Below are positions 1-64,000 of a stretch of 64,000 nt of DNA, piece after piece. The notes below the pieces were generated by a model. It ran no database searches. It saw only the letters and a list, made by a program, of their open reading frames with translations, and was not told the origin of the DNA. This DNA comes from Daejeonella sp. Its GTDB lineage: Bacteria > Bacteroidota > Bacteroidia > Sphingobacteriales > Sphingobacteriaceae. The translations under genes and the position numbers were made by a program. The stretch spans positions 62,001 through 126,000 of the forward strand of contig NZ_JAUXXZ010000076.1 in NCBI RefSeq assembly GCF_030684675.1, written 5' to 3'. Each line of letters opens with the position of its first letter. The stretch's first letter is position 1.

Positions 1-23
1 ATAAATATTGTTTGAAATTTCAT
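1..23 (-). CDS. Start of next gene, probably membrane-fusion protein (partial)
   Basis: An ATG on the minus strand at 23-21 opens a frame (MKFQTIF) that runs off the left edge, 8 bases after the stop of the RND permease. Only seven codons are visible, so no function can be read. By context it should be the periplasmic adaptor (membrane-fusion) subunit, because the TolC-like and RND genes are present and the adaptor is otherwise missing from the operon. This is inference from gene order. Confidence 0.35.
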
Positions 24-30
24 GGTTATA

Positions 31-3000
31 TTAATTGTTAAGTACAGGTAATTCTAATAAGCTTTTATCAATGGCAAAACGGCTTTCCGGATCATCAGGA
101 TCTAAGGAATTGCTTTGGCGGCCTGTTTTTTTACGAACAGCCGCAAATAAATGGGGCAAAACCAATAATGTAGTTAATGAAGACAGAATTAAACCGCCGA
201 TTACAGCCTGGGCCAGAGGGGCAACCTGTTCTGCTCCCTCACCGATACCTGATGCCATAGGAATCATGCCGGCAATCATGGCCAGCGTGGTCATTATTAT
301 CGGACGTAATCTGGATGAGGCTGCTAAGAATGCAGCTATAGGGGTATCTAAACCTCTATTCAGACGATTGTATTCTGCCTGATTGATCATGAGTACAGCA
401 TTAGAGACCGAAACGCCCACCGACATAATGATCCCCATATACGATTGCAGGTTCAGGGTACTTCCAAATAAAAGTAACATGAGTAAGCTGCCGCCAAGTA
501 CAGCCGGAACTACTGATAAGATAACCGCTGATAAAGCAAATGATTGATAGAATCCTGCTAACATTAAAAATATAACGATGATAGCTACAAGCAAGCCGGT
601 CTGTAAACCACTTAAAGTCTCATCCAGCAATTGCAGGGTTCCTTCGGTTTTCACTAATACCCCACGGGGAGGTTCCCCGGCGTTCTTAAGAGCCTCTTTC
701 ACTGCCTTTGATGCCGCCCCCAAGTCTTTTTTATAAGTGTTGGCAAGAACAGTAACATACCGGTTAGGGCCCTGCCGATTAACCTGACCCGGAAGTTTCG
801 TCAACTGTAAAGTGGCTACATCTTCAAGTACCGGTCGTGCAGAGCCTGCTTTTAGAGGTAAAGACCGCAAGTTATCCAGCGACTGCATGTCTTTCTCAGG
901 TATCTGTACCTGTGTCTGGAATACCAGCCCGGATTTAGGGTCCATCCACAAATTTTTATTGGTAAACCTTGTAGATGAGGTTGCTATGGTTAATGCTTTG
1001 GATACATCCTGCATGGTTAATCCAAATTGTGCCGCAAGTTCACGATCAATATTTATTTGAACACCAGGGTATTGAAGGGGCTCTGCGATATGGACATCTT
1101 TTAAGAATGCGTTCTTTTTAAGTTCTTTTTCAATTTTAGCGGCATATTGCCCCGCTACTTTTAGAGGCCCGGCTGCTACATTAATCTGGATAGGAGTTGT
1201 TGCACCCTGGCTCATAATCTTTTCAACCATTTCCATAGGTTCAAATGTCAATTGGAGTTCCGGGAATTGCTGATTCACCTTTTTCCTGATCTGCTCTTTT
1301 AGTTCATCAATAGGCCGGTCATATATATCCTGGTCTATTGAAATTTGGAGAACAGCTTCGTGCGATGCACTTGTAAATAAAAATATAGGGTTAATGGCCA
1401 GGGCAGATGGTTGTAATCCTACAAAGGCAGAGGTGATATTAATCGCACTGTCAGGAAGTTCTTTTTGAATAAGTGCAGTTACATCCTTCAGGTATTTTTC
1501 TGTTTTTTCTAAGCGGGTTCCCTGCGGGGCGGCAATTCTTAACTGTATATCACCGCTGTTCCCGGCCGGGAGAATATCAGTACCAATTTTCAAACTTCCC
1601 CATAAAACTATAGCAACCACAGCGATCGCATAAATGCTTAATACTTTCCCCTTATTATTATTTGCCTTACGGGTGAACAGTAAATATCTGCGCTTGAATT
1701 TTTCAAAGCGGTTAAGCTTCTTTTTTTGAAAACTTGTGTGATGATGATGAAATTTATCCGTTTTCATCAGCCAGTTTGCCATGATGGGAACAAAGGTTTG
1801 GGAAGCAATGAACGACGCTATCATCGCGAAAGCAACTGCTAATGAAAGTGGGAGGAACATATCTTTAGGGATCCCGGTCATCAGAAATGAAGGGATGAGG
1901 ACAGCCAGGATACATAGTAATATGAGCAGCTTTGGGATGGATATTTCTAAAAGGGCATCCAGGATAGCTCTTTCTTTAGGTTTTTCCATTTCAAAATGCT
2001 GATGGATATTTTCAATGGTAACGGTGGCTTCATCAACCAGAACACCGATTGCGAGTGCCAGGCCACTCAGCGTCATAATGTTGATGGTCTGACCAAACAT
2101 ATAAAGCATGATGATAGCAGCAAGTATAGCTATAGGTATAGTTAGCACAACAATCAATGCTCCCCGCTTATCTCCCAGAAACAACAGCACCATTAATCCG
2201 GTGAGCAAGGCTCCAAGTATTCCTTCATGGATCAGGTTATCAAGGGATCTTTTAATATATGCCGATTGATCAAATACATATTTTACAGTTACATCCTCTG
2301 GTAAAGCATCTTTAAGCATCGGTAACGCTTTTTTCAGATTATCCACAGCCTTGAGTGTCGAGGCATCTGACTTCTTAATCACCGGCAGATAAACTGACCT
2401 TTTACCATTGATAATTGCATAGCCTGTAGTGGCATCAGAAGCATCCTCCACGGTTCCAATGTCTCTAACAAAGACGGTAGTGCCCGAACCTGTACGCACA
2501 GGAATGTTCAGGAACTCTTCCGGACCTTTAGCAATGGAATTTACCGGGCTCATCAGGTTCTGATCCCCGATACGTATATTCCCGGCAGGAGAAGGGAAAT
2601 TGTTTTGAGCTATTGCAGTAGTCACTTCCTCAGCAGATAAACCGTAGGATTGCATTAGTTCGGGATTAACCTTTATAACCATCGTCCGGATATTTGCTCC
2701 AAACGGACCCGGTGCCGTGATTCCTTCTATATTCACAAACATGGGCCTGATTCGGGTCATGGCCAGATTCTGCAATTCTGTAATCGATCTTTTTGGGCTT
2801 TCGAAGACCAGTTGTCCGACAGGCAGTGAACTGCCGTCAAAGCGTACAACTTGCGGGGGAACTGCCCCGGCTGGGAGAAATCCCATCGCCTTCGATACCT
2901 GAGTAGAAACCTCAGCGGCTGCCTGCGCCATGTCGGTTCCGGGGTAAAAAGTTAACTTCATCAGGCTAAATCCCTGAATGCTTTTGAAGTCAATATCCTT

Positions 3001-3231
3001 TACTCCACTAACAAACACTAAAACCTTTTGAAACTCATTGGCCATAAAGCCGTCCATTAAAGCAGGCGTAAGACCGCCATAAGGCATAGCTATATAAATT
3101 GCAGGGGATTCAATGGACGGAAAAACATCGATGTTGATTTTTCTGACTGCTGTAAATGAGAAATAAGCGATGGCCAGCACCGCTACCATTATCGTGATGG
3201 GCTTTCGTAAAGCAAACCGTATCATATTCAT
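31..3231 (-). CDS. RND-family efflux permease
   Basis: This is a full-length (1066 aa) inner-membrane RND proton-driven efflux pump subunit. It has the classic duplicated layout: an N-terminal transmembrane helix, a large periplasmic porter region, a helix bundle around residues 340-560 and a second half with the same plan. The TM4 motif reads LVDEATVTIEN, so the acidic pair of AcrB (Asp-Asp) is Asp400-Glu401 here, and the exact substrate class (drug or metal) cannot be read from it. A short cytoplasmic linker carries four consecutive histidines (495-498). It lies 11 bases after the TolC-like gene and upstream of a probable adaptor gene, so it forms a tripartite exporter with them. The start is an ATG with a second in-frame Met two codons later. 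The family call is firm and the substrate unknown. Confidence 0.93.
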   Translation of the reverse strand: MNMIRFALRKPITIMVAVLAIAYFSFTAVRKINIDVFPSIESPAIYIAMPYGGLTPALMDGFMANEFQKVLVFVSGVKDIDFKSIQGFSLMKLTFYPGTDMAQAAAEVSTQVSKAMGFLPAGAVPPQVVRFDGSSLPVGQLVFESPKRSITELQNLAMTRIRPMFVNIEGITAPGPFGANIRTMVIKVNPELMQSYGLSAEEVTTAIAQNNFPSPAGNIRIGDQNLMSPVNSIAKGPEEFLNIPVRTGSGTTVFVRDIGTVEDASDATTGYAIINGKRSVYLPVIKKSDASTLKAVDNLKKALPMLKDALPEDVTVKYVFDQSAYIKRSLDNLIHEGILGALLTGLMVLLFLGDKRGALIVVLTIPIAILAAIIMLYMFGQTINIMTLSGLALAIGVLVDEATVTIENIHQHFEMEKPKERAILDALLEISIPKLLILLCILAVLIPSFLMTGIPKDMFLPLSLAVAFAMIASFIASQTFVPIMANWLMKTDKFHHHHTSFQKKKLNRFEKFKRRYLLFTRKANNNKGKVLSIYAIAVVAIVLWGSLKIGTDILPAGNSGDIQLRIAAPQGTRLEKTEKYLKDVTALIQKELPDSAINITSAFVGLQPSALAINPIFLFTSASHEAVLQISIDQDIYDRPIDELKEQIRKKVNQQFPELQLTFEPMEMVEKIMSQGATTPIQINVAAGPLKVAGQYAAKIEKELKKNAFLKDVHIAEPLQYPGVQINIDRELAAQFGLTMQDVSKALTIATSSTRFTNKNLWMDPKSGLVFQTQVQIPEKDMQSLDNLRSLPLKAGSARPVLEDVATLQLTKLPGQVNRQGPNRYVTVLANTYKKDLGAASKAVKEALKNAGEPPRGVLVKTEGTLQLLDETLSGLQTGLLVAIIVIFLMLAGFYQSFALSAVILSVVPAVLGGSLLMLLLFGSTLNLQSYMGIIMSVGVSVSNAVLMINQAEYNRLNRGLDTPIAAFLAASSRLRPIIMTTLAMIAGMIPMASGIGEGAEQVAPLAQAVIGGLILSSLTTLLVLPHLFAAVRKKTGRQSNSLDPDDPESRFAIDKSLLELPVLNN

Positions 3232-3242
3232 TGTATAATTTT

Positions 3243-4625
3243 TTATTTAAATTGATTGGAGATTTTATTGAAATCGCCTGAAAGTTCAGACCTTAATATT
3301 TCCTGCTCCCATAATTGCTGATAAGCTTCTATATTTATTTTTTCTGATTGTTGGAGTAAAAGCTGGATCTGAAGTAATTCGGTGAGATTGATCAAACCGC
3401 TTTCATACCTGGATAAATACAGATCATAAGCATTCCGTGCATTCTGAACAGCCTGTGTGGTTTTCATAACCTGCTTTAACTGCTCATCAATTCTTGTAGA
3501 AACTGATTGGAACCCGGTATTTAGTTCTAAGGCTTGTAAATCATATCTCGACCGGGTGGCAAGAAGTTTCTGTCCGGCCCTTTTTCTTTCAACAGTACTG
3601 TTATAGGCACTGCTTATATTCCAGGTAAGCCCAACACCAACCAGGTAATTATTACTCGTATTATTAAAGCCGGATGACCAACCAGTACTTGCAGTACCAT
3701 CTTTTCCAATACCGCTGCCGCGGCTTGATAATCCGCCAAGAAGGGAAACAGAGGGAAATATTTTACGGGCAGCAATCTGTTCCTGGGTGCGGTCATACAG
3801 TATTCGAGTGCCTATTACATCTAAATAAGGATGTGCATTGCTTACCGAATCCGTTCCTGTAATTCCCGCAAGGGTTGTTAAAAAACGGTTAGTGCTAAGC
3901 AGTATACTTTCAGGCAGTAATGGTACTACCTCCGTTAATTGTATCCTGCTGGAAGAGAGTTTTCCGTTCCAGTCATCCAGTTCAGCCAGTGTTTGCAGGT
4001 ACGAAGAAGAAGCGAGTAAGGTATCAGCTCCTGGCTTTAATCCAGCTTCGGAAAGGCTTTTAGAGAGATTGAGGATTTCCTTAACCCTTGTTACATTCTC
4101 TTTTGCCCACTCCAGCTTAGATTGGTTATACAGGATATTGATATATAACTTTGTAACTTTTGTTTGCAATTGAAGCTTTGCTACATTGAAATTGCTTCCG
4201 GCTTCTTCTACTGCATATTTTGCTGCTTCAACCTCTTTTCTTTGTTTTCCAAATTCATATAGTTTCCAGTCCATCAGGACAGAACCATAGCTGTTGGCCG
4301 CAGCATCAGGCTGCCCGTTCAACCTGTTATTTCCGCTTACATTGAAAATGCCTGGCAGAGGGAAAAAAGCGCCGGAACTACCGGCATAGCTGCCGTACGT
4401 ATTTTGTAACTGAACCTGTACCTGGGGTAAAAAACCGTTTTTAACTTCTGTTTTCCGGTACTCAGATTCCCGGATTTGTGCTTTCTTTTCTGTTAAACCC
4501 GGATAGTTCGCAAATGCTGCATCCCAGGCCTCTGAAATAGAAATATGCTTATCGTTTTGAGAGTAAGATCTTGTACTGACGAGCAGTAAAAATGTCATCG
4601 CCAGATAAAGCTGATACTTTATCAT
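3243..4625 (-). CDS. TolC-like outer-membrane efflux protein
   Basis: A 460-aa outer-membrane factor of the TolC/OEP family. It has a signal peptide ending near SYSQ (about residue 22), followed by two long alpha-helical repeats rich in Ala, Gln and Leu, the hallmark of the periplasmic tunnel. The C-terminal helical repeat includes the typical YDLYLSRYESGLINLTELLQ stretch. It is the first gene of the RND operon (11-base gap to the permease) and provides the outer-membrane exit duct. It lies 110 bases downstream of a small exported protein gene, which may be cotranscribed. The order channel, pump, adaptor is common for Bacteroidota efflux operons. Confidence 0.92.
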   Translation of the reverse strand: MIKYQLYLAMTFLLLVSTRSYSQNDKHISISEAWDAAFANYPGLTEKKAQIRESEYRKTEVKNGFLPQVQVQLQNTYGSYAGSSGAFFPLPGIFNVSGNNRLNGQPDAAANSYGSVLMDWKLYEFGKQRKEVEAAKYAVEEAGSNFNVAKLQLQTKVTKLYINILYNQSKLEWAKENVTRVKEILNLSKSLSEAGLKPGADTLLASSSYLQTLAELDDWNGKLSSSRIQLTEVVPLLPESILLSTNRFLTTLAGITGTDSVSNAHPYLDVIGTRILYDRTQEQIAARKIFPSVSLLGGLSSRGSGIGKDGTASTGWSSGFNNTSNNYLVGVGLTWNISSAYNSTVERKRAGQKLLATRSRYDLQALELNTGFQSVSTRIDEQLKQVMKTTQAVQNARNAYDLYLSRYESGLINLTELLQIQLLLQQSEKINIEAYQQLWEQEILRSELSGDFNKISNQFK

Positions 4626-4735
4626 AAAATTCTAGATTATTAATTTGTAAAAAATTCTTTCAATGAGATCTCCATGCTTCTTTGTTAAAAGAAGAGGAAA
4701 TGAAATAGCTTAGGTAGTTTAAGCGGGAAAGAAAA

Positions 4736-5146
4736 TCAGATCAACAGGATTCTGTTCCTGAGATAAAGAGGGGTGCCCGTCTGTAAAAAAGCGGCTCTAG
4801 AGAAATAAGATGTAGGGGTATAATACTGGTTCTGAAAAGAAAAAGCCGGTATATGGGAAAGTAATATCGGGATTAAAGGTAAAACCGGCTTTGCAAATTG
4901 TGTAATCTGTAAATCTACTTCATCTAAAATGGATGGAGCAAGATTTAAACAAGTTTGTGAACTTACTACGAGTTGTCTTTTTGCATTAGGGTTGGTGTTT
5001 TCAATAGAATTGTTTCCGTCAACTAAAGCCTGAATGCTCTTTTTTACGGTACAGTCAGTCAATAAAAAAAACGATAGCAACAGACATAGCAAAGCCGGTT
5101 TGGCATTGAAATGATATGTTGCTTTTTTTATTGGCATGTTATTCAT
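4736..5146 (-). CDS. Small exported/lipoprotein-like protein, family A copy 1
   Basis: A 136-aa protein of unknown function. The N-terminus is hydrophobic (LLCLLLSFFLLTDC) and ends in a Cys at about residue 32 that could be a lipidation site. After a variable Ser/Asn-rich middle with one more Cys, the C-terminus ends in PLYLRNRILLI. The same tail, PVYLRNRILLI, and the same layout with Cys-Xaa-Val-Lys-Lys recur in the protein at 10812-11219, so the two are paralogues. Its place just upstream of an efflux operon suggests a role in envelope stress or metal handling, but nothing in the sequence proves it. The start is an ATG, with another Met at position 4. Confidence 0.7.
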   Translation of the reverse strand: MNNMPIKKATYHFNAKPALLCLLLSFFLLTDCTVKKSIQALVDGNNSIENTNPNAKRQLVVSSQTCLNLAPSILDEVDLQITQFAKPVLPLIPILLSHIPAFSFQNQYYTPTSYFSRAAFLQTGTPLYLRNRILLI

Positions 5147-5223
5147 ATTAATAATCCGGGTAAAGATAGTAATTATAAGGGTAAGTCCTCTGTTTCATAA
5201 AACAGGTTCCTTATTAATCCTTA

Positions 5224-6651
5224 TTAAATTAAAGAGAAGACCTGCGACATATCCGGATGGTAAGGATTACTTTTTCGCAAAAAATGTGTTAAGGCTTCAA
5301 CTACTGTAAAAGGTAAATCAATCCGGTTAGCACCTGAATTAGCTGGTACCCCCTGTTGGGTGACAAAAGCAGCCTTGTAAATTTTATCAGATTTCAAACG
5401 TTCCTTCCCAATATAGATATCCTGTATTCGGTGCTCTTTTGGATTTTCAATCCTGATATAAGCAGTTAGACCCATGCATCTTTTTACATAACCTCCCATT
5501 TGCTTCATTGGATCCGCAGAAAAGGTGCGTTCCAGGTTTTCTTCAAGCATATTGAGGATTTCACTTCCTGTAAGTTTCACAATAGAAACGGGTGGATTCA
5601 TGGGTATTATATTAAACAAGTCCCATTTACTGATGGGCCCCGGGGGGATCGGAACTCCATATCGCCATCCATTTGAAAATGCAAGCTCAGCGGAGGCGAC
5701 ATCCTTTATCGCATGCAATAAAAGATCATCCATTGAGGAGTTAAGCGTATTATAACGGTCTAATAAAATACCAGTTTGACCTATTGTTTCTGCCTGTAAA
5801 TCCCGATAAGGTTTCATGATTACCGCGATCATTTCATCCATTTCCTTATCGGGCTCAACAGATTCCGAAACCGGAATAAGTTCGTATTGATGGTTTTGAA
5901 TACGATTGTCTGAAATTTCAAGCTGTAAATGACCTAAAAATGAACCATGGCATCCGCATTGAATAAGGATGGTGCCACTAACCATAGTGGGTTCAAATAA
6001 TCGATTATGGGTATGCGCGCTAAGGCAAACATCAATTCCTTTAATCCCGGAAAGCATTTTAACATCCTGGGGATATCCGTTGTGAGAAAGTAAAAAAACG
6101 AGATTGGCTCCTTTGCCCTTAACTTCCTCTATGTACTTAGGCAGTTCTTCTGTTCCCTCAGTTATTTTTAATCCCTTACTGAACCGTTCTGGCATTGTTT
6201 TATCAATAATATTGGAGCATATCCCAATAACAGCAATCTTGATATTTTCAACTTCCACTATAATATAGGGCTTAAGAAAAAGTTTTCCTTCTGTCCCATA
6301 AACGTTAATGCCTAAAACCGGATAACTAAGCTGGTTGTTCAGATTTAACAGTTGATCAGGGCCGTAAGCAAAGTCCCAGTGTCCAGCCATGGCATTAAAT
6401 CCAATTTTGTTTAAGACCGGTATAATAGCTTCGCCTTTTGACTCGACTAATGGTAATGTTCCATGAAACGTATCGCCACCGTCAAAAACCAGTGTGTTTG
6501 GATTCTGCTTTCGGATCCTCTTTATCATGCTGTAGATCCGGGAGTATCCGCCCGCTGTTTTTATATCCCGATTTTCTGCATTAAAAAAAACTTCAGGATG
6601 AGGCTCCATGTAACCATGTACATCATTTAAATAAGCGATTGATAATTTCAT
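5224..6651 (-). CDS. SoxB/5'-nucleotidase-like metallophosphatase
   Basis: A 475-aa protein with the two-domain plan of the UshA/5'-nucleotidase superfamily. The N-terminal calcineurin-like metallophosphatase domain shows LNDVHGYMEPH (metal site I), VFDGGDTFHG, AMAGHWDF (in place of the usual GNHE), LLSHNGY and LSAHTHNRLF. The C-terminal domain has DLFNIIPMNPP and, near residue 385, ADPMKQMGGYVKR, which recalls the DPYYQQGGDMVR region of SoxB thiosulfohydrolases. No signal peptide is visible, whereas typical SoxB and UshA are periplasmic. Downstream genes encode two solute-binding proteins and a DsrE protein, which fits sulfur or small-oxyanion chemistry by inference. No other Sox genes are visible. 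The alternative is a nucleotide or sugar-nucleotide hydrolase. Confidence 0.75.
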   Translation of the reverse strand: MKLSIAYLNDVHGYMEPHPEVFFNAENRDIKTAGGYSRIYSMIKRIRKQNPNTLVFDGGDTFHGTLPLVESKGEAIIPVLNKIGFNAMAGHWDFAYGPDQLLNLNNQLSYPVLGINVYGTEGKLFLKPYIIVEVENIKIAVIGICSNIIDKTMPERFSKGLKITEGTEELPKYIEEVKGKGANLVFLLSHNGYPQDVKMLSGIKGIDVCLSAHTHNRLFEPTMVSGTILIQCGCHGSFLGHLQLEISDNRIQNHQYELIPVSESVEPDKEMDEMIAVIMKPYRDLQAETIGQTGILLDRYNTLNSSMDDLLLHAIKDVASAELAFSNGWRYGVPIPPGPISKWDLFNIIPMNPPVSIVKLTGSEILNMLEENLERTFSADPMKQMGGYVKRCMGLTAYIRIENPKEHRIQDIYIGKERLKSDKIYKAAFVTQQGVPANSGANRIDLPFTVVEALTHFLRKSNPYHPDMSQVFSLI

Positions 6652-6660
6652 AAGATTAGG

Positions 6661-7404
6661 TTATTCCCAGCCCCACTTTTTAAAAACAGTATGACCAGCG
6701 GGAGATTTCATGAACGTTATAAAAGCCGATGCGACTTCTTTCTGATCTGTAATGGCACTTATAGCAACGGGTGTACCGCGGTATACCGTTTGTTTTTTCG
6801 GAATTTTAACCAGATATGTTACATCCCTTAAACTATTGTACCAGGAAGCATAACAGATCCAGGCATCATATGAATTATCCGATTTCCAGGCTTCAATTCC
6901 TAAAGCAGTATTGGCATAAGACCTTCCTATATTTTGTTGAATTTCAGCAATCAGGTTCTGTTTACCTGCAATATCTTCCCACATACCAAATTGACCTGCA
7001 CCGTTTACATCTAAAAGTTTAATGCCGGGTTTGGTGAGATCTTTTATATTTCGGATATTTTTAGGATTTCCGGGTCGCACCAAAATAGCAGCGGCTCTTT
7101 TGTAGAGCTCGGTGCGGGCGGAAGCATCAATCAATTCAGGATGATCTGCAGTAAACTGGGTAAGCATATATTCGGCCCCGCCGAAAACTAAATCTGCATT
7201 TTGTTTTGCTTGTTCTATCCATTTTGCTTCCGGCCCTGCTGTTACCTTAACGGGTATGGAATTTTTCATAGAAAACACTTTGGCACATTCCTCCATAGCG
7301 GCGCCCGGACCACCAGGGCCATAAACATATAAGGTGTCTTGTTTTGATTGGGCCTGAACAAATGCGGGGAGAATGCCAATCAGGATGATAATTAAGGTTT
7401 TCAT
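6661..7404 (-). CDS. Periplasmic solute-binding protein, AcfC-like
   Basis: A 247-aa extracytoplasmic binding protein resembling AcfC and molybdate/sulfate-type ABC binding proteins. After a signal peptide (MKTLIIILIGILPAFVQAQ) comes YVYGPGGPGAAMEECAKVF, then the two-lobe fold with KNADLVFGGAE-like and NPKNIRNIKDL segments and a C-terminal SAFITFMKSPAGHTVFKKWG. The ATG at 7404 is preferred over an upstream one at 7443 because it starts a clean signal peptide and lies 10 bases after the preceding stop. The longer frame would overlap that gene. It is 10 bases from the SoxB-like gene. No permease or ATPase gene is adjacent, so it may act as a free binding protein or serve a distant transporter. 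Confidence 0.75.
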   Translation of the reverse strand: MKTLIIILIGILPAFVQAQSKQDTLYVYGPGGPGAAMEECAKVFSMKNSIPVKVTAGPEAKWIEQAKQNADLVFGGAEYMLTQFTADHPELIDASARTELYKRAAAILVRPGNPKNIRNIKDLTKPGIKLLDVNGAGQFGMWEDIAGKQNLIAEIQQNIGRSYANTALGIEAWKSDNSYDAWICYASWYNSLRDVTYLVKIPKKQTVYRGTPVAISAITDQKEVASAFITFMKSPAGHTVFKKWGWE

Positions 7405-7414
7405 AGTAAATATT

Positions 7415-8335
7415 CTAATTAGTGATAAATCCATATTTTTCATAAACAGCTTTCGCCGCAGGGCTTATTAAAAAATTCATGAAATGCTTTGCAGCAACGG
7501 CATTGGGTGCCTTTTTTAATTGGCCTGCTACATTTTGAGAGACCACATTTTCGCTGGCCGGGATCTCAACTTCTTCTACCGGATTTCCGATCATTTTCTG
7601 ATAATGTACTTCAGTGTACCATACAGGTGCCGCATCAGATTGATCATATAAAATCCGCATGGGCGATTGACGGTGATGAATCTGGGTAAGAAATGTAGTA
7701 CTGTCTTTTACCTTGGTTTCCATAACCATTTTCTTTAGGCTTTCGCCGCCTGCTTTAATATATGAATCCTCAATACGATTGCCAATTCCTTCCCATTTGG
7801 GGTTAGGCATACTTACCCTTACATCATTACGTCCCAAATCTTTTAAACCTTTTATGTTTTTGGGATTGCCTTTTTGCACCATGATAGATAAGCGGTTTTT
7901 CATGAACATCTCGGTTCTGCTAAACCATTGTGGTGTTTCCTCAATCCTTCCCTTGCCGGCAATGTATATGTCCGGCTTCAGAGTTATTCTCATATTTCCG
8001 ATGACTAAACTTCCGCTTTCAATTTGCTTAGCCAGAATTCCGGGTGGAAGGGTTTCAACAAAAATCCGTTGATACTGCGGATGTTCTTTTTTAAAAGCAG
8101 CAAGCAGGTCATCCAACAACATAAATGGATTTCCCCCTAAAAATATCACCAGTTGAGGATTATTGATATCTCCGTACAGATCAGGTACATTATCAACTCC
8201 GGGTACGGTAAACTGAACCTTACTTTCAGGCGGTTTGTTCCAGGGCGGATCATAGCGATGATCCTGCGCTTTAGCAGTTATGGTCATAAGGATGAATGTT
8301 AACGATAGAAATAATTTTTCAAGTATATGTTTCAT
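7415..8335 (-). CDS. Periplasmic solute-binding protein, ModA/sulfate-binding-like
   Basis: A 306-aa exported protein with a Sec signal (LTFILMTITAKAQ) and the type-2 periplasmic binding fold. Visible blocks are VIFLGGNPFMLLDDLLAAF, QKGNPKNIKGLKDLGRNDVR and a C-terminal KHFMNFLISPAAKAVYEKYG, matching the helix that closes sulfate/molybdate-type binding proteins. It shares NPKNI..LKDL and the C-terminal motif with its downstream neighbour at 6661-7404, so the two are diverged relatives. The ligand is unknown; oxyanion binding is the family expectation. It is probably cotranscribed with the DsrE-like gene upstream (39-base gap). Confidence 0.78.
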   Translation of the reverse strand: MKHILEKLFLSLTFILMTITAKAQDHRYDPPWNKPPESKVQFTVPGVDNVPDLYGDINNPQLVIFLGGNPFMLLDDLLAAFKKEHPQYQRIFVETLPPGILAKQIESGSLVIGNMRITLKPDIYIAGKGRIEETPQWFSRTEMFMKNRLSIMVQKGNPKNIKGLKDLGRNDVRVSMPNPKWEGIGNRIEDSYIKAGGESLKKMVMETKVKDSTTFLTQIHHRQSPMRILYDQSDAAPVWYTEVHYQKMIGNPVEEVEIPASENVVSQNVAGQLKKAPNAVAAKHFMNFLISPAAKAVYEKYGFITN

Positions 8336-8375
8336 GATCTATTTTTTAAATAAACTTTAATTTTTATTACAGCCA

Positions 8376-8831
8376 CTAAGGATGTACAATGGCCCAGCCC
8401 TGGTACTGCCGGATAATAATTTCTCCGTTAGCACTGGGAACAAAAGAAATAAAGGGGAATAAAGTAGATTTATCTATATGCCGTTCCTTGAGGGTATTTT
8501 CGCATTGAGCGAGAATTACACCCTTTGCCTGCAGATCTTTCAAAGTCTGTTCAAAAGTACCGGTTTTTTCGTAAACCTTTACTCCATCGCCGAATACAAT
8601 TAATTCTATTTCAAGCTTCCCTTTCAAACGCGGATCTTCAAGTGCATTTTTTATATTACGCAAGGTTCCAGAAATCTTTTTTTCATCCCCGTTATTTAAG
8701 ACGTAAAGGGCTTTGTAATTCTTTAGCGAAGCTTTTGCTCCGGTGAAAGGGGTGGCCAGTTGTTGAGCTATAGCTGGTTTAATCAGGATCGCTAAAACAA
8801 CTAAAATTAAGAGGATTGATAACTTTTTCAT
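8376..8831 (-). CDS. Exported DsrE-like protein
   Basis: A 151-aa protein with a signal peptide (about residues 1-22, ending PAIAQ) and a DsrE/DsrF-like alpha/beta domain. Visible features are YKALYVLNNGDEKKISGTLRN, ELIVFGDGVKVYEKTG and a single conserved cysteine in LAQCENTLKERHI, the position used for sulfur binding in DsrE proteins. DsrE family members carry sulfane sulfur; exported single-domain versions are common in Bacteroidota and their role is not settled. The context with a SoxB-like enzyme and thioredoxin-type proteins supports a sulfur or thiol role by inference. Confidence 0.78.
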   Translation of the reverse strand: MKKLSILLILVVLAILIKPAIAQQLATPFTGAKASLKNYKALYVLNNGDEKKISGTLRNIKNALEDPRLKGKLEIELIVFGDGVKVYEKTGTFEQTLKDLQAKGVILAQCENTLKERHIDKSTLFPFISFVPSANGEIIIRQYQGWAIVHP

Positions 8832-8863
8832 ATTTTTTGTTTTTTTAAGGATAAGATTTTCTA

Positions 8864-9016
8864 TTATTCATTCTTAATGCTAAGGTTTTTAAAAGCAAAA
8901 ATTTGAATGACAGAACCAGAGTCCATTATATTTTCTTTTGGTTCGACTGTATTACGGTGAAATTGATTTTTACTGTAAGCCTCTATTCCATTAAAGGCAT
9001 ACCTCCCTAAGGCTGT
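8864..9016 (-). pseudogene. Orphan C-terminal fragment of an unknown protein
   Basis: A 50-codon open frame ends in TAA at 8866-8864 and begins straight after a TAG at 9019-9017, with no ATG or GTG in its first 30 codons. The peptide looks protein-like (RYAFNGIEAYSKNQFHRN, then MDSGSVIQIFAFKNLSIKNE). It resembles the tail end of a longer protein rather than a start-to-stop gene. I cannot name the family. It lies between the USP and DsrE genes on the same strand, next to another decayed gene (9693-9897). It could be a chance frame. Confidence 0.3.
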
Positions 9017-9028
9017 CTAATAAATAGT

Positions 9029-9691
9029 TCAAGCATATTGTTTTAATCTAAATGTTAATATGGGGCTACATGTATGATTGACAATGCGTTCGGCAATATT
9101 TCCAAAAAGTAAATGCCCGATTCCTTTTCTGCCCTGAGTTCTGATGCAGACCATATCCATTTCCGCTTCTTTGCTAAAATTTTCAATACTGCCCGAAACT
9201 GGATAATCCCGATAAAGGTGTATTTCAAAGCGTTCAAAATGATGTTCTTCTGCAAAGAATTTCATTTGAGCTTCTATAATATCAATGTAGCGTTCATCTG
9301 ATTCTTTTATTATTTGCAATAAGTGGATGGTACCGTTAAAAGCTTCTGCGATTCTTTTAACAAGGTTGATTTGTACGCCTTTACCAAAATATTCAAAATC
9401 TGTTATCAAGAGAATATTTTTCAATTTCAATTTCATGTTATCAGTTCCGGGCCTCAACCTAATAACCGGTACCTTATAATTTCCGATTACAGGCTGTGCT
9501 TCCCATCCTGATATGAATTTGGTAAAATCATCGCTGGCCTTTGTACCCATGATTACCAAATCAGCTTCGATTTCAGATGCTGCCAGATGAATTTTAACAG
9601 GAAGTTTTTCTGAAAGCTTATCGGCCATCAATAATGCCTGTTCACTCAGAGGGGAGAAATCGGTCGGAATTAAAATATTTATATTGTCCAT
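9029..9691 (-). CDS. Universal stress protein (UspA family)
   Basis: A 220-aa cytoplasmic protein. The N-terminal block NILIPTDFSPLSEQALLMA is the classic Usp start. The C-terminal half contains KNILLITDFEYFGKGVQ, EMDMVCIRTQGRKGIGHLLFGNIAERIVNHTCSPILTF, which carries the G-x2-G-x9-G(S/T)-type nucleotide-binding tail in altered form (GHLLFGNIAERI). The length suggests a tandem Usp in which the first domain is shortened. Members bind ATP or respond to stress; the specific role is unknown. Its start codon lies directly beside the stop of the DsbD-like remnant. Confidence 0.85.
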   Translation of the reverse strand: MDNINILIPTDFSPLSEQALLMADKLSEKLPVKIHLAASEIEADLVIMGTKASDDFTKFISGWEAQPVIGNYKVPVIRLRPGTDNMKLKLKNILLITDFEYFGKGVQINLVKRIAEAFNGTIHLLQIIKESDERYIDIIEAQMKFFAEEHHFERFEIHLYRDYPVSGSIENFSKEAEMDMVCIRTQGRKGIGHLLFGNIAERIVNHTCSPILTFRLKQYA

Positions 9692-9692
9692 A

Positions 9693-9897
9693 TTATTTTT
9701 TATTATTCAATTGAAACTGCTCTTTTCCTGAATTCAGAAATATTCCAAATGCTTCAGGATCATAATTCGCACCCTGGGGCTTGGTTAACATTTCATCATC
9801 ATTGTTTATCATTACATGCCATATATTCGATATTTCCCTTCACCATTACAGGAGCTTCTGAAAAACTTACCTTTTGCTGGAAAATTAGCTTTTTCAT
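9693..9897 (-). pseudogene. DsbD-like protein-disulfide reductase remnant, internally deleted
   Basis: Two peptides in different frames look like the two ends of one DsbD-type gene. From an ATG at 9897 the frame reads KVSFSEAPVMVKGNIEYMAC and then N-D-K-Q before a TGA, like the DsbD N-terminal domain, where a cysteine follows an E(Y/F)M-x-C motif. Shifted by one frame, the final part reads MLTKPQGANYDPEAFG and then IFLNSGKEQFQL up to TAA at 9695-9693, like the end of a C-terminal thioredoxin domain. The several hundred residues expected between them are missing. It sits between a TlpA-like gene and a Usp gene on the same strand. Read as an internal deletion plus frameshift; the family call is from recognisable short motifs only. 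Confidence 0.5.
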
Positions 9898-9958
9898 GTG
9901 ATTTGTATTTGTAATAATTATATACCTGCTAAATTTTGCAGGTATATCTAAACATCAT

Positions 9959-10588
9959 TTAGTTATTGATTAACTCTTTAAAGAATTTGACTACCTCCGG
10001 ACGGGAGTAATCTCCGCCACCTTCGTGTCTTCCAACAACTCTTCCCTCTTTATCTATAATGACCGTAGTAGGTATAGACCCGGAAAGAAGATCGGAAGGG
10101 ATTAAACCAGCGGGTGAATAAACCGGTAAGTTATACTTGTGGTTATCCATGAATTTTTTTGATTTTTTATAATTATTATCAACATCTACCATTAAAAAGA
10201 GAATATCCTTATCACCAATCTCAGACCGTAATTTTGCAATTGAAGGCATTTCGGCTATGCATGGAGGACACCAGGTAGCCCAAAAATTGATGAACAGCAC
10301 TTTGCCTTTCTGTTTTGAGATGTCAATGGTTTTTCCGTCGCCGTCTTTAAATAAAACAGAAGGTGCCAGTTTGGATTCAGGCTTCGCCATTTTGCTATCG
10401 GTCATTTCTTGGGAGGATGATTTTTCAGATAATGATTTCGCTTCTCTCTTATCCGGTTTAATTAAATTAATTTCGGGTAAATTACTTATGATAAATGATT
10501 TAGCATCAGGACTTATGAAAAGTATAGATCCAAGGAGAATTACAACTCCAAGTGTAATACCTGATGTGGAAATAATTTTATTTTTCAT
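9959..10588 (-). CDS. TlpA/ResA-like membrane-anchored thioredoxin
   Basis: A 209-aa protein with one N-terminal membrane helix (about residues 8-27) and a periplasmic thioredoxin-fold domain. The active site is WCPPC (Trp106, Cys107, Cys110) inside NFWATWCPPCIAEMPS, followed by VDVDNNYKKSKKFMDNH and the cis-Pro loop SGSIPTTVIIDKEGRVVGRH. Such proteins reduce disulfides in exported proteins or apocytochromes. They need an electron supply from the membrane, normally DsbD or CcdA. Only a broken DsbD-like remnant is seen next to it, so its reductant must be encoded elsewhere or it acts as an oxidised form. Confidence 0.88.
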   Translation of the reverse strand: MKNKIISTSGITLGVVILLGSILFISPDAKSFIISNLPEINLIKPDKREAKSLSEKSSSQEMTDSKMAKPESKLAPSVLFKDGDGKTIDISKQKGKVLFINFWATWCPPCIAEMPSIAKLRSEIGDKDILFLMVDVDNNYKKSKKFMDNHKYNLPVYSPAGLIPSDLLSGSIPTTVIIDKEGRVVGRHEGGGDYSRPEVVKFFKELINN

Positions 10589-10757
10589 TGTTAATTTTAT
10601 TTTTTAAATGATAATGAACCCGCCTGCTATAAGCAAGGCTATATTGAGTCAGATATTCATTCTGGTTTGCCAGTTAACGAAAGAGCTCATGACGATTTCA
10701 TTAGAAAGACTTTTTATCCTTTCAATTTGCGTTTGAGATATAAATGGTTAAGAATGC

Positions 10758-10783
10758 TCATGCTATATTTTGGAATAGCATGA
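10758..10783. other. 9-bp inverted repeat (hairpin)
   Basis: TCATGCTAT and ATAGCATGA form a perfect 9-bp stem around an 8-base loop. It lies 29 bases downstream of the stop of the minus-strand gene at 10812-11219, where a terminator would be expected. No clear T-run follows on the minus strand, so termination is only a guess. Confidence 0.35.
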
Positions 10784-10811
10784 AACATGGAAGAGGAAGG
10801 TAAATGGGTGA

Positions 10812-11219
10812 TCAAATAAGAAGGATTCTGTTCCTTAAATAAACAGGAACAGCATCAGGATAACTGGAAGTTATTTCAAGATCATATTTTAAATTATATC
10901 CTTTTATAAAAGAGGGAAAGTCAAACCTTAGAAAGGTGGGTAGAAAAAAGTAAGGTGAATGTGAAAGAGTAAACTCACATTCTGGCAAACTTAATTTTTG
11001 AGTTAAACTGTCATCAGCACTACACTTGACATTTACTGAAATCTTGGTCCTGCTAAATATATCCTGATTTTGCTCTTTGCCGGACAATTCTTCCAAAAAT
11101 GCATGAAAGGCTTTTTTAACCGGGCAAGAGCCCAATCCTAAAAACACAAAAATCAATGAAAATCCTATTGTTGATTTTATGTTCCGGGAAAGTATTAAAA
11201 TTCTTTCAGGTAACTTCAT
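10812..11219 (-). CDS. Small exported/lipoprotein-like protein, family A copy 2
   Basis: A 135-aa protein of unknown function, paralogous to the one at 4736-5146. A hydrophobic segment (residues about 15-31) ends in LGSC, a good lipobox, followed by PVKKAFHAF; copy 1 has the equivalent TVKKSIQAL. The middle is Ser-rich with two cysteines (VKCSADD and LPECEF), and the tail is VPVYLRNRILLI, nearly identical to copy 1. The conservation of both the Cys-x-Val-Lys-Lys start and the extreme C-terminus, with divergence between, suggests two fixed functional ends. No function is known to me. Confidence 0.68.
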   Translation of the reverse strand: MKLPERILILSRNIKSTIGFSLIFVFLGLGSCPVKKAFHAFLEELSGKEQNQDIFSRTKISVNVKCSADDSLTQKLSLPECEFTLSHSPYFFLPTFLRFDFPSFIKGYNLKYDLEITSSYPDAVPVYLRNRILLI

Positions 11220-11561
11220 TTATCATTTAGCTGAGTTTAATGGCAAATTAAGCAATAAAAAGTATTGAACGTTTAAAAATGAGAGTAAAGTATAATTATT
11301 GAAAGATATTTTACACGCAATCAGGTTTTTTTTTTTTATATTTTAAACTTACACTAGTTAAATTAAGCATTAAGCATCTGATCTGGGTCTAAAGCAATGT
11401 ACCCAATTGTAAGCTTCCCTGAATTGCATATTCTGAACCAGTAGGATCCGGAATATGCTGAATCGCTTTAGAAATAGAAAAATTTTATTGTCTTTACCTG
11501 CATAGCAAAACGAAAACATGGTGCTTCTAACCGTTTCCTTTTGTTCGCTGTTAGAAATACC

Positions 11562-11925
11562 TTAGAACATATCAAATACAGCTCTGAAAACACGGGTCTT
11601 ACCATTATTGCAATAACGGGTCTGAATATGGAAAAATGGCCGACAGCAGAACATTTCAAGTTGGCTTAATCTGGCCGCACGACCAAAAATATCCGGTGGA
11701 AAAGTACTTGGTCATCAAAAGCGCTTTACGAATAACCCAGCGACGCAGGCTTTCCGAATGGCAGCCCAAACCATGTGGCAAAACAAAGGAATACTTGGCC
11801 ATTTGTATAGAAGACCCTCAGCAGGTAAAGGAAGTAAAAAAGCGATTAAAGCAGTTGCGCGACGACTGGCTGTGATCTTTTATAACATGGTCAAGAAGAA
11901 AATAAAGTATGATCCTAAAAAATAG
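11562..11925 (+). pseudogene. IS110-family transposase remnant (C-terminal part)
   Basis: Two frames together spell the C-terminal (transposase_20 / IS116-IS110-IS902) part of an IS110 transposase. From about 11583 one frame reads NTGLTIIAITGLNMEKWPTA then EHF; near 11651-11665 homology jumps to the next frame, which reads SWLNLAARPKISGGKVLGHQ, then AFRMAAQTMWQNKGILGHLY, and continues to a natural stop at 11923-11925. The N-terminal DEDD catalytic half is absent. IS110 elements lack terminal inverted repeats, so ends cannot be placed. A 79-codon open frame at 11636-11875 overlaps this region but is the wrong frame. Confidence 0.75.
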
Positions 11926-12128
11926 GTTCAGCATCCGCCACCTTCTTTTTTTTGAAAATCTCAAATGCAAGTATCTCTAGTTTAGGATTTAAAAAACATC
12001 ATTACGGGGAAATATATCTACACATTGGGGTATTTTCTCTTCAATTTGGGAATGTCAGTCCCGTAAAGGCATTGATTTTGAGGGATTGGCATTGTTCGCC
12101 AAATGGCATATAAATTGTATTAAATAAT

Positions 12129-12151
12129 TGCCCCCCAAAGGGCATGTTTTT
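12129..12151 (+). terminator. Weak hairpin with T-run
   Basis: TGCCC and GGGCA form a short stem, followed by GTTTTT. It lies 15 bases upstream of a much stronger terminator on the same strand. It may be part of the same non-coding transcript end or a chance stem. Confidence 0.3.
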
Positions 12152-12165
12152 CATAGGTAGATGTA

Positions 12166-12197
12166 GGGTCGAATACTAGTTATTCGGCCCTTTTTTT
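12166..12197 (+). terminator. Rho-independent terminator
   Basis: GGGTCGAATA and TATTCGGCCC pair over 10 bp (one G-T wobble) around a 5-base loop, followed by seven T. This is a textbook intrinsic terminator for plus-strand transcription. The only plus-strand feature upstream is the IS110 remnant, so it either ended that element's transcript or ends an unrecognised RNA encoded in 11926-12165. The rest of the 370-base gap between the remnant and the anti-sigma gene holds no gene that I can see. Confidence 0.7.
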
Positions 12198-12295
12198 GGG
12201 ATTGACTAAAATTTTGAATTGCGTTTTTTGCAAAACAAATCCCCGGCTTTCTGAAAGAATAATATACTGATATTATGGTATGAGGGGTCAGATTA

Positions 12296-13105
12296 TCAGA
12301 TACTTCCGATAGCCATCATCTGATCCATAGTTGGATTGGCACTTCCTCCACGTAGTTCGAGAGTAACAGCAAATGCCTGGGCATTTTTTACAGACTTCAT
12401 TTTCTTCATTCCGGTACTGTCGCCCTCTGAGTCGAATACTCCAAGATCTACTGGCTTACCATCTACCATTGCCCATAATTGATATTGATGCTCTTTATCG
12501 TTGGAAGGCATTTTAAGAGAAGAAAGATCAATCATGACTTCTTCTTCTTTAGGGTTGAAGGCAACAAGCATGCTTGCTTCCGGAGCTTTAGCTGAGCCTT
12601 TGAGTGTTACAAGCTTGTAGGCAGCTTGATTTTGATAAAAGTGTAAAGCATTACGGGTATCCCTTAATTCTTCATCAATATAGTTGACCTGATTTGAAAA
12701 GCGCTGATTTCCAGTTTGCAGTACTGCAATCTCGGTGTATGAATCATTTAGTTTATTGTTCAGGTTAATCAGTAAAACAACACTAATGAAAAGCAGGGCG
12801 AGAGATGCAGCGAATGCATATTTATAAAATTGTCCCGGTTTTGGTGATGCAGCATATATGGGACGTACATCAGCTTCATCTTTTTCAAGGGAATTCAATA
12901 CCTTATTTCGTAATGCTTCTGCAGGCTCAATAGCGTTTGACATCGCATAACTTAAAAGAGCAGATTCAATTTCAATTAATTCTGCTTTGATCTCAGGATA
13001 TTTTAGAGCGTTTTTTTCTACTTCAAGCCTCTCTTCAATGCTTAAGTCACCAAGAACATACTGTTCAAGGATACCACTTTCTAAATATGATTTGAGGTTT
13101 TCCAC
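12296..13105 (-). CDS. Anti-sigma factor, RskA-like
   Basis: A 269-aa membrane-spanning anti-sigma factor. The N-terminal cytoplasmic part (LEQYVLGDLSIEERLEVEKN) is the usual sigma-binding anti-sigma helix bundle. A single transmembrane helix lies at about residues 94-113 (AFAASLALLFISVVLLINL), a short coiled coil follows, and the periplasmic part ends in an RskA domain (YQLWAMVDGKPVDLGVFDSE). It starts with GTG directly after the sigma-factor stop, with no base between, so the two are translationally coupled. It holds the adjacent ECF sigma factor until an envelope signal releases it. Confidence 0.88.
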   Translation of the reverse strand: MENLKSYLESGILEQYVLGDLSIEERLEVEKNALKYPEIKAELIEIESALLSYAMSNAIEPAEALRNKVLNSLEKDEADVRPIYAASPKPGQFYKYAFAASLALLFISVVLLINLNNKLNDSYTEIAVLQTGNQRFSNQVNYIDEELRDTRNALHFYQNQAAYKLVTLKGSAKAPEASMLVAFNPKEEEVMIDLSSLKMPSNDKEHQYQLWAMVDGKPVDLGVFDSEGDSTGMKKMKSVKNAQAFAVTLELRGGSANPTMDQMMAIGSI

Positions 13106-13657
13106 TTAATTAAATACCTTTCTTAAACTGATTATCCCGTTTCTTAATCTGGTTTTGACTGTTCCTAATGGAATTTCAAGTTCCTCCGAAACTTCTGCAT
13201 GAGTAAATCCCCGGAAATAAACCATGTCAAGAATTATTTTCTGTTCGGGCTTCAATTTAGCAACAAGTTCCTTTAATCCCATAGTTTCAGGATTCAAAGC
13301 ATTACCTGACTGCATTTCTAATGATAATACGTTATTTTCTATGTCTTCGGTTTTCGAACTGTTACGAAAATCTTTTGAGCGGGTTTTGTCTATTGAAATA
13401 TTTCGAGCAATATTAACCATCCAGGTGAATAATCTTCCCTTCGAGGCATCGTATGATGAAAAGGAATTCCAGATTCTGACGAAGGTATCCTGCAGCAAAT
13501 CTTCAGCGATTTCTTCATGCTGAACAATTCTGAAAATTATACCGTAAAGTGAAGATGAGTACATATCGTATAACGCTTCTGCTCCGGCTTTTTCCTTGTT
13601 ACGGAGAGCCAGCACTAGTTCATCTTCAGATAAGGATATTTTTGTTCTCGGGCTCAA
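13106..13657 (-). CDS. ECF-type RNA polymerase sigma factor, SigK-like
   Basis: A 183-aa sigma-70 family protein with region 2 (EHEEIAEDLLQDTFVRIWNS, then GRLFTWMVNIARNISIDKTR) and region 4 (EQKIILDMVYFRGFTHAEVS followed by LGTVKTRLRNGI). The start is a TTG at 13657: an in-frame stop lies two codons upstream and the first internal Met is at about residue 32, inside conserved sequence. It pairs with the anti-sigma gene downstream. The fasciclin gene upstream is a frequent neighbour of such pairs in this bacterial family and may be a target. Confidence 0.9.
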   Translation of the reverse strand: MSPRTKISLSEDELVLALRNKEKAGAEALYDMYSSSLYGIIFRIVQHEEIAEDLLQDTFVRIWNSFSSYDASKGRLFTWMVNIARNISIDKTRSKDFRNSSKTEDIENNVLSLEMQSGNALNPETMGLKELVAKLKPEQKIILDMVYFRGFTHAEVSEELEIPLGTVKTRLRNGIISLRKVFN

Positions 13658-13701
13658 TGTTCAGATATGTTCACCACAGTTTTAAACCTGTATGACAAAT
13701 A

Positions 13702-13740
13702 TATAAAAACAATATCCCCGGAACATATCCGGGGATATTT
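13702..13740 (-). terminator. Rho-independent terminator after the fasciclin gene
   Basis: AATATCCCCGG and CCGGGGATATT form a perfect stem (11-12 bp) with a loop of about 5 bases. On the minus strand it is followed by GTTTTTAT, 19 bases after the fasciclin stop. It separates that gene from the sigma/anti-sigma pair. Confidence 0.8.
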
Positions 13741-13758
13741 TGACATTTAGCTGATTAT

Positions 13759-14310
13759 TTACTTAGGCAGAACAACAGAGTCAATAACATGAATAACCCC
13801 ATTCTTTTGATTGACATCGGCAATAGTCACTGTAGCAGTGCCACCATTCTCATCTTTTAATACTACATTTTTACCATTCATCATTGCAGATAATTTTCCA
13901 CCACTTACTGTTGTAAATACTGCAGTTCCGTTACCTGCTTTGATTGCTTTCACAACATCCCCGGCAGAAAATTTGCCTGAAATGACATGATAGGTTAAGA
14001 TTTTTGTCAGCATTGCTTTGTTTTCAGGTTTAACAAGAGTACCAACCGTTCCTTCAGGAAGTTTGTTGAAGGCATCGTTTGTTGGGGCGAACACCGTAAA
14101 CGGACCATCGCTTTTTAATGTTTCTACAAGTCCTGCAGCCTTTACCGCTGCTACCAATGTGGTGTGATCTTTTGAATTTACCGCATTGTCAACAATGTCT
14201 TTACCTGGGTACATCTCAGCACCACCTACCATTTTGGTTCCTTGTGCAAAACCTGTTGTGCTGATTACAGAAGCTACTAATGCAACAGCCAGAATTATTA
14301 TTTTTTTCAT
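13759..14310 (-). CDS. Exported fasciclin-domain protein
   Basis: A 183-aa secreted protein with a signal peptide (to about residue 22, TTGFAQ) and one FAS1 domain. Its H1 and H2 boxes are seen as [20 protein letters not shown] and, at the C-terminus, [13 protein letters not shown]; the central [13 protein letters not shown] is also typical. FAS1 domains mediate adhesion or matrix contact; the ligand is unknown. It is transcribed alone, with its own terminator. Confidence 0.92.
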
Positions 14311-14499
14311 TTGTCTTTTTGTTATTTGGGCTGAATTACGAAGTGTTTTAGAGGATGGATTTCTTTTTTTTAATTTTTATTTAAATCATTGTTTTAGAGC
14401 TTATTGGACAGTGTTTTTTTTAGGATGAATGAACTCAATCACTTTTTACTTTAAATTTTATTGATCTGATTTCAAAATCCATAATATTATAGTTAAATT

Positions 14500-14513
14500 C
14501 GGGTACGTACACG
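14500..14513. promoter_or_regulatory. LacI-type operator site 1
   Basis: CGGGTACGTACACG, 13 of 14 positions of the ideal palindrome CGGGTACGTACCCG. It lies 32 bases before the ATG of the heparinase-like gene and just after an AT-rich promoter-like stretch. It is one of nine such sites, all in the 14.5-55.2 kb locus. Confidence 0.75.
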
Positions 14514-14545
14514 ATTCTTATTTAATCCCAACATAAAGGCAGATC

Positions 14546-17041
14546 ATGATTAACAGATTATTCAAAGCATTTTTATATCTGGCATTTCTTATGCCTGCAT
14601 TAGTTAATGCACAACAGAAAGCTGAAAACTTAGAAGCTCATATTGCATCTGTAGAACCCTTGATGAAAATGTCTCTGACGGATGTGAAGAACCTGGTGCC
14701 ACCGGGATCTGGTATTTTCTTTATCGGTTGCCCGAATTGCAATGGGGGTGCCCAGGAGATGGGGATATTAAACTGGGAGCCTGGTATGGGAGATCAGGTA
14801 AAATGTAAGTTCTGCAGTATGACCTTCCCAAATGAAAAATATCCTCATAACGGCGAAAAAGTAATTATAGCACCAAGTGGCGCAAAACAAGTTTACCGTT
14901 ATTTTCAGAATGCCCAGGGGACTCAATATTATTATGAGGCACATGCCTGGTTTGATCGCTGGAAATGGATTCAGCAAATGGCTGTCCAGTTGTCTCAGGT
15001 ATGGTTCCAGACAAAAGATCCTGCTTATGGCGACAGGGCGGCAATGATTGCAGGTCGTTTTGCGGAGCTATTCCCTGATTATGCGATACGATACGATTAT
15101 CCAAGTGCTCCCAAAAAGTTTTTTCCTGCAAATCAGAAATGGCCTTACGAAGGTCTGGTTCCTTATCGTGGAGCCAAATGGAATTGGTGGGCTTATGGTG
15201 ATATTCCGGTACAGATTGCCATAGCTTATGAAAACTTGCAGGAAGGAGCTTATAACTGGAGCAGAATGGATTCGCAGATAGGCAAGGATACAGATCAAAG
15301 AATCGTAAAAGATCTTTTGATTTCGGGCTATGAATTTACTGCCGCTAATCCGGAAATTTATACCAATATGTCTCCCGGTATGTACAGGGATATGGTGAGG
15401 GTGGGCCGGATACTTAACAGGCCGGACATTGTACACGATGGAGTGAATCGCTTCAGGGAATTTTTAAAACTCGGTTTTTTTGCAGATGGCTGGTGGAAAG
15501 AGGGTACTGTTTCTTACCATGATCAGACAATTGGGGGCCTGGAGAGTGTGGCAAAGGCGGCAAAGGGTTATACAGATCCAGCGGACTGGAAGGGTGAGCG
15601 TTTTGAAAATCTTGATTTGACCAATGCAATGCCTTTTTATAAAAGTGCTTTAAATGTAAGCCAGCAGGCAATATTTCCAAATGGTCATAAACTGCCGCTC
15701 AATGATACCTGGGCAAATAGAGCAAAACCAGTAAAAACCGATGGCATTGCTGTTTCACGCCTATGGCCATCGCTCGGGAATACAGCTTTGGCTGCCGGTA
15801 CCGGAAAAGATCAAACGATGCTCAATGTAAACTGGAGCGGTAATTACGGTCATTCGCATTATGACAATGCTTCGATTATCTTATTTGCGAATGGTGAAGA
15901 ATTGCTTTCGGATATTGGTTATACACATTCCAGGTATCGTGGATGGACCTTACATACAGCATCGCACAATACGGTTGTTATAGACCAGAAAGCACAGGAT
16001 CATGGAACTGTAGCAAAACCTGTAACAGGCCGCTTAATGTATTTCGATGATCAGAATCCTCATGTTAAGGTTGTCGATCTTGATGCGTCCCCAGCTTATT
16101 CTACATCGAATGAATATAGGAGAAGACTGATATTTGTACATGCAGCTGAAGGCAAGGATTATGTAATTGACCGTTTTGATGTAGAAGGTGGGGAGACACA
16201 TGACTGGTTTCTGCATGGCATGTGTGAAGAAGAAGGAAAACTGGAGACCAGTATTTCTATGGATCGGGCGGTTAAAACGCTGGTACCTGAATGGGGAGGG
16301 ACTGCTGTACCCATGAACCAGTATGATTCGGATATTATTGGAAAGAAAATTCATGCATATTCTTATATGAAAGATATTAAGGCAGGCACAGCCACAAAAC
16401 CATGGACTGCAACATGGAATTATCAGAGTTCAGGCTTGCGTACTCATCATATACCCCAAAAAGATACTGAGATATTCAGTTTTCGTGCACCATCGGTCAG
16501 GCTCGCGGCCGAAGATGACAATAAACTGGAGAATTTCATGCGTCTTGGAATTATGCAAAGGCATACCGGTGGCAAATCGAGTTTTGTTTCCATTCACGAA
16601 CCTTTTCAAAGCAAGCCATGGATAAAATCAGTTCGTGCTGATGGTGATACCTATCTGATTGATTATGAATTGAATGGTAAAAATATTCAAGACCAGATTA
16701 CCATGAAATGGGATGAAATCAGTCTGCTTTCAGATGCCGGATGGAAGTATGATAAAGGAAGAGCTCAATCCGGATTATTAAAAGGTATTCAAAACCTGGC
16801 CGGAAAGTGGAATTTGGAACTGGATTCTATTCACCCAGATATTTCTCACGTTCGTTTAGATTTTCCAGATAAATCGAGCTTGTATTTTCCGGCTGAGCAT
16901 ATTTCAGGGAATGTGATTGAACTGGTTAATGATCCTGGTTTTTCAATGGATAAAGATGGAAAAGTTCGTTTTTATACCTTCCCACTTAATGAATATTCAG
17001 AACCTGTATGTTATACTGTTTTCAATAAATCCAGTAAATAA
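14546..17041 (+). CDS. Heparinase II/III-family polysaccharide lyase
   Basis: An 831-aa exported protein (signal to about residue 22, ALVNAQ). A treble-clef-like zinc motif follows (Cys62, Cys65, Cys87, Cys90; CPNC and CKFC), as seen in some heparinase II/III relatives. An alpha-helical toroid carries GWWKEGTVSYHDQTIGGLES, and the C-terminal beta domain has the family signature NYGHSHYDNASIILFANGEE with HTASHNTVVID about 35 residues on. These enzymes cleave uronic-acid-containing polysaccharides by beta-elimination, using Tyr and His residues. The overall length is close to heparinase II (about 770 aa), but the substrate cannot be set: there are no sulfatases nearby, which argues against heparin. 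It has its own operator site and is probably transcribed alone. Confidence 0.88.
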   Translation: MINRLFKAFLYLAFLMPALVNAQQKAENLEAHIASVEPLMKMSLTDVKNLVPPGSGIFFIGCPNCNGGAQEMGILNWEPGMGDQVKCKFCSMTFPNEKYPHNGEKVIIAPSGAKQVYRYFQNAQGTQYYYEAHAWFDRWKWIQQMAVQLSQVWFQTKDPAYGDRAAMIAGRFAELFPDYAIRYDYPSAPKKFFPANQKWPYEGLVPYRGAKWNWWAYGDIPVQIAIAYENLQEGAYNWSRMDSQIGKDTDQRIVKDLLISGYEFTAANPEIYTNMSPGMYRDMVRVGRILNRPDIVHDGVNRFREFLKLGFFADGWWKEGTVSYHDQTIGGLESVAKAAKGYTDPADWKGERFENLDLTNAMPFYKSALNVSQQAIFPNGHKLPLNDTWANRAKPVKTDGIAVSRLWPSLGNTALAAGTGKDQTMLNVNWSGNYGHSHYDNASIILFANGEELLSDIGYTHSRYRGWTLHTASHNTVVIDQKAQDHGTVAKPVTGRLMYFDDQNPHVKVVDLDASPAYSTSNEYRRRLIFVHAAEGKDYVIDRFDVEGGETHDWFLHGMCEEEGKLETSISMDRAVKTLVPEWGGTAVPMNQYDSDIIGKKIHAYSYMKDIKAGTATKPWTATWNYQSSGLRTHHIPQKDTEIFSFRAPSVRLAAEDDNKLENFMRLGIMQRHTGGKSSFVSIHEPFQSKPWIKSVRADGDTYLIDYELNGKNIQDQITMKWDEISLLSDAGWKYDKGRAQSGLLKGIQNLAGKWNLELDSIHPDISHVRLDFPDKSSLYFPAEHISGNVIELVNDPGFSMDKDGKVRFYTFPLNEYSEPVCYTVFNKSSK

Positions 17042-17148
17042 TTTTTCTTCTTCATTTGGAAACTGCTTGTTCATTTTGAAATGAAAGCATATCATTTTCA
17101 TAATGGGAATAAATAAAATTTGGATATTGCGATTTTATATCTAATTTT

Positions 17149-17162
17149 CGGGTACGTTACCG
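17149..17162. promoter_or_regulatory. LacI-type operator site 2
   Basis: CGGGTACGTTACCG, directly after TAATTTT, which resembles the Bacteroidota -7 element (TAnnTTTG). It lies 184 bases before the beta-propeller gene. It is the only feature seen in the 305-base gap 17042-17346. Confidence 0.75.
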
Positions 17163-17346
17163 TTATGTAAATTTATCGGTACCCGGAAAGATTTTTTTAA
17201 TTAATACGTACTCTTGTAAATGGAAAATATTATTCTGTTGATAAATCAGAATATTAAGATAAATAATTATTTTAATAACAGCCTTTCTCAATCTGATCAG
17301 GAAAGAGGATGTATAAATTACCAGATCATACATAATCAAGCAGGGA

Positions 17347-19449
17347 ATGAAGACTAATTTCAATGGCCGCTCAGCCATATTATTATTGCCATTTATTTTA
17401 TTAGCAGCAAACAGCATGGCTCAGCGCTATCCCGGGCCTTTAAGTCCGGAAGAGTCAATGAAGAAACTTAATGTGGCAAAAGGTTATAAAGTTTCCTTGT
17501 TTGCATCAGAGCCGCATGTTTTTGACCCGGTATCGCTAGAATTTGACGAGCAGGGAAATGCATATGTGATTGAAATGCCTGATTATCCTTATGAGGTTGA
17601 ACCCGGAAAAGGCCATGGCCGCATCAGGATATTGAAAGATACCGACGGTGATGGTAAGATCGATCAATCGATCATTTTTGCCGAAAATGTAACCGAAGCA
17701 ACCAGTATGTTGCCATGGAAAGGCGGACTTATTGTGACTGCTGCACCCAATATTCTTTATCTGAAGGATACCAATGGGGATGGAAAATCAGACACCCGGG
17801 AAATTTTGTTTTCTGGATTTTTTCAGAATAATTCTGAGGCTCAGGTTACCAGTCTGAAATTAGGAATTGATAATTGGATTTACGCAAATAATCGTGGTCA
17901 GAGTGGTAAAGTAATTCACAGTAAGTCTCCTGATGCAGCACCTGTTGAGGTTAGGGGAGCTGATTTTCGTTTCAGATTAGACCGTGATGTTTTCGAACTC
18001 GAGACTGGTCCGGGACAGTTTGGACAAACAATTGACGACTGGGGGCATCGTTTCTTTACTGAAAATTCAATTCACTTACAGCAGGCAGTTATTCCCTGGA
18101 GATATACTCACCGGCATGCATTCATGCCAAGCAGCAAGTTTAATGTAACTATTACAGATCATGAAGAGATCATGTTTCAGGAAATTCCGCCGGCCTATTG
18201 GAGATCTGAAAGGAGTGCCCGTAGAAACAGGATGTTCAAAGAAGCAAATCTTAATCGGATAGAATGGGCAGAAGATCACTTTACTGGAGCATCAGGAGGT
18301 ACTATTTATAATGGTGATGCCCTGCCACAGGAATTTTATGGTAATATTTTTACAACCGATGTGTCAGGAAGCCTGATTCACAGAGATATTTTAAGTCCAA
18401 GTGAAACAAGTCCGGTATTGGTTGCAAAACGTGCTGAATCCGAAAAAAACAGAGAATTTATCTACTCCACTGATACCTGGTTCCGTCCGGTAACCTTTTC
18501 TATTGGCCCTGACGGATATTTGTATATTTTGGATTATTACAGACAGCATATTGAAACACCGGTTTCAATTCCTGATGATCTTAAAGCCGAAATGGATTTT
18601 ATGGCAGGCAGTGATATGGGCAGGATTTATCGCCTTTTGCCTGAAAATGGTACTTATCAGGGAGTAAAAGTAGACCTGAAGAATGCTACCGGACTTCAGT
18701 TGGTAGATTATCTGTCGCACAAAAATGGCTGGTATCGCAGTAATGCGCAGCGTTTGCTACTTGAACGCCAGGATAAAACTGTTATTCCTGCTGTGATTTC
18801 ATTGTTTTCAAACAGCCAGGACGCAAGAACAAGACTACATGCACTTTATGTACTTGAAGGTTTGAATGCATTAACTGAAAAAATCGTTAAAAAATCATTG
18901 CTTGATTCTGAACCTGGAGTTCGGGAAAATGGCATCATACTTGCAGAAAGATATCCTAAAACCAGTAAACTGTTAATTCCGATGGTTAATGATCCATCTA
19001 AGCGCGTTGCTTTGCAAGCTGCACTTAGTCTGGGACAGTTTAAAGGAAAAAAAGTGATTGCTGCATTGGCTGAAGTGATCAGGAATTACGGACAGAATGA
19101 TTGGTTCAGGAGTGCAGTTATAAGCTCAGAGGCCGGTTCTTCAGTTGAAATTTTAAATTCACTAATACAGGATAATGCATTTTTCGGCAAAGAAGAAAGC
19201 TGGAAACTTAGTTTTATTCAGGATTTGTCAAACATTATTGGAGCCAGGTATAATAAGGAACAGTTTTCAGCGTATTTGAATACGCTAGCTCTTGAGTCAT
19301 TATCTGCTGCAAATGTGCAGCAAGCAGCCTTAAAGGGGCTTAAGGCAGGACTGAATAAAAACGAGTCCACAAAAGAACTTGCAGCGCAATTAAATGCGGG
19401 CTCAATTGAGGAAGTGAAAGAAGGATTTCAACTGCTTAGAAAAAACTAA
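17347..19449 (+). CDS. PVC-type beta-propeller dehydrogenase-like protein with HEAT repeats
   Basis: A 700-aa exported protein (signal to about residue 25, ANSMAQ). The first 420 residues form a sorbosone-dehydrogenase-like six-blade propeller, the fold often annotated as putative membrane-bound dehydrogenase in Planctomycetes and Bacteroidota. It has calcium-type loops KDTDGDGKIDQ and KDTNGDGKSD, plus SIGPDGYLYILDYYRQHIET. The C-terminal 250 residues are helical HEAT-like repeats. The usual C-terminal cytochrome c (CxxCH) is absent. A HiPIP gene follows 41 bases later and could be the electron acceptor. Relatives include PQQ-dependent sugar dehydrogenases; PQQ use here is inference. Operator site 2 lies upstream. 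Confidence 0.82.
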   Translation: MKTNFNGRSAILLLPFILLAANSMAQRYPGPLSPEESMKKLNVAKGYKVSLFASEPHVFDPVSLEFDEQGNAYVIEMPDYPYEVEPGKGHGRIRILKDTDGDGKIDQSIIFAENVTEATSMLPWKGGLIVTAAPNILYLKDTNGDGKSDTREILFSGFFQNNSEAQVTSLKLGIDNWIYANNRGQSGKVIHSKSPDAAPVEVRGADFRFRLDRDVFELETGPGQFGQTIDDWGHRFFTENSIHLQQAVIPWRYTHRHAFMPSSKFNVTITDHEEIMFQEIPPAYWRSERSARRNRMFKEANLNRIEWAEDHFTGASGGTIYNGDALPQEFYGNIFTTDVSGSLIHRDILSPSETSPVLVAKRAESEKNREFIYSTDTWFRPVTFSIGPDGYLYILDYYRQHIETPVSIPDDLKAEMDFMAGSDMGRIYRLLPENGTYQGVKVDLKNATGLQLVDYLSHKNGWYRSNAQRLLLERQDKTVIPAVISLFSNSQDARTRLHALYVLEGLNALTEKIVKKSLLDSEPGVRENGIILAERYPKTSKLLIPMVNDPSKRVALQAALSLGQFKGKKVIAALAEVIRNYGQNDWFRSAVISSEAGSSVEILNSLIQDNAFFGKEESWKLSFIQDLSNIIGARYNKEQFSAYLNTLALESLSAANVQQAALKGLKAGLNKNESTKELAAQLNAGSIEEVKEGFQLLRKN

Positions 19450-19490
19450 AGATACTCTGAGATAAAAATTGCCCGGTTAAAATTAGAAAG

Positions 19491-19874
19491 ATGGAAAAGC
19501 AAAAATATTCAAGAAGAAGGTTCATAGGTAAGTATATTCTTGCAGGTTCAGTTGCATTAGGAACGGGAATATTGATTGCTGGCAGTTCAGCTAACAGTAT
19601 GGCTAAGGAAGAGGATTCAGAACAACAGCCAAAAGCTCCCCAGCCTGCACAAAAAAATCCTTGTGACGATCTTACCGGGGTTAGTGCAGATGAAATTGCA
19701 AAACGTAAAAAGCTCGCATACGTAAACAAAACGCCAATTCCAGATAGCCATTGCAGTAATTGCGGACTTTACCTTCCGCCGGCTAAAGACAAGCCTTGCG
19801 GTGGTTGTATGTTGTTTAAAGGGCCTGTCCGCGCCGAAGGATATTGTGCATATTGGGCACCGATTAATAATTAG
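19491..19874 (+). CDS. High-potential iron-sulfur protein (HiPIP), Tat-exported
   Basis: A 127-aa protein with a twin-arginine signal (SRRRFIGKYILAG) and a short acidic/proline linker. It then has a compact HiPIP domain whose cluster ligands read HCSNCGLY (Cys88, Cys91), CMLFKG (Cys106) and EGYCAYW (Cys119), the family pattern for one [4Fe-4S] cluster. An extra Cys103 and Cys58 are present. HiPIPs are one-electron carriers in the periplasm; Tat export with the cluster already inserted is established for them. It is cotranscribed with the propeller protein (41-base gap), so it is its probable electron acceptor. Confidence 0.88.
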   Translation: MEKQKYSRRRFIGKYILAGSVALGTGILIAGSSANSMAKEEDSEQQPKAPQPAQKNPCDDLTGVSADEIAKRKKLAYVNKTPIPDSHCSNCGLYLPPAKDKPCGGCMLFKGPVRAEGYCAYWAPINN

Positions 19875-20041
19875 GGGAGTATAGAGTAGTGAGTATTGAG
19901 TATCAAGACTAAATCTTACTTCGTTGAAAAATGATCTTCTGGAATAATGAATAATGACTGTTACCTGTTCATTTTAAATTTAGCAGGATATTCCTGACAT
20001 CAGACATCAGACAACTGATAACTAACAACAGACAACTAAAC

Positions 20042-21244
20042 ATGAAAGCTCTGATCTGCATTTTTTTCTTATCTCTGGGTTATTCCAGTTTTGCTCAGAA
20101 AGGGCAACACATTCAATATTCAGGGTCTTCGAATCTTCCGGGAGTTTCGGATGCAGTAATTGTTGATGATGTACCGCTTGTTCATACCAACCAATTTCTG
20201 CCTTTGGATAAATCCGGTAATATTGTTGGATCCGGTGATATCAATGCACAGATCAATCAGATTTTCCTGAATATTTCTTCTGCTTTGAAAATGGCTGGTT
20301 CAAAACCAGATCAGATCGTTAAACTTAATATCTATATCAGGAATTCAAGCCTGATCTCTGCAGTTCGGGAACAAATCAATAAACGGTTTAAATCAGGTAA
20401 AAATCCTGCCTTAAGTTTCGTTGCCGGGGATCTTGCTCATTCTGATGCATTGATTTCAATGGACGCTATTGCTGTTTCAGCTAAAAGCAAAATGGAAGGT
20501 GTTAATTATTTGATGCCCGCGAATTTATCCTCGGTTCAGGGTGTCGCCCGGGCTGCAATTTTACCTGCGGGTCCGGTGGTTTATGTTTCAGGTCAGGCTG
20601 TGAAAGGTGAACTAGCTGAAGCAACTCGAGGTACCTTAGAGCAACTTCTGGCTACACTGGTCTCGTTGGGTTTGGATAAAAAAGATATTGTTCAGATTAA
20701 ATCCTTTATAAGGCCAATGTCTGACCTGAAAGTAGTAGAGGAGGAGTTCACTAAATTCTTTAAAGGTGGTACTATTCCACCAATGGTTAATGTTGAATGG
20801 ACGAGCAAAGATCCGGTAATCGAAATAGAACTGATTGCTTCATCTCCAAATACAGGATCTAAATCAAACCAACAGCTTGATTTTATTACTCCTTCGGGAA
20901 TGACAGCTTCACCTGTTTATTGTAAGGTTACCCGGATTAATTATGGTCAAAAGGTCTATATATCAGGATTATACGGACAAGTAACTGGCAATGCAGATTC
21001 TGAACTGGCATCTATCTTCAATCTAATGGGTACCATATTGAAAAATACGGGCAGTGATTTCAGGCATCTTGTCAAAGCAACCTATTATGTTGGCAATGAT
21101 GTTCATAGTGCGAAATTAAATGAAATCCGCCCTAAATATTATGACCCGCTTCGTCCGCCAGCGGCCTCAAAGGCTATGGTTAAAGAAGTTGGCAAGCCTC
21201 AGGCCGGAGTTTCTATTGATATGATCGGGGTTGTGATCAGGTAG
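20042..21244 (+). CDS. Exported triple RidA-like protein
   Basis: A 400-aa protein with a Sec signal (about residues 1-19, YSSFAQ) and three tandem YjgF/YER057c/UK114 (RidA) domains at about 35-146, 165-267 and 285-400. Each shows the pattern of a helix with an SLGLDKKDIVQIKSFIR-like strand. RidA enzymes work as homotrimers, so one chain may fold as a complete trimer. The catalytic Arg of RidA imine deaminases (in P-A-R-S) is replaced in all three: Leu124, Met248 and Ala375. It should therefore not be called an imine deaminase without test; other Rid subfamilies also lack this Arg. It sits between the HiPIP gene (167-base gap) and an exported PLP aminotransferase gene. Confidence 0.82.
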   Translation: MKALICIFFLSLGYSSFAQKGQHIQYSGSSNLPGVSDAVIVDDVPLVHTNQFLPLDKSGNIVGSGDINAQINQIFLNISSALKMAGSKPDQIVKLNIYIRNSSLISAVREQINKRFKSGKNPALSFVAGDLAHSDALISMDAIAVSAKSKMEGVNYLMPANLSSVQGVARAAILPAGPVVYVSGQAVKGELAEATRGTLEQLLATLVSLGLDKKDIVQIKSFIRPMSDLKVVEEEFTKFFKGGTIPPMVNVEWTSKDPVIEIELIASSPNTGSKSNQQLDFITPSGMTASPVYCKVTRINYGQKVYISGLYGQVTGNADSELASIFNLMGTILKNTGSDFRHLVKATYYVGNDVHSAKLNEIRPKYYDPLRPPAASKAMVKEVGKPQAGVSIDMIGVVIR

Positions 21245-21324
21245 GCAATTTCTATTTTACCGATTCATTTACCTTAATAATTCTAACCGTAATCTATTGT
21301 TTTAATAAAAATAATTTATATATT

Positions 21325-21338
21325 CGGGTACGTAAACG
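21325..21338. promoter_or_regulatory. LacI-type operator site 3
   Basis: CGGGTACGTAAACG, directly after TATATT. It lies 155 bases before the aminotransferase ATG. Confidence 0.75.
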
Positions 21339-21493
21339 TTAATGTACACTTATATCTTTTCTGCCTGACGGACTGGTATCAAAGCAGGAGGATTCCGGAC
21401 AGGTATTATGTGGACCGCTCTTGTAATTTTAAACATAAATTATAGCTGAATAACCTTATATCAAGGCCAAAATTTGAATTGAAAAAAATAGCC

Positions 21494-22882
21494 ATGAAAA
21501 ATAAAAACACTGATTCATCGAGACGCAAGTTTTTAAAGCAGAGCTCTCTGGCTGGAGTGGGCACTGTGCTGACGATGGGTTTATCACCTTCTCTGCTAGC
21601 CGGGGATTTAAACAGCGCAGCAAGACCGGCGATTTTAGGCGGCCCATCAGCGTGGGATAAAGCCAAATGGGTCAAATGGCCTATCTGGATACCCGAAACG
21701 GATGAAAAGCGTGTTCTAGAAGTGCTCAGAAGCGGAGTTTGGTCGCGTGCTGGTGTAGTTAATGAGTTTGAAGCAGCCTGGGCTAATGCCAATGGAGCTA
21801 AACGTTGTTTGGTTGTAAACAACGGTACCAATGCTTTGATCGTCGCATTAAATCAACTAGACATAAAAGGTGGTGATGAAGTGCTTGTTCCGCCTTATAC
21901 CTTTATATCGACTGTTCAGGCTATTCTTATGAATGGGGCTATGCCAGTGTTTGTGGACATCGATCCGGAAACATATCAGATTGATCCTGCAAAAATAGAA
22001 GCAAAGATAACACCGCGAACAAAAGCCATTTTGCCCGTCCATATTTTAGGAATGCCGGCAGATATGCCGAGAATAATGGAAATTGCTAAAAAGCACAATT
22101 TGTTTGTGGTTGAAGATGCCTGTCAGGCCCCATTAACTGAAGTCAATCATCAAAAGGTAGGTACAATTGGTAATGCGGGTTGTTTCAGTTTTCAAAACTC
22201 AAAAAATATTCCGATTGGTGAAGGAGGTGCAATTGTGAGTAATGATGTTGCCTTTATGGATCGCTGCGTTTCTTTTCAGAATCTCGGCTTGCCTTTTGGT
22301 ACCGCGGTTGGAACTTTTAATGCTGGGAGCATAAGGATTGGTACCAAGGTTCGTATTACTGAATATCAGGCTGCTATTGGTTTAGCACAGTTACAAAGGC
22401 TGGATGCACAAACTACTGTGCGTGAAGAGAATGCGAAGTATTTGAAATCAAAGATTCAGGATATTCCTGGAATAGTACCTTATAAATTATATGATAGTGC
22501 AACCAGGGTTTCATTCCATTTGTTTTCATTCAGATATAAGAAAGAGGACTTTAAAGGTTTATCCAGAAATGCATTTTTGCAAGCTTTGCGTGCCGAGGGA
22601 GTGCCTTGCTCTGGAGGTTATACGCCATTAAACAAACAGGAATTTTTGAAGGAAGCTTTTGCCACAAAGAATTTTAAAAGGATGTATCACAAGGATATGC
22701 TCGATTATGATAAATATATGGAGCGAAATCAGTGCCCTGAGAATGATCTTTTATGTACAGAAATGGTATGGTTCACTCAGAATCTGCTTCTTGGCAGTCG
22801 GGAAGATATGGATTCAATTGCTTATGCAATCAGCAAGATACAGGCTAGTGCAGAAACAGTAAAAAAATCATTGGAAAAATAA
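21494..22882 (+). CDS. Tat-exported DegT/DnrJ/EryC1-type PLP aminotransferase (copy 1)
   Basis: A 462-aa fold-type I PLP enzyme of the sugar aminotransferase/dehydratase (DegT) family with an N-terminal twin-arginine signal (SRRKFLKQSSLAGVG). Visible motifs are NNGTNALIVALNQLDI (phosphate site), FVDIDPETYQIDP, VVEDACQAP and FSFQNSKNIPIGEGGA, whose Lys237 is the Schiff-base lysine. Members usually act in the cytoplasm on nucleotide keto-sugars; an exported one must act on a free or glycan-bound sugar or cyclitol. The ATG at 21494 is preferred over a TTG at 21479. It resembles copy 2 (55219-56571) throughout. A propeller-like protein gene follows. Confidence 0.85.
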   Translation: MKNKNTDSSRRKFLKQSSLAGVGTVLTMGLSPSLLAGDLNSAARPAILGGPSAWDKAKWVKWPIWIPETDEKRVLEVLRSGVWSRAGVVNEFEAAWANANGAKRCLVVNNGTNALIVALNQLDIKGGDEVLVPPYTFISTVQAILMNGAMPVFVDIDPETYQIDPAKIEAKITPRTKAILPVHILGMPADMPRIMEIAKKHNLFVVEDACQAPLTEVNHQKVGTIGNAGCFSFQNSKNIPIGEGGAIVSNDVAFMDRCVSFQNLGLPFGTAVGTFNAGSIRIGTKVRITEYQAAIGLAQLQRLDAQTTVREENAKYLKSKIQDIPGIVPYKLYDSATRVSFHLFSFRYKKEDFKGLSRNAFLQALRAEGVPCSGGYTPLNKQEFLKEAFATKNFKRMYHKDMLDYDKYMERNQCPENDLLCTEMVWFTQNLLLGSREDMDSIAYAISKIQASAETVKKSLEK

Positions 22883-22898
22883 AATTTTAAAAACATAT

Positions 22899-22911
22899 AG
22901 ACCAATGGTCT
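22899..22911. promoter_or_regulatory. Perfect 13-base palindrome AGACCAATGGTCT
   Basis: An exact palindrome (6-bp arms around one base) sits 34 bases before the ATG of the gene at 22945. It could be an operator for a different regulator or a mark of chance; it does not match the nine-site motif. Confidence 0.3.
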
Positions 22912-22944
22912 TGTTGAGAATATTTTGTTACAAAATAATATTGC

Positions 22945-24303
22945 ATGGACAAATTAGATGGAATTGTTGAGTTGAATCAATTAAAGACTGATACGTATAT
23001 AAATGGAAACGATGAAGAGAATCATCTGACCGCAACTACTTATAATTCGGGATTTCAAGAAGCCCACGATACTTATAATGCATTATCAGCTGCCAGTGAT
23101 GGTAAAATTTATTATGTATTATCTTCAGACCAGATCCATGTAGGAGGTAAAATGTATCTCTATGACCCCAGGACTGATAAGACAGAATTTCTGGGAGATC
23201 TGACTGAAATATGTGGTGAAAAAGATCAGATGTTCGTCCCTCAGGGTAAAAGTCATGCAAGGTTCTTTGAAAGGAATGGCAAACTTTACTTCTCAACTCA
23301 TGTGGGTTATTATGAACTCATCAATGGAATGGATCGGCTTCCGGTTAATCCTCCTTCCGGATATAAATTATACCCGGGTGGACGAATTCTTTCTTATGAT
23401 ATGCAAAGCCGAAAGTTCGAAAACCTTGCTTTGGTTCCCAATGGAGAAGGTATGGTTTCGATGACAATGGATCGGGACCGTGGGCAAATTTTTGGTATAT
23501 CCTGGCCCAAAGGAAATTTTATTCATTATGATATCGATAAAAAGGAATTAAAAGACCTGGGCCGGACGTCAGGAAATGGTGAAGGAGGGGAGCCAGGTGA
23601 CGATTTCCGTTCATTATGCCGCTCTCTTGTGGTAGATCCTTCTGACGGGACTGTGCATTTTTCTACTTCAGAGGGTGATATATTTAGCTATAATCCTGAA
23701 GAGGGCCGAATCAATAAACTTGAAGATATAAACCTCAGGCTTGATTATTTTGGTAAATACGATCCAACCAGACCTGGTAGTATGGGTTACAACTGGAGGA
23801 AAATTTTCTGGTATAATCTGGAGGGTTTAGCTTACGGAGTTCATGGAAATTCCGGTTATTTATTTCGGTTCGATCCTAAAAAATCTAAAATTGAACTTGT
23901 CAGACGCATTACTTCAGAGCCTTCAGCTAAAAGCGGTATGTTCGATCAGTTTAGTTATGGTTACCTTGGTTTTCAACTTGGACCTGATGGGAAGACTATT
24001 TATTACCTGACAGGCGGTCCGGTTTATGTTGATGGTAAGCGTGTTGCGGGTCAGTCTGAAATTGCTAAAGGTGCGGCAAAGGGCCTTGAAAATCTGCATT
24101 TAATCACGTATAACATACCGGAAGGTAAATATCAGGATCATGGTCCTATCTTTTATCCTAATGGAGATCGTCCTTTATACGTAAATTCCATTGCCGTTGG
24201 CAAGGGAGGTGAAGTTTATGCGCTAGCCAGGATTACAGAAAATGGAATTACACGAACCGACCTCATAAAAATTGCTAATCCTTTTAAAAGGTCTATACTG
24301 TAA
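22945..24303 (+). CDS. Beta-propeller-like protein, no signal peptide
   Basis: A 452-aa protein of repeated beta-strand blades with recurring Asp-rich turns (KMYLYDPRTDKTEFLG, RILSYDMQSRKFENLA, GDIFSYNPEEGRINKLE, YLFRFDPKKSKIELV). This spacing is that of a seven-blade propeller such as SMP-30, oligogalacturonate lyase or NHL types, but no catalytic signature can be fixed. Unlike nearly all its neighbours, it starts with MDKLDGIVELNQ and has no export signal, so it would be cytoplasmic, or its true start has been missed. It follows the DegT gene by 62 bases and is probably in the same operon. Confidence 0.65.
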   Translation: MDKLDGIVELNQLKTDTYINGNDEENHLTATTYNSGFQEAHDTYNALSAASDGKIYYVLSSDQIHVGGKMYLYDPRTDKTEFLGDLTEICGEKDQMFVPQGKSHARFFERNGKLYFSTHVGYYELINGMDRLPVNPPSGYKLYPGGRILSYDMQSRKFENLALVPNGEGMVSMTMDRDRGQIFGISWPKGNFIHYDIDKKELKDLGRTSGNGEGGEPGDDFRSLCRSLVVDPSDGTVHFSTSEGDIFSYNPEEGRINKLEDINLRLDYFGKYDPTRPGSMGYNWRKIFWYNLEGLAYGVHGNSGYLFRFDPKKSKIELVRRITSEPSAKSGMFDQFSYGYLGFQLGPDGKTIYYLTGGPVYVDGKRVAGQSEIAKGAAKGLENLHLITYNIPEGKYQDHGPIFYPNGDRPLYVNSIAVGKGGEVYALARITENGITRTDLIKIANPFKRSIL

Positions 24304-24369
24304 TATTTAATTGATCGGATTCAAAAAACTTAAAAAATTATACTCTAATTTTATATTTATTTATATATT

Positions 24370-24383
24370 AGTGTACGTAACCG
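24370..24383. promoter_or_regulatory. LacI-type operator site 4 (distal susC)
   Basis: AGTGTACGTAACCG, directly after TATATT. The first base deviates from the consensus C. It lies 224 bases upstream of site 5, both in the 345-base gap before the SusC-like gene. Confidence 0.65.
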
Positions 24384-24593
24384 TTCCGTAGTTTTCTCTT
24401 GTTGCAGCACCAGAAAATGTATTTATTTTAAATTGCTTATTTCGACATTAATTGCATTTTTTATAATTTTTGCTATTCATTTTTATAGACTTTACCACAT
24501 CAATTTATAGTTGATTTTACTTGAACTAACTACTATTAACCGTCTTATCTTATTTTAAAGATTATAATACATTTTTTTTGATTTTTATATTTT

Positions 24594-24607
24594 CGGGTAC
24601 GCACCCG
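24594..24607. promoter_or_regulatory. LacI-type operator site 5 (proximal susC)
   Basis: CGGGTACGCACCCG, the most symmetric copy (one mismatch to a perfect palindrome), directly after TATATTTT. It lies 41 bases before the SusC-like start. The gap 24304-24648 otherwise holds only AT-rich sequence. Confidence 0.78.
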
Positions 24608-24648
24608 TTATGTTTAATTACCTATTTATTTACTATTAATTATAAACT

Positions 24649-27600
24649 ATGCTAAAAATTTACATGATGAAGTTTAAAAAACAAAGGTATTATCCCTCCG
24701 GAGCAGGGATAGTAATGCTGCTGATGCTTTTCCTCAGTTTTTCTGAGCAGGTTTTTTCCCAGCAATTAAAAACTGTAACTGGCACAGTTCTCGAAGCAGG
24801 CCAGCCATTACCCGGGGTGACAGTACGGGTTAAAGGATCAACCAGAGGTACAACAACTCTGGCAAATGGAAAATACAGCATTCAGGCCGCAAGCACTGAA
24901 ACACTTGTCTTCGCATTTCTTGGCATGGAAACCAGGGAACTTGTTGTAGGTAACCGCAGTACAATCGATGTTACATTACTCGCTTCCAGTTCTTCTTTAA
25001 GTGAAGTGGTTGTCATTGGTTATGGTACAGTTGCAAAGCCCGATCTTACCGGATCAGTTGGAGTTGTTCCAATGGATGATATGATGAAAGCTCCGGTTGG
25101 AACATTCGCTGAGGCTTTAGCTGGTCGTGTGGCCGGTGTTAAGGTTAATGCAGCCGATGGTCAGCCGGGTGGTGGTATTAATATCGTAATCAGGGGAGCG
25201 GGTTCTTTAACTCAAAGTACATCTCCTTTATACGTTATTGATGGATTTCCGGTAGAAGATCCGGATCCTGCATCTATCAATCCTGAGGAGATCGAATCGA
25301 TGACCATATTAAAGGATGCTTCTTCAACAGCGATCTACGGATCAAGAGCTGCAAACGGAGTAATCCTGATCCAGACAAAACGTGGAAAAGTTGGAAAATC
25401 GACTGTGAATTTTTCCAGCTCTTATGGTATTCAGACCGTTCCGAAATTTGTTGATGTGATGAGTCCATATGAGTTTATTAAATACCAGACTGAATTAAAT
25501 CCAAACTCAGCTACAACTACTGCATATTTCGCTGGTGGCAAAACTCTTGAAGATTACAGAAATGTTGAAGGAATTAATTTCCAGGATTATGTGATGCAAC
25601 AGGGTAATGTTCAGAACTATAATCTGGCATTAAGAGGAGGAACAGAGCAGACCAAGTATTCAATTTCAGGATCTTTATTTGATCAGACAGGTTCAATTAT
25701 CAATACTGGTTTTAATCGTTATTCTGGTCGGGTAACTCTAGATCAGACCATCAGTAATAAAATTAAGGCTGGTGTTACTGCAAATTACAGCGGAATTAAA
25801 CAGAATGGTCAGATTATCAACCAGGGGGCATTAACAGATGGTAACCCAACTGCCTTCGCCTTAGCAAGAGCCTGGTTATATCGTCCGATTACACCTAATC
25901 CAAATGATAATCTTTTGGAGGATGCAGTGGATGATGAGGCCATGAATGCATCAGATTTCAGGGTGAATCCGCTTATTGATCTTGAAAATCAGTATTCATA
26001 CAACATCACTAACCTTATTGAAGGAAATGGTTATGTCAGTTATGATATCAATAAAGACCTGACCTTAAAATCAACCGCAGGTATTCGTCATAATAAATTA
26101 ACCCTTGAACGATTCTATAATTCAAAAACAGCTCAGGGCGGACCGAGTCCGAATAATGTAAATGGTGTTAATGGTTCGATCGATAATATTTTCTCAAATA
26201 GTTTCTCAAACGAAACAACCCTGAATTATAAGAAAACATTTAAGCAGGATCATACCATAACCGGACTTGGCTTATTTGCAATTAATAGTATAAATTCAAG
26301 CAGAAAGGGATACGGCGGCAGGTTATTACCAAATGAAAATCTGGGAATGGATGGATTGGATGAAGGATTGGCTTTTAATCAGAATTCATCTTCAAGCCGT
26401 AACACCATGGCATCTTATGCCGGTCGTTTAGATTACAATTATAAATCAAAATACATTGTTACCGGTACCTTCAGAGCAGATGGCTCTTCCAAGTTCATCA
26501 ATCACTGGGGATATTTCCCTGGAGCAGCATTGGCCTGGAATATGCATAAGGAAGGCTTCTTTGCTAAGATATTCCCTGGTATTTCAACTTCCAAGCTTAG
26601 AACCAGCTACGGTAGTAATGGTAATAACAGGGTAGGTGATTTTGATACCTATGCTCGTTTATTACAAAATATCAATGGTTATTCATTTAATAATTCAACT
26701 CCAATTGCTTCAAATTATGTTTCTGCTGTTGGTAACCCTGATCTTCAATGGGAAAAAGTGAATACTATCGATTTAGGATATGAAATTGGTGTATTGAAAG
26801 ACAGGATCACATTCGAAGTTGATTTATATCGTAAAACAACTGAGGATCTGTTACTTAACGCTATTTTGCCTCCATCAACCGGATTTACCTCTGCCGTTAA
26901 AAATATTGGTAAATTGAGAAATGATGGTCTTGAATTAACCTTGAACACGGTAAATGTTCAATCAAAGAACTTTATCTGGGAAAGTAATTTCAATATTAGT
27001 TTCAACAGAAACAAAGTAATGGAACTTACCCGTGGTCAGCGTTCACTGAATAGTAATTCTTCTTACGTATCTCAGTTTAATAAGCCATTGTATGTTGCAG
27101 AGATTGGAAAACCAGCAGGAATGATGATCGGGTTTATATGGGAAGGAAATTATCAGTATGAGGATTTTGACAATCCTTCTCCTGGTGTTTACATCCTGAA
27201 GCCTTCTATTCCTACTAATGGTGCTGTTCGTAATACAATTCTGCCTGGCGATATCAAATACAGAGATATGAACGGCGATGGTATCATGAATGACGCTGAT
27301 TTAACGTTTATCGGAAGAGGTCAGCCAATTCACACAGGTGGTTTTTCAAATAATTTCACCTATAAGGCTTTCAACCTGAATGTGTTCTTTCAGTGGTCTT
27401 ATGGAAATGATATTTATAATGCCAACAGGCTGATTCTTGAAGGTAACAGTAATGGTTGGGCGAATATCAATCAGTTCGCAAGCTATTCAAATCGCTGGTC
27501 GCCTACCAATCCAACAAATGAAAATTATCGTACCCGCGGACAAGGTCCAATTGGTTTCCACTCTTCCAGAGTTGTAGAAGATGGTTCTTTCCTGCGTATG

Positions 27601-27825
27601 AAGACAGTTTCTTTAAATTATAACATACCGGCAAAGTTAATTAAGGCCGCCTATATGAGTAATTTAAGTGTGAATGTCTCTGCCCAGAACCTGATTACAT
27701 GGACAAATTATTCTGGAATGGATCCTGAAGTTTCTACCCGTAATAATACTCTAACACCGGGTTTTGACTATTCATCCTACCCGAGATCACCGACCATTGC
27801 ATTTGGTATTAAAGCTGGATTTTAA
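24649..27825 (+). CDS. SusC-like TonB-dependent outer-membrane transporter
   Basis: A 1058-aa SusC/RagA-family porin. The order is: signal peptide (to about residue 38, VFSQQ), a carboxypeptidase-D-regulatory-like domain (TGTVLEAGQPLPGVTVRVKG), the conserved link SSLSEVVVIGYGTVAKPDLT, a plug domain with GAGSLTQSTSPLYVIDGFPV and AIYGSRAANGVILI, and a 22-strand barrel ending in PRSPTIAFGIKAGF. It imports oligosaccharides with its SusD partner, powered by TonB. Alternative starts at 24664 and 24667 would give a shorter n-region. Two operator sites precede it. It is the first gene of an operon with susD-like and the 29681 gene, closed by a terminator at 30772. Confidence 0.95.
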   Translation: MLKIYMMKFKKQRYYPSGAGIVMLLMLFLSFSEQVFSQQLKTVTGTVLEAGQPLPGVTVRVKGSTRGTTTLANGKYSIQAASTETLVFAFLGMETRELVVGNRSTIDVTLLASSSSLSEVVVIGYGTVAKPDLTGSVGVVPMDDMMKAPVGTFAEALAGRVAGVKVNAADGQPGGGINIVIRGAGSLTQSTSPLYVIDGFPVEDPDPASINPEEIESMTILKDASSTAIYGSRAANGVILIQTKRGKVGKSTVNFSSSYGIQTVPKFVDVMSPYEFIKYQTELNPNSATTTAYFAGGKTLEDYRNVEGINFQDYVMQQGNVQNYNLALRGGTEQTKYSISGSLFDQTGSIINTGFNRYSGRVTLDQTISNKIKAGVTANYSGIKQNGQIINQGALTDGNPTAFALARAWLYRPITPNPNDNLLEDAVDDEAMNASDFRVNPLIDLENQYSYNITNLIEGNGYVSYDINKDLTLKSTAGIRHNKLTLERFYNSKTAQGGPSPNNVNGVNGSIDNIFSNSFSNETTLNYKKTFKQDHTITGLGLFAINSINSSRKGYGGRLLPNENLGMDGLDEGLAFNQNSSSSRNTMASYAGRLDYNYKSKYIVTGTFRADGSSKFINHWGYFPGAALAWNMHKEGFFAKIFPGISTSKLRTSYGSNGNNRVGDFDTYARLLQNINGYSFNNSTPIASNYVSAVGNPDLQWEKVNTIDLGYEIGVLKDRITFEVDLYRKTTEDLLLNAILPPSTGFTSAVKNIGKLRNDGLELTLNTVNVQSKNFIWESNFNISFNRNKVMELTRGQRSLNSNSSYVSQFNKPLYVAEIGKPAGMMIGFIWEGNYQYEDFDNPSPGVYILKPSIPTNGAVRNTILPGDIKYRDMNGDGIMNDADLTFIGRGQPIHTGGFSNNFTYKAFNLNVFFQWSYGNDIYNANRLILEGNSNGWANINQFASYSNRWSPTNPTNENYRTRGQGPIGFHSSRVVEDGSFLRMKTVSLNYNIPAKLIKAAYMSNLSVNVSAQNLITWTNYSGMDPEVSTRNNTLTPGFDYSSYPRSPTIAFGIKAGF

Positions 27826-27845
27826 CGAAATTAATTGAAAGAAAA

Positions 27846-29660
27846 ATGAAAATTAAACACTATATACTCGCAACATTGTTCTTAATGAGTCTGGGCTCAT
27901 GTAAGAAATATCTGGCGACAGAACCAACGGATTTCCTGAATCCGGATAATTATTATCAGACTGAAGCCCAATTACAATTTGCCCGTGCAGGTGTCTATGA
28001 TCACCTGGGTGCTGGTGGTTTACATGGTACTTATGCAAGTTATTTACTGGCATGGACCGCAGATGAAGGTTATATGAACAGAGCTACATTGACCACTGGT
28101 CCATGGAACTATTTCTATTCTTCTGCAGATCAATATAATGCAGGATTATGGAATAACCTTTGGTCAGGAATAAATAAGGCTAACGTTTTAATCAAAAATG
28201 TGGATAAGAATACTGCGATTGCACAAGCAAAGCGCGATGCTATCAAAGGGGAGTGCTTATTCTTAAGAGGATACTATTACTTTACTTTGGTGCAATATTT
28301 CGGTGGTGTTCCTTTGAAACTTGAACCAACTTCATCTGTTATTGATGTAGATGCGACAAGAGCATCTGCTAAAGATGTATATGTGCAAATCCTTAAAGAT
28401 ATGGAAGCCGCTGAGAAACTTGTTCCAGGCATCAAAACTTTGGGTTTTGGCGGAGCAGTTAATAAATCAGCGGTTCGCGGTCTTTTGGCAAGAGTAAACT
28501 TGCACATGGCAGGTGAGCCGGTTAAAGATAAAACCCGTTATGCAGAAGCAAGCAAATGGGCCAAAATGGTAATTGATGATGCAGAAGCTGGTCACTCATT
28601 AAATCCAAGTTATCCTGACATCTTCATGAAACTTGCTGGTGATAAATATGATATCAAAGAAAGTATTTGGGAAGTTGAATTTTATGGTAACCGTACCGAC
28701 CAGTATGTTGAAACCGGAAATATTGGCTGGATCAACGGTCCTGCTGCAGGAGTCGCTTCTTCAACAGGAAGAGCAGATGCTTACATGAATATCACTTCTG
28801 AGTTTTATAATGTATTTGAGCCTGGAGATAATCGTAAATGGTTTAGTATCGCTCATTATACTCATACTGCGACTGGTGCTAAAACGATGAGCCTATTGCC
28901 AGTTAATGAAAATGCGATGAATCTTATGAAACCTGGAAAATGGAGAAGGGAATACGAGACCTTATTACCAAAAAGCCCGACGACTACCCCAATCAATATG
29001 GTTCTATTAAGATATTCTGATATTTTGTTAATGTATGCAGAAGCTGAGAATGAATTAAAAGGTCCAACTGCTGATGCAATTGAACAATTCAATAAGGTTA
29101 GAAGAAGAGCCTGGTCAACAGGTATCAAAACGATTGCAGTAACCAATGGAGGTTCAGGTTATACCACCGCTCCAACCGTTACATTCAGTGGAGGAGGTGG
29201 TGCTACTGCAACCGCAACAATTGCAGGAGGCAGAGTGACTGCAATTAACCTTGACCGTGACCCTATGGCAGTTACTTTCTTTAACGAAGGGAAATACACA
29301 ACAGTTCCTACAATTACCATCAGTGGTGGTGGTGGCTCTGGTGCAACTGCAACTGCAACAATCAACAGAGCAACTGATGGAAATCTAAATCCTGCGTCGA
29401 AGGAAGCATTCTTGGCTGCAATTCAGGATGAAAGAATGAGAGAATTTAACTTTGAAAATACAAGAAAGGCTGATCTGCTTCGTTGGGGCATATTCCTGAA
29501 AGTTCATCAGGATATGGGTAATAAATTACAACAGCAAAGCCCGGGACAATTTTTCGTTAAGTATTACTCAAATGTTAGCTCCCGTGATCTTTTGATGCCA
29601 ATTCCAATTAATGAGATGTCTTCAAATTTAAAAATGACTCAAAATCCGGGTTGGGAATAA
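27846..29660 (+). CDS. SusD-like glycan-binding lipoprotein with glycine-rich insertion
   Basis: A 604-aa RagB/SusD-family surface lipoprotein; lipobox MSLGSC with Cys19. The TPR-like core is seen in AIKGECLFLRGYYYFTLVQY, VRGLLARVNLHM, YSDILLMYAEAENELKG and, near the end, ERMREFNFENTRKADLLRWG. Between RRRAWSTG and the DERMREF helix, where related proteins have a short loop, about 80 residues (roughly 431-510) are inserted; they hold two glycine/threonine-rich repeats (see separate entry). SusD binds glycans at the lid of the SusC transporter. The gene follows susC-like by 20 bases. Confidence 0.93.
   Translation: MKIKHYILATLFLMSLGSCKKYLATEPTDFLNPDNYYQTEAQLQFARAGVYDHLGAGGLHGTYASYLLAWTADEGYMNRATLTTGPWNYFYSSADQYNAGLWNNLWSGINKANVLIKNVDKNTAIAQAKRDAIKGECLFLRGYYYFTLVQYFGGVPLKLEPTSSVIDVDATRASAKDVYVQILKDMEAAEKLVPGIKTLGFGGAVNKSAVRGLLARVNLHMAGEPVKDKTRYAEASKWAKMVIDDAEAGHSLNPSYPDIFMKLAGDKYDIKESIWEVEFYGNRTDQYVETGNIGWINGPAAGVASSTGRADAYMNITSEFYNVFEPGDNRKWFSIAHYTHTATGAKTMSLLPVNENAMNLMKPGKWRREYETLLPKSPTTTPINMVLLRYSDILLMYAEAENELKGPTADAIEQFNKVRRRAWSTGIKTIAVTNGGSGYTTAPTVTFSGGGGATATATIAGGRVTAINLDRDPMAVTFFNEGKYTTVPTITISGGGGSGATATATINRATDGNLNPASKEAFLAAIQDERMREFNFENTRKADLLRWGIFLKVHQDMGNKLQQQSPGQFFVKYYSNVSSRDLLMPIPINEMSSNLKMTQNPGWE
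29136..29376 (+). repeat. Two-copy repeat inside the SusD-like gene
   Basis: In-frame imperfect repeat: GSGYTTAPTVTFSGGGG then ATATATI, and about 35 residues later GKYTTVPTITISGGGG then SGATATATI. It is inserted in the SusD core at a loop. Repeats of this kind occur in fibrous beta-rich surface proteins. The inserted segment is not needed for the SusD fold and may add a binding or structural module. Confidence 0.8.
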
Positions 29661-29680
29661 TTTAATATAAAATAGAAATT

Positions 29681-30754
29681 ATGAAACTAAAAATATATAG
29701 TATACTCGCGGTGGCGCTTATTATGGCGTCCTGTGAAAAGCCAGCAATTGAGGCAGACGCGCCGGCATTTGATGTAACTGCCGAAAAAACTACCTATAAA
29801 GCTGGTGAATCTGTTAAATTTATGATTACCGGAGGTGAGGCTCAAACTATATCCTTCTATTCTGGAGAACTGTTGAAAGACTATGCTTCGAGAACAGGCA
29901 GAGTAGCTGATGTAGCTGGAGCTGGTGCAACCCTGGCTTTTACCAGCAGTGTGCAGTTAGGAACTCAGGCTAATCAGGTCACGCTTCTTGCTTCCACAAA
30001 TTTTAATGGTGATTATAGTAGTGTGGCTAAATTAAAGGCTGCAACCTGGGTTGATATTACGAGTCGATTTAAGCTTGGTACAACAACAGCTTTTCTTGCT
30101 TCAGGAACAGTTGATGTATCTGATCTTATTGTAGCAGGTAAACCAATCTATTTTGCTTTTCGCTATAATACCAAGAAGCAGGCTATCAATGGTATCGCCC
30201 GTCAGTGGTTCATTCAGTCTTTTACTTTAAGTAGTAAAAAATTGCTTGATAATACCCTTGCTTTGACTATTGCAGACCAGGCAAGCACAGGATTTAGAAT
30301 TGTGGACGATTTGAAAGACAAAGCTCCTGCTTTATCTTCAATAACAGCGACCAGATTAACCCTTCAGGCCAATACTTATCTGCATGCAGGTTTACCTCAA
30401 TTTGATCCGGCTAATCCAATTTTTGATCCTAAGAATCCAATCTATGATCCTCGCGATCCTGCATATCAACCGACTGCTGTCTTTAAGCCATTTGTGCCTT
30501 TTGATCCGGCAAGTCCGAACAATGATCCTGAAAGTGAGCATTGGGCTGTTAGTAAAGCTATAAGTATTGATAAGGTTGATCTTGGACCTGATTGGTCATC
30601 AGCTATCAAAGGTCTAACCAATCCTGTTTTAACAGAGTTCCGTTATGCTTATGCAAAGGCCGGTACATATAAAGCTACCTTTGTTGCCGCTAACGGTAAT
30701 ATAGATCAGCAAAAAGTTATAACCAAGGAGATTACAATTACAATAACTCCTTAA
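29681..30754 (+). CDS. SusCD-associated lipoprotein, DUF5017/SusE-like
   Basis: A 357-aa lipoprotein (lipobox IMASC, Cys18) with an Ig-like N-terminal domain (FDVTAEKTTYKAGESVKFMI) and a middle beta-rich domain. It is the third gene of the SusCD operon (20-base gap), the slot for SusE/F-type surface glycan-binding proteins; DUF5017 is the closest family that I recognise. Residues about 241-284 are an unusual run of [F/Y]DPxxP units (FDPANPIFDPKNPIYDP and on). The protein ends in a strand EITITITP. The role inferred is glycan capture at the cell surface. Confidence 0.75.
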   Translation: MKLKIYSILAVALIMASCEKPAIEADAPAFDVTAEKTTYKAGESVKFMITGGEAQTISFYSGELLKDYASRTGRVADVAGAGATLAFTSSVQLGTQANQVTLLASTNFNGDYSSVAKLKAATWVDITSRFKLGTTTAFLASGTVDVSDLIVAGKPIYFAFRYNTKKQAINGIARQWFIQSFTLSSKKLLDNTLALTIADQASTGFRIVDDLKDKAPALSSITATRLTLQANTYLHAGLPQFDPANPIFDPKNPIYDPRDPAYQPTAVFKPFVPFDPASPNNDPESEHWAVSKAISIDKVDLGPDWSSAIKGLTNPVLTEFRYAYAKAGTYKATFVAANGNIDQQKVITKEITITITP

Positions 30755-30771
30755 TTTGATTTAAATCAGAT

Positions 30772-30814
30772 AAAAGGATTAATCCGCATTTGTGGGTTAA
30801 TCCTTTTATTTTTA
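30772..30814 (+). terminator. Rho-independent terminator of the SusCD operon
   Basis: AAAAGGATTAATCC and GGGTTAATCCTTTT form a stem of about 14 bp (one G-T pair) with an 8-base loop, followed by ATTTTTAT. It lies 18 bases after the stop of the 29681 gene and separates it from the hydrolase genes. It also shows that an upstream start for the next gene, inside the stem, is not real. Confidence 0.85.
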
Positions 30815-30846
30815 TAATACATCCCGAAAATTTAAAATCAGAGGAT

Positions 30847-31947
30847 ATGACTTTGATCTCAAAATTTCTTTTGATCCTGTTTTTAACTTTTAATTTTTGG
30901 CGAGCTCAGGCTTGGCAGGAATTAAATTTTGTAAAAGAAATAAGGGATCTGCCAGCTAAAAGTTCTGCTTCGCATGAAAAGATAAGACAGCAGATCTTGC
31001 GAAATATGGAAAAGGCGATGGGCAAGCTTCCTGATCGTTCAAATTTACCCGCTTTTGATATTCAGATCATTGACAGTGTAATGGAGAATAGATTTATCCG
31101 GTATACACTTAGTTTTGTCGTTGCCGAAAAGGAACGATTACCTGTTTATCTGTATGTGCCAAAACAAAGAGGTAGTATCCAAAGAATTCCGGCTATGCTT
31201 GTTTTGCATGGAACAAGTATACTAGGAAAAGGTGTTGTAGATGGTCAGGGGCCTCTCCCAAACCGGGCACACGCCCGTGAACTTGCAGAACGTGGCTATG
31301 TTGTTATTGCACCGGATTACCCGAGTTTTGGTGATTTGAAGGATCATAATTTTGATACCGACAGATATGAATCAGCCACGATGCAGGCCATATTTAATCA
31401 TATGCGTTGTGTTGATCTTCTGCAAAGCAGGCCGGATGTAGATCCAGAAAATATCGGTGTCATCGGTCATTCACTAGGTGGACATAATGCCATGTTTGTT
31501 GCCGCATTTGATAACCGTTTAAAGGTAGCTGTTTCAAGCAGTGGCTGGACACAGTTTGAATACTATTATATTGGAGAAGAAGGTTCTAAGAAGTATGGTG
31601 GAAGACTTGGTCCCTGGGCTCAAACAAGGTATATGCCGCTCATACGCACAAAATATAAACTGGATGCTAAACTGATTCCCTTCAATTTTGATGATATTAT
31701 AACAGCTATTGCTCCAAGGGTATTTTTCTCTGTATCACCTCTCAAGGATGCAAACTTTGATGTAAATGGGGTGAGAGAGGGTATTTCACTGGCTGAAAAA
31801 GTTTACAATAATTTGGGAGTAGTGAATATGCTTCAGGTGCGTTATCCGGATGCTGGTCACGATTTTCCGGTTGAAAATCGCAAAGAGGTTTATGGCTTTT
31901 TAGATAGAACGCTTGGACATACGCCATTATATGCCCCTGTAAAGTAA
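30847..31947 (+). CDS. Exported alpha/beta hydrolase (esterase-like), tandem copy 1
   Basis: A 366-aa secreted hydrolase of the dienelactone-hydrolase/acetyl-xylan-esterase-like type. The signal starts at the ATG at 30847 (MTLISKFLLILFLTFNFW). The nucleophile elbow is GHSLGGH, with an upstream oxyanion motif PAMLVLHGTSILGKG; the acid and His are probably in SVSPLKDANFD and PDAGHDFPVENR. It matches the next gene along its whole length, so the pair is a tandem duplication. Likely work is deacylation or ester removal from a glycan or its breakdown products; the substrate is unknown. Confidence 0.83.
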   Translation: MTLISKFLLILFLTFNFWRAQAWQELNFVKEIRDLPAKSSASHEKIRQQILRNMEKAMGKLPDRSNLPAFDIQIIDSVMENRFIRYTLSFVVAEKERLPVYLYVPKQRGSIQRIPAMLVLHGTSILGKGVVDGQGPLPNRAHARELAERGYVVIAPDYPSFGDLKDHNFDTDRYESATMQAIFNHMRCVDLLQSRPDVDPENIGVIGHSLGGHNAMFVAAFDNRLKVAVSSSGWTQFEYYYIGEEGSKKYGGRLGPWAQTRYMPLIRTKYKLDAKLIPFNFDDIITAIAPRVFFSVSPLKDANFDVNGVREGISLAEKVYNNLGVVNMLQVRYPDAGHDFPVENRKEVYGFLDRTLGHTPLYAPVK

Positions 31948-31996
31948 TTAGTTTCTAATTTTTTGATTATATATTTATTAAAATTATTTCCATCCT

Positions 31997-33082
31997 ATGA
32001 TAAAATCGAAAAGCCGTCAAATTGCAGGTATCAGACCAATTTTTATCATTCTCTTTTTACTCTTTCCTGCCTTAACAATTGCTCAGGAAAACATTGTTCA
32101 TGGAGATCATCAAAAGTATAGAAAGGAAATACTGCATAATATGCAGAAGGTAATGGGTAAATTACCCAAGCGGACAGCTTTTAAACGTTCTGATATCCAG
32201 GTAATTGACAGTATTAAGGAGGCGAGTTTCATTCGTTATAATATCCTTTTTACTGTCGAAAATAATGAGGTTCTTCCTTTATATCTGTATGTTCCGATAC
32301 AAACAGGTACTCCAAAAAAATTGCCGGCTATGCTGGTTTTACATGAGACTGATCCATTGGGAAGAAAGGCTGTTGATGGACAGGGAAATAAAGCTAATCG
32401 CTCACATGCCAGAGAACTTGTTCAGCGGGGATACATTGTTATCGCTCCTGATTTCCCAAGCTTTGGTGATACTAAAGATTATAATTTCGATACTGATCGT
32501 TATAAATCAGGTACCATGAAAGGTATTTTTAACCACATGCGTTGTATTGATTTGCTTCAAAGCAGAGCTGATGTGGATTCCGATAATATTGGAGTGTTAG
32601 GGCATTCTCTTGGCGGACATAATTCCATATTCCTGGCTGCCATGGATGAGCGCATAAAAGTGTCTGTTAGCAGCTGCGGATGGACACAACTTGATTTTTA
32701 CAATATTGGAGCCGAGGCTGAAAAGAAATATGGGGGAAGACTTGGCCCCTGGGCTCAAACCCGCTATATGCCATTATTGAGAACAAAGTATAATCTCGAA
32801 AATAAAAAGGTTCCTTTCGATTTCAATCTGATGATTTCAGCAATAGCCCCAAGGGCATTCTTTTCAGTTTCTCCAAGCAGGGACGCTAATTTTGATTATA
32901 AAGGAGTTCAGGCAGGAATTGCATTGGTAGAACCGATTTACCGCAATCTCAATTCATTAGATAAACTGCAGGTACGATATCCTGATGATGAACACGATTT
33001 TCCTCTCGAAAATCGTAAAGAAGCCTATGCTTTTATTGATAAAATACTGGGTCATACACCCAGATATACTGAATTTAAATAA
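31997..33082 (+). CDS. Exported alpha/beta hydrolase (esterase-like), tandem copy 2
   Basis: A 361-aa paralogue of the previous gene (shared RYMPL(I/L)RTKY, GGRLGPWAQT, KDxNFDTDRY and catalytic GHSLGGHN). It has its own signal peptide ending LTIAQ and the catalytic His region DDEHDFPLENRKEAY. Spacing to copy 1 is 49 bases and to the amidohydrolase downstream 17 bases, so one operon is likely. Differences cluster in the N-terminal 60 residues. Both copies keep Ser, acid and His, so both should be active. Confidence 0.83.
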   Translation: MIKSKSRQIAGIRPIFIILFLLFPALTIAQENIVHGDHQKYRKEILHNMQKVMGKLPKRTAFKRSDIQVIDSIKEASFIRYNILFTVENNEVLPLYLYVPIQTGTPKKLPAMLVLHETDPLGRKAVDGQGNKANRSHARELVQRGYIVIAPDFPSFGDTKDYNFDTDRYKSGTMKGIFNHMRCIDLLQSRADVDSDNIGVLGHSLGGHNSIFLAAMDERIKVSVSSCGWTQLDFYNIGAEAEKKYGGRLGPWAQTRYMPLLRTKYNLENKKVPFDFNLMISAIAPRAFFSVSPSRDANFDYKGVQAGIALVEPIYRNLNSLDKLQVRYPDDEHDFPLENRKEAYAFIDKILGHTPRYTEFK

Positions 33083-33099
33083 TATAATCAGCTTCCGGA

Positions 33100-34098
33100 A
33101 TGCTTAAAAAAGAATACTCAAGACGTGAATTTATAATCAAAAATTCACTTGCTGGACTCGGTGCAGCCCTAACTATGGGATATGTTCCTTCCCTGATTGC
33201 AAATACTCTGGATCAGAATGCGGTTTTGGATCTTAGAAATGCTGCGGAGCCAATTATTGATATACACCAGCATACAGATTATAGTGGAAGATCAAATGAT
33301 CTGCTGATACCTCATCAGCGTGCAATGGGAGTAACTAAAACAATTCTATTGCCTGCAGGTCGTCCGCTTAGTTATGGCTCGACCTATTATGGCTATAGCA
33401 ATGGACTGCAGGCTAAAGCTACCGGTAATGAAGTATGCTATCAATTTGCAAAAGCTCATTCTGATGAATTTATTTTCGGGGCAAATGAAGTTCCGGATAT
33501 GCCGGGTGCATTACAGGAAATTGAAAAATATCTGAAGCTTGGTGCTCCTGTTATCGGAGAGCTCAAATTCGGACTCGATTGTGATTCTCCGGCAATGCAA
33601 AGTATTTATGAACTGGCAACTTCTTATAATGTTCCTGTTCTGATGCACTGGCAGCACAATATGTATAATAGGGGTATTGAACGTTTCCATACCATGCTGA
33701 AGAAATATCCAAAAGTGAATTTTATAGGTCATGCGCAAACCTGGTGGGCAGATATCGATAAGAATCACATCGATCAGAATATTTTATATCCTAAGGGTAA
33801 TGTCAGCAGGGGCGGACTTACAGATCGTCTGCTTACTGAATATCCAAATATGTTTGGTGATTTTTCAGCAGGTTCCGGATTAGGCTCTCTGACCAGAGAT
33901 GAGGATCATGCCCGTGGATTTTTAGAACGTCATCAGGATAAATTGCTTTTTGGAAGTGATTGCTCTGATTCAGAGGGTACCGGAAAATCCTGCCTTGGGG
34001 CTAATATCATACTTGCTATCCGTAAATTAGCTCCCAATAAAGCTATCGAGCGAAAAATTCTTTACGGGAACGCCCAAAAACTATTCAAACTTTCATAA
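33100..34098 (+). CDS. Tat-exported amidohydrolase-2 family protein
   Basis: A 332-aa TIM-barrel hydrolase (PF04909) with a twin-arginine signal (SRREFIIKNSLAGLG). The metal motif is IIDIHQHTD (HxH). Further ligands are VPVLMHWQHN and NFIGHAQTWWAD, with the barrel-end Asp in LLFGSDCSD. The family hydrolyses or decarboxylates small cyclic acids and lactones. It is downstream of the two esterase-like genes and upstream of a ceramidase-fold gene, in one operon. Lactone opening of an oxidised sugar would fit the locus, but this is inference. Confidence 0.85.
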   Translation: MLKKEYSRREFIIKNSLAGLGAALTMGYVPSLIANTLDQNAVLDLRNAAEPIIDIHQHTDYSGRSNDLLIPHQRAMGVTKTILLPAGRPLSYGSTYYGYSNGLQAKATGNEVCYQFAKAHSDEFIFGANEVPDMPGALQEIEKYLKLGAPVIGELKFGLDCDSPAMQSIYELATSYNVPVLMHWQHNMYNRGIERFHTMLKKYPKVNFIGHAQTWWADIDKNHIDQNILYPKGNVSRGGLTDRLLTEYPNMFGDFSAGSGLGSLTRDEDHARGFLERHQDKLLFGSDCSDSEGTGKSCLGANIILAIRKLAPNKAIERKILYGNAQKLFKLS

Positions 34099-34142
34099 GC
34101 TTACGTTAATTCTTAATTACTAAATACCTTAAAACATTCAGA

Positions 34143-35516
34143 ATGAAAATTTCAATCATTAATCTGCTTATAGTTATATTGACACTCATAAATCCGGTTC
34201 AGGCACAAAATACTGCTAGCCTTGAATGGAAAGCCGGTGTTGGCAAGGCAGATATTACCCCGAAGATGGCAATGCCTATGGCAGGTTTTGCTTCCCGTAC
34301 CCACTCATCAGAAGGTACTTTGCATCCGCTGTGGGCAAAGGCTCTGGCTCTCGAAGATTCAAAAGGAAATAAGGCTGTAATGATCAGTTCTGATCTTTTG
34401 GGTTTTCCTAAAGATGTATCCGACAGGATCAGAGACCGGATAAAATCAAAATATGGATTAGATCGTGCTCAAATTTTACTTAACAGTTCCCATACCCATT
34501 CAGGACCTGTAATTGGGGATGCTCTGATGGATATTTATGTTCTTGATAATCAGCAGATTGAAAGTATTAAACAATACACCAAAATTTTGGAGGATCAGAT
34601 TGTAAATATGGTTGGTGAGGCTCTGAAGAATATGGAACCTGCAGGGCTTTATGCTCAGAATGGGGTTACACGATTTCAGGTAAACCGCCGGAACAATGCA
34701 GCAAATTTACTTACTCAGCTTACTGAACTGCAAGGCCCTAATGATTATGCCGTACCGGTTATCAAAGTTATGAATGCAAAAGGGGATATCAAGGCAATTG
34801 CTTTTGGATATGCCTGTCATCCAACAGTTTTAAGTGGTTATGACTGGTCGGGTGATTATCCGGGATTTACCCAGATAGAGCTTGAAAAAGCTTATCCGGG
34901 AGCCACTGCGCTTTTTTTCCAAAGTGCAGGCGCTGATCAGAATCCTTTGCCAAGACATACTGTCCCTTTGGCTAAGCAATATGGAAAGGAACTGGCTGCA
35001 GCAGTGGAGCGGGTACTGGAAGAAGATATGAGAAAATTGCCTTCAGGTTTGATTACAAGTTATTCAGAATTGGACCTTCCGCTGGCAACTCCACCAACTG
35101 AGGCAGAATATACAAAATTCATAAGCTCTACTACTGTTCCTTACCAAAAGAGATGGGCCGAACGTATGAGGGGGAAGATCAGATCAGGAGAAAAATTAAT
35201 AAGATCTTACCCATATCCTGTTCAGGTATGGTCCATTGGTGATCAGCCCATTGTGAGCCTCGGAGGTGAACTTCTCATTGAATATGCTATAAAAATTAAA
35301 CAAATGCTGGGTGCTGATGCATTTGTATATGGATATTCAAACGATGTAATGGCCTATGTCCCTTCATCACTTGTGCTAAAGGAAGGCTCTTACGAAGGAG
35401 AATCTCACACTGTTTATGGTCTGCCTTCCAAATGGCAGGTAGGTATCGAAACAAGGATATTGAATGAGGTAATTAAATTGTCTGAGAAGAACGGTCTGAT
35501 TAAAAATGGTAAGTAG
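34143..35516 (+). CDS. Exported neutral-ceramidase-fold hydrolase (copy 1)
   Basis: A 457-aa secreted protein (signal to about residue 22, PVQAQ) with the N-terminal catalytic domain of neutral/alkaline ceramidases (PF04734). Seen are GVGKADITPKMAMPMAGFAS, the zinc motif SSHTHSGP, YACHPTVLSG and a C-terminal GGELLIEYA with YGYSNDVMAYVPS. The zinc ligands known in the family (two His, Glu, Tyr) have candidates here. The C-terminal Ig domain of true ceramidases is missing, which is normal for the many bacterial single-domain relatives found in glycan loci. The substrate is probably an amide or ester other than ceramide; unknown. Confidence 0.82.
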   Translation: MKISIINLLIVILTLINPVQAQNTASLEWKAGVGKADITPKMAMPMAGFASRTHSSEGTLHPLWAKALALEDSKGNKAVMISSDLLGFPKDVSDRIRDRIKSKYGLDRAQILLNSSHTHSGPVIGDALMDIYVLDNQQIESIKQYTKILEDQIVNMVGEALKNMEPAGLYAQNGVTRFQVNRRNNAANLLTQLTELQGPNDYAVPVIKVMNAKGDIKAIAFGYACHPTVLSGYDWSGDYPGFTQIELEKAYPGATALFFQSAGADQNPLPRHTVPLAKQYGKELAAAVERVLEEDMRKLPSGLITSYSELDLPLATPPTEAEYTKFISSTTVPYQKRWAERMRGKIRSGEKLIRSYPYPVQVWSIGDQPIVSLGGELLIEYAIKIKQMLGADAFVYGYSNDVMAYVPSSLVLKEGSYEGESHTVYGLPSKWQVGIETRILNEVIKLSEKNGLIKNGK

Positions 35517-35663
35517 GGATGGAATAGGGAATAGATAGTAGGGAATAGGAAATAGAAAAGGGTCAACAGGTAGCGGGTCATATAATTCAAAATCCTTGTT
35601 TTATTATTTCGAGGCACTATATTACTCTTGGTTAAGAATTCAGAATGAAATCTCCTATATTTA

Positions 35664-35677
35664 CGTGTACGTAAACG
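35664..35677. promoter_or_regulatory. LacI-type operator site 6
   Basis: CGTGTACGTAAACG, after TATATTTA. It lies 20 bases before the preferred ATG of the DUF1080 gene, so the transcript would have a very short leader. Confidence 0.75.
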
Positions 35678-35697
35678 GAAAATTTAATGAAAAAAAA

Positions 35698-36369
35698 ATG
35701 CTGCTTTTAGCCTTCTTTTTTATCACTTACACTTCTATAGCTGATCCAGGGAAAGGATGGATCAGTCTCTTTGATGGGAAGAGTCTGTATGGCTGGCACC
35801 ACTTTAACAATACCAAAGAAATTAAAAACTGGAAGATAGAAAAGGGCTCTCTGGTATGTTTGGGAGCAAAAGGCCCCAGTGGATCCGGAGATATTATCAC
35901 CGATCGCTCATTCCGGAATTTTGAGCTAAGATGGGAGTGGAAAGTTGACAAAGGCAGCAATAGTGGTGTTTTCTATCATATTGTGGAGGATCCAAAATAC
36001 AAAAGAGCAATAGAGACTTCCCCTGAATATCAGATTATTGATGATGTAAATTTCCCTGCTAAATTGGAAGATTCACAAAAGGCCGGCGCCGATTATGCAA
36101 TGTATTCAGCAGGTAAAAATAAGATACTTAAACCGGTAGGGGAATGGAATACTTCCCGAATTATCTTTAATAAGGGGCGTGTGGAGCATTGGCTCAACGG
36201 TATCAGGATTGTTAAATTTAAAGCATGGACTAAGACCTGGAATAAGCTTAGATCTGAAGGTAAATGGAAAGAATATCCCGATTATGGATTATCTCCGGAA
36301 GGTAAGATAGGACTTCAGGATCATGGAAATAAGGCATACTTTAAGAATATTGAAATAAGGGAATTATAA
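35698..36369 (+). CDS. 3-keto-glycoside-cleaving family (DUF1080/PF06439) protein
   Basis: A 223-aa exported jelly-roll protein of the family that includes 3-keto-disaccharide hydrolases/lyases. Visible are GWISLFDGKSLYGWHHF, DRSFRNFELRWEWKVDKGSN, SGVFYHI and GRVEHWLNGIRIVKF, ending GKIGLQDHGNKAYFKNIEIR. The family cleaves glycosides after C3 oxidation by Gfo/Idh/MocA enzymes, and such an enzyme is the next gene (25 bases on). The ATG at 35698 gives MLLLAFFFITYTSIA without any Lys in the n-region; an ATG at 35687 followed by nine A would supply MKKK but is one base out of frame (see findings). Confidence 0.85.
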   Translation: MLLLAFFFITYTSIADPGKGWISLFDGKSLYGWHHFNNTKEIKNWKIEKGSLVCLGAKGPSGSGDIITDRSFRNFELRWEWKVDKGSNSGVFYHIVEDPKYKRAIETSPEYQIIDDVNFPAKLEDSQKAGADYAMYSAGKNKILKPVGEWNTSRIIFNKGRVEHWLNGIRIVKFKAWTKTWNKLRSEGKWKEYPDYGLSPEGKIGLQDHGNKAYFKNIEIREL

Positions 36370-36394
36370 TAATTGAACATTAAAAAAAAGATCT

Positions 36395-37798
36395 ATGAAG
36401 AACAAACAAACTTTCTCATTTGCCAGGAATTCGTTCCTGGTACTTGGAACAGCTATTTTGCTCACAGGTAGCAGTTGTGGCAATAAACAGGTTACGAGTG
36501 ATCTGAAAGAGGAGAAAATTCGCATTATCACTCTTGACCCCGGTCATTTCCATGCAGCCTTATTGCAAAAATCGATGTATGAAGAAATTGATTCAGTCGT
36601 TCACGTCTATGCTCCTGACGGATCAGAATTAGATAATCACATGAAACTGGTGGATAGTTATAATTCAAGGGAGGAGAATCCAACATCATGGAAGCATGAA
36701 ATTTACCGTGGTCCTGATTACCTCGAAAAAATGTTCAGTGATAAGGCGGGAAATGTGGTTATTATATCTGGTAACAATAAATTAAAGACGAATTATATCA
36801 GCCGGGCAATTGATTCAGGTATGAACGTACTTGCTGATAAGCCATTGGCAATTAATCAGGATGGATTCAGGTCCCTTGAAAATGCGTTTGCAAAAGCAAA
36901 GGAGAAAAACGTTGTTCTGTACGATATCATGACAGAACGCTATAATATTTATTATGTTCTTCAGCGTGCATTAAGTCAGGATACCGTATTTTTTGGCTCC
37001 CTGGAAAATGGGACTCCTGATAATCCGGCAGTGATGCAGGAAAGTGTTCATCATTTCTATAAGAATGTTTCCGGTAAGCCCCTGGTAAGACCGGCATGGT
37101 TCTTTGATGTGGAACAGGAGGGTCGCGGATTGGTGGATATAACTACACATATGGTAGATCTTATTCAGTGGGAATGTTTTCCTGATGTAGTTCTTGATTA
37201 TAAGAAGGATATCAATATGCTTTCGGCAAAGGAATGGGCCACTCAACTCAACCTGGAACAGTTTCAGAAATCAACTAAAAAAGACCAGTTCCCTGATTAC
37301 CTTCAGAAATACATCAAAAATGGAATATTGAATGTAATGTCAAACGGTGAAATGAATTATACAATTAAAGGTGTTCATGCCCGTGTTGGGATAAAATGGA
37401 ATTATGAAGCACCTGAAGGATCGGGAGATACACATTTTTCAAAAATGAGGGGAACCAAAGCCAATATATTAATCAGACAGGGTAAGGAACAGAACTATAA
37501 GCCGGTAGTTTATCTTGAATTACTGAATTCAGGACCAAATTCTGAAAAGCAACTAATGGATGCAATAGGAAGGTTGCAAGCTTTATATCCAGGCCTTGCT
37601 GTGAAGAAAGCCGGCAAAGAATGGGAGTTAATCATACCTGAAAAGCTTAAAGTACCTCATGAAGAACATTTTGCTGAAGTTGTAAAAAATTACCTGACTT
37701 ATTTAAAAGGAACAGAACTTCCAGCCTGGGAAGTACCCAATATGCTTGCTAAATATTACACAACTACAAAGGCAGCAGAAATGGCTTCAAAAAAGTAA
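36395..37798 (+). CDS. Gfo/Idh/MocA-family oxidoreductase, lipoprotein
   Basis: A 467-aa NAD(P)-dependent oxidoreductase-type protein. The N-terminus has a lipobox (LTGSSC, Cys28), so it is anchored in the envelope. The Rossmann part shows IRIITLDPGHFHAALLQK, the conserved (E/D)KP motif as ADKPLA, and helix AFAKAKEKNVVLYDIMTERY. The C-terminal part is of the putative-oxidoreductase-C type (WDHTM-like DITTHMVDLIQWECFPDV). Partner family members oxidise sugars at C3, and the neighbour DUF1080 protein would cleave the product. A lipoprotein using NAD in the periplasm must hold its cofactor tightly; no Tat twin-Arg is seen. Confidence 0.82.
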   Translation: MKNKQTFSFARNSFLVLGTAILLTGSSCGNKQVTSDLKEEKIRIITLDPGHFHAALLQKSMYEEIDSVVHVYAPDGSELDNHMKLVDSYNSREENPTSWKHEIYRGPDYLEKMFSDKAGNVVIISGNNKLKTNYISRAIDSGMNVLADKPLAINQDGFRSLENAFAKAKEKNVVLYDIMTERYNIYYVLQRALSQDTVFFGSLENGTPDNPAVMQESVHHFYKNVSGKPLVRPAWFFDVEQEGRGLVDITTHMVDLIQWECFPDVVLDYKKDINMLSAKEWATQLNLEQFQKSTKKDQFPDYLQKYIKNGILNVMSNGEMNYTIKGVHARVGIKWNYEAPEGSGDTHFSKMRGTKANILIRQGKEQNYKPVVYLELLNSGPNSEKQLMDAIGRLQALYPGLAVKKAGKEWELIIPEKLKVPHEEHFAEVVKNYLTYLKGTELPAWEVPNMLAKYYTTTKAAEMASKK

Positions 37799-37840
37799 AT
37801 TAGGAATATTAACAGGGTTTAATTGAGCCGAAGAGCTTTA

Positions 37841-37874
37841 TTGAGATAGAATATAGGTTACAAAAATAGTTTTG
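37841..37874 (+). promoter_or_regulatory. Possible internal promoter (TTG ... TAGTTTTG)
   Basis: TAGTTTTG at 37867-37874 matches the Bacteroidota -7 element TAnnTTTG, with a TTG 23 bases upstream. It lies about 98 bases before the gene at 37972, which has no operator site in front of it. The spacing is a little long, so this is tentative. Confidence 0.3.
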
Positions 37875-37971
37875 TATTTTTCAGCACTGGCTGGAGCTAA
37901 ACTCTTTTTGCCTGACCATCACACTGGAATGATGATGGTGTTAATGAATTGTTTTATAATTAAGATTTAAA

Positions 37972-38988
37972 ATGACTGATTTAGAAGTATTAGAACAAGA
38001 ATTATTAAAGCCGACAGATGCTTTGATTAATGATATTGCAAAGATCGATGGGGACATAATTCTGTTGGGTGTAGGTGGAAAAATGGGGCCGAGTATGGCG
38101 AAATTAGCTCGCAGAGCTATAACTCAGGCGGGAATCAATAAAAAAGTTATTGGAATTTCGCGTTTCTCGGAAGCAGGTACACGTGAAGAACTTGAAGCTG
38201 ATGGTATTGAAACGATATCTGCCGACCTGTTGAATGAAAAGGACCTTGCTGCTTTACCTGATGCACCCAATATAATCTATCTTGCCGGTACCAAGTTCGG
38301 AACAACAGGAAAAGAACCTTTTACATGGGCGATGAATTCTTATCTGCCGGGTCGTGTTGCTGAAAGATATAAAAACTCACGCATTGTAGCCTTTTCAACA
38401 GGAAATGTTTACCCTTTCACACCAATTGGCTCAGGTGGTCTTTCTGAGGATCATGTTCCGGCGCCAGTAGGTGAATATGGTCAGTCATGTTTAGGCAGAG
38501 AACGTATTTTTCAGTATTTCTCTGAAAGATACCAGATTCCAACCTTGATTTACCGTTTAAACTATGCTATTGACCTGCGTTACGGAGTTTTGCTCGAGAT
38601 AGCAAAATCTGTAAATGAAGGAAGAGCGATTGATCTTACAACCGGCAGTGTGAATGTGATCTGGCAGGGTGATGCCAATGAGATTGCAATTCGTTCATTG
38701 CTGCATTGCGAAGTTCCGGCGAATATTCTGAATGTAACCGGGCCGGAGACATTATCAGTTAAATGGGTAGCAGAGCAGTTTGGACTTTTAATGGACAAAG
38801 AGCCATTGTTTGCTAATGATTCTCAACCAAATGCATTATTAAGTAACGCATCTAAAGCACACAAGCTATTTGGCTATCCAAGAGTAACAGTACGTGATAT
38901 GATTGAAATGACCGTAGCATGGCTTCAGGGTGGGGGAAAAATGATTAATAAGCCTACTCATTTCCAGGAAAGAAAAGGTCAGTTTTAA
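37972..38988 (+). CDS. NAD-dependent epimerase/dehydratase-like (extended SDR)
   Basis: A 338-aa cytoplasmic Rossmann protein. The dinucleotide motif is LLGVGGKMGPSMAK; the Ser of the active site is in AFSTGNVYPF. The Tyr block reads VGEYGQSCLGRERIFQYF, so the usual YxxxK lysine is a Cys (YGQSC) while the rest of the subfamily context is intact. The C-terminus has NVTGPETLSVKWVAEQFG, typical of sugar-nucleotide epimerases. It starts an operon with a DapA-like lyase (32-base gap) and lacks a signal peptide, so it probably handles the imported product inside the cell. Confidence 0.8.
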   Translation: MTDLEVLEQELLKPTDALINDIAKIDGDIILLGVGGKMGPSMAKLARRAITQAGINKKVIGISRFSEAGTREELEADGIETISADLLNEKDLAALPDAPNIIYLAGTKFGTTGKEPFTWAMNSYLPGRVAERYKNSRIVAFSTGNVYPFTPIGSGGLSEDHVPAPVGEYGQSCLGRERIFQYFSERYQIPTLIYRLNYAIDLRYGVLLEIAKSVNEGRAIDLTTGSVNVIWQGDANEIAIRSLLHCEVPANILNVTGPETLSVKWVAEQFGLLMDKEPLFANDSQPNALLSNASKAHKLFGYPRVTVRDMIEMTVAWLQGGGKMINKPTHFQERKGQF

Positions 38989-39020
38989 ATAGATTTTTTG
39001 AAGATAAATTGATTAAAAAT

Positions 39021-40094
39021 ATGTCAACCAAAACATTAGATCCGGTACTTAAAAGTTTATTGCAAAGCGGAACAGTTTTACCTGCAATTCCTCTGGCTTT
39101 AAACTCTTCCCGGCAGTTTGATGAGGCCCGTCAAAGAGGGCTTGCCAGATATTATGTTGCTACAGGGGCCGGTGGTCTTGCTGTTGCAGTGCATTCAACG
39201 CAGTTTGAGATCAGGGATCCGGAAATTAACTTATTTGAAACCGTTTTGAGGGTCGTCTCAGAAGAGATAGATAATTCAAATCCGGATAGACCATTTATTA
39301 AAATTGCCGGAATTTGCGGACCAACTGCTCAGGCAGTAAAGGAAGCTGAAACAGCATGTAAATATGGTTTTGATCTTGGACTGCTCAGTATGGGCGGACT
39401 TCAGACTTGGACTGAAAAAGCCATTCTACAGCGAGTACGTGATGTGGCGGCTGTTATGCCTGTTATTGGATTTTATCTTCAGCCTTCTGTTGGTGGCCGT
39501 ATTTATACGTATGATTTCTGGCAGGAGTTTGCCGAAATCAAAAATATAGAGGCAATTAAAGTAGCCGCATTTAACCGTTACCAGACCCTCGATGTAGTCA
39601 GAGCCGTGTGTGCATCCTCAAGATGCAATGAAATCGATCTATACACTGGTAATGATGATAATATTATACCTGATATTTTGACCAAATACAGTTTCGCTAT
39701 AAACGGTAAAAGGGTTGAGAAGGAGTTTGTTGGTGGCTTGCTTGGCCATTGGGCCGTATGGACAAGAGCCGCTGTTAAATTGCTTGAAGAAATAAAAGCC
39801 TGCAAAGCCAATGGCAATAAGGGTATTGCAGAATTACTGACGAAAGGAATTGAGGTGACGGATATGAATGCTGCAATCTTTGATCCCGCAAATAATTTCC
39901 ACGGATGCATTCCGGGTATTCATGAGGTTTTGCGGAGACAGGGTTTATTGGAAGGTCGCTGGTGTCTGAATCCTAAAGAAGAATTATCAGATGGTCAGAT
40001 GGAAGAGATTGATCGAGTATGTAAAGCTTACCCACATCTTATTGATGATCAGTTTGTTAAAGAACTTCTTCTGGCAGAATTTCTGTCTAAATAG
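39021..40094 (+). CDS. DapA/NAL-family aldolase-lyase
   Basis: A 357-aa class I aldolase-type TIM barrel of the dihydrodipicolinate synthase / N-acetylneuraminate lyase family. The phosphate- or carboxylate-binding loop is seen in ATGAGGLAVAVHSTQFEI, GICGPTAQAVKEAE follows, the Tyr region is GFYLQPSVGGRI, and the Schiff-base Lys is in IEAIKVAAFNRYQ. It is longer than classic members (about 295 aa) by a C-terminal extension. The ATG at 39021 is preferred over a TTG at 39009. Members cleave 2-keto-3-deoxy acids to pyruvate plus an aldehyde, a fitting last step after dehydration by the neighbouring enolase-superfamily protein. It has no export signal. Confidence 0.82.
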   Translation: MSTKTLDPVLKSLLQSGTVLPAIPLALNSSRQFDEARQRGLARYYVATGAGGLAVAVHSTQFEIRDPEINLFETVLRVVSEEIDNSNPDRPFIKIAGICGPTAQAVKEAETACKYGFDLGLLSMGGLQTWTEKAILQRVRDVAAVMPVIGFYLQPSVGGRIYTYDFWQEFAEIKNIEAIKVAAFNRYQTLDVVRAVCASSRCNEIDLYTGNDDNIIPDILTKYSFAINGKRVEKEFVGGLLGHWAVWTRAAVKLLEEIKACKANGNKGIAELLTKGIEVTDMNAAIFDPANNFHGCIPGIHEVLRRQGLLEGRWCLNPKEELSDGQMEEIDRVCKAYPHLIDDQFVKELLLAEFLSK

Positions 40095-40130
40095 CTTTTC
40101 AGGGATTAATTAATTTTTATAATTTTCAAG

Positions 40131-41504
40131 ATGGACAGAAGAAGATTTGTTAAAAGTGCCGGCGCTTTGGCTGCCTTAAGTTCTATGAATCTCTCTGACC
40201 TTCTGGCTGCTGATCCTGCTACTTTAAAGCTGATTAATATTGTCCGGACCCAGTCGGATTTTGAACGCGAAAAGCTCATTCGTCCGTTCGGATTTAAGGG
40301 CGGGTATCTGACTGAATTATGGCAGGTTGCATCCAGAATGCAATCTGAATCGGATATTTCACGAATCGGAATTGCGACCCAAAGTGTACTTTATGGTGAC
40401 GCAGATTTATTTTCGCGTCATTCAGAAACGGAGGGGAATGCGATGATGTACGATTTGGTCAACAAATCTCTTGAACATGTAAAAAACACTCCATTCAGAA
40501 CACCTCCCGAATTATTGGATAAAATTCTGCCAGGGGTTATTCGGGACGGAAAAAAAATTACCCAAAAACAGGATCTGAACATCAATTTTGTCTATAATGC
40601 CCTTGTTGGTGTGGATAATGCTGCCTGGCTTACCTATGCCGCTGAAAATAAGTTCAGCACTTTTGAGGCGATGATCCCGGAGCAATATAAAAAGGCTTTA
40701 TCGCACAGGAATAAAAAAATTGCCATCATGTACCAAATCCCATATGGCATGCCTATGGAGGATTTGAAAAATGCTGTAAAACAAGGATATTTTGTTTTTA
40801 AGATTAAGACAGGAGCGCCAGGTTCTCAATCGGAGATGATTCAGGCAGATATTGACAGATTAAGTCTGATTCATCAAACTCTTAAGGATTTTCGTACTGA
40901 ACAGACCAAAAACGGGAAATTGATCTATACAATGGATGCCAATGCCCGGTATGAGAAGAAGGAAACCCTTTTAAAATATCTTGATCATGCGCGTAAGATT
41001 GGTGCTTTTGATCAGATTCTGCTAATTGAAGAGCCTTTGAATGAAAATAATGAAGAAAGTGTCGCAGATATTGATCTCAGGATCGGTGCAGACGAAAGCG
41101 TACATGATGAACAATCTGCAATAAGGCGTCTGGATCAGGGATATAAGGTCATGGTACTGAAAGGTATTGCAAAAACACTCAGTCTGTCGATAAAGATTGC
41201 CAAACTTGCCGCAGATAGAAATGTTCCGTGCATGTGTGCTGATCTGACAGTTAATCCCATCTTAATTGATTGGAATAAAAATCTAGCAGCCCATCTTGCT
41301 CCATTTCCTGTTATTAATATGGGCATGATGGAGACAAACGGGGATATGAACTACGTAAACTGGAAAAACATGGTTAATTATCATCCTGCCGCACATGCTC
41401 CCTGGATGATTCCCCAAAATGGGGTTTTTGAACTGAGTCCTGATTTTTATGAAAGGAGCGGGGGTATATTTGATCCCTCAGATCATTATCAATCCATGTT
41501 TTAA
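40131..41504 (+). CDS. Enolase-superfamily (mandelate racemase type) enzyme with export signal
   Basis: A 457-aa protein with a Tat-like N-terminus (DRRRFVKSAGALAALS). The barrel domain has KxK as FKIKTG (Lys224, Lys226), metal ligands in YTMDANARY (Asp269), LLIEEPL (Glu300) and IGADES (Asp321), and Lys344 in VLKGIAKTL. This set is that of acid-sugar dehydratases or cycloisomerases that remove a proton alpha to a carboxylate. The best inferred job is dehydration of an aldonate or uronate to a 2-keto-3-deoxy acid, the substrate type of the DapA-like gene before it. If it is truly exported, the two would act in different compartments, which is a puzzle. Confidence 0.82.
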   Translation: MDRRRFVKSAGALAALSSMNLSDLLAADPATLKLINIVRTQSDFEREKLIRPFGFKGGYLTELWQVASRMQSESDISRIGIATQSVLYGDADLFSRHSETEGNAMMYDLVNKSLEHVKNTPFRTPPELLDKILPGVIRDGKKITQKQDLNINFVYNALVGVDNAAWLTYAAENKFSTFEAMIPEQYKKALSHRNKKIAIMYQIPYGMPMEDLKNAVKQGYFVFKIKTGAPGSQSEMIQADIDRLSLIHQTLKDFRTEQTKNGKLIYTMDANARYEKKETLLKYLDHARKIGAFDQILLIEEPLNENNEESVADIDLRIGADESVHDEQSAIRRLDQGYKVMVLKGIAKTLSLSIKIAKLAADRNVPCMCADLTVNPILIDWNKNLAAHLAPFPVINMGMMETNGDMNYVNWKNMVNYHPAAHAPWMIPQNGVFELSPDFYERSGGIFDPSDHYQSMF

Positions 41505-41531
41505 ATTTATAACTCTGTAATTTTTGCATCG

Positions 41532-42683
41532 ATGAAGCCTGTTAAAAAGATATTTTCCTTGATGCTGGCTCTTCTATCAATTGTACAACTGTATGCACAG
41601 AATAATACAGATACGGTCAGAACCATAAAAATTGATGTACTTGTTGGTCTTCAATTCGATCTGGTGAGGTTTAATGTGAGGCCGGGTGAAAAATTGAATC
41701 TGATTTTCAGTAACAGTGATGACATGAGTCATAATCTTCTCATCACAAAACCCGGAACAAGACTGGAAGTTGTAAATGAGGCCCTTAAATTAGGTCAAAA
41801 AGGTCCAGAAATGGACTATATTCCAAATTCCTTATCCGTTTTATGGTCAATCCCGGTTGTTAATCCCAATCAATTCAGAACACTAAGTTTTACAGCACCT
41901 AAGCAGGAGGGAGTTTATCCTTATGTGTGTACAATCCCGGGGCATGGCTTTATCATGTTTGGTGCAATGTATGTTAATGCAGATGGTCGAATGCCTGAAT
42001 TAAAAGATGATCCTAATATCCCTCCAAATCGAAAAGCAGAGGATAATACTATGTTAAGTAATCAGCATAGTAATCATCCCTTAAATGGAGAACCTCAGCC
42101 GGTAAAAATCAAACCTTTACATCCTTACACCCCTGTATCGCCATATATTTACCGGGTTTTTATCTATGGGGCAAGTCCTGCAGCAATTGCAGTTAGTCTC
42201 CCTGGTGATTTATCCTATTGCTGGGATGCTGGTACCTGTAAGTTACGTTTTGCATGGAGCGGTGGCTTCCTGGATAATTCTGAATTATGGAAAGGTAAGG
42301 GCGATGTATCGGCGAAAGTTGTAGGAAATGTGTTTTTTAGGGATAAAACTCAATTTCCATTCTCATTTAGTGCCGATAACAAAGTGCCAAAATTAGATTA
42401 CAAAGGATATAAACTCATTAACCGCTATCCTGAATTTCATTACACACTAAACGGAATTGATGTTTATGAACTGATTCTACCTAAAGCTGATGGCAAAGGT
42501 CTGAACAGGACCTTCAGGATCCCTAATGTTAAAAGCACTGTCTGGTTTAATACCGATCAATCTGATGGAGTTAAATATGAAGCTTTAAAAGGATCATGGG
42601 AAGGGAATAGATTGAAATTAACATCAAAAGAGGCCAGAAGATTCAGCATTATTATGAGTGTTAAGGAGGGGGGAATATTATGA
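41532..42683 (+). CDS. Cupredoxin (azurin/plastocyanin-like) protein with C-terminal beta domain
   Basis: A 383-aa secreted protein (signal to about residue 23, LYAQ). Residues about 30-148 are a type-1 copper domain: ligands His67 (DDMSHNLLI), Cys133, His138 and Met142 in CTIPGHGFIM. The C-terminal 200 residues form a second beta-rich domain (VSLPGDLSYCWDAGTCKLRF, AWSGGFLDNSELW), a companion seen on c-type cytochromes and propeller proteins in glycan loci. The stop overlaps the start of the propeller gene by 4 bases (ATGA), so the two are translated together. It is the probable electron acceptor of that propeller, as HiPIP is for 17347. Confidence 0.83.
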   Translation: MKPVKKIFSLMLALLSIVQLYAQNNTDTVRTIKIDVLVGLQFDLVRFNVRPGEKLNLIFSNSDDMSHNLLITKPGTRLEVVNEALKLGQKGPEMDYIPNSLSVLWSIPVVNPNQFRTLSFTAPKQEGVYPYVCTIPGHGFIMFGAMYVNADGRMPELKDDPNIPPNRKAEDNTMLSNQHSNHPLNGEPQPVKIKPLHPYTPVSPYIYRVFIYGASPAAIAVSLPGDLSYCWDAGTCKLRFAWSGGFLDNSELWKGKGDVSAKVVGNVFFRDKTQFPFSFSADNKVPKLDYKGYKLINRYPEFHYTLNGIDVYELILPKADGKGLNRTFRIPNVKSTVWFNTDQSDGVKYEALKGSWEGNRLKLTSKEARRFSIIMSVKEGGIL

Positions 42684-44182
42684 AATATAAAGTGATTTCC
42701 ATTTACATGACAGGAATGTTGCTTTTTACTTGCCTTGAATCCATTATTGCCCAGATAACAAATGATTCTTACAGGGTTGAAACCATCAAAATGCCTGATG
42801 GATTAACAAGTGAGACCGGTGCTGTTGAATTTTTGCCAGACGGCCGACTTGTTGCATCTTTTACCAGAGGTGAGGTAATGATCTACAATACCTTAACAAG
42901 GGAATGGAAATTATTCGCTGAAGGCCTCCATGATCCATTAGGGATTCTGGTAATCAGTAATTCTGAATTATTAATAATGCAACGTCCCGAATTGACAAGA
43001 GTAAAGGATACTGATGGTGATGGAACTGCTGATCTGTATGAAAAAGTTACGGATGATTTCGGGCTTTCGGGTAATTACCATGAATTCAATTACGGTCCGG
43101 TTAAGGATAAAGACGGTAATCTGTTCATCGCCCTGAATTCTTCTTCAGGCGGAGGAAACATCAGGTCAGAAGTTCGTGGTCAGATAAATCCCCTCGGCCG
43201 TGAGAGTGGCAGCAAAGGGCAGATGTTTTCGAATTTACCTTATCGTGGGTGGATGATGAAGTTAGGCAAGGATGGTAAATTGCAACCTTTTGCCTCTGGT
43301 TTCCGTTCTCCAAATGGAATAGGATTCGATCTTGAAGGTAATTTGTTTGCTACCGATAATCAGGGCGATTGGGTTGGTACCAGTCCCTTGCATCATGTAC
43401 AGGAAGGGAAGTTCTATGGTCACCCCGGAAGTCTGGTTTGGCAAAAGGGATGGAATAGAGGTAATCCATTTTTGTTACCAATACCGGTTTTGGATAGTAT
43501 GCGAACCAGAGGAGCCGTCTTATTTCCGCATGGTATTATTGCAAACTCACCAACCCAGCCTGTCTGCGATAACACTGCAGGTAAATTTGGCCCTTTCTCG
43601 GGACAGTTGATCATCGGTGAGATGAATAAGGAAAGGATTGTTAGGGTAATGCTTGAGCGTGTTGGTGGTGAGTTACAGGGTGCATGTATTCCCTTTCTTG
43701 AAGGAAATGGTCTGCGAAAGGGGAATAACAGATTGGTATTTGCTCCGGATGGCAGTTTATGGATTGGTCAAAATTCTCACGGATGGCTCGGTGATCAGGG
43801 TATACAGCGGATCATTTTTACTGGCAAAACGCCTGCAGATATCTATAGTATGAATCTGACTGAAAAGGGCTTTGATCTGACCTTTACAGAGCCCCTGGAG
43901 GTATCGGCGGCTACAAATTCTGAAAATTTTAAATTCAGACACTACTATTATAAGTACCAAAGTAAATATGGTTCTGATCAGTTTGATATTCAAAATGTTC
44001 CTGTTACCGATATCAAAATTTCTAATGACCGTAAGAAAGTATCACTGACTCTGGCAACCCTAAAGTCCGGTTACGTTTATGAATTAAATTTGGGAGACAT
44101 TAAAACTTCAACAGGTAATTCGCTGAATAATAAACTGATATGTTATACCCTGAATAAATTGAAATCTTCCTCTATTAATTAA
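42680..44182 (+). CDS. Sorbosone-dehydrogenase-like beta-propeller
   Basis: A 500-aa exported propeller (signal to about residue 25, SIIAQ) related to the N-terminal part of the 17347 gene. Seen are EFLPDGRLVASFTRGEVMIY, the calcium-type loop VKDTDGDGTADLYE, FNYGPVKDKDGNLFIAL, GFRSPNGIGFDLEGNLFATD and PDGSLWIGQNSHGW. The C-terminal 120 residues are a beta sandwich. The clear SD (GGAGGGGGG) and 4-base overlap tie it to the cupredoxin gene. PQQ-dependent sugar oxidation is the family suggestion; no heme motif is present, so an outside electron carrier is required. Confidence 0.8.
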   Translation: MKYKVISIYMTGMLLFTCLESIIAQITNDSYRVETIKMPDGLTSETGAVEFLPDGRLVASFTRGEVMIYNTLTREWKLFAEGLHDPLGILVISNSELLIMQRPELTRVKDTDGDGTADLYEKVTDDFGLSGNYHEFNYGPVKDKDGNLFIALNSSSGGGNIRSEVRGQINPLGRESGSKGQMFSNLPYRGWMMKLGKDGKLQPFASGFRSPNGIGFDLEGNLFATDNQGDWVGTSPLHHVQEGKFYGHPGSLVWQKGWNRGNPFLLPIPVLDSMRTRGAVLFPHGIIANSPTQPVCDNTAGKFGPFSGQLIIGEMNKERIVRVMLERVGGELQGACIPFLEGNGLRKGNNRLVFAPDGSLWIGQNSHGWLGDQGIQRIIFTGKTPADIYSMNLTEKGFDLTFTEPLEVSAATNSENFKFRHYYYKYQSKYGSDQFDIQNVPVTDIKISNDRKKVSLTLATLKSGYVYELNLGDIKTSTGNSLNNKLICYTLNKLKSSSIN

Positions 44183-44227
44183 GAAATAGGCTGTAAATGT
44201 GCCTGAGAATACTAATTGAATTTTAAG

Positions 44228-45484
44228 ATGAGAAAAAAAATCACTGCTTTTTTATTGTTCGGAGTATCCCTGTTTATCTCTGCACCAAATAGTTCAGCTG
44301 CTGAATTTACTCTGATTAATATACATGGCAATTCCCATTCTCAGTCTTCGGACACACTGAAAAGCAGTTTAAAATATATCAGTACAAATTTTGAAAACGC
44401 TTCACAACTTGAATGGGAAGTAGACTCTTTGGGTATTGTTAATGTGAGTCTTATTTATGACCATGAACGCGCATCCCCGAATCGTGCCAATGGGCACTGG
44501 CATTTTAAACTTGAGGCGGATTCCGGCTCTGAAGTAACTGTAATCCTGAAAAATTTTGAGAATGTTTGGAATGGTATGAAAGGTGTTCCTGTATCTGAAA
44601 AAACGAATTGTCTGATTTCAAAAGATGGTAAAAACTGGACTGTTATTCCGGCTGACTTTATATCAGGAAATCGATTAAAGTTCAAAGTCTGGATGAATAG
44701 TGATCAAATCTATGTGGCCAGTGTTGAGCCATATAGAATCAGTGATCTTGATAAACTATTAATTGAAATCAAGGGGAAGCCACAGGTCGAAATTATGAAG
44801 GTGGGTAATACAGCTGAAGGGCGTCCTCTTGAAATAATCAGAATTGGAAACCCGGATGCCCCATTTAGTGTATTTCTTAGGGCAAGGGCTCATTCCTGGG
44901 AACCCGGCGGGAACTGGGTAGTTCAGGGTTTGATCCGCACTCTGCTCGAAAAGGATGCTGCACTTTTTTTGAAACGTTATTCTGTGTATATCATGCCAAT
45001 GACCAATAAAGATGGAGTAGCACGGGGCAGAACCCGTTTCAATACCAATGGTAAGGACCTTAACAGGGAGTGGGATCGTCCGGCAGACGGGATTATAACT
45101 CCTGAGAAATATGCTTTTGAGAGCTGGCTGGAAATGATGATCATTAAAGGTAAGAAGCCCCAATTGGCAATTGATCTGCATAATGATCAGGGGGGGAATA
45201 TTCATGTTAACCTTCCTTCTGCAGCGAATAGCCAGTATGTATCAAATATGAAAAGAATTGAAAATCTATTATACAAACATACCTGGTTTACTGAAGGGCC
45301 ATCTCATGTAAAAAATCCGGGCTCATTTGGTGAGGGACTTGCTAAACGGTATGGAATTGATGCTTTTGTATATGAACTGAACTATGAATGGATAGCCGGT
45401 CTGAATAAAGCACCCATGGGTAAGGATTGGGAACTCCTTGGAAAACAGCTTGCTGAGGTGTTTTATCTTTACTTCGATAAGTGA
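44228..45484 (+). CDS. Exported M14-family zinc carboxypeptidase-like protein
   Basis: A 418-aa secreted protein with the signal peptide running from the ATG at 44228 (MRKKITAFLLFGVSLFISAP). The N-terminal beta domain is followed by an M14 peptidase fold: zinc ligands His222 and Glu225 in ARAHSWEPGG, His318 in LAIDLHNDQGG, and the catalytic Glu probably in VYELNYEW. The Arg site NRTNGKDLNREW is typical of the M14 (AGBL/cytosolic-type) branch. Such enzymes remove C-terminal amino acids or cleave amides; in a glycan locus it may split amino acids from a peptidoglycan- or glycoprotein-like substrate. The preceding TTG at 44216 is not needed. Confidence 0.83.
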   Translation: MRKKITAFLLFGVSLFISAPNSSAAEFTLINIHGNSHSQSSDTLKSSLKYISTNFENASQLEWEVDSLGIVNVSLIYDHERASPNRANGHWHFKLEADSGSEVTVILKNFENVWNGMKGVPVSEKTNCLISKDGKNWTVIPADFISGNRLKFKVWMNSDQIYVASVEPYRISDLDKLLIEIKGKPQVEIMKVGNTAEGRPLEIIRIGNPDAPFSVFLRARAHSWEPGGNWVVQGLIRTLLEKDAALFLKRYSVYIMPMTNKDGVARGRTRFNTNGKDLNREWDRPADGIITPEKYAFESWLEMMIIKGKKPQLAIDLHNDQGGNIHVNLPSAANSQYVSNMKRIENLLYKHTWFTEGPSHVKNPGSFGEGLAKRYGIDAFVYELNYEWIAGLNKAPMGKDWELLGKQLAEVFYLYFDK

Positions 45485-45595
45485 GGTATTGGCTGTTTCC
45501 GACTTGTGAAATCACATTGGCGAGCGGAAAGTCGATTTCGAGTCACTCCTGGAAATTATAAATTTGGGTTAGTCTTCAATCCGGATCAGCGACTG

Positions 45596-45631
45596 ACGAA
45601 TTTAACTTGCATGATGTCTAAGTAAATTCGT
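45596..45631. other. Inverted repeat between convergent genes
   Basis: ACGAATTTA and TAAATTCGT are perfect 9-bp arms, extended by CTT/AAG with one bulge, around an 11-base loop. It lies in the 237-base gap between the M14 gene (plus) and murQ (minus). It probably helps to end transcription, but has no T-run. Confidence 0.4.
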
Positions 45632-45679
45632 AAGTCTTCGTTTTACTGACTCGCGAAATCACCTGTGCATTAGTAGTCA

Positions 45680-45715
45680 GGTATCAGGTATGAGTAATTA
45701 GCTGTACCTGATACC
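45680..45715. terminator. Perfect 11-bp hairpin at the end of murQ
   Basis: GGTATCAGGTA and TACCTGATACC form an exact 11-bp stem with a 14-base loop, 6 bases beyond the murQ stop on the minus strand. It may end transcription from both sides; no T-run is present on either strand. Confidence 0.45.
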
Positions 45716-45721
45716 ACATAC

Positions 45722-46540
45722 CTAAAACCTCTTACCTCTAAAATGATCTAATGCTAGTTTTACACTGCCATGTTCAATAAGCAATTGTTTAGCTTCATGG
45801 TAAACTGTAATTCCAGTATTGCTCATAAGCATTTTTACGGCTCTGTCCACAATTTTATCATTGATTAACTTAACATTAACCATTTGATTGTCCAGCACCC
45901 GACCAAGTTTAACCATGGTGCTGGTACTTATCATATCAAAGATCATTTTTTGAGCTGTTCCGCATTTCATTCGGGTACTTCCGGTAACAAATTCAGGACC
46001 GGTGATTACTTCCACTGGAATATCAGACTCTGCTGCGATTATAGATCCGGGATTACTGACAATGCAGGCAGTGGTGATTCCCTGTTTTCTACATTCCTTT
46101 AATCCGGACAATACGAATGGGGTAGTACCACTGGCCGAAATACCAATGACAATATCTTTTGCTGATACTTTTTTTTCATGAAGCATCAACCAGGCAGCAT
46201 TCACGTCATCTTCTTTTTCTTCCAGAGCTTCTATCAGATGCTCTTTACCTCCTGCAAGAATTACATTAAAAAGATCGGGAGAAACCCCAAAGGTAGTTGG
46301 CAGTTCAATCACGTCAAGAACGGATAGGCGCCCGCCGCTACCTGCACCAACATAAAACAATCTTCCACCATGTTCAATCTTAGATACAATTGTTTTAATC
46401 AGGGTATTAAGTTCGGGCAAAGCCTTTTCAATAGCCAATGCAACAGTTTTATCTTCTTTATTCAGGTTTGATGTAAGTTCTTCAACAGACATCTTCTCCA
46501 AATGCCTGTAATTTGATGATTCTTCAGTAATTCTTGTCAT
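45722..46540 (-). CDS. murQ: N-acetylmuramic acid 6-phosphate etherase
   Basis: A 272-aa SIS-domain enzyme: ITEESSNYRHLEKMSVEELT at the start, the sugar-phosphate site YVGAGSGGRLSVLDVIELPT, GISASGTTPFVL, and the C-terminal GSTRMKCGTAQKMIFDMIST block. MurQ cleaves the lactyl ether of MurNAc-6-phosphate to GlcNAc-6-phosphate and D-lactate in cell-wall recycling. The length matches Bacteroidota orthologues. The gene is on the opposite strand to its neighbours and carries no operator-type site of its own; the site at 46752 points away. It may be a housekeeping gene in the locus. Confidence 0.92.
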   Translation of the reverse strand: MTRITEESSNYRHLEKMSVEELTSNLNKEDKTVALAIEKALPELNTLIKTIVSKIEHGGRLFYVGAGSGGRLSVLDVIELPTTFGVSPDLFNVILAGGKEHLIEALEEKEDDVNAAWLMLHEKKVSAKDIVIGISASGTTPFVLSGLKECRKQGITTACIVSNPGSIIAAESDIPVEVITGPEFVTGSTRMKCGTAQKMIFDMISTSTMVKLGRVLDNQMVNVKLINDKIVDRAVKMLMSNTGITVYHEAKQLLIEHGSVKLALDHFRGKRF

Positions 46541-46751
46541 ATTTATTTTAAGGATGTTCCAATATCCCTTTTATGATTTTGTTGCTGGTTTATAATGTCA
46601 ATAATACGAATATTTCAGTCAACATCATTTGTCCTTAAAATAGCATCATTTATCATACATTTTTGCCAAAAACCTATCATTTATTCATTTTATATAGAGC
46701 TGATGGGATACTATTTAATTGAATTTAATTTATGCAAAATGAAAGTTTACC

Positions 46752-46765
46752 CGTGTACGTAACCG
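46752..46765. promoter_or_regulatory. LacI-type operator site 7
   Basis: CGTGTACGTAACCG, 50 bases before the amidohydrolase ATG at 46816, in the 275-base gap between divergent murQ and that gene. Confidence 0.75.
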
Positions 46766-46815
46766 TATAAAATATTAACTTGGATTATTGAATTTAATTC
46801 CCGTAAAAATCATTT

Positions 46816-47769
46816 ATGTCAGACTATATCAACCGCAGAAAATTTGTTAGCAGAACAGCATTATCTGCTGCCGGGCTTCTCGTATCTGAGAAGATTATGG
46901 GCATATCCCGGTCTGGTAGCTCAGAGGATACCATGAGTTTTGAAACTCCGGTCTCATCTTACAATCTGATGAAAGATGTGATGAAATACCGAAAACTGGA
47001 CTCACATGTACATGCCCACCTATTTGATGGGGGACCAGAAGGAAATGTTTCCTTTGCCGACCGTTTGGGAATAGATAAGATGTATATTTCCCTACCGGCT
47101 TACAGCGGAGAAGGAACGCCCAAAGAATTCAGGTCTTACAATGATTTAATGCTTAAGTGTATGAAACAATATCCCGATCGTTTAGTCGGACAGTTTACCC
47201 TGAATGCCATTTTTAAAAAAGAGTCATTGGAAGAAATAAAACGCTGTGTGGATCTGGGTATGGTGGGGTTAAAAGTATATACCCAGTTAAAAATCAATGA
47301 TCCATTGTTTTATCCAATCATAGAAAAGATGATTGACCTAAAGATGATCATTCATATGCATGCTTATGCTCAACTTGGCCTGGGTGGTTACAGGATGAAG
47401 TATAATATCGGCATCAGACCACAAACATCGATACCGGAAGATTTTGTAGAAATAGCTCAGAAGTATCCTGAAGCAATGTTTCAGTATGCACATATTGGGG
47501 GAGGGGGCGACTGGGAATATGCCTGTAAAATGTTTGCAAAATATCCCAATATCTACGTGGATACATCAGGGAGTAATAATGCAGAGAACATGATTGATTT
47601 TGCGGTGAAATGCCTGGGAGAAGACCGCCTTTTCTTTGGATCTGATAATTGCTATTACCAGAGCGTTGGAAAGATCCTGGCTTCAAATCTCACTGAAAAC
47701 CAGAAGAAAAAGGTCTTTTTTGATAATTACAATACTATTTTAAAAAAATCAGGAAGAAATGTTGATTGA
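46816..47769 (+). CDS. Tat-exported amidohydrolase-2 family protein
   Basis: A 317-aa PF04909 protein with a Tat-type signal (NRRKFVSRTALSAAG). The metal ligands look complete: LDSHVHAHLFDGG (HxH), IIHMHAYAQ, FQYAHIGGGGDW and FFGSDN near the C-terminus. The stop overlaps the start of the next amidohydrolase by 11 bases. Operator site 7 precedes it. It is likely to act on a small cyclic acid or lactone; which one is not visible. Confidence 0.83.
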   Translation: MSDYINRRKFVSRTALSAAGLLVSEKIMGISRSGSSEDTMSFETPVSSYNLMKDVMKYRKLDSHVHAHLFDGGPEGNVSFADRLGIDKMYISLPAYSGEGTPKEFRSYNDLMLKCMKQYPDRLVGQFTLNAIFKKESLEEIKRCVDLGMVGLKVYTQLKINDPLFYPIIEKMIDLKMIIHMHAYAQLGLGGYRMKYNIGIRPQTSIPEDFVEIAQKYPEAMFQYAHIGGGGDWEYACKMFAKYPNIYVDTSGSNNAENMIDFAVKCLGEDRLFFGSDNCYYQSVGKILASNLTENQKKKVFFDNYNTILKKSGRNVD

Positions 47770-48565
47770 TATTAATGCATACGTTGGTCACTGGCCATTT
47801 ATGCAGCTAAAGCATAATACTTGTGATGCCCTACACGAACGAATGAATAAATTTGGTGTGGATATTTCGGTAATCAGTAATCTAAATGGGATTTTTTATA
47901 AAAATACCCAGTCGGCAAACGAAGAATTATTCGAAGGGATCAAATCAAAAGCCAAGTTCCGCGATCGTTTTATTCCTTTTGCTGTCATCAACCCGATTTA
48001 TGCGGGCTGGCGTAATGACCTGGAGGTTTGTATTAACAAATATGGGTTTAAAGGTGTTAGAATCTATCCTAAATATCATGATTTCGAAATCCTGGACCCG
48101 CCATGTATTGAACTTGTAAAACGGGTTCGTGATTATGGTTTACCAGTTGCTTTTAATTTCAGGATGGTCGACAGCCGGCAGCGTTCCTGGATTGATACGG
48201 CTTACGTTGAGGATAATGTGATCAGAGAATGGAATCTCAAGAATATTCTGCCGATAATAAAAGCTGTTCCCGATGCAAAATATATGATTCTGAACTTTGC
48301 CAACGCAGCAACATTGAATGTTGAGGAAATGGCGCTGATTCAGAATACTGATTTGTTATTTGATACTTCGGGCAGGACGATAACAAATATGTCTGACTTT
48401 TTGAAAAACTATGGATCCGATAAGTTTGCATTTGGGACTCATTCACCCATTCTGGATTATCTGACCGGATTACTGCGAATAGAATCATTAAGTCCGGGAG
48501 AAGCTGATGAAACAATTAAGGAAATGCTAAGGTCTGGGAATGCTAAAAAAACACTATCTATTTAA
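47759..48565 (+). CDS. Amidohydrolase-2-like protein with altered metal site
   Basis: A 268-aa TIM-barrel protein with no signal peptide, related to PF04909. The place of the HxH ligand pair reads IDINAYVGHWPF (Asn-Ala-Tyr), the second-ligand strand reads VAFNFRMVDSR without His, and the end of the barrel reads FGTHSPIL instead of GSDxP. The start of this family (I-D-x-N-x-Y-x-G-x-W-P-F) is a recurring pattern that I know from other bacteria, so it is a distinct branch rather than a decayed gene. The 11-base overlap with an intact amidohydrolase suggests coupled translation and perhaps a complex across compartments is excluded, since one is exported. Confidence 0.72.
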   Translation: MLIDINAYVGHWPFMQLKHNTCDALHERMNKFGVDISVISNLNGIFYKNTQSANEELFEGIKSKAKFRDRFIPFAVINPIYAGWRNDLEVCINKYGFKGVRIYPKYHDFEILDPPCIELVKRVRDYGLPVAFNFRMVDSRQRSWIDTAYVEDNVIREWNLKNILPIIKAVPDAKYMILNFANAATLNVEEMALIQNTDLLFDTSGRTITNMSDFLKNYGSDKFAFGTHSPILDYLTGLLRIESLSPGEADETIKEMLRSGNAKKTLSI

Positions 48566-48616
48566 TTGTTTATCAATAAATTATACTTATTTAATTAAAT
48601 TAATTATTTATATAAA

Positions 48617-49663
48617 ATGATTTTTAAAGATCAAAATATTGTGAGAGTTATCAGTGTTTTAATATTCTTATTCTCTGTTCAGATGACTCCGATTGTGCAG
48701 GCACAAGAAAGGATTGGGGACTGGGTTATGGAAACTCCAAATGCCGCATGGCAGGCCAGGGATTCGCAGGGAGAGCTGGTATACAAAAACCAGCTCTGGA
48801 TATTTGGAGGCTGGTTTAATTCACAGGAAGCACCACCACGTGATGTCTGGAGCTCCTCGGATGGTAAAAGCTGGAAACTGCAGACTAATTCAGCCCCATG
48901 GATACACAGCGACCTGTCGATGTCCATTAGCTTCAAAAATAAAATGTTTATGATGGGGGGCTGGTATAATGGACGTCTTAAGGGCCATTCTGCAAGTAAT
49001 AAGGTATGGACCTCCAAAAATGGAAGGGACTGGAAGCTTGAAACCAATCAGGCGGCATGGTCACCGAGAATTGCCTCTGCTGTAGTAGAATTTAAGGGAA
49101 AACTATGGTTGCTTGGAGGTACTGAGAACTACTATTTTGGAGACAAAACCAGTCTTAAGAATGATGTCTGGTATTCTTCAAATGGCCGGGACTGGAAATT
49201 AGCTACTGCAGATGCAGGCTGGTCGCCCAGGGCATATCACCAGACTGCCGTTTTGAACGGAAAAATTTACGTCTTTGGGGGAGGAAATTATGCTCCTGAG
49301 TATCAGGCCAAAAATGATGTCTGGAGCTCTGAAGATGGTATTCACTGGACGAAACTTAGCAGTGCTGCACCCTGGCATGAGCGTTTATGGTTTTCGTCTG
49401 TAGTCTATCGCGACCGGATATGGGTAATGGCCGGATGGTCAAATAATCCATATAAAAATCATTCAGATGTTTGGAGCAGCAAGGATGGAATTACCTGGGA
49501 AGAGTTTAAATCAGAAAATATATGGAAAGGCCGGCATGAGCAATCAGCCTTTGTTTTTCAGGATAAAATATGGATAGCAGGGGGTATGACACCTCCATTG
49601 GTTAATGATGTTTGGTCATTGAAACTTCCGGAGGGAAGGAAGCTAAAAGCTAAAAGCAACTAA
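48617..49663 (+). CDS. Exported kelch-type beta-propeller
   Basis: A 348-aa secreted protein (signal to about residue 30, IVQAQ) built of six repeats of about 52 residues with the pattern NDVWSS-x-DGxxW followed by aromatic Trp-Ser-Pro-Arg and KIYVFGG or LWIFGG. This is a kelch/galactose-oxidase-like propeller without the extra copper domain of galactose oxidase. It probably binds or presents a glycan; enzymatic activity is not evident. It follows the two amidohydrolase genes by 51 bases. Confidence 0.78.
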   Translation: MIFKDQNIVRVISVLIFLFSVQMTPIVQAQERIGDWVMETPNAAWQARDSQGELVYKNQLWIFGGWFNSQEAPPRDVWSSSDGKSWKLQTNSAPWIHSDLSMSISFKNKMFMMGGWYNGRLKGHSASNKVWTSKNGRDWKLETNQAAWSPRIASAVVEFKGKLWLLGGTENYYFGDKTSLKNDVWYSSNGRDWKLATADAGWSPRAYHQTAVLNGKIYVFGGGNYAPEYQAKNDVWSSEDGIHWTKLSSAAPWHERLWFSSVVYRDRIWVMAGWSNNPYKNHSDVWSSKDGITWEEFKSENIWKGRHEQSAFVFQDKIWIAGGMTPPLVNDVWSLKLPEGRKLKAKSN

Positions 49664-49748
49664 CTGATCATAGAGTACTATGATTATCTGATTTTCAATG
49701 AACTAAATTACTGACAATAGGTAATAGATAACTGGCAACTGAAATGAA

Positions 49749-50657
49749 TCAGGCTTTTCTGGAAAATCCACTGATTATTTCATTTGAAGTCACTGTGTAC
49801 TGACCATACATTTCGAAAAAGAGCAAGGCTCCATTGGTTTGCAGCAAACCAGCCTGAGTCTCTCTGGATTCCATTCCAGTTGTGCAATCACGGATTACAC
49901 TCACCTGATATCCCCGATAATTCATTTGTAATGCACCGTAATCTCTGGTAATCAGACAGGCATTTGTGTTAAATCCGGCAAAGAACAGGAACAGTATACC
50001 TTTTTGTTTACAATAACGATGTAATTCTTCACCATATGCAATAACTGCCTCATTATTCTGGGGAACAACCTTGGGGTGAAAGGTCAGCGGCGTGAGGGCA
50101 TTACGTTCAGCTTCTTTTGGTGTAAAAGGACGTCTGTAAGCATTATATGGACCACTTAAATTACGGAATTCTTTTGGTGGCCAGCTATCAGGAACTGGTT
50201 TTAGTTCAGCCTCTGCCATCAGTTTAACCCAGTTAGGATGTGTTTTTGCGACTGGGGGTGAAGGACAATGAATTACTTCCATTCCGTATTCTCTGCAACT
50301 CTTTAGCAATGGAACATATTTCTCATTAATAATTTTTTCTGCCCTTTCTTCTGGTTCCTTGAGATAATGCCGCTGCCATACATCAAGTAAAACAAGTGCA
50401 CATTGAGAAACCGGAATATTCCAGTTAAGATTTGCCTGTTTGGTATTAAGTTCTAGCCATTCTTCACCTTCATCCACAATCCAGTTATGAAATCTGGGTT
50501 TAACATGAAGCTTTTCATCACTGATTGAATGTTCAGATGTATTCAGACTTTGTTCTGCAATTGCAGGAATCGTTGTTCCAATTCCTAATGCGGTTCCCAG
50601 TCCTCCCAATGAGCTTTTTTTAATAAAATCGCGTCTTGATGTATCTTTTGCAGCCAT
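49749..50657 (-). CDS. Tat-exported isochorismatase-like cysteine hydrolase
   Basis: A 302-aa protein with a Tat signal (SRRDFIKKSSLGGLG). The isochorismatase-like fold shows LVLLDVWQRHY with the catalytic Asp, and FFAGFNTNACLITRDYGALQ, in which the Cys of N-A-C is the nucleophile. The middle of the protein has an extra, Pro-rich 60-residue insert compared with small members such as nicotinamidase. Family members hydrolyse amides, ureides or vinyl ethers. The ATG at 50657 is preferred over a TTG at 50666. It is on the minus strand, after the toroid protein gene (57-base gap). Confidence 0.8.
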   Translation of the reverse strand: MAAKDTSRRDFIKKSSLGGLGTALGIGTTIPAIAEQSLNTSEHSISDEKLHVKPRFHNWIVDEGEEWLELNTKQANLNWNIPVSQCALVLLDVWQRHYLKEPEERAEKIINEKYVPLLKSCREYGMEVIHCPSPPVAKTHPNWVKLMAEAELKPVPDSWPPKEFRNLSGPYNAYRRPFTPKEAERNALTPLTFHPKVVPQNNEAVIAYGEELHRYCKQKGILFLFFAGFNTNACLITRDYGALQMNYRGYQVSVIRDCTTGMESRETQAGLLQTNGALLFFEMYGQYTVTSNEIISGFSRKA

Positions 50658-50714
50658 AATTATCAATGATAAAATTGAATTTAATAAATATCTGAGTTAA
50701 AAGCTATTCCTGAC

Positions 50715-52277
50715 TTATTTAGAAGCTGATGAAATCGCTTTCATTTTGCGTTCCCACCTTAATAATTCTGCTGTAAATGCAAGATTTTCTTCAGCCCTGT
50801 TCAAATAGGTTTTGCGGATCTCCTGATACACTTCCGGATTATAAGCTGCCAGTTCCAGCCATCCATGAAGAATAGGGAAGTAGGCAGCATGATCCCCACC
50901 TTTTCCATCAACAGCCCTGCGAATCCCGCTTCTGTCGGGAAGAATCACATTCTTTAACAGGGTATTTGAAAATCTCAGGACATCCTCCTTTGTAAATACT
51001 ATTCCGGCGCGGTTGGCAGCAGTTACCATGGCAATATCAAGTACTCCATGTGAACTGTCCTCCACATTTGGGGAGCCTTTATAAATCATAACATTTGAAG
51101 AAAGCATATCCTCGGGTTTCCATCCGACGGTAGTCATAGGTTCATACCAGTAGGTCCATACATAAAGATTTGAATCCTGATTATACTGCAAACGATTTTT
51201 CAACAGTCTTGCCATCTTTTCAGAACGTTCCAGATATTCCTTTTTCCCAGTTAAACGATATAATACAAGTTGAGAGCTGGTATGCATACCCAGGAAATTG
51301 ATAGGTTGTCCTACATTGTCCGCCGGAAATGATTCTCCTCTTTCGCAGGTTAAATAATAACCTTCACCCTGATTTGGGCCATTTCGCCATAAGTGGGCCG
51401 ATGCATCAAGGTAAGATTCTTCGGCAGCTTTTATAAAGCGTTCAGCAGCGGGCCGGAGATCAGCCAATTCGCTTTTTTGTCTTGCGAGTTCAGCCAATCT
51501 GAGAAGGGGATGGTAAATGATACCCAGGTAGCCTGAATAAGCTAGTGTTATAGGCTCTAAGCTAATATTTTGTGCAACAGGTAAAGTTGATCCCGTGACT
51601 TTAACTCTGATCAGGTTTGATTTAACCCCTGAAAAATCTCCCGCACGGGTAGAATATGGTGACAATGGATCATTAACTATTTTTTCAATGAATCTTTCAT
51701 CATTCGGATTTATACTCAGATTAGAATAGGTCTCATTTCTTTTCCAAAAACTGTTAGTTATCTTAAGACTAAAACGACCAGTTTTAGAATCCGGAACCAA
51801 CTCAACTATGGTCAGGTTATTGTTTGCATAGGTGGTGGAGCGAATATTTACTGCAACATTGCCACTTGCATTGAGCAATTCTCCTTTTGCAACAACATAT
51901 TTTAATCCCATGCTCCAGGCAGGCCTGATTTTTCCTGAACCATCACTTACACCCCGAATATCATCACGATGGGTCATCATACGATCACCTCTGCGTGCAA
52001 CCTCCTTCAGATAAGCCGGATCATCTGTAGCCTCATACATATCTACGAGCGTTTCAAGTGTAGCAGCTTCGCCCCAGGCCAAAGCACTGCCATCCGGTCT
52101 GGCATCCCATGGATCTGATTCAGGAAGCTTAGAGATCAGCATATCTGCCCTGGCTCTGGATACTTCAATTGAATCTGTCCTGTAACCTGAGTTCATTTTG
52201 ATTTCTGAACTTATCTTAATTCCGGAAACTCCAAATGGTATAATTAACACGAGAGAAATAGTGAATATGTTTTTCAT
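50715..52277 (-). CDS. Exported alpha/alpha-toroid protein (glucuronyl epimerase/lyase-like fold)
   Basis: A 520-aa secreted protein (signal to about residue 20, GVSGIKIS; ATG at 52277 preferred over a TTG at 52286). Helical pairs (ALAWGEAATLETLVDMYEAT, HTSSQLVLYRLTGKKEYLER and HGVLDIAMVTAANRAGIVFT) show an (alpha/alpha)6 barrel; an inner beta domain of about 130 residues is inserted at 140-270. Such toroids occur in polysaccharide lyases, unsaturated glucuronyl hydrolases and D-glucuronyl epimerases. No catalytic motif can be fixed. It is the most likely candidate for a glycan-active enzyme other than the heparinase-like protein. Operator site 8 lies before it. Confidence 0.65.
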   Translation of the reverse strand: MKNIFTISLVLIIPFGVSGIKISSEIKMNSGYRTDSIEVSRARADMLISKLPESDPWDARPDGSALAWGEAATLETLVDMYEATDDPAYLKEVARRGDRMMTHRDDIRGVSDGSGKIRPAWSMGLKYVVAKGELLNASGNVAVNIRSTTYANNNLTIVELVPDSKTGRFSLKITNSFWKRNETYSNLSINPNDERFIEKIVNDPLSPYSTRAGDFSGVKSNLIRVKVTGSTLPVAQNISLEPITLAYSGYLGIIYHPLLRLAELARQKSELADLRPAAERFIKAAEESYLDASAHLWRNGPNQGEGYYLTCERGESFPADNVGQPINFLGMHTSSQLVLYRLTGKKEYLERSEKMARLLKNRLQYNQDSNLYVWTYWYEPMTTVGWKPEDMLSSNVMIYKGSPNVEDSSHGVLDIAMVTAANRAGIVFTKEDVLRFSNTLLKNVILPDRSGIRRAVDGKGGDHAAYFPILHGWLELAAYNPEVYQEIRKTYLNRAEENLAFTAELLRWERKMKAISSASK

Positions 52278-52334
52278 TTCAGTCAATATTTTTTTGAAGG
52301 ATTTAAAAGCTAATATTTTTTAATATCTGATTCA

Positions 52335-52348
52335 CGGGTACGTTAACG
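52335..52348. promoter_or_regulatory. LacI-type operator site 8 (shared by divergent genes)
   Basis: CGGGTACGTTAACG in the gap between the minus-strand toroid gene (58 bases away) and the LacI-type regulator (107 bases). Read on the minus strand, TATATT lies just before it, the same layout as at the other sites. One site could control both the toroid operon and the regulator. Confidence 0.78.
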
Positions 52349-52454
52349 AATATATTAAAAAAATGAAATGTTTCCAATAATTTGATTTGAAAAGCCAGGG
52401 ATAAAAGTTATTATTGTGTAAGAGATACACTAAAAAATATTTTTGAAATTTGTT

Positions 52455-53516
52455 ATGAAAAAACGAGTGAATGAACTTACGGGAGTAAAAGAAATTGCCA
52501 GAAGAGCGAATGTTTCAATTGCTACCGTCGACCGTGTACTTCATAACAGAAAAGGGGTTTCCAAACAAACCAAAGAAAAAATTCTCAGCATAATTGAGGA
52601 ATTAAATTATGAGCCTAACCTGCTTGCGCAAAGGCTTGCTTCCAGAAAAATTCTTCGTTTAGCTACCCTGATACCCGAAATTTCAAAGGAAACCAGTTTT
52701 TGGGATGCCCCCTTGAAAGGAATAGAGCAGGCTGATAAAGAAATCAAGCAGTTTGGAATTATAATTGATAAATATTTCTACGATCAGAATAAGATTGAAT
52801 CTTTTGTAGAGCAAACAAAAATTATTCTGGAAAGTAACCCTGATGGCATTTTACTTGCACCCTCATTTATTGAAGAGTCAGTCAGGTTTACAGATAAATG
52901 CAGGGAATTGAATATTCCTTATGTTCTGATTGATTCAGACCTTCCCAATGGTGGCAGCCTGAGTTATATCGGTCCAAATCTGTATCACAGCGGCTATCTT
53001 GCTGCCCATCTGGTGAGTTATTTGGTCAAAAACGGTGAAAAAATACTAATAGTAAATATATCGAGGGAGATCGACAATCATCATCATCTTTTGAAAAAGG
53101 AAGAAGGATTCAGGGCTTATTTCGACAAGCATAAAAAGTCTGATAATATTTTGAAAATTGATATCAGAGATACTGATCTTAAATCTATTGAGAAGTATTT
53201 GAGCAATACTTTTAATGAAAACAAGGATATCAGGATCGTTTTTGTAACTAATTCAAGAGTCTCTAAGGTCGCGCATTTTATTGAAAGCTCTAAAAAAGAT
53301 GTGATTCTGATTGGATACGATTTTCTGAAAGAGAATATTGAGTACATGGATAAAGGAATCATCGACTTTTTAGTTTGTCAGAAACCGAAGCAGCAAGGCT
53401 ACAGGGGACTCATATCACTTTATCAGCACCTAGCTTTCTCTTCTCCCGTAGAGAAGATTTATTTTATGCCTATTGATATTCTGACAAAAGAGAATAGCGC
53501 ATTCTACAGAAATTAA
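52455..53516 (+). CDS. LacI-family transcription regulator
   Basis: A 353-aa regulator with an N-terminal LacI helix-turn-helix (GVKEIARRANVSIATVDRVL) and hinge helix NLLAQRLASRK, and a periplasmic-binding-protein-like effector domain (LATLIPEISKETSFWDAPLK, NPDGILLAPS, IPYVLIDSDLP, LIGYDFL). The recognition helix has TVDRVLH instead of the usual TVSRVLN, as in a branch common in Bacteroidota. The ATG at 52455 is preferred over a TTG at 52443. The nearby site 8 and the LacI-like central CpG of the nine palindromes make it the likely regulator of the whole locus. The effector is probably a sugar or sugar acid from the substrate. Confidence 0.92.
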   Translation: MKKRVNELTGVKEIARRANVSIATVDRVLHNRKGVSKQTKEKILSIIEELNYEPNLLAQRLASRKILRLATLIPEISKETSFWDAPLKGIEQADKEIKQFGIIIDKYFYDQNKIESFVEQTKIILESNPDGILLAPSFIEESVRFTDKCRELNIPYVLIDSDLPNGGSLSYIGPNLYHSGYLAAHLVSYLVKNGEKILIVNISREIDNHHHLLKKEEGFRAYFDKHKKSDNILKIDIRDTDLKSIEKYLSNTFNENKDIRIVFVTNSRVSKVAHFIESSKKDVILIGYDFLKENIEYMDKGIIDFLVCQKPKQQGYRGLISLYQHLAFSSPVEKIYFMPIDILTKENSAFYRN

Positions 53517-53661
53517 ATTCTTTTTTATCTCAATTAGTTTAATGCCGGCAGAAGGGTGGAAGAGATAGTGAGTAACCCCCTTTGCAGCTCATTCATAATT
53601 GTTTAACAGATACATTGATTTCAAAATACGGGGACTTGATTACTAATATCAGATTATTGCC

Positions 53662-55062
53662 ATGAGAATTACATTAAAAACCATTTATCCTTTCCTTTTT
53701 TGTTTCAGTATATTTTTATTGGACATTAACTTTTCTGCTGTTGCTGCAGATTTTTATCCACAAACTGTTCAGGGGCAATTGAAACTGGCAACATTTGATG
53801 TAGACGCAACCCCACCTGTTGGCAGTAGTTTAACTTATGATCCGATGATCAATAGCTGGGACCTGGGTTTGAGGGCAAAGGGTATTGTGATCTTAGGTGC
53901 CGGTGAACCAATTGTACTGTGCTCAGTAGATTGGATTGGTATTGCAAATGATAGTCAGGATGAATTTAAACGCATTATGGCTGAAGCTGCAGGTACAATT
54001 CCTTCGAGAGTGGTAGTCCATGCTATTCACCAGCATGATGCACCCACTTCTGATTTTGGTGCAGAGAATATGCTCAAAACGGCCGGATTGAGCACACTGG
54101 CATTCGAAGGTAGCTATACGAGGGATCTGATCCATCGCCTGGGCCAGGCTATTCGTAAATCCATCGTTAGTGCTGTTCCTTTTACACATGTCGGAACCGG
54201 ACAGGCTGAGGTTTATAAAGTGGCTTCTAACCGCAGGATTCTTGGTCCTGATGGAAAAGTTATGTATACCCGCACCTCAGCAACCAAAGATTCTGTTATT
54301 CGTGCTGCTCCCGAAGGACTAATTGACCCGATGGTTTCTCTGATCAGTTTTTGGAATAATGACAAACCATTAGCAGTACTTAGTTATTATGCCTCTCATC
54401 CACAAAGTTATTACCGTACCGGTATTTCCAATCCGGATTTTCCGGGTATTGCGCGTTTTATGCGTCAGCTTGCTGTTCCTGATGCACTTCACATTCACTT
54501 TAATGGGGCTGGAGGTAATCTTACGGCCGGAAAATATAATGACGGTGCTAAGGAAAACAGGCTGATCCTTGCAGAGCGACTGGCGGACGGAATGAAACGC
54601 GCCTGGGATAATACCAAACGTGAATCGGTAAGTCCGGCTTCTGTGAAATGGAGTATTGAACCTGTCGCCTTAAAGCCAGCAGCAGGTATAGAGAACCTTG
54701 AAGCAGCGATGAAAACACAAACTGCAGTATTTTTATCTAACAATCTATCCAAACTGGTCTGGTTAAAGCGCTTAGAAGCAGGTAAAAAGATTGATATTTC
54801 ATTGCTTAGTATCGGAAATGCACGAATTCTGCATCTTCCCGGTGAGCCTTTTGTGGAATATCAGCTTGCCGCAAAAGCCGAGCGGCCGGACCTGTTCGTG
54901 GCTGTTGCAGGATATGGCGACTATGGTGTTGGTTATATTGGCAATGCAATAGCCTATTCACAGGGAGGTTATGAAACCGGACAGGCATCCGGTGTAACTG
55001 TCGAGGCAGAAGGAATCTTAATGAAAGCAATACATAACCTATTGACAGGAAAATCTAAATAA
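53662..55062 (+). CDS. Exported neutral-ceramidase-fold hydrolase (copy 2)
   Basis: A 466-aa secreted protein (signal to about residue 29) with the same fold as 34143. Zinc-site counterparts are AIHQHDAPTSDFG (in place of HTHSGP), YYASHPQSYY, and LPGEPFVEYQ with AGYGDYGVGYIG. The change from HTHSGP to HQHDAP keeps both His but alters the Ser/Gly. It lies after the LacI gene by 145 bases, with no operator of its own that I can see. Its role is unknown; amide or ester hydrolysis on a glycan-derived compound is inferred from family and context. Confidence 0.8.
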   Translation: MRITLKTIYPFLFCFSIFLLDINFSAVAADFYPQTVQGQLKLATFDVDATPPVGSSLTYDPMINSWDLGLRAKGIVILGAGEPIVLCSVDWIGIANDSQDEFKRIMAEAAGTIPSRVVVHAIHQHDAPTSDFGAENMLKTAGLSTLAFEGSYTRDLIHRLGQAIRKSIVSAVPFTHVGTGQAEVYKVASNRRILGPDGKVMYTRTSATKDSVIRAAPEGLIDPMVSLISFWNNDKPLAVLSYYASHPQSYYRTGISNPDFPGIARFMRQLAVPDALHIHFNGAGGNLTAGKYNDGAKENRLILAERLADGMKRAWDNTKRESVSPASVKWSIEPVALKPAAGIENLEAAMKTQTAVFLSNNLSKLVWLKRLEAGKKIDISLLSIGNARILHLPGEPFVEYQLAAKAERPDLFVAVAGYGDYGVGYIGNAIAYSQGGYETGQASGVTVEAEGILMKAIHNLLTGKSK

Positions 55063-55103
55063 GTTCCGATCCTCTTGATTTGTTATCTTATTTTTAATAA
55101 ATT

Positions 55104-55117
55104 CGGTTACGTACACG
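55104..55117. promoter_or_regulatory. LacI-type operator site 9
   Basis: CGGTTACGTACACG, with AATAAATT just upstream. It lies 102 bases before the second DegT-type gene. It is the weakest match in the left half (GGTT for GGGT). Confidence 0.65.
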
Positions 55118-55218
55118 CTTATTTTTATATTAGGATATATTTTAACTCTTTAGCCATTTTGAGTTAAAGGGTCGTTTTAAACTTAATTACATCCCAGAAA
55201 TCTGGATAAACATAAATT

Positions 55219-56571
55219 ATGAAATTCAATGACTTAAGCAGAAGGAATTTTATTACTGCAGTTACAGCCACTACTGTTGCAACTGCTTTTTCTAACGTGA
55301 TTCCTGCATTTGGAAATACCCCGCGTAGCCTCGGAAAATTGGCGATACATGGTGGAACACCGGTAAGAGTGAAGGTCTGGCCTAAATGGCCTGCAATGAT
55401 AGCCGATGAGAAACTAATTGAGTCGGTTGTTAAAACTACCAAAAGTGGTATCTGGAGCCGAATTCAATCGCCAACGGGAACCGTAGCAACATTTGAGAAG
55501 GAATATGCCCGTTTGATGGGTACTCAGCTTTGTATTGGAACAGGATCGGGAACTCAGGCCCTGGCGACTTCGGTTGAGGCCATGGATTTTGGACCTGGAG
55601 ATGAGATCATTACATCACCATACAGTGATTTTGGAACCGTTTCTGCCATTTTAACCAGCCGTGCTTTACCTGTATTGGTAGATCTTGACAGAGATTCATT
55701 TCAGCTTCATCCTGATGAGATAGAAAAGAAGATTAATAAGAACACGAAAGCCATTATTCCTGTTCACATCATGGGTATGCCCTGTAATATGGAACGTATT
55801 ATGGCTATTGCAAGGAAACATAACCTAAAGGTAATTGAGGACGCCTGTCAGGCAAACTTTGCAAAATATCAGGGTAAGCAATTGGGAACAATTGGTGATT
55901 TGGGTTGTTTCAGTTTTCAGGCAAGCAAGCAAATCTCCTGCGGAGAGGGTGGTGCTATTATTGGAAATGATGAAGTTTTGATGGACAGATGTTTCACCGT
56001 TCAGAATCATGGCACCAATCGAAAAGGGTTTAATGTGACAATAGGTCCTAAATACCGTATGAATGAATTCGAAGGAGCAGTGCTGATGGGGCAGATTGCC
56101 GGTGCCAGAGAGCGTTTTGAGAAACGTAATGCAAATGCAGCTTATCTGGATGCTAAGCTTAAGGGTTTTCCAGGACTGGTTCCTCAAAAAAAGTATCCGG
56201 GAACCGAAAGTTCCGGCTATTACAAATATGCAATGAGCTATCGGAAAGAGCATTTTAACAATGCCGACAGAAGTAAATTTCTAAAAGCCCTTTCTGCAGA
56301 AGGGATTAATCTGAGCCCATATATTGCCAGAGGTTTTCATGTTGAGCCATGGGTGGACGAAATTATCGGATTAAGAGAATACAAGGCATTGTATTCACCA
56401 GCCCGGCTTAAGCGCTATAAGGAAGAAATGCAAATGCCAATTTGTGATTTGGTCTGTAATGAAGAAATGGTAGTCCTAGAAGGAGTAGCATCTTTACTGG
56501 GTAGCACTCAGGATATGGATGATGTAATCAATGCGATCATGAAAGTTTATGAGAACAGAGATAAGCTATAA
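55219..56571 (+). CDS. Tat-exported DegT/DnrJ/EryC1-type PLP aminotransferase (copy 2)
   Basis: A 450-aa paralogue of 21494-22882 with a twin-arginine signal (SRRNFITAVTATTVATAFS). Motifs: GTGSGTQALATSVEAMDFGP, LVDLDRDSFQLHPDEI, VIEDACQANFAKYQGK and CFSFQASKQISCGEGGAI, in which Lys237 is the Schiff-base lysine, at the same number as in copy 1. It ends LGSTQDMDDVINAIMKVYEN. The first of three genes transcribed together with a Gfo/Idh oxidoreductase and a YdjM-like protein. A ketone made by the next gene could be the amino acceptor; this is inference. Confidence 0.85.
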   Translation: MKFNDLSRRNFITAVTATTVATAFSNVIPAFGNTPRSLGKLAIHGGTPVRVKVWPKWPAMIADEKLIESVVKTTKSGIWSRIQSPTGTVATFEKEYARLMGTQLCIGTGSGTQALATSVEAMDFGPGDEIITSPYSDFGTVSAILTSRALPVLVDLDRDSFQLHPDEIEKKINKNTKAIIPVHIMGMPCNMERIMAIARKHNLKVIEDACQANFAKYQGKQLGTIGDLGCFSFQASKQISCGEGGAIIGNDEVLMDRCFTVQNHGTNRKGFNVTIGPKYRMNEFEGAVLMGQIAGARERFEKRNANAAYLDAKLKGFPGLVPQKKYPGTESSGYYKYAMSYRKEHFNNADRSKFLKALSAEGINLSPYIARGFHVEPWVDEIIGLREYKALYSPARLKRYKEEMQMPICDLVCNEEMVVLEGVASLLGSTQDMDDVINAIMKVYENRDKL

Positions 56572-56628
56572 TTTGCTGTATCTTACTTTGAAGCCATAAG
56601 TATACAAACAAGCTTAATATAGATTTTT

Positions 56629-57660
56629 ATGAGTAGTTACAATCGGAGAAATTTTATAAAGATGTCTGCTCTGGCTGGTACTGGCTTAAGTATTTATGGA
56701 AATATAAGTTCACTTTATGGTAAATCAGCCCTTGTAACAGGGAAAAGAGTCGGTATTATTGGCTTAGATACCTCACATTCTGTAGCATTTACCAAAACAT
56801 TAAACGGCATAGATGCTGCCGCCGTTTATGGAGGTTATAAAATTGTTGCAGCTTATCCAAAAGGGAGTAATGACATAATTACCAGTGTTGAAAGAATTCC
56901 CGGATATATCGAAGAAGTGAAAAAGATGGGGGTGGAAATAGTTGCCTCTATTGCTGATCTGTTAAAGAAAGTAGATGTAGTTTTATTGGAAACCAATGAC
57001 GGACGTTTACATCTTGACCAGGCGATGCAGGTATTAAAAGCACGCAAACCGGTATTCATTGATAAACCAATTGCGACATCCCTGGTGGATGCAAAAGCAA
57101 TATTTGCAGCAGCAAAGCAATACAAAACTCCTGTGTTTTCTTCTTCGTCCTTAAGATTTATTACAGGTATTTCTGATATTAAGTTGGGAAAAATTGGCAA
57201 AGTGTTAGGTGCCGAAACCTTTAGTCCGGCAATTATAGAAAAGACGCATCCGGATTTATTTTGGTATGGTATTCATGGAGTCGAGCTATTATTTGCCATA
57301 ATGGGTACAGGCTGTAAAAAAGTGACCAGAATACATACTAAAGACACTGATGTAGTAGTGGGTGTTTGGGACGATGGAAGGCTCGGAAGTTTTAGAGGTA
57401 CGCGTAATGGCAATTATAATTATGGGGGAAAAGTCGCTGCAAGCGATTTTGGAGGAACCGTTTTTGGCGAAAAGGCAAACCTGACTTTAGGTGAATTTAA
57501 GGGTTACGATCCTTTGCTTGAACAAATTATCATGTTTTTTGAAACAGGAACAGCACCGGTGAATCCGGAAGAAACCTTAGAAATAATCGCTTTTATGGAA
57601 GCTGCTGATGAAAGTAAGAATAAAGGAGGGGCTCCGGTAAGTATAAAAGTATCTAATTAA
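56629..57660 (+). CDS. Tat-exported Gfo/Idh/MocA-family oxidoreductase
   Basis: A 343-aa Rossmann oxidoreductase with a Tat signal (NRRNFIKMSALAGTGLSIYG). The nucleotide-binding start is VGIIGLDTSHSVAFTK, the cofactor-site motif (E/D)KP reads FIDKPIATS, and the substrate region has HPDLFWYGIHGVELLFAIMG. Tat export of such enzymes with bound NADP is known from glucose-fructose oxidoreductase. The stop and the next start share one base (TAATG). It could generate a keto-sugar for the aminotransferase gene before it. Confidence 0.84.
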   Translation: MSSYNRRNFIKMSALAGTGLSIYGNISSLYGKSALVTGKRVGIIGLDTSHSVAFTKTLNGIDAAAVYGGYKIVAAYPKGSNDIITSVERIPGYIEEVKKMGVEIVASIADLLKKVDVVLLETNDGRLHLDQAMQVLKARKPVFIDKPIATSLVDAKAIFAAAKQYKTPVFSSSSLRFITGISDIKLGKIGKVLGAETFSPAIIEKTHPDLFWYGIHGVELLFAIMGTGCKKVTRIHTKDTDVVVGVWDDGRLGSFRGTRNGNYNYGGKVAASDFGGTVFGEKANLTLGEFKGYDPLLEQIIMFFETGTAPVNPEETLEIIAFMEAADESKNKGGAPVSIKVSN

Positions 57661-58682
57661 TGGATTCAATCACTCATATAGCACTTGGTGCATGCATGGG
57701 TGAAGCCTTCGCCGGTAAACAATTAGGGAGGAAGGCAATGCTTTGGGGTGCACTAGCTCAGAGTATCCCTGATATTGATTTTTTAGCCTCATTCTGGATG
57801 GATACCTCATCTAATTTACTGGCTCATCGCGGATTTACCCATTCATTTCTCTTCTGTTTAATATCAGGGCTAATTTTAGCATTACTGGCCGAGCGCTGGC
57901 ACCGTCCCCATAATATTAGTTTATTAAAGTGGTTTATATTCTTCGTTTCGCTTATTTTTATTCATGATTTTATTGATGCATTCAATAATTATGGTGTTGG
58001 ATGGTTTGAGCCATTCAGCCATAAGCGAATATCTTTTAATGCAATTTATGTAGCTGATCCTTTCTTTTCAATCTGGCCTGGTATTGCTTTATTAGCACTC
58101 TTGTTCTTAAAGGCTGGGAGAGATCGGCAAAAGAAAATCTGGTGGAGGTTTGGGCTGGGAATGTGTTCTTTATACTTTATCTATTGTCTGGTTAATAAAG
58201 CGGTTATCGACAATGATGTCAGGAGGATTCTGGAGGAAAAGAAAATTTCCTATACCCGGTATTTTACATCGCCAGCCCCCCTGCAGAACTGGCTCTGGTA
58301 TGTGGTAGCGGGTGATAACAAAGGCTATCATGTTGGTTTTCGTTCTTTGTTTGACAGTAGCAAATCGATGGAATTTCAGTATTTTCCAAGAAATGACTCG
58401 CTCTTAAATCCAGTACTTGATCATTCGGATCTTCAGAAATTGATACGGTTTTCAAAGGGATTTTACACCGTGGAGCATCATGGCGATAGTTTGGTTTTTA
58501 ACGATTTGCGTTTTGGTCAGATCGTAGGATGGTATAACCCGAGGGGGAAATTTGTTTTTCATTATTATTTGCAGCATCCTGAAGATAATGAATTGGTTGT
58601 GCAAAGAGGCCGATTTGATGGCTGGAACATTCAAACGGCCAAAGCGCTTATTGAAAGAGTTAAAGGAAATCAGGTTAAATAG
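57660..58682 (+). CDS. YdjM-like membrane-bound metal-dependent hydrolase
   Basis: A 340-aa integral membrane protein of the LexA-binding inner-membrane hydrolase (YdjM/PF04307) type. The N-terminus has MDSITHIALGACMGEAF, ALAQSIPDIDFL and the metal motif LLAHRGFTHSFLF. Several hydrophobic helices follow (about residues 65-175) and a C-terminal soluble domain of about 150 residues ends the protein. The family's biochemical role is poorly known. It is coupled by a 1-base overlap to the oxidoreductase gene, so it is transcribed with the locus, but it may have a general function. Confidence 0.82.
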   Translation: MDSITHIALGACMGEAFAGKQLGRKAMLWGALAQSIPDIDFLASFWMDTSSNLLAHRGFTHSFLFCLISGLILALLAERWHRPHNISLLKWFIFFVSLIFIHDFIDAFNNYGVGWFEPFSHKRISFNAIYVADPFFSIWPGIALLALLFLKAGRDRQKKIWWRFGLGMCSLYFIYCLVNKAVIDNDVRRILEEKKISYTRYFTSPAPLQNWLWYVVAGDNKGYHVGFRSLFDSSKSMEFQYFPRNDSLLNPVLDHSDLQKLIRFSKGFYTVEHHGDSLVFNDLRFGQIVGWYNPRGKFVFHYYLQHPEDNELVVQRGRFDGWNIQTAKALIERVKGNQVK

Positions 58683-58767
58683 ATTCTGGCTCCGTTCTTG
58701 TACATAATCAAATGCTGATTCATGATAAAAATGAGTTTAATCAGTTATTTTATTGACATCTGTCAGG

Positions 58768-58796
58768 TTGATCATTCACACGATCAATTAGTTTTG
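58768..58796 (+). promoter_or_regulatory. Promoter of the Mla-type operon
   Basis: TTG (58768-58770), an 18-base spacer and TAGTTTTG (58789-58796) match the Bacteroidota -33/-7 promoter (TTG and TAnnTTTG). Transcription would begin near 58803, so the first gene must start downstream of that. No LacI-type site is near. Confidence 0.5.
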
Positions 58797-58891
58797 TAAA
58801 TAATGGGTATTTTGTATCTATAAATTGTATGTCATTATAGTCGGATTTAAAATCATTTTTAACCCTGAATGGCGAATTATTCAGATTCGCC

Positions 58892-59596
58892 TTGCGTTTT
58901 TTCAGGCATGGCTTGAATCCGCCTTTCGAATTTTCTGAATTTTTAAAACAATGTTATGTAATAGGTTATAAATCACTGCCATTGATAGGTCTGACAGCCT
59001 TCATTATGGGGCTGGTCCTAACCATGCAGCTTCGGCCATCTATGGCAGATTATGGTGTGGAAGCCCAATTGCCTGCAATTGTTGCAATTGCTGTAATACG
59101 GGAAGTAGGTCCCGTAATTACTGCCTTGATATTTGCCGGAAAGATAGGCAGTAGCATTGGTGCTGAACTTGGATCGATGAAGGTTACCGAACAGATTGAT
59201 GCGATGGAAGTAAGTGGTACTAATCCTTTCAAGTATCTTGTTGCAACCCGGGTTTTAGCCTGTACATTGATGCTTCCTGTGCTGGTTATGCTGGGTGATG
59301 CAGTTTCCTTATACGGCGCCTATCTTGGAGTTAATATTCATACAAATACCAGCTTTACTTTATATTGGACCCAGGTTTTTGATAACCTGGTATTCGGTGA
59401 TGTTTTGCCTGCATTTACAAAAAGTTTCTTTTTTGGATTTGCCGTAGGAATTATAGGATGCTATAAAGGATATAACAGCAGTAAGGGTACAGAGGGGGTA
59501 GGACGTTCTGCTAATTCAGCGGTAGTTGTTTCTTCTGTAATTATTTTTGTGATCGACCTGCTGGCTGTTCAGGTTACTGATATTTTGGGCTATTAA
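58892..59596 (+). CDS. mlaE: MlaE-type lipid ABC transporter permease
   Basis: A 234-aa (from TTG) permease of the MlaE/Ttg2B family that moves phospholipid between the membranes. Visible are GYKSLPLIGLTAFIMGLVLT, IREVGPVITALIFAGKIGSS, IGAELGSMKVTEQIDAMEV and FGFAVGIIGCYKGYNSSKGT. The start is unclear: related peptide (LNGELFRFALRFFRHGLN) is readable upstream of the TTG as far as a TAG at 58838, with only CTG or TTG as possible starts. It is the first gene of the mla operon and lies behind a likely promoter. Unlike the usual Bacteroidota MlaE, it looks closer to the proteobacterial type. Confidence 0.88.
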   Translation: MRFFRHGLNPPFEFSEFLKQCYVIGYKSLPLIGLTAFIMGLVLTMQLRPSMADYGVEAQLPAIVAIAVIREVGPVITALIFAGKIGSSIGAELGSMKVTEQIDAMEVSGTNPFKYLVATRVLACTLMLPVLVMLGDAVSLYGAYLGVNIHTNTSFTLYWTQVFDNLVFGDVLPAFTKSFFFGFAVGIIGCYKGYNSSKGTEGVGRSANSAVVVSSVIIFVIDLLAVQVTDILGY

Positions 59597-59601
59597 TTAG
59601 T

Positions 59602-60360
59602 ATGCACGCTGAATTAAAACTAGATATAAAATCAAACAAAGTAATGATTATCAAAGGATTGTGTAAATCATTTGCTAATAATCATGTTTTGAAAGATTTT
59701 AATCTTGAGCTGGTCAGGGGAGAAAGTGTGGTTGTTTTAGGCAAATCGGGTTCAGGAAAATCAGTTCTCATTAAATGCATTATCGGATTGATAAAGCCTG
59801 ATAAAGGTAGTATTCATATTTTTGGTCATAATATTCCTGATCTGGATCATGACGAATTGGATCAGATCAGAGCTAAAGTGGGTTTTCTGTTCCAGAGTAA
59901 TGCCCTATATGATTCGATGACGGTAAGGGAGAATCTGGAATTTCCATTGCGCAGGCACTGGTTGGAAGTAAACCAAAAGGAAGTGGATAGAATGGTTATT
60001 AACGCCCTTGAAGATGTAGGGCTTGCACATACCATTGATATGATGCCAGTTGAATTATCAGGAGGGATGAGGAAAAGGGTCGCATTGGCCAGAACATTGA
60101 TTTTAAAACCGGAAATCATCCTTTATGATGAACCTACTACGGGTTTGGACACCATAACGAGTAAAGAAATCATCGAACTGATGGTAGAAATACAACAAAA
60201 ATATAAAACTACCTCTCTAATCATTTCTCATGATATGAATTGTGTTCGTATGGCAAGCGACCGGGTTGTTATGCTGATAGATGGAAAATGTTATGCGAGT
60301 GGTACTGTTAAAGAAATAACACAATCAGTTGATCCAAAGGTGAAACTGTTTTTTGAATAG
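59602..60360 (+). CDS. mlaF: MlaF-type ABC transporter ATPase
   Basis: A 252-aa ATP-binding subunit. Walker A GKSGSGKS (residues 47-54), Q-loop FLFQSNALYDSMTV, the signature LSGGMRKRVALARTL with Gly-Met-Arg-Lys as in MlaF proteins, Walker B IILYDEPTTGLD and H-loop LIISHDM. It drives the permease encoded 5 bases upstream. The MlaD-like gene starts 7 bases after its stop. The name is by family pattern. Confidence 0.93.
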   Translation: MHAELKLDIKSNKVMIIKGLCKSFANNHVLKDFNLELVRGESVVVLGKSGSGKSVLIKCIIGLIKPDKGSIHIFGHNIPDLDHDELDQIRAKVGFLFQSNALYDSMTVRENLEFPLRRHWLEVNQKEVDRMVINALEDVGLAHTIDMMPVELSGGMRKRVALARTLILKPEIILYDEPTTGLDTITSKEIIELMVEIQQKYKTTSLIISHDMNCVRMASDRVVMLIDGKCYASGTVKEITQSVDPKVKLFFE

Positions 60361-60367
60361 AATTTTT

Positions 60368-61360
60368 ATGGCGAAGAAAATTGTTAATAGTGTGAGACTG
60401 GGGATTTTTGTCCTGAGTGGTCTGGCATTTCTTATCCTGCTGCTTTTTATGATCGGGAGAAATAAAAGCCTTTTTGGTTCTACCTACTTGTTAAAAGCAA
60501 AATTTGAAAATGTACAGGGATTAATTCCGGGAAATAATGTTCGTTATTCCGGTATCCAGTCGGGTACTGTAAAGAGCATAAAAATTGTTAATGATACCAC
60601 TATTGAGGTATCAATGATGATTGATACAGAAATGCAGGAAATTATCCGTAAAGATGCAATTGCCTCGATCGGGACAGATGGTATTGTTGGTAATAAGGTT
60701 ATCAATATCATTCCCGGAAAGGAGCATACAGAACTTGCTCAGGAAGGGGACGTTATTTTCTCCAAAAAACCAATAGATACCGATGCAATTCTCCAAAAAT
60801 TGTCAAGTACTAACAATGATATTTCAGAAATTGTCTCCGGATTAAAGATTACTGTGCAGCGGGTCAATAGCAGTACTGCATTATGGAAATTACTAAATGA
60901 TGAGACCCTCCCGAAAGAAATTCGCCAATCTGCTGTAAATCTTCGTTTAACTACATCCAGGGCCGGTATGATGGCTGATGATCTGCACACCATTATTGCT
61001 GATATGAAGGCAGGTAAAGGCTCTGTAGGGTTGCTTTTAAAAGACACTGCATTTGCATATAACCTTAATGAAGCTGTTCTTAAAATGAATATAGTTGGTA
61101 GCCAGGCAGATCGCTTAACCAATGATATTGGAACTATTGTGAAAGGTATTCAGCAGGATGTAAATTCGGGTAAAGGGCCTGCAAACGCATTCCTCAAGGA
61201 CTCTGTAATGGTAAAGAACCTTAATTCAAGTATTGATAATCTCCGGAAAGGGACTGATGGTTTCAATCAAAACATGGAAGCACTTAAAGGCAGTTTTCTA
61301 TTAAGGGGCTATTTCAAAAGGAAAGAAAGAGAGAAACAGGCAGAGAAACCTAAGCAATAA
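60368..61360 (+). CDS. mlaD: MlaD-type MCE-domain protein
   Basis: A 330-aa inner-membrane-anchored protein with one N-terminal helix (VRLGIFVLSGLAFLILLLFM), then the MCE domain at about residues 42-120 (GLIPGNNVRYSGIQSGTVKS, IASIGTDGIVGNKVINIIPG) and a long helical C-terminal part with coiled-coil character. It is the substrate-binding subunit that receives lipids in the periplasm. The ATG at 60368 is preferred over a TTG at 60353 that would overlap the ATPase gene. MlaC/MlaB-like genes are not seen in the window. Confidence 0.9.
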   Translation: MAKKIVNSVRLGIFVLSGLAFLILLLFMIGRNKSLFGSTYLLKAKFENVQGLIPGNNVRYSGIQSGTVKSIKIVNDTTIEVSMMIDTEMQEIIRKDAIASIGTDGIVGNKVINIIPGKEHTELAQEGDVIFSKKPIDTDAILQKLSSTNNDISEIVSGLKITVQRVNSSTALWKLLNDETLPKEIRQSAVNLRLTTSRAGMMADDLHTIIADMKAGKGSVGLLLKDTAFAYNLNEAVLKMNIVGSQADRLTNDIGTIVKGIQQDVNSGKGPANAFLKDSVMVKNLNSSIDNLRKGTDGFNQNMEALKGSFLLRGYFKRKEREKQAEKPKQ

Positions 61361-61442
61361 TTGTTTTCAGACTTCTGATATCTTATCTTAAAGATGATTG
61401 CCTCAATTTAACTCAATTGTTTCCTGGCGAAATTCAATTGCT

Positions 61443-63836
61443 TTATTCCCTTTTTTTCTCCTGAATCTGATAGTTTAAGGTGAATACAAACTGCCGTAAT
61501 GGTCTCACTTCAAATAGATTAAATTGCCAGGGATTAAGATAATTGACCCGGTTTGTAAAGTTCATCACATTTAATTGAGCACCCAGCTTTTTGTATTTAT
61601 AACCCAGTGCAAGATCCATCGTATATCCTGCCGGAATAAGCAGCTTAGGGTCATTGGCAATACTTGAATAAAACTTGTCTTTATAAAACCAACCTGCACC
61701 GGCAGTTAAACCCTTCAGTATTTTTTGAGACTCATAATTTAACCAAACGTTTGAGCTGTATTTAGGAGCATTTGGTAGTAAATTTCCAGACGGATAACCC
61801 GGATCATTAATCACGCTGGTAATATTAAAGGCTGCTCCGGCTGTCAATGTAATTGATGAAGAGAGTTTACCATCTATATCAGCTTCCAATCCCCGGCTTC
61901 GGTGATGCCCCTCATAGTAAACATCATATTCGTCGTAATTGGGATTAACCGGATCCAGATAAACATAGCCATAAGGATTGCGCTTATTGATTTCAAAGAC
62001 ACTCAGACTTAATCCCAGTTTATGCTTAAAAATATTGGATTTGATTCCAAACTCCAGTTGATTGCTGATAGTTGCAGGCGGACTGGCATATTTCAGAAAA
62101 TTTTGCGCAAAAATATCAGGAGAATTTATCTCATACCCTTCTGACCATGAGCCATATATCGAGGTCCATTGGTTTGTTTTATAAACCAGGCCAAGTCTTG
62201 GGCTAATTACGTTTTTGCTTATGATATTATCCTTATATCCCTCAAAACTGGTGCCTCCAAGCAGATTTTGAAAATAATGGTTACCCTGACTGGTTTTACC
62301 TGCTCTAATACCTGCTGAAAGATGAAGTTTATTCTTTAAAAGCATCAATTGATCCTGAAGATAAATACCACTCCTGGTAATTTGTGAAACATAAGGCCTG
62401 TATGGTTTTTCTGCTGGCGATGGTGCAGGTATGTTATTGACTATGGGTTTAAGCAAATTACTGGTGTCAAGAAGACTTAGCGCCCCTTCATTGGTATATC
62501 GGTACCTTGTGGATTGGTATTCAGCACCAATTAACAGGTTATGTTTAATGGTTCCGGTATAAAACTCTCCATTAGCTTCAATAGATGCTGATCCGTTGCC
62601 CGAACGCTGATGATAGCCATATGCTCTTCTGGCAAAATTTCCCTGATTATCAGGCTGGTCAAACCATAATCCAAAAGGCCGGTTCCTGGTTAGGCCATAA
62701 AAGGCTGATCCTTTGATCTTCCATGTTTTACCGAGATCATATTTTGCCGTTAAAAAACCGGTCTGATCACTGTAGAGGTATTTTCTGCCGGGATCCCCGA
62801 GGTATAAATCCGGCCTTAAATTTTTCAGTCCGCTGATTGTACCATCCTGTGAAACTAATCCAGCATCATCAACAGCTTCCGATGTTTTAAAAACTGTTTC
62901 TAAGCTTAATGACAGTTTAGTATTGATATCCCAGCTTAACGTAGGAGCGATAAATGAGCGCTTTGATGAAACCAAATCCCTAAAGCTATTCATTTGTTCA
63001 AAGCTGGTATTCAAACGATATCTAAGTGATTTTCCTTTGTTAAGCGGCCCGGTAATATCCAGTGAGGGTCTAATTAACCCCCATGAGCCTGTTTTGAAAC
63101 TCAATTCAGTCATGAATTCCGGGAGCGGTTTTTTTGTCACGAAATTGATTACTCCTCCGGGTGTTGCATCTCCGAATAGGATAGAAGACGGTCCCTTAAG
63201 AAATTCTACCTGCTCAATATTGTCAGAGTAATTATTGCCCAGATTCCAAATCATAATTCCATTAAGCCGATAATTTTGTGAATCATTCAGATCAAATCCC
63301 CGGGCATTGAAAAATTGAGAAGAACCTGCACCACTATAGTTTCCCGTGAAGTTAAGACCGCTTATATTTCTGCTCAGGGTACTCAGATCAAATACAGCTT
63401 GCTGTTTAATCGTTTTTTGTCCTAAAACCAATATAGATTGAGGGATATCCTGCAATTCCATCAGGGTTTTTGTTGCGGTAGCACTTTTTACCTTTAAACC
63501 TGAAACAATTACCTCCTGCAGTGCATAGATGTCTTTTAAAAGACTTAAAGACAGGTTGGAAGTTTCACCGGAAATTAGAATTATGGGACGTCTTTCGGTA
63601 ATATAACCAATTGATTTTATGATCATTATATACTTACCCGATTCTACCTTTAATAAAAAATGGCCACTTTCATCCGTAAATGTTCCCTGATTTGTCCCTT
63701 CCAGAATTACTTGTACCTGAGGTAGACCAAAACCATTAGAATCTATGATCTTTCCGGTAATGATTGCTCTGTTTTCCTGAGCATTTGCTATGAAAATAAG
63801 AAGGATCAGCGCGAGGGCTAATAAGATTGTTCTCAT
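61443..63836 (-). CDS. TonB-dependent siderophore-type receptor
   Basis: A 797-aa outer-membrane receptor. After a signal peptide (to about residue 19, IANAQ) comes a carboxypeptidase-regulatory-like domain (TGKIIDSNGFGLPQVQVILE), then a plug with MELQDIPQSILVLGQKTIKQ and IEQVEFLKGPSSILFGDATP, and a barrel of about 520 residues. The layout and the QSI-x-V motif are typical of the TonB siderophore receptors (FhuA/FpvA type). The ligand, perhaps a ferric siderophore, is not determined. It converges with the mla operon and is followed, on the same strand, by nothing further in the gap to 61360. Confidence 0.88.
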   Translation of the reverse strand: MRTILLALALILLIFIANAQENRAIITGKIIDSNGFGLPQVQVILEGTNQGTFTDESGHFLLKVESGKYIMIIKSIGYITERRPIILISGETSNLSLSLLKDIYALQEVIVSGLKVKSATATKTLMELQDIPQSILVLGQKTIKQQAVFDLSTLSRNISGLNFTGNYSGAGSSQFFNARGFDLNDSQNYRLNGIMIWNLGNNYSDNIEQVEFLKGPSSILFGDATPGGVINFVTKKPLPEFMTELSFKTGSWGLIRPSLDITGPLNKGKSLRYRLNTSFEQMNSFRDLVSSKRSFIAPTLSWDINTKLSLSLETVFKTSEAVDDAGLVSQDGTISGLKNLRPDLYLGDPGRKYLYSDQTGFLTAKYDLGKTWKIKGSAFYGLTRNRPFGLWFDQPDNQGNFARRAYGYHQRSGNGSASIEANGEFYTGTIKHNLLIGAEYQSTRYRYTNEGALSLLDTSNLLKPIVNNIPAPSPAEKPYRPYVSQITRSGIYLQDQLMLLKNKLHLSAGIRAGKTSQGNHYFQNLLGGTSFEGYKDNIISKNVISPRLGLVYKTNQWTSIYGSWSEGYEINSPDIFAQNFLKYASPPATISNQLEFGIKSNIFKHKLGLSLSVFEINKRNPYGYVYLDPVNPNYDEYDVYYEGHHRSRGLEADIDGKLSSSITLTAGAAFNITSVINDPGYPSGNLLPNAPKYSSNVWLNYESQKILKGLTAGAGWFYKDKFYSSIANDPKLLIPAGYTMDLALGYKYKKLGAQLNVMNFTNRVNYLNPWQFNLFEVRPLRQFVFTLNYQIQEKKRE

Positions 63837-63895
63837 ATAAATGTCAGGTATCTGAAAACCTGCTTCGTGCTTCGAATTTAAAAGAAATCAGATAA

Positions 63896-64000
63896 TTAGG
63901 CGGATACCTTCTGCATTTTATTTCTGTAAATTTCCTGAAGTTGATGGATAAGTAATTTTACATCAATCGGTTTTGTAAGGAACTCATTCATTCCGGCATT
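63896..64000 (-). CDS. Response-regulator receiver domain end (partial)
   Basis: The last 34 codons of a minus-strand gene continue beyond the right edge. The peptide NAGMNEFLTKPIDVKLLIHQ, followed by a helix and stop, is the typical end of a two-component receiver domain, where the conserved Lys-Pro pair (TKP) lies in beta-5. Such an ending is common for receiver domains of hybrid kinases or stand-alone regulators. The rest of the gene is outside the window. The 59 bases to the receptor gene hold nothing else. Confidence 0.75.
   Translation of the reverse strand, partial: NAGMNEFLTKPIDVKLLIHQLQEIYRNKMQKVSA

Follow-up and report, generated by a model that had tools for sequence, protein, structure and literature searches.

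RidA3, encoded in a Daejeonella genome, is predicted to be an exported protein in which three Rid domains follow one another in one chain, all three having lost the arginine on which RidA depends for catalysis. In most annotations, Rid proteins figure as imine deaminases of the cytoplasm. Since every one of these arginines is gone and since the constant partner of RidA3 is an exported redox-type pair, formed by a DUF7133 protein and a HiPIP iron-sulfur protein, RidA3 is probably a Rid trimer repurposed in extracellular sugar oxidation. More specifically, and with somewhat less than even confidence, we propose that it is an exported pseudo-trimeric Rid that has given up deamination and now serves the DUF7133-HiPIP pair as an accessory protein for the oxidised sugar product. 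In what follows, the window is the whole stretch of DNA that was analysed (64,000 nucleotides).

Three Rid domains and a lost arginine

The features of RidA3 in the window are the following.

20042-21244, + strand: RidA3, three-domain Rid protein of 400 aa, predicted to be exported (open ORF, Pfam, AF2 model, orthologues)
20042-20098, + strand: putative N-terminal signal, aa 1-19, ending in SSFAQ (sequence; conservation of A18/Q19 in 13 homologues)
20105-20491, + strand: Rid domain 1 (D1), aa 22-150, the most relaxed; the residue equivalent to Glu120 is S139
20411-20413, + strand: Leu124 codon, Arg105 position in D1
20492-20857, + strand: Rid domain 2 (D2), aa 151-272; SGQ and the Glu120 equivalent, E261, are kept
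20783-20785, + strand: Met248 codon, Arg105 position in D2
20870-21241, + strand: Rid domain 3 (D3), aa 277-400, with PAASKA, invariant across all homologues
21164-21166, + strand: Ala375 codon, Arg105 position in D3; Ala in 13/13 homologues

RidA3 is a member of the Rid (YjgF/YER057c/UK114) superfamily. Indeed, PF01042 (Ribonuc_L-PSP/YjgF) matches three stretches of the protein with 124 bits in total, for a cut-off of 27.3 (E 4.4e-36), in line with a previous sequence-only reading that had seen three RidA-type domains in one 400-aa chain. None of the NCBIfam Rid models exceeded its own cut-off on RidA3; TIGR00004 on the whole protein gave 90.8 bits, below its cut-off of 106.25. The same reading had proposed a Sec-type signal, and this agrees with the hydrophobic character of residues 1-19, which end in AQ, Q19 being invariant and A18 nearly so among 13 homologues. 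Export of RidA3 is thus suggested by its sequence.

The AF2 model, obtained with 13 sequences, consists of three alpha/beta repeats (mean pLDDT 84, pTM 0.87), residues 1-21 being of low confidence. All three Rid folds that the earlier reading expected are present in the prediction and none is missing. D1 (region 43-147) superposes on the solved structure of YabJ with a Z-score of 15.4 and an rmsd of 1.8 A over 102 residues. A neisserial YjgF protein matches the model with a Z-score of 15.0 over 116 residues, in a range spanning residues 22-400; this span gives a hint that the sheet of D3 may be completed by the N-terminal strand. A pseudo-trimer is the most likely packing of the three domains, but both this packing and the pocket between them are putative, superpositions of the full chain on concatenated Rid-fold proteins being poor (Foldseek TM 0.2-0.28, rmsd 17-20 A).

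We aligned the RidA3 homologues with two canonical triple Rids and with 14 single-domain Rids from the Daejeonella genome under study. Leu124, Met248 and Ala375 fall at the sites of the catalytic arginine, exactly as had been read from the sequence, and the loss extends to every homologue compared: Arg105 is missing from 39/39 domains of 13 homologues. The site is hydrophobic in D1, occupied by M/L/V/I/T in D2 and always by Ala in D3. Thirteen of the 14 single-domain Rids encoded in the same genome keep the arginine. The Glu120 equivalent has also gone from D1 and D3, and D2 is the only domain to retain both SGQ and this glutamate, which it does in 13/13 homologues; in the alignment used, the Tyr17 site of RidA is not conserved as Tyr. 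Other polar motifs are invariant in D2 and D3, where E263, W253 and PAASK join E261.

In RidA, Arg105 holds the ligand by its carboxylate (PMC4433059), and the Rid proteins tested so far need this residue (PMC4433059, PMC5619798). With the arginine lost in all domains, RidA3 is unlikely to act as a deaminase of imino acids; and as the arginine binds the imino-acid carboxylate, its loss would fit a substrate that has none.

A putative redox pair as the constant neighbour

Around RidA3, the window contains the following genes.

17347-19449, + strand: DUF7133/TIGR02604 protein, predicted PQQ-sugar-dehydrogenase-like beta-propeller followed by a HEAT solenoid, with a Sec-type signal and no CxxCH
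19491-19874, + strand: HiPIP iron-sulfur protein with a TAT-type signal; its gene is the constant neighbour on the 5' side of RidA3
21479-22882, + strand: DegT/DnrJ/EryC1 PLP aminotransferase-like enzyme with a TAT-type signal, likely ATG at 21494
22945-24303, + strand: Kelch-like propeller protein of the RidA3 locus

Contigs permitting, the order in Daejeonella is heparinase-like, DUF7133, HiPIP, RidA3, DegT, Kelch, SusC, SusD and DUF5017. The HiPIP gene lies directly 5' of RidA3 in 14 of the 15 RidA3 genomes, two other genera included, with DUF7133 upstream; the spacing between HiPIP and RidA3 in the window is 167 bp. DegT stands on the 3' side of RidA3 in 11/15; within Daejeonella it is adjacent too, and the grouping conserved outside this genus is DUF7133-HiPIP-RidA3 only. 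In one genome, G018, no DegT gene separates RidA3 from Kelch, and in another, G692, the DegT orthologue is on a separate contig and a DegT2 homologue adjoins RidA3 in divergent orientation. G805 carries two DUF7133-HiPIP pairs, one with RidA3 and the other, without it, with DegT and ceramidase-like, amidohydrolase and Kelch genes. Finally, RidA3 is orphaned in G092, whose DUF7133-HiPIP pair stands without it. The adjacency in 14/15 genomes for the redox pair against 11/15 for DegT, together with the split in G805, indicates that the redox pair and not the aminotransferase is the constant partner, a partnership for which all the evidence is gene order within one bacterial family. A promoter/terminator scan for operon boundaries in the RidA3 locus stayed at background level.

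DUF7133 and HiPIP form a constant gene pair in Sphingobacteriaceae (loci L084-L095 and window positions 17347-19874), HiPIP being present in 23/400 genomes. At 11 loci the pair occurs without RidA3, which is therefore not essential to it.

The model of DUF7133 comprises a propeller and a helical solenoid (pLDDT 86), and matches PQQ sugar dehydrogenases best (3a9g, with a Z-score of 25.0 and an rmsd of 3.2 A over 285 residues). Foldseek further matches it to an aldose sugar dehydrogenase and to pyranose dehydrogenase (PQQ domain), so that DUF7133 is predicted to have the propeller fold of soluble quinoprotein/aldose sugar dehydrogenases. As lactonase-type propellers come next, with Z-scores of about 21, the dehydrogenase activity of DUF7133 is presumed. 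The protein corresponds to TIGR02604, of PVC type, yet CxxCH is absent. The cysteines of HiPIP are invariant and nearly all copies have a twin-arginine motif; HiPIP may act in trans in place of the cytochrome c domain found in PVC-type proteins.

Altogether, we can propose the following role. RidA3 would reside in the periplasm (or at the surface) as a single chain whose domains pack as a pseudo-trimer. DUF7133, through its PQQ-sugar-dehydrogenase-fold propeller, would oxidise a sugar or amino-sugar derivative, and HiPIP would accept the electrons. RidA3 would then bind the oxidised product, or convert it, in the one interdomain pocket that is left, centred on D2 (SGQ, Glu261, PPxVxVEW) and D3 (PAASKA), D1 being mainly structural. 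We infer both the redox activity of DUF7133 and the action of RidA3 on its product; as a precedent, Rid proteins accelerate an imine-forming dehydrogenase in vitro (PMC5619798). With DUF7133-HiPIP as a defined context, the RidA3 family lets the function of the Rid fold be tested cleanly in the absence of the arginine and outside the cell. An uncharacterised propeller and iron-sulfur module of Bacteroidota sugar-catabolic loci also gains a link to an accessory protein, one amenable to deletion and assay.

The signals of the pair also bear on another possible role. The DUF7133 proteins linked to RidA3 form one clade (support 100/100). Judged by pattern only, their signals end in AQ and a lipobox-like Cys is absent (one poor match in 11), and this Cys is found in only 2/11 of the RidA3-linked HiPIPs; by the same pattern, the DUF7133 and HiPIP of RidA3-less pairs have it at 11/11 loci. 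A single clade together with the lost Cys suggests that the DUF7133 partner changed about when RidA3 joined, which speaks for the partnership of RidA3 with the pair. Alternatively, RidA3 could be a soluble non-catalytic scaffold or adaptor, joining DUF7133 and HiPIP in the periplasm once the membrane anchor of DUF7133 had been lost, which would also suit a protein devoid of the standard catalytic set and with a dN/dS (0.13-0.20) above those of DUF7133, HiPIP, DegT and Kelch. We consider this unlikely. The change of anchor and the gain of RidA3 map to one branch, so that their correlation comes down to one event and is a lead, not proof, the more so as the lipobox calls were made by pattern; and E261, E263, W253 and PAASK, invariant in D2 and D3, look like a ligand site.

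It also seems improbable that RidA3 still deaminates imines, if these are taken to be carboxylate-free imines of amino sugars, produced by the exported DegT or arising in the locus when amines are oxidised. This is a modified form of what the sequence-only reading had in mind when it pointed to an adjoining exported PLP aminotransferase. Such an enzyme is indeed present, as the DegT-type protein with its TAT-type signal at 21479-22882, and the specific link to it was not supported, since DegT flanks RidA3 in 11/15 genomes only and clusters of DegT, DUF7133 and HiPIP without RidA3 are common (L084, L087, L089 and L092). A spread of RidA3 without linked aminotransferases is partly borne out: copies with no adjacent DegT do occur, although a DegT-type enzyme is encoded somewhere in nearly every RidA3 genome (none was found in G018, which is 87% complete), and Daejeonella genomes without RidA3 also lack this DegT orthologue. 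Chemistry speaks against this reading as well, as PLP aminotransferases hydrolyse their ketimine while it is enzyme-bound and are not known to set an imine free. An amino sugar lacks the carboxylate that Arg105 binds (PMC4433059), but the Rid proteins tested so far all need the arginine (PMC4433059, PMC5619798). We thus retain the accessory role beside DUF7133-HiPIP as our working proposal.

Selection and distribution

The dN/dS of the whole RidA3 gene, 0.13-0.20, shows a selected protein and not a chance ORF. By domain, it amounts to 0.16-0.30 for D1, 0.08-0.14 for D2 and 0.08-0.10 for D3, and for the neighbours to 0.02-0.07 (DUF7133, DegT and Kelch; 0.02-0.04 for DegT alone) and 0.06-0.11 (HiPIP). 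From these sequence comparisons, RidA3 appears to be under purifying selection while evolving faster than its neighbours, the constraint being concentrated in D2 and D3. With orthologues at 43-90% identity, these ratios rule out a pseudogene. A decaying exported deaminase that persists through hitch-hiking with its catabolic locus is a very improbable reading of RidA3: three catalytic arginines have gone and D1 is relaxed (dN/dS up to 0.30), but the gene is intact in every copy not cut by contig ends across that range of identity, purifying selection and invariant motifs are seen, and it is present in three genera besides Daejeonella.

We found RidA3 in 12/20 Daejeonella genomes; the one under study is counted, and one of the 12 has it as fragments where contigs end. 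Three other genera of Sphingobacteriaceae carry it as well (G092, G805 and G692). Daejeonella genomes without RidA3 lack HiPIP and the DegT orthologue too; the locus is thus present or absent as a whole. Among 395 genomes spread over the phylum, no relative was detected besides the window's own genome (E 1e-25). Viral contigs contained none, and plasmids carried ordinary or 3x Rids only.

Known relatives and the wider locus

Triple Rid chains are not new as such. Tandem triple RidA proteins, for example EF_0115 of Enterococcus faecalis, were named 3x-RidA by Niehaus et al. 2015 and presumed to be covalent trimers (PMC4433059). Like RidA3, they have three Rid domains in a single chain of about 400 aa. 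Those seen here, on a Vibrio plasmid (L099, 2764-4158, + strand) and in the Sphingobacteriaceae genome G849 (L109, 1027-2256, - strand), have no evident signal and an arginine in all three domains, whereas RidA3 is Arg-less and predicted to be exported. Their histories differ as well: in the domain tree, the three domains of the Vibrio protein cluster together as expected of a recent triplication, whereas D1, D2 and D3 of RidA3 are anciently diverged and form three deep, well supported, separate clades, ruling out such an origin for RidA3. In the fold search, a pandoravirus YjgF-family protein of 387 aa matched the triple-Rid model over most of its length, and three-unit Rid chains may thus occur in giant viruses too.

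The imine deaminase RidA/YabJ shares its fold with each RidA3 domain, from which it differs by having Arg105 and by being neither triple nor exported. The absence of the catalytic Arg is common to RidA3 and to the Rid4-Rid7 subfamilies, with Trp in its place in Rid4 and Rid7 (PMC4433059). However, Rid4-Rid7 keep the Glu, and RidA3, with three domains, Leu/Met/Ala at the Arg site and the Glu in D2 only, falls outside them.

Cyanuric acid hydrolase/barbiturase (Toblerone fold) is, like RidA3, a single chain of three YjgF-type units, thought to be derived by their concatenation and endowed with new chemistry (PMC3758960). RidA3 had no Pfam match to this family, its homologue alignment contained no Ser-Lys dyad conserved in all three units (only one adjacent S376-K377), and its whole chain compares with Toblerone-fold proteins at TM 0.19-0.21 and an rmsd of about 20 A. 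Chorismatases of the FkbO/Hyg5 type, which have a Rid-like fold, were the top Foldseek matches along the whole chain (TM about 0.24); their model TIGR04444 gave 21.4 bits for a cut-off of 325. Neither Pfam nor NCBIfam thus gave family-level support to membership among the cyclic amide hydrolases or the chorismatases. It is conceivable, if doubtful, that RidA3 is a second, independent concatenated Rid/YjgF trimer with a new function, after cyanuric acid hydrolase, in this case an extracytoplasmic one dedicated to a quinoprotein-like sugar dehydrogenase and the HiPIP that carries its electrons.

By eye, a signal of the TAT, lipoprotein or Sec type can be made out in about 10/14 single-domain Rids of this genome (L004-L008, L100-L102), and all of these keep the catalytic arginine. 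Exported Rids therefore appear to be common in this lineage, and export in itself is ruled out as the novelty of RidA3. The sequence-only reading had called unfamiliar the union of export, triple fusion and lost arginine; its parts are known or common, triple fusions having been described (PMC4433059), but the combination, exported, triple, ancient and Arg-less, is new. Our literature search found nothing on exported Rid proteins, on DUF7133, or on 3x-RidA beyond Niehaus 2015.

The window further encodes SusC/SusD, CE15-like esterases, a 3-keto-disaccharide hydrolase, Gfo/Idh oxidoreductases and amidohydrolases; export signals are present in many of these proteins. By its gene content the RidA3 locus resembles one for extracytoplasmic keto-sugar catabolism. 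In the use of lactose, a DUF1080 hydrolase has been proposed to follow an oxidation step in the periplasm (PMC9007349). Two further genes lie downstream.

41532-42683, + strand: cupredoxin/DUF6797 protein
42680-44182, + strand: second DUF7133-type protein, paired with the cupredoxin

Together (41532-44182), they make up a propeller and electron-carrier pair parallel to DUF7133-HiPIP. In G805 (L045), a homologue of the cupredoxin/DUF6797 gene directly follows RidA3 on its 3' side, and a second DUF7133 comes next. Aminotransferases are unusual outside the cytoplasm; this one catabolic locus encodes two DegT/DnrJ/EryC1 PLP enzymes with TAT-type export signals (21479-22882 and 55219-56571), in which the PLP-lysine motif is kept.
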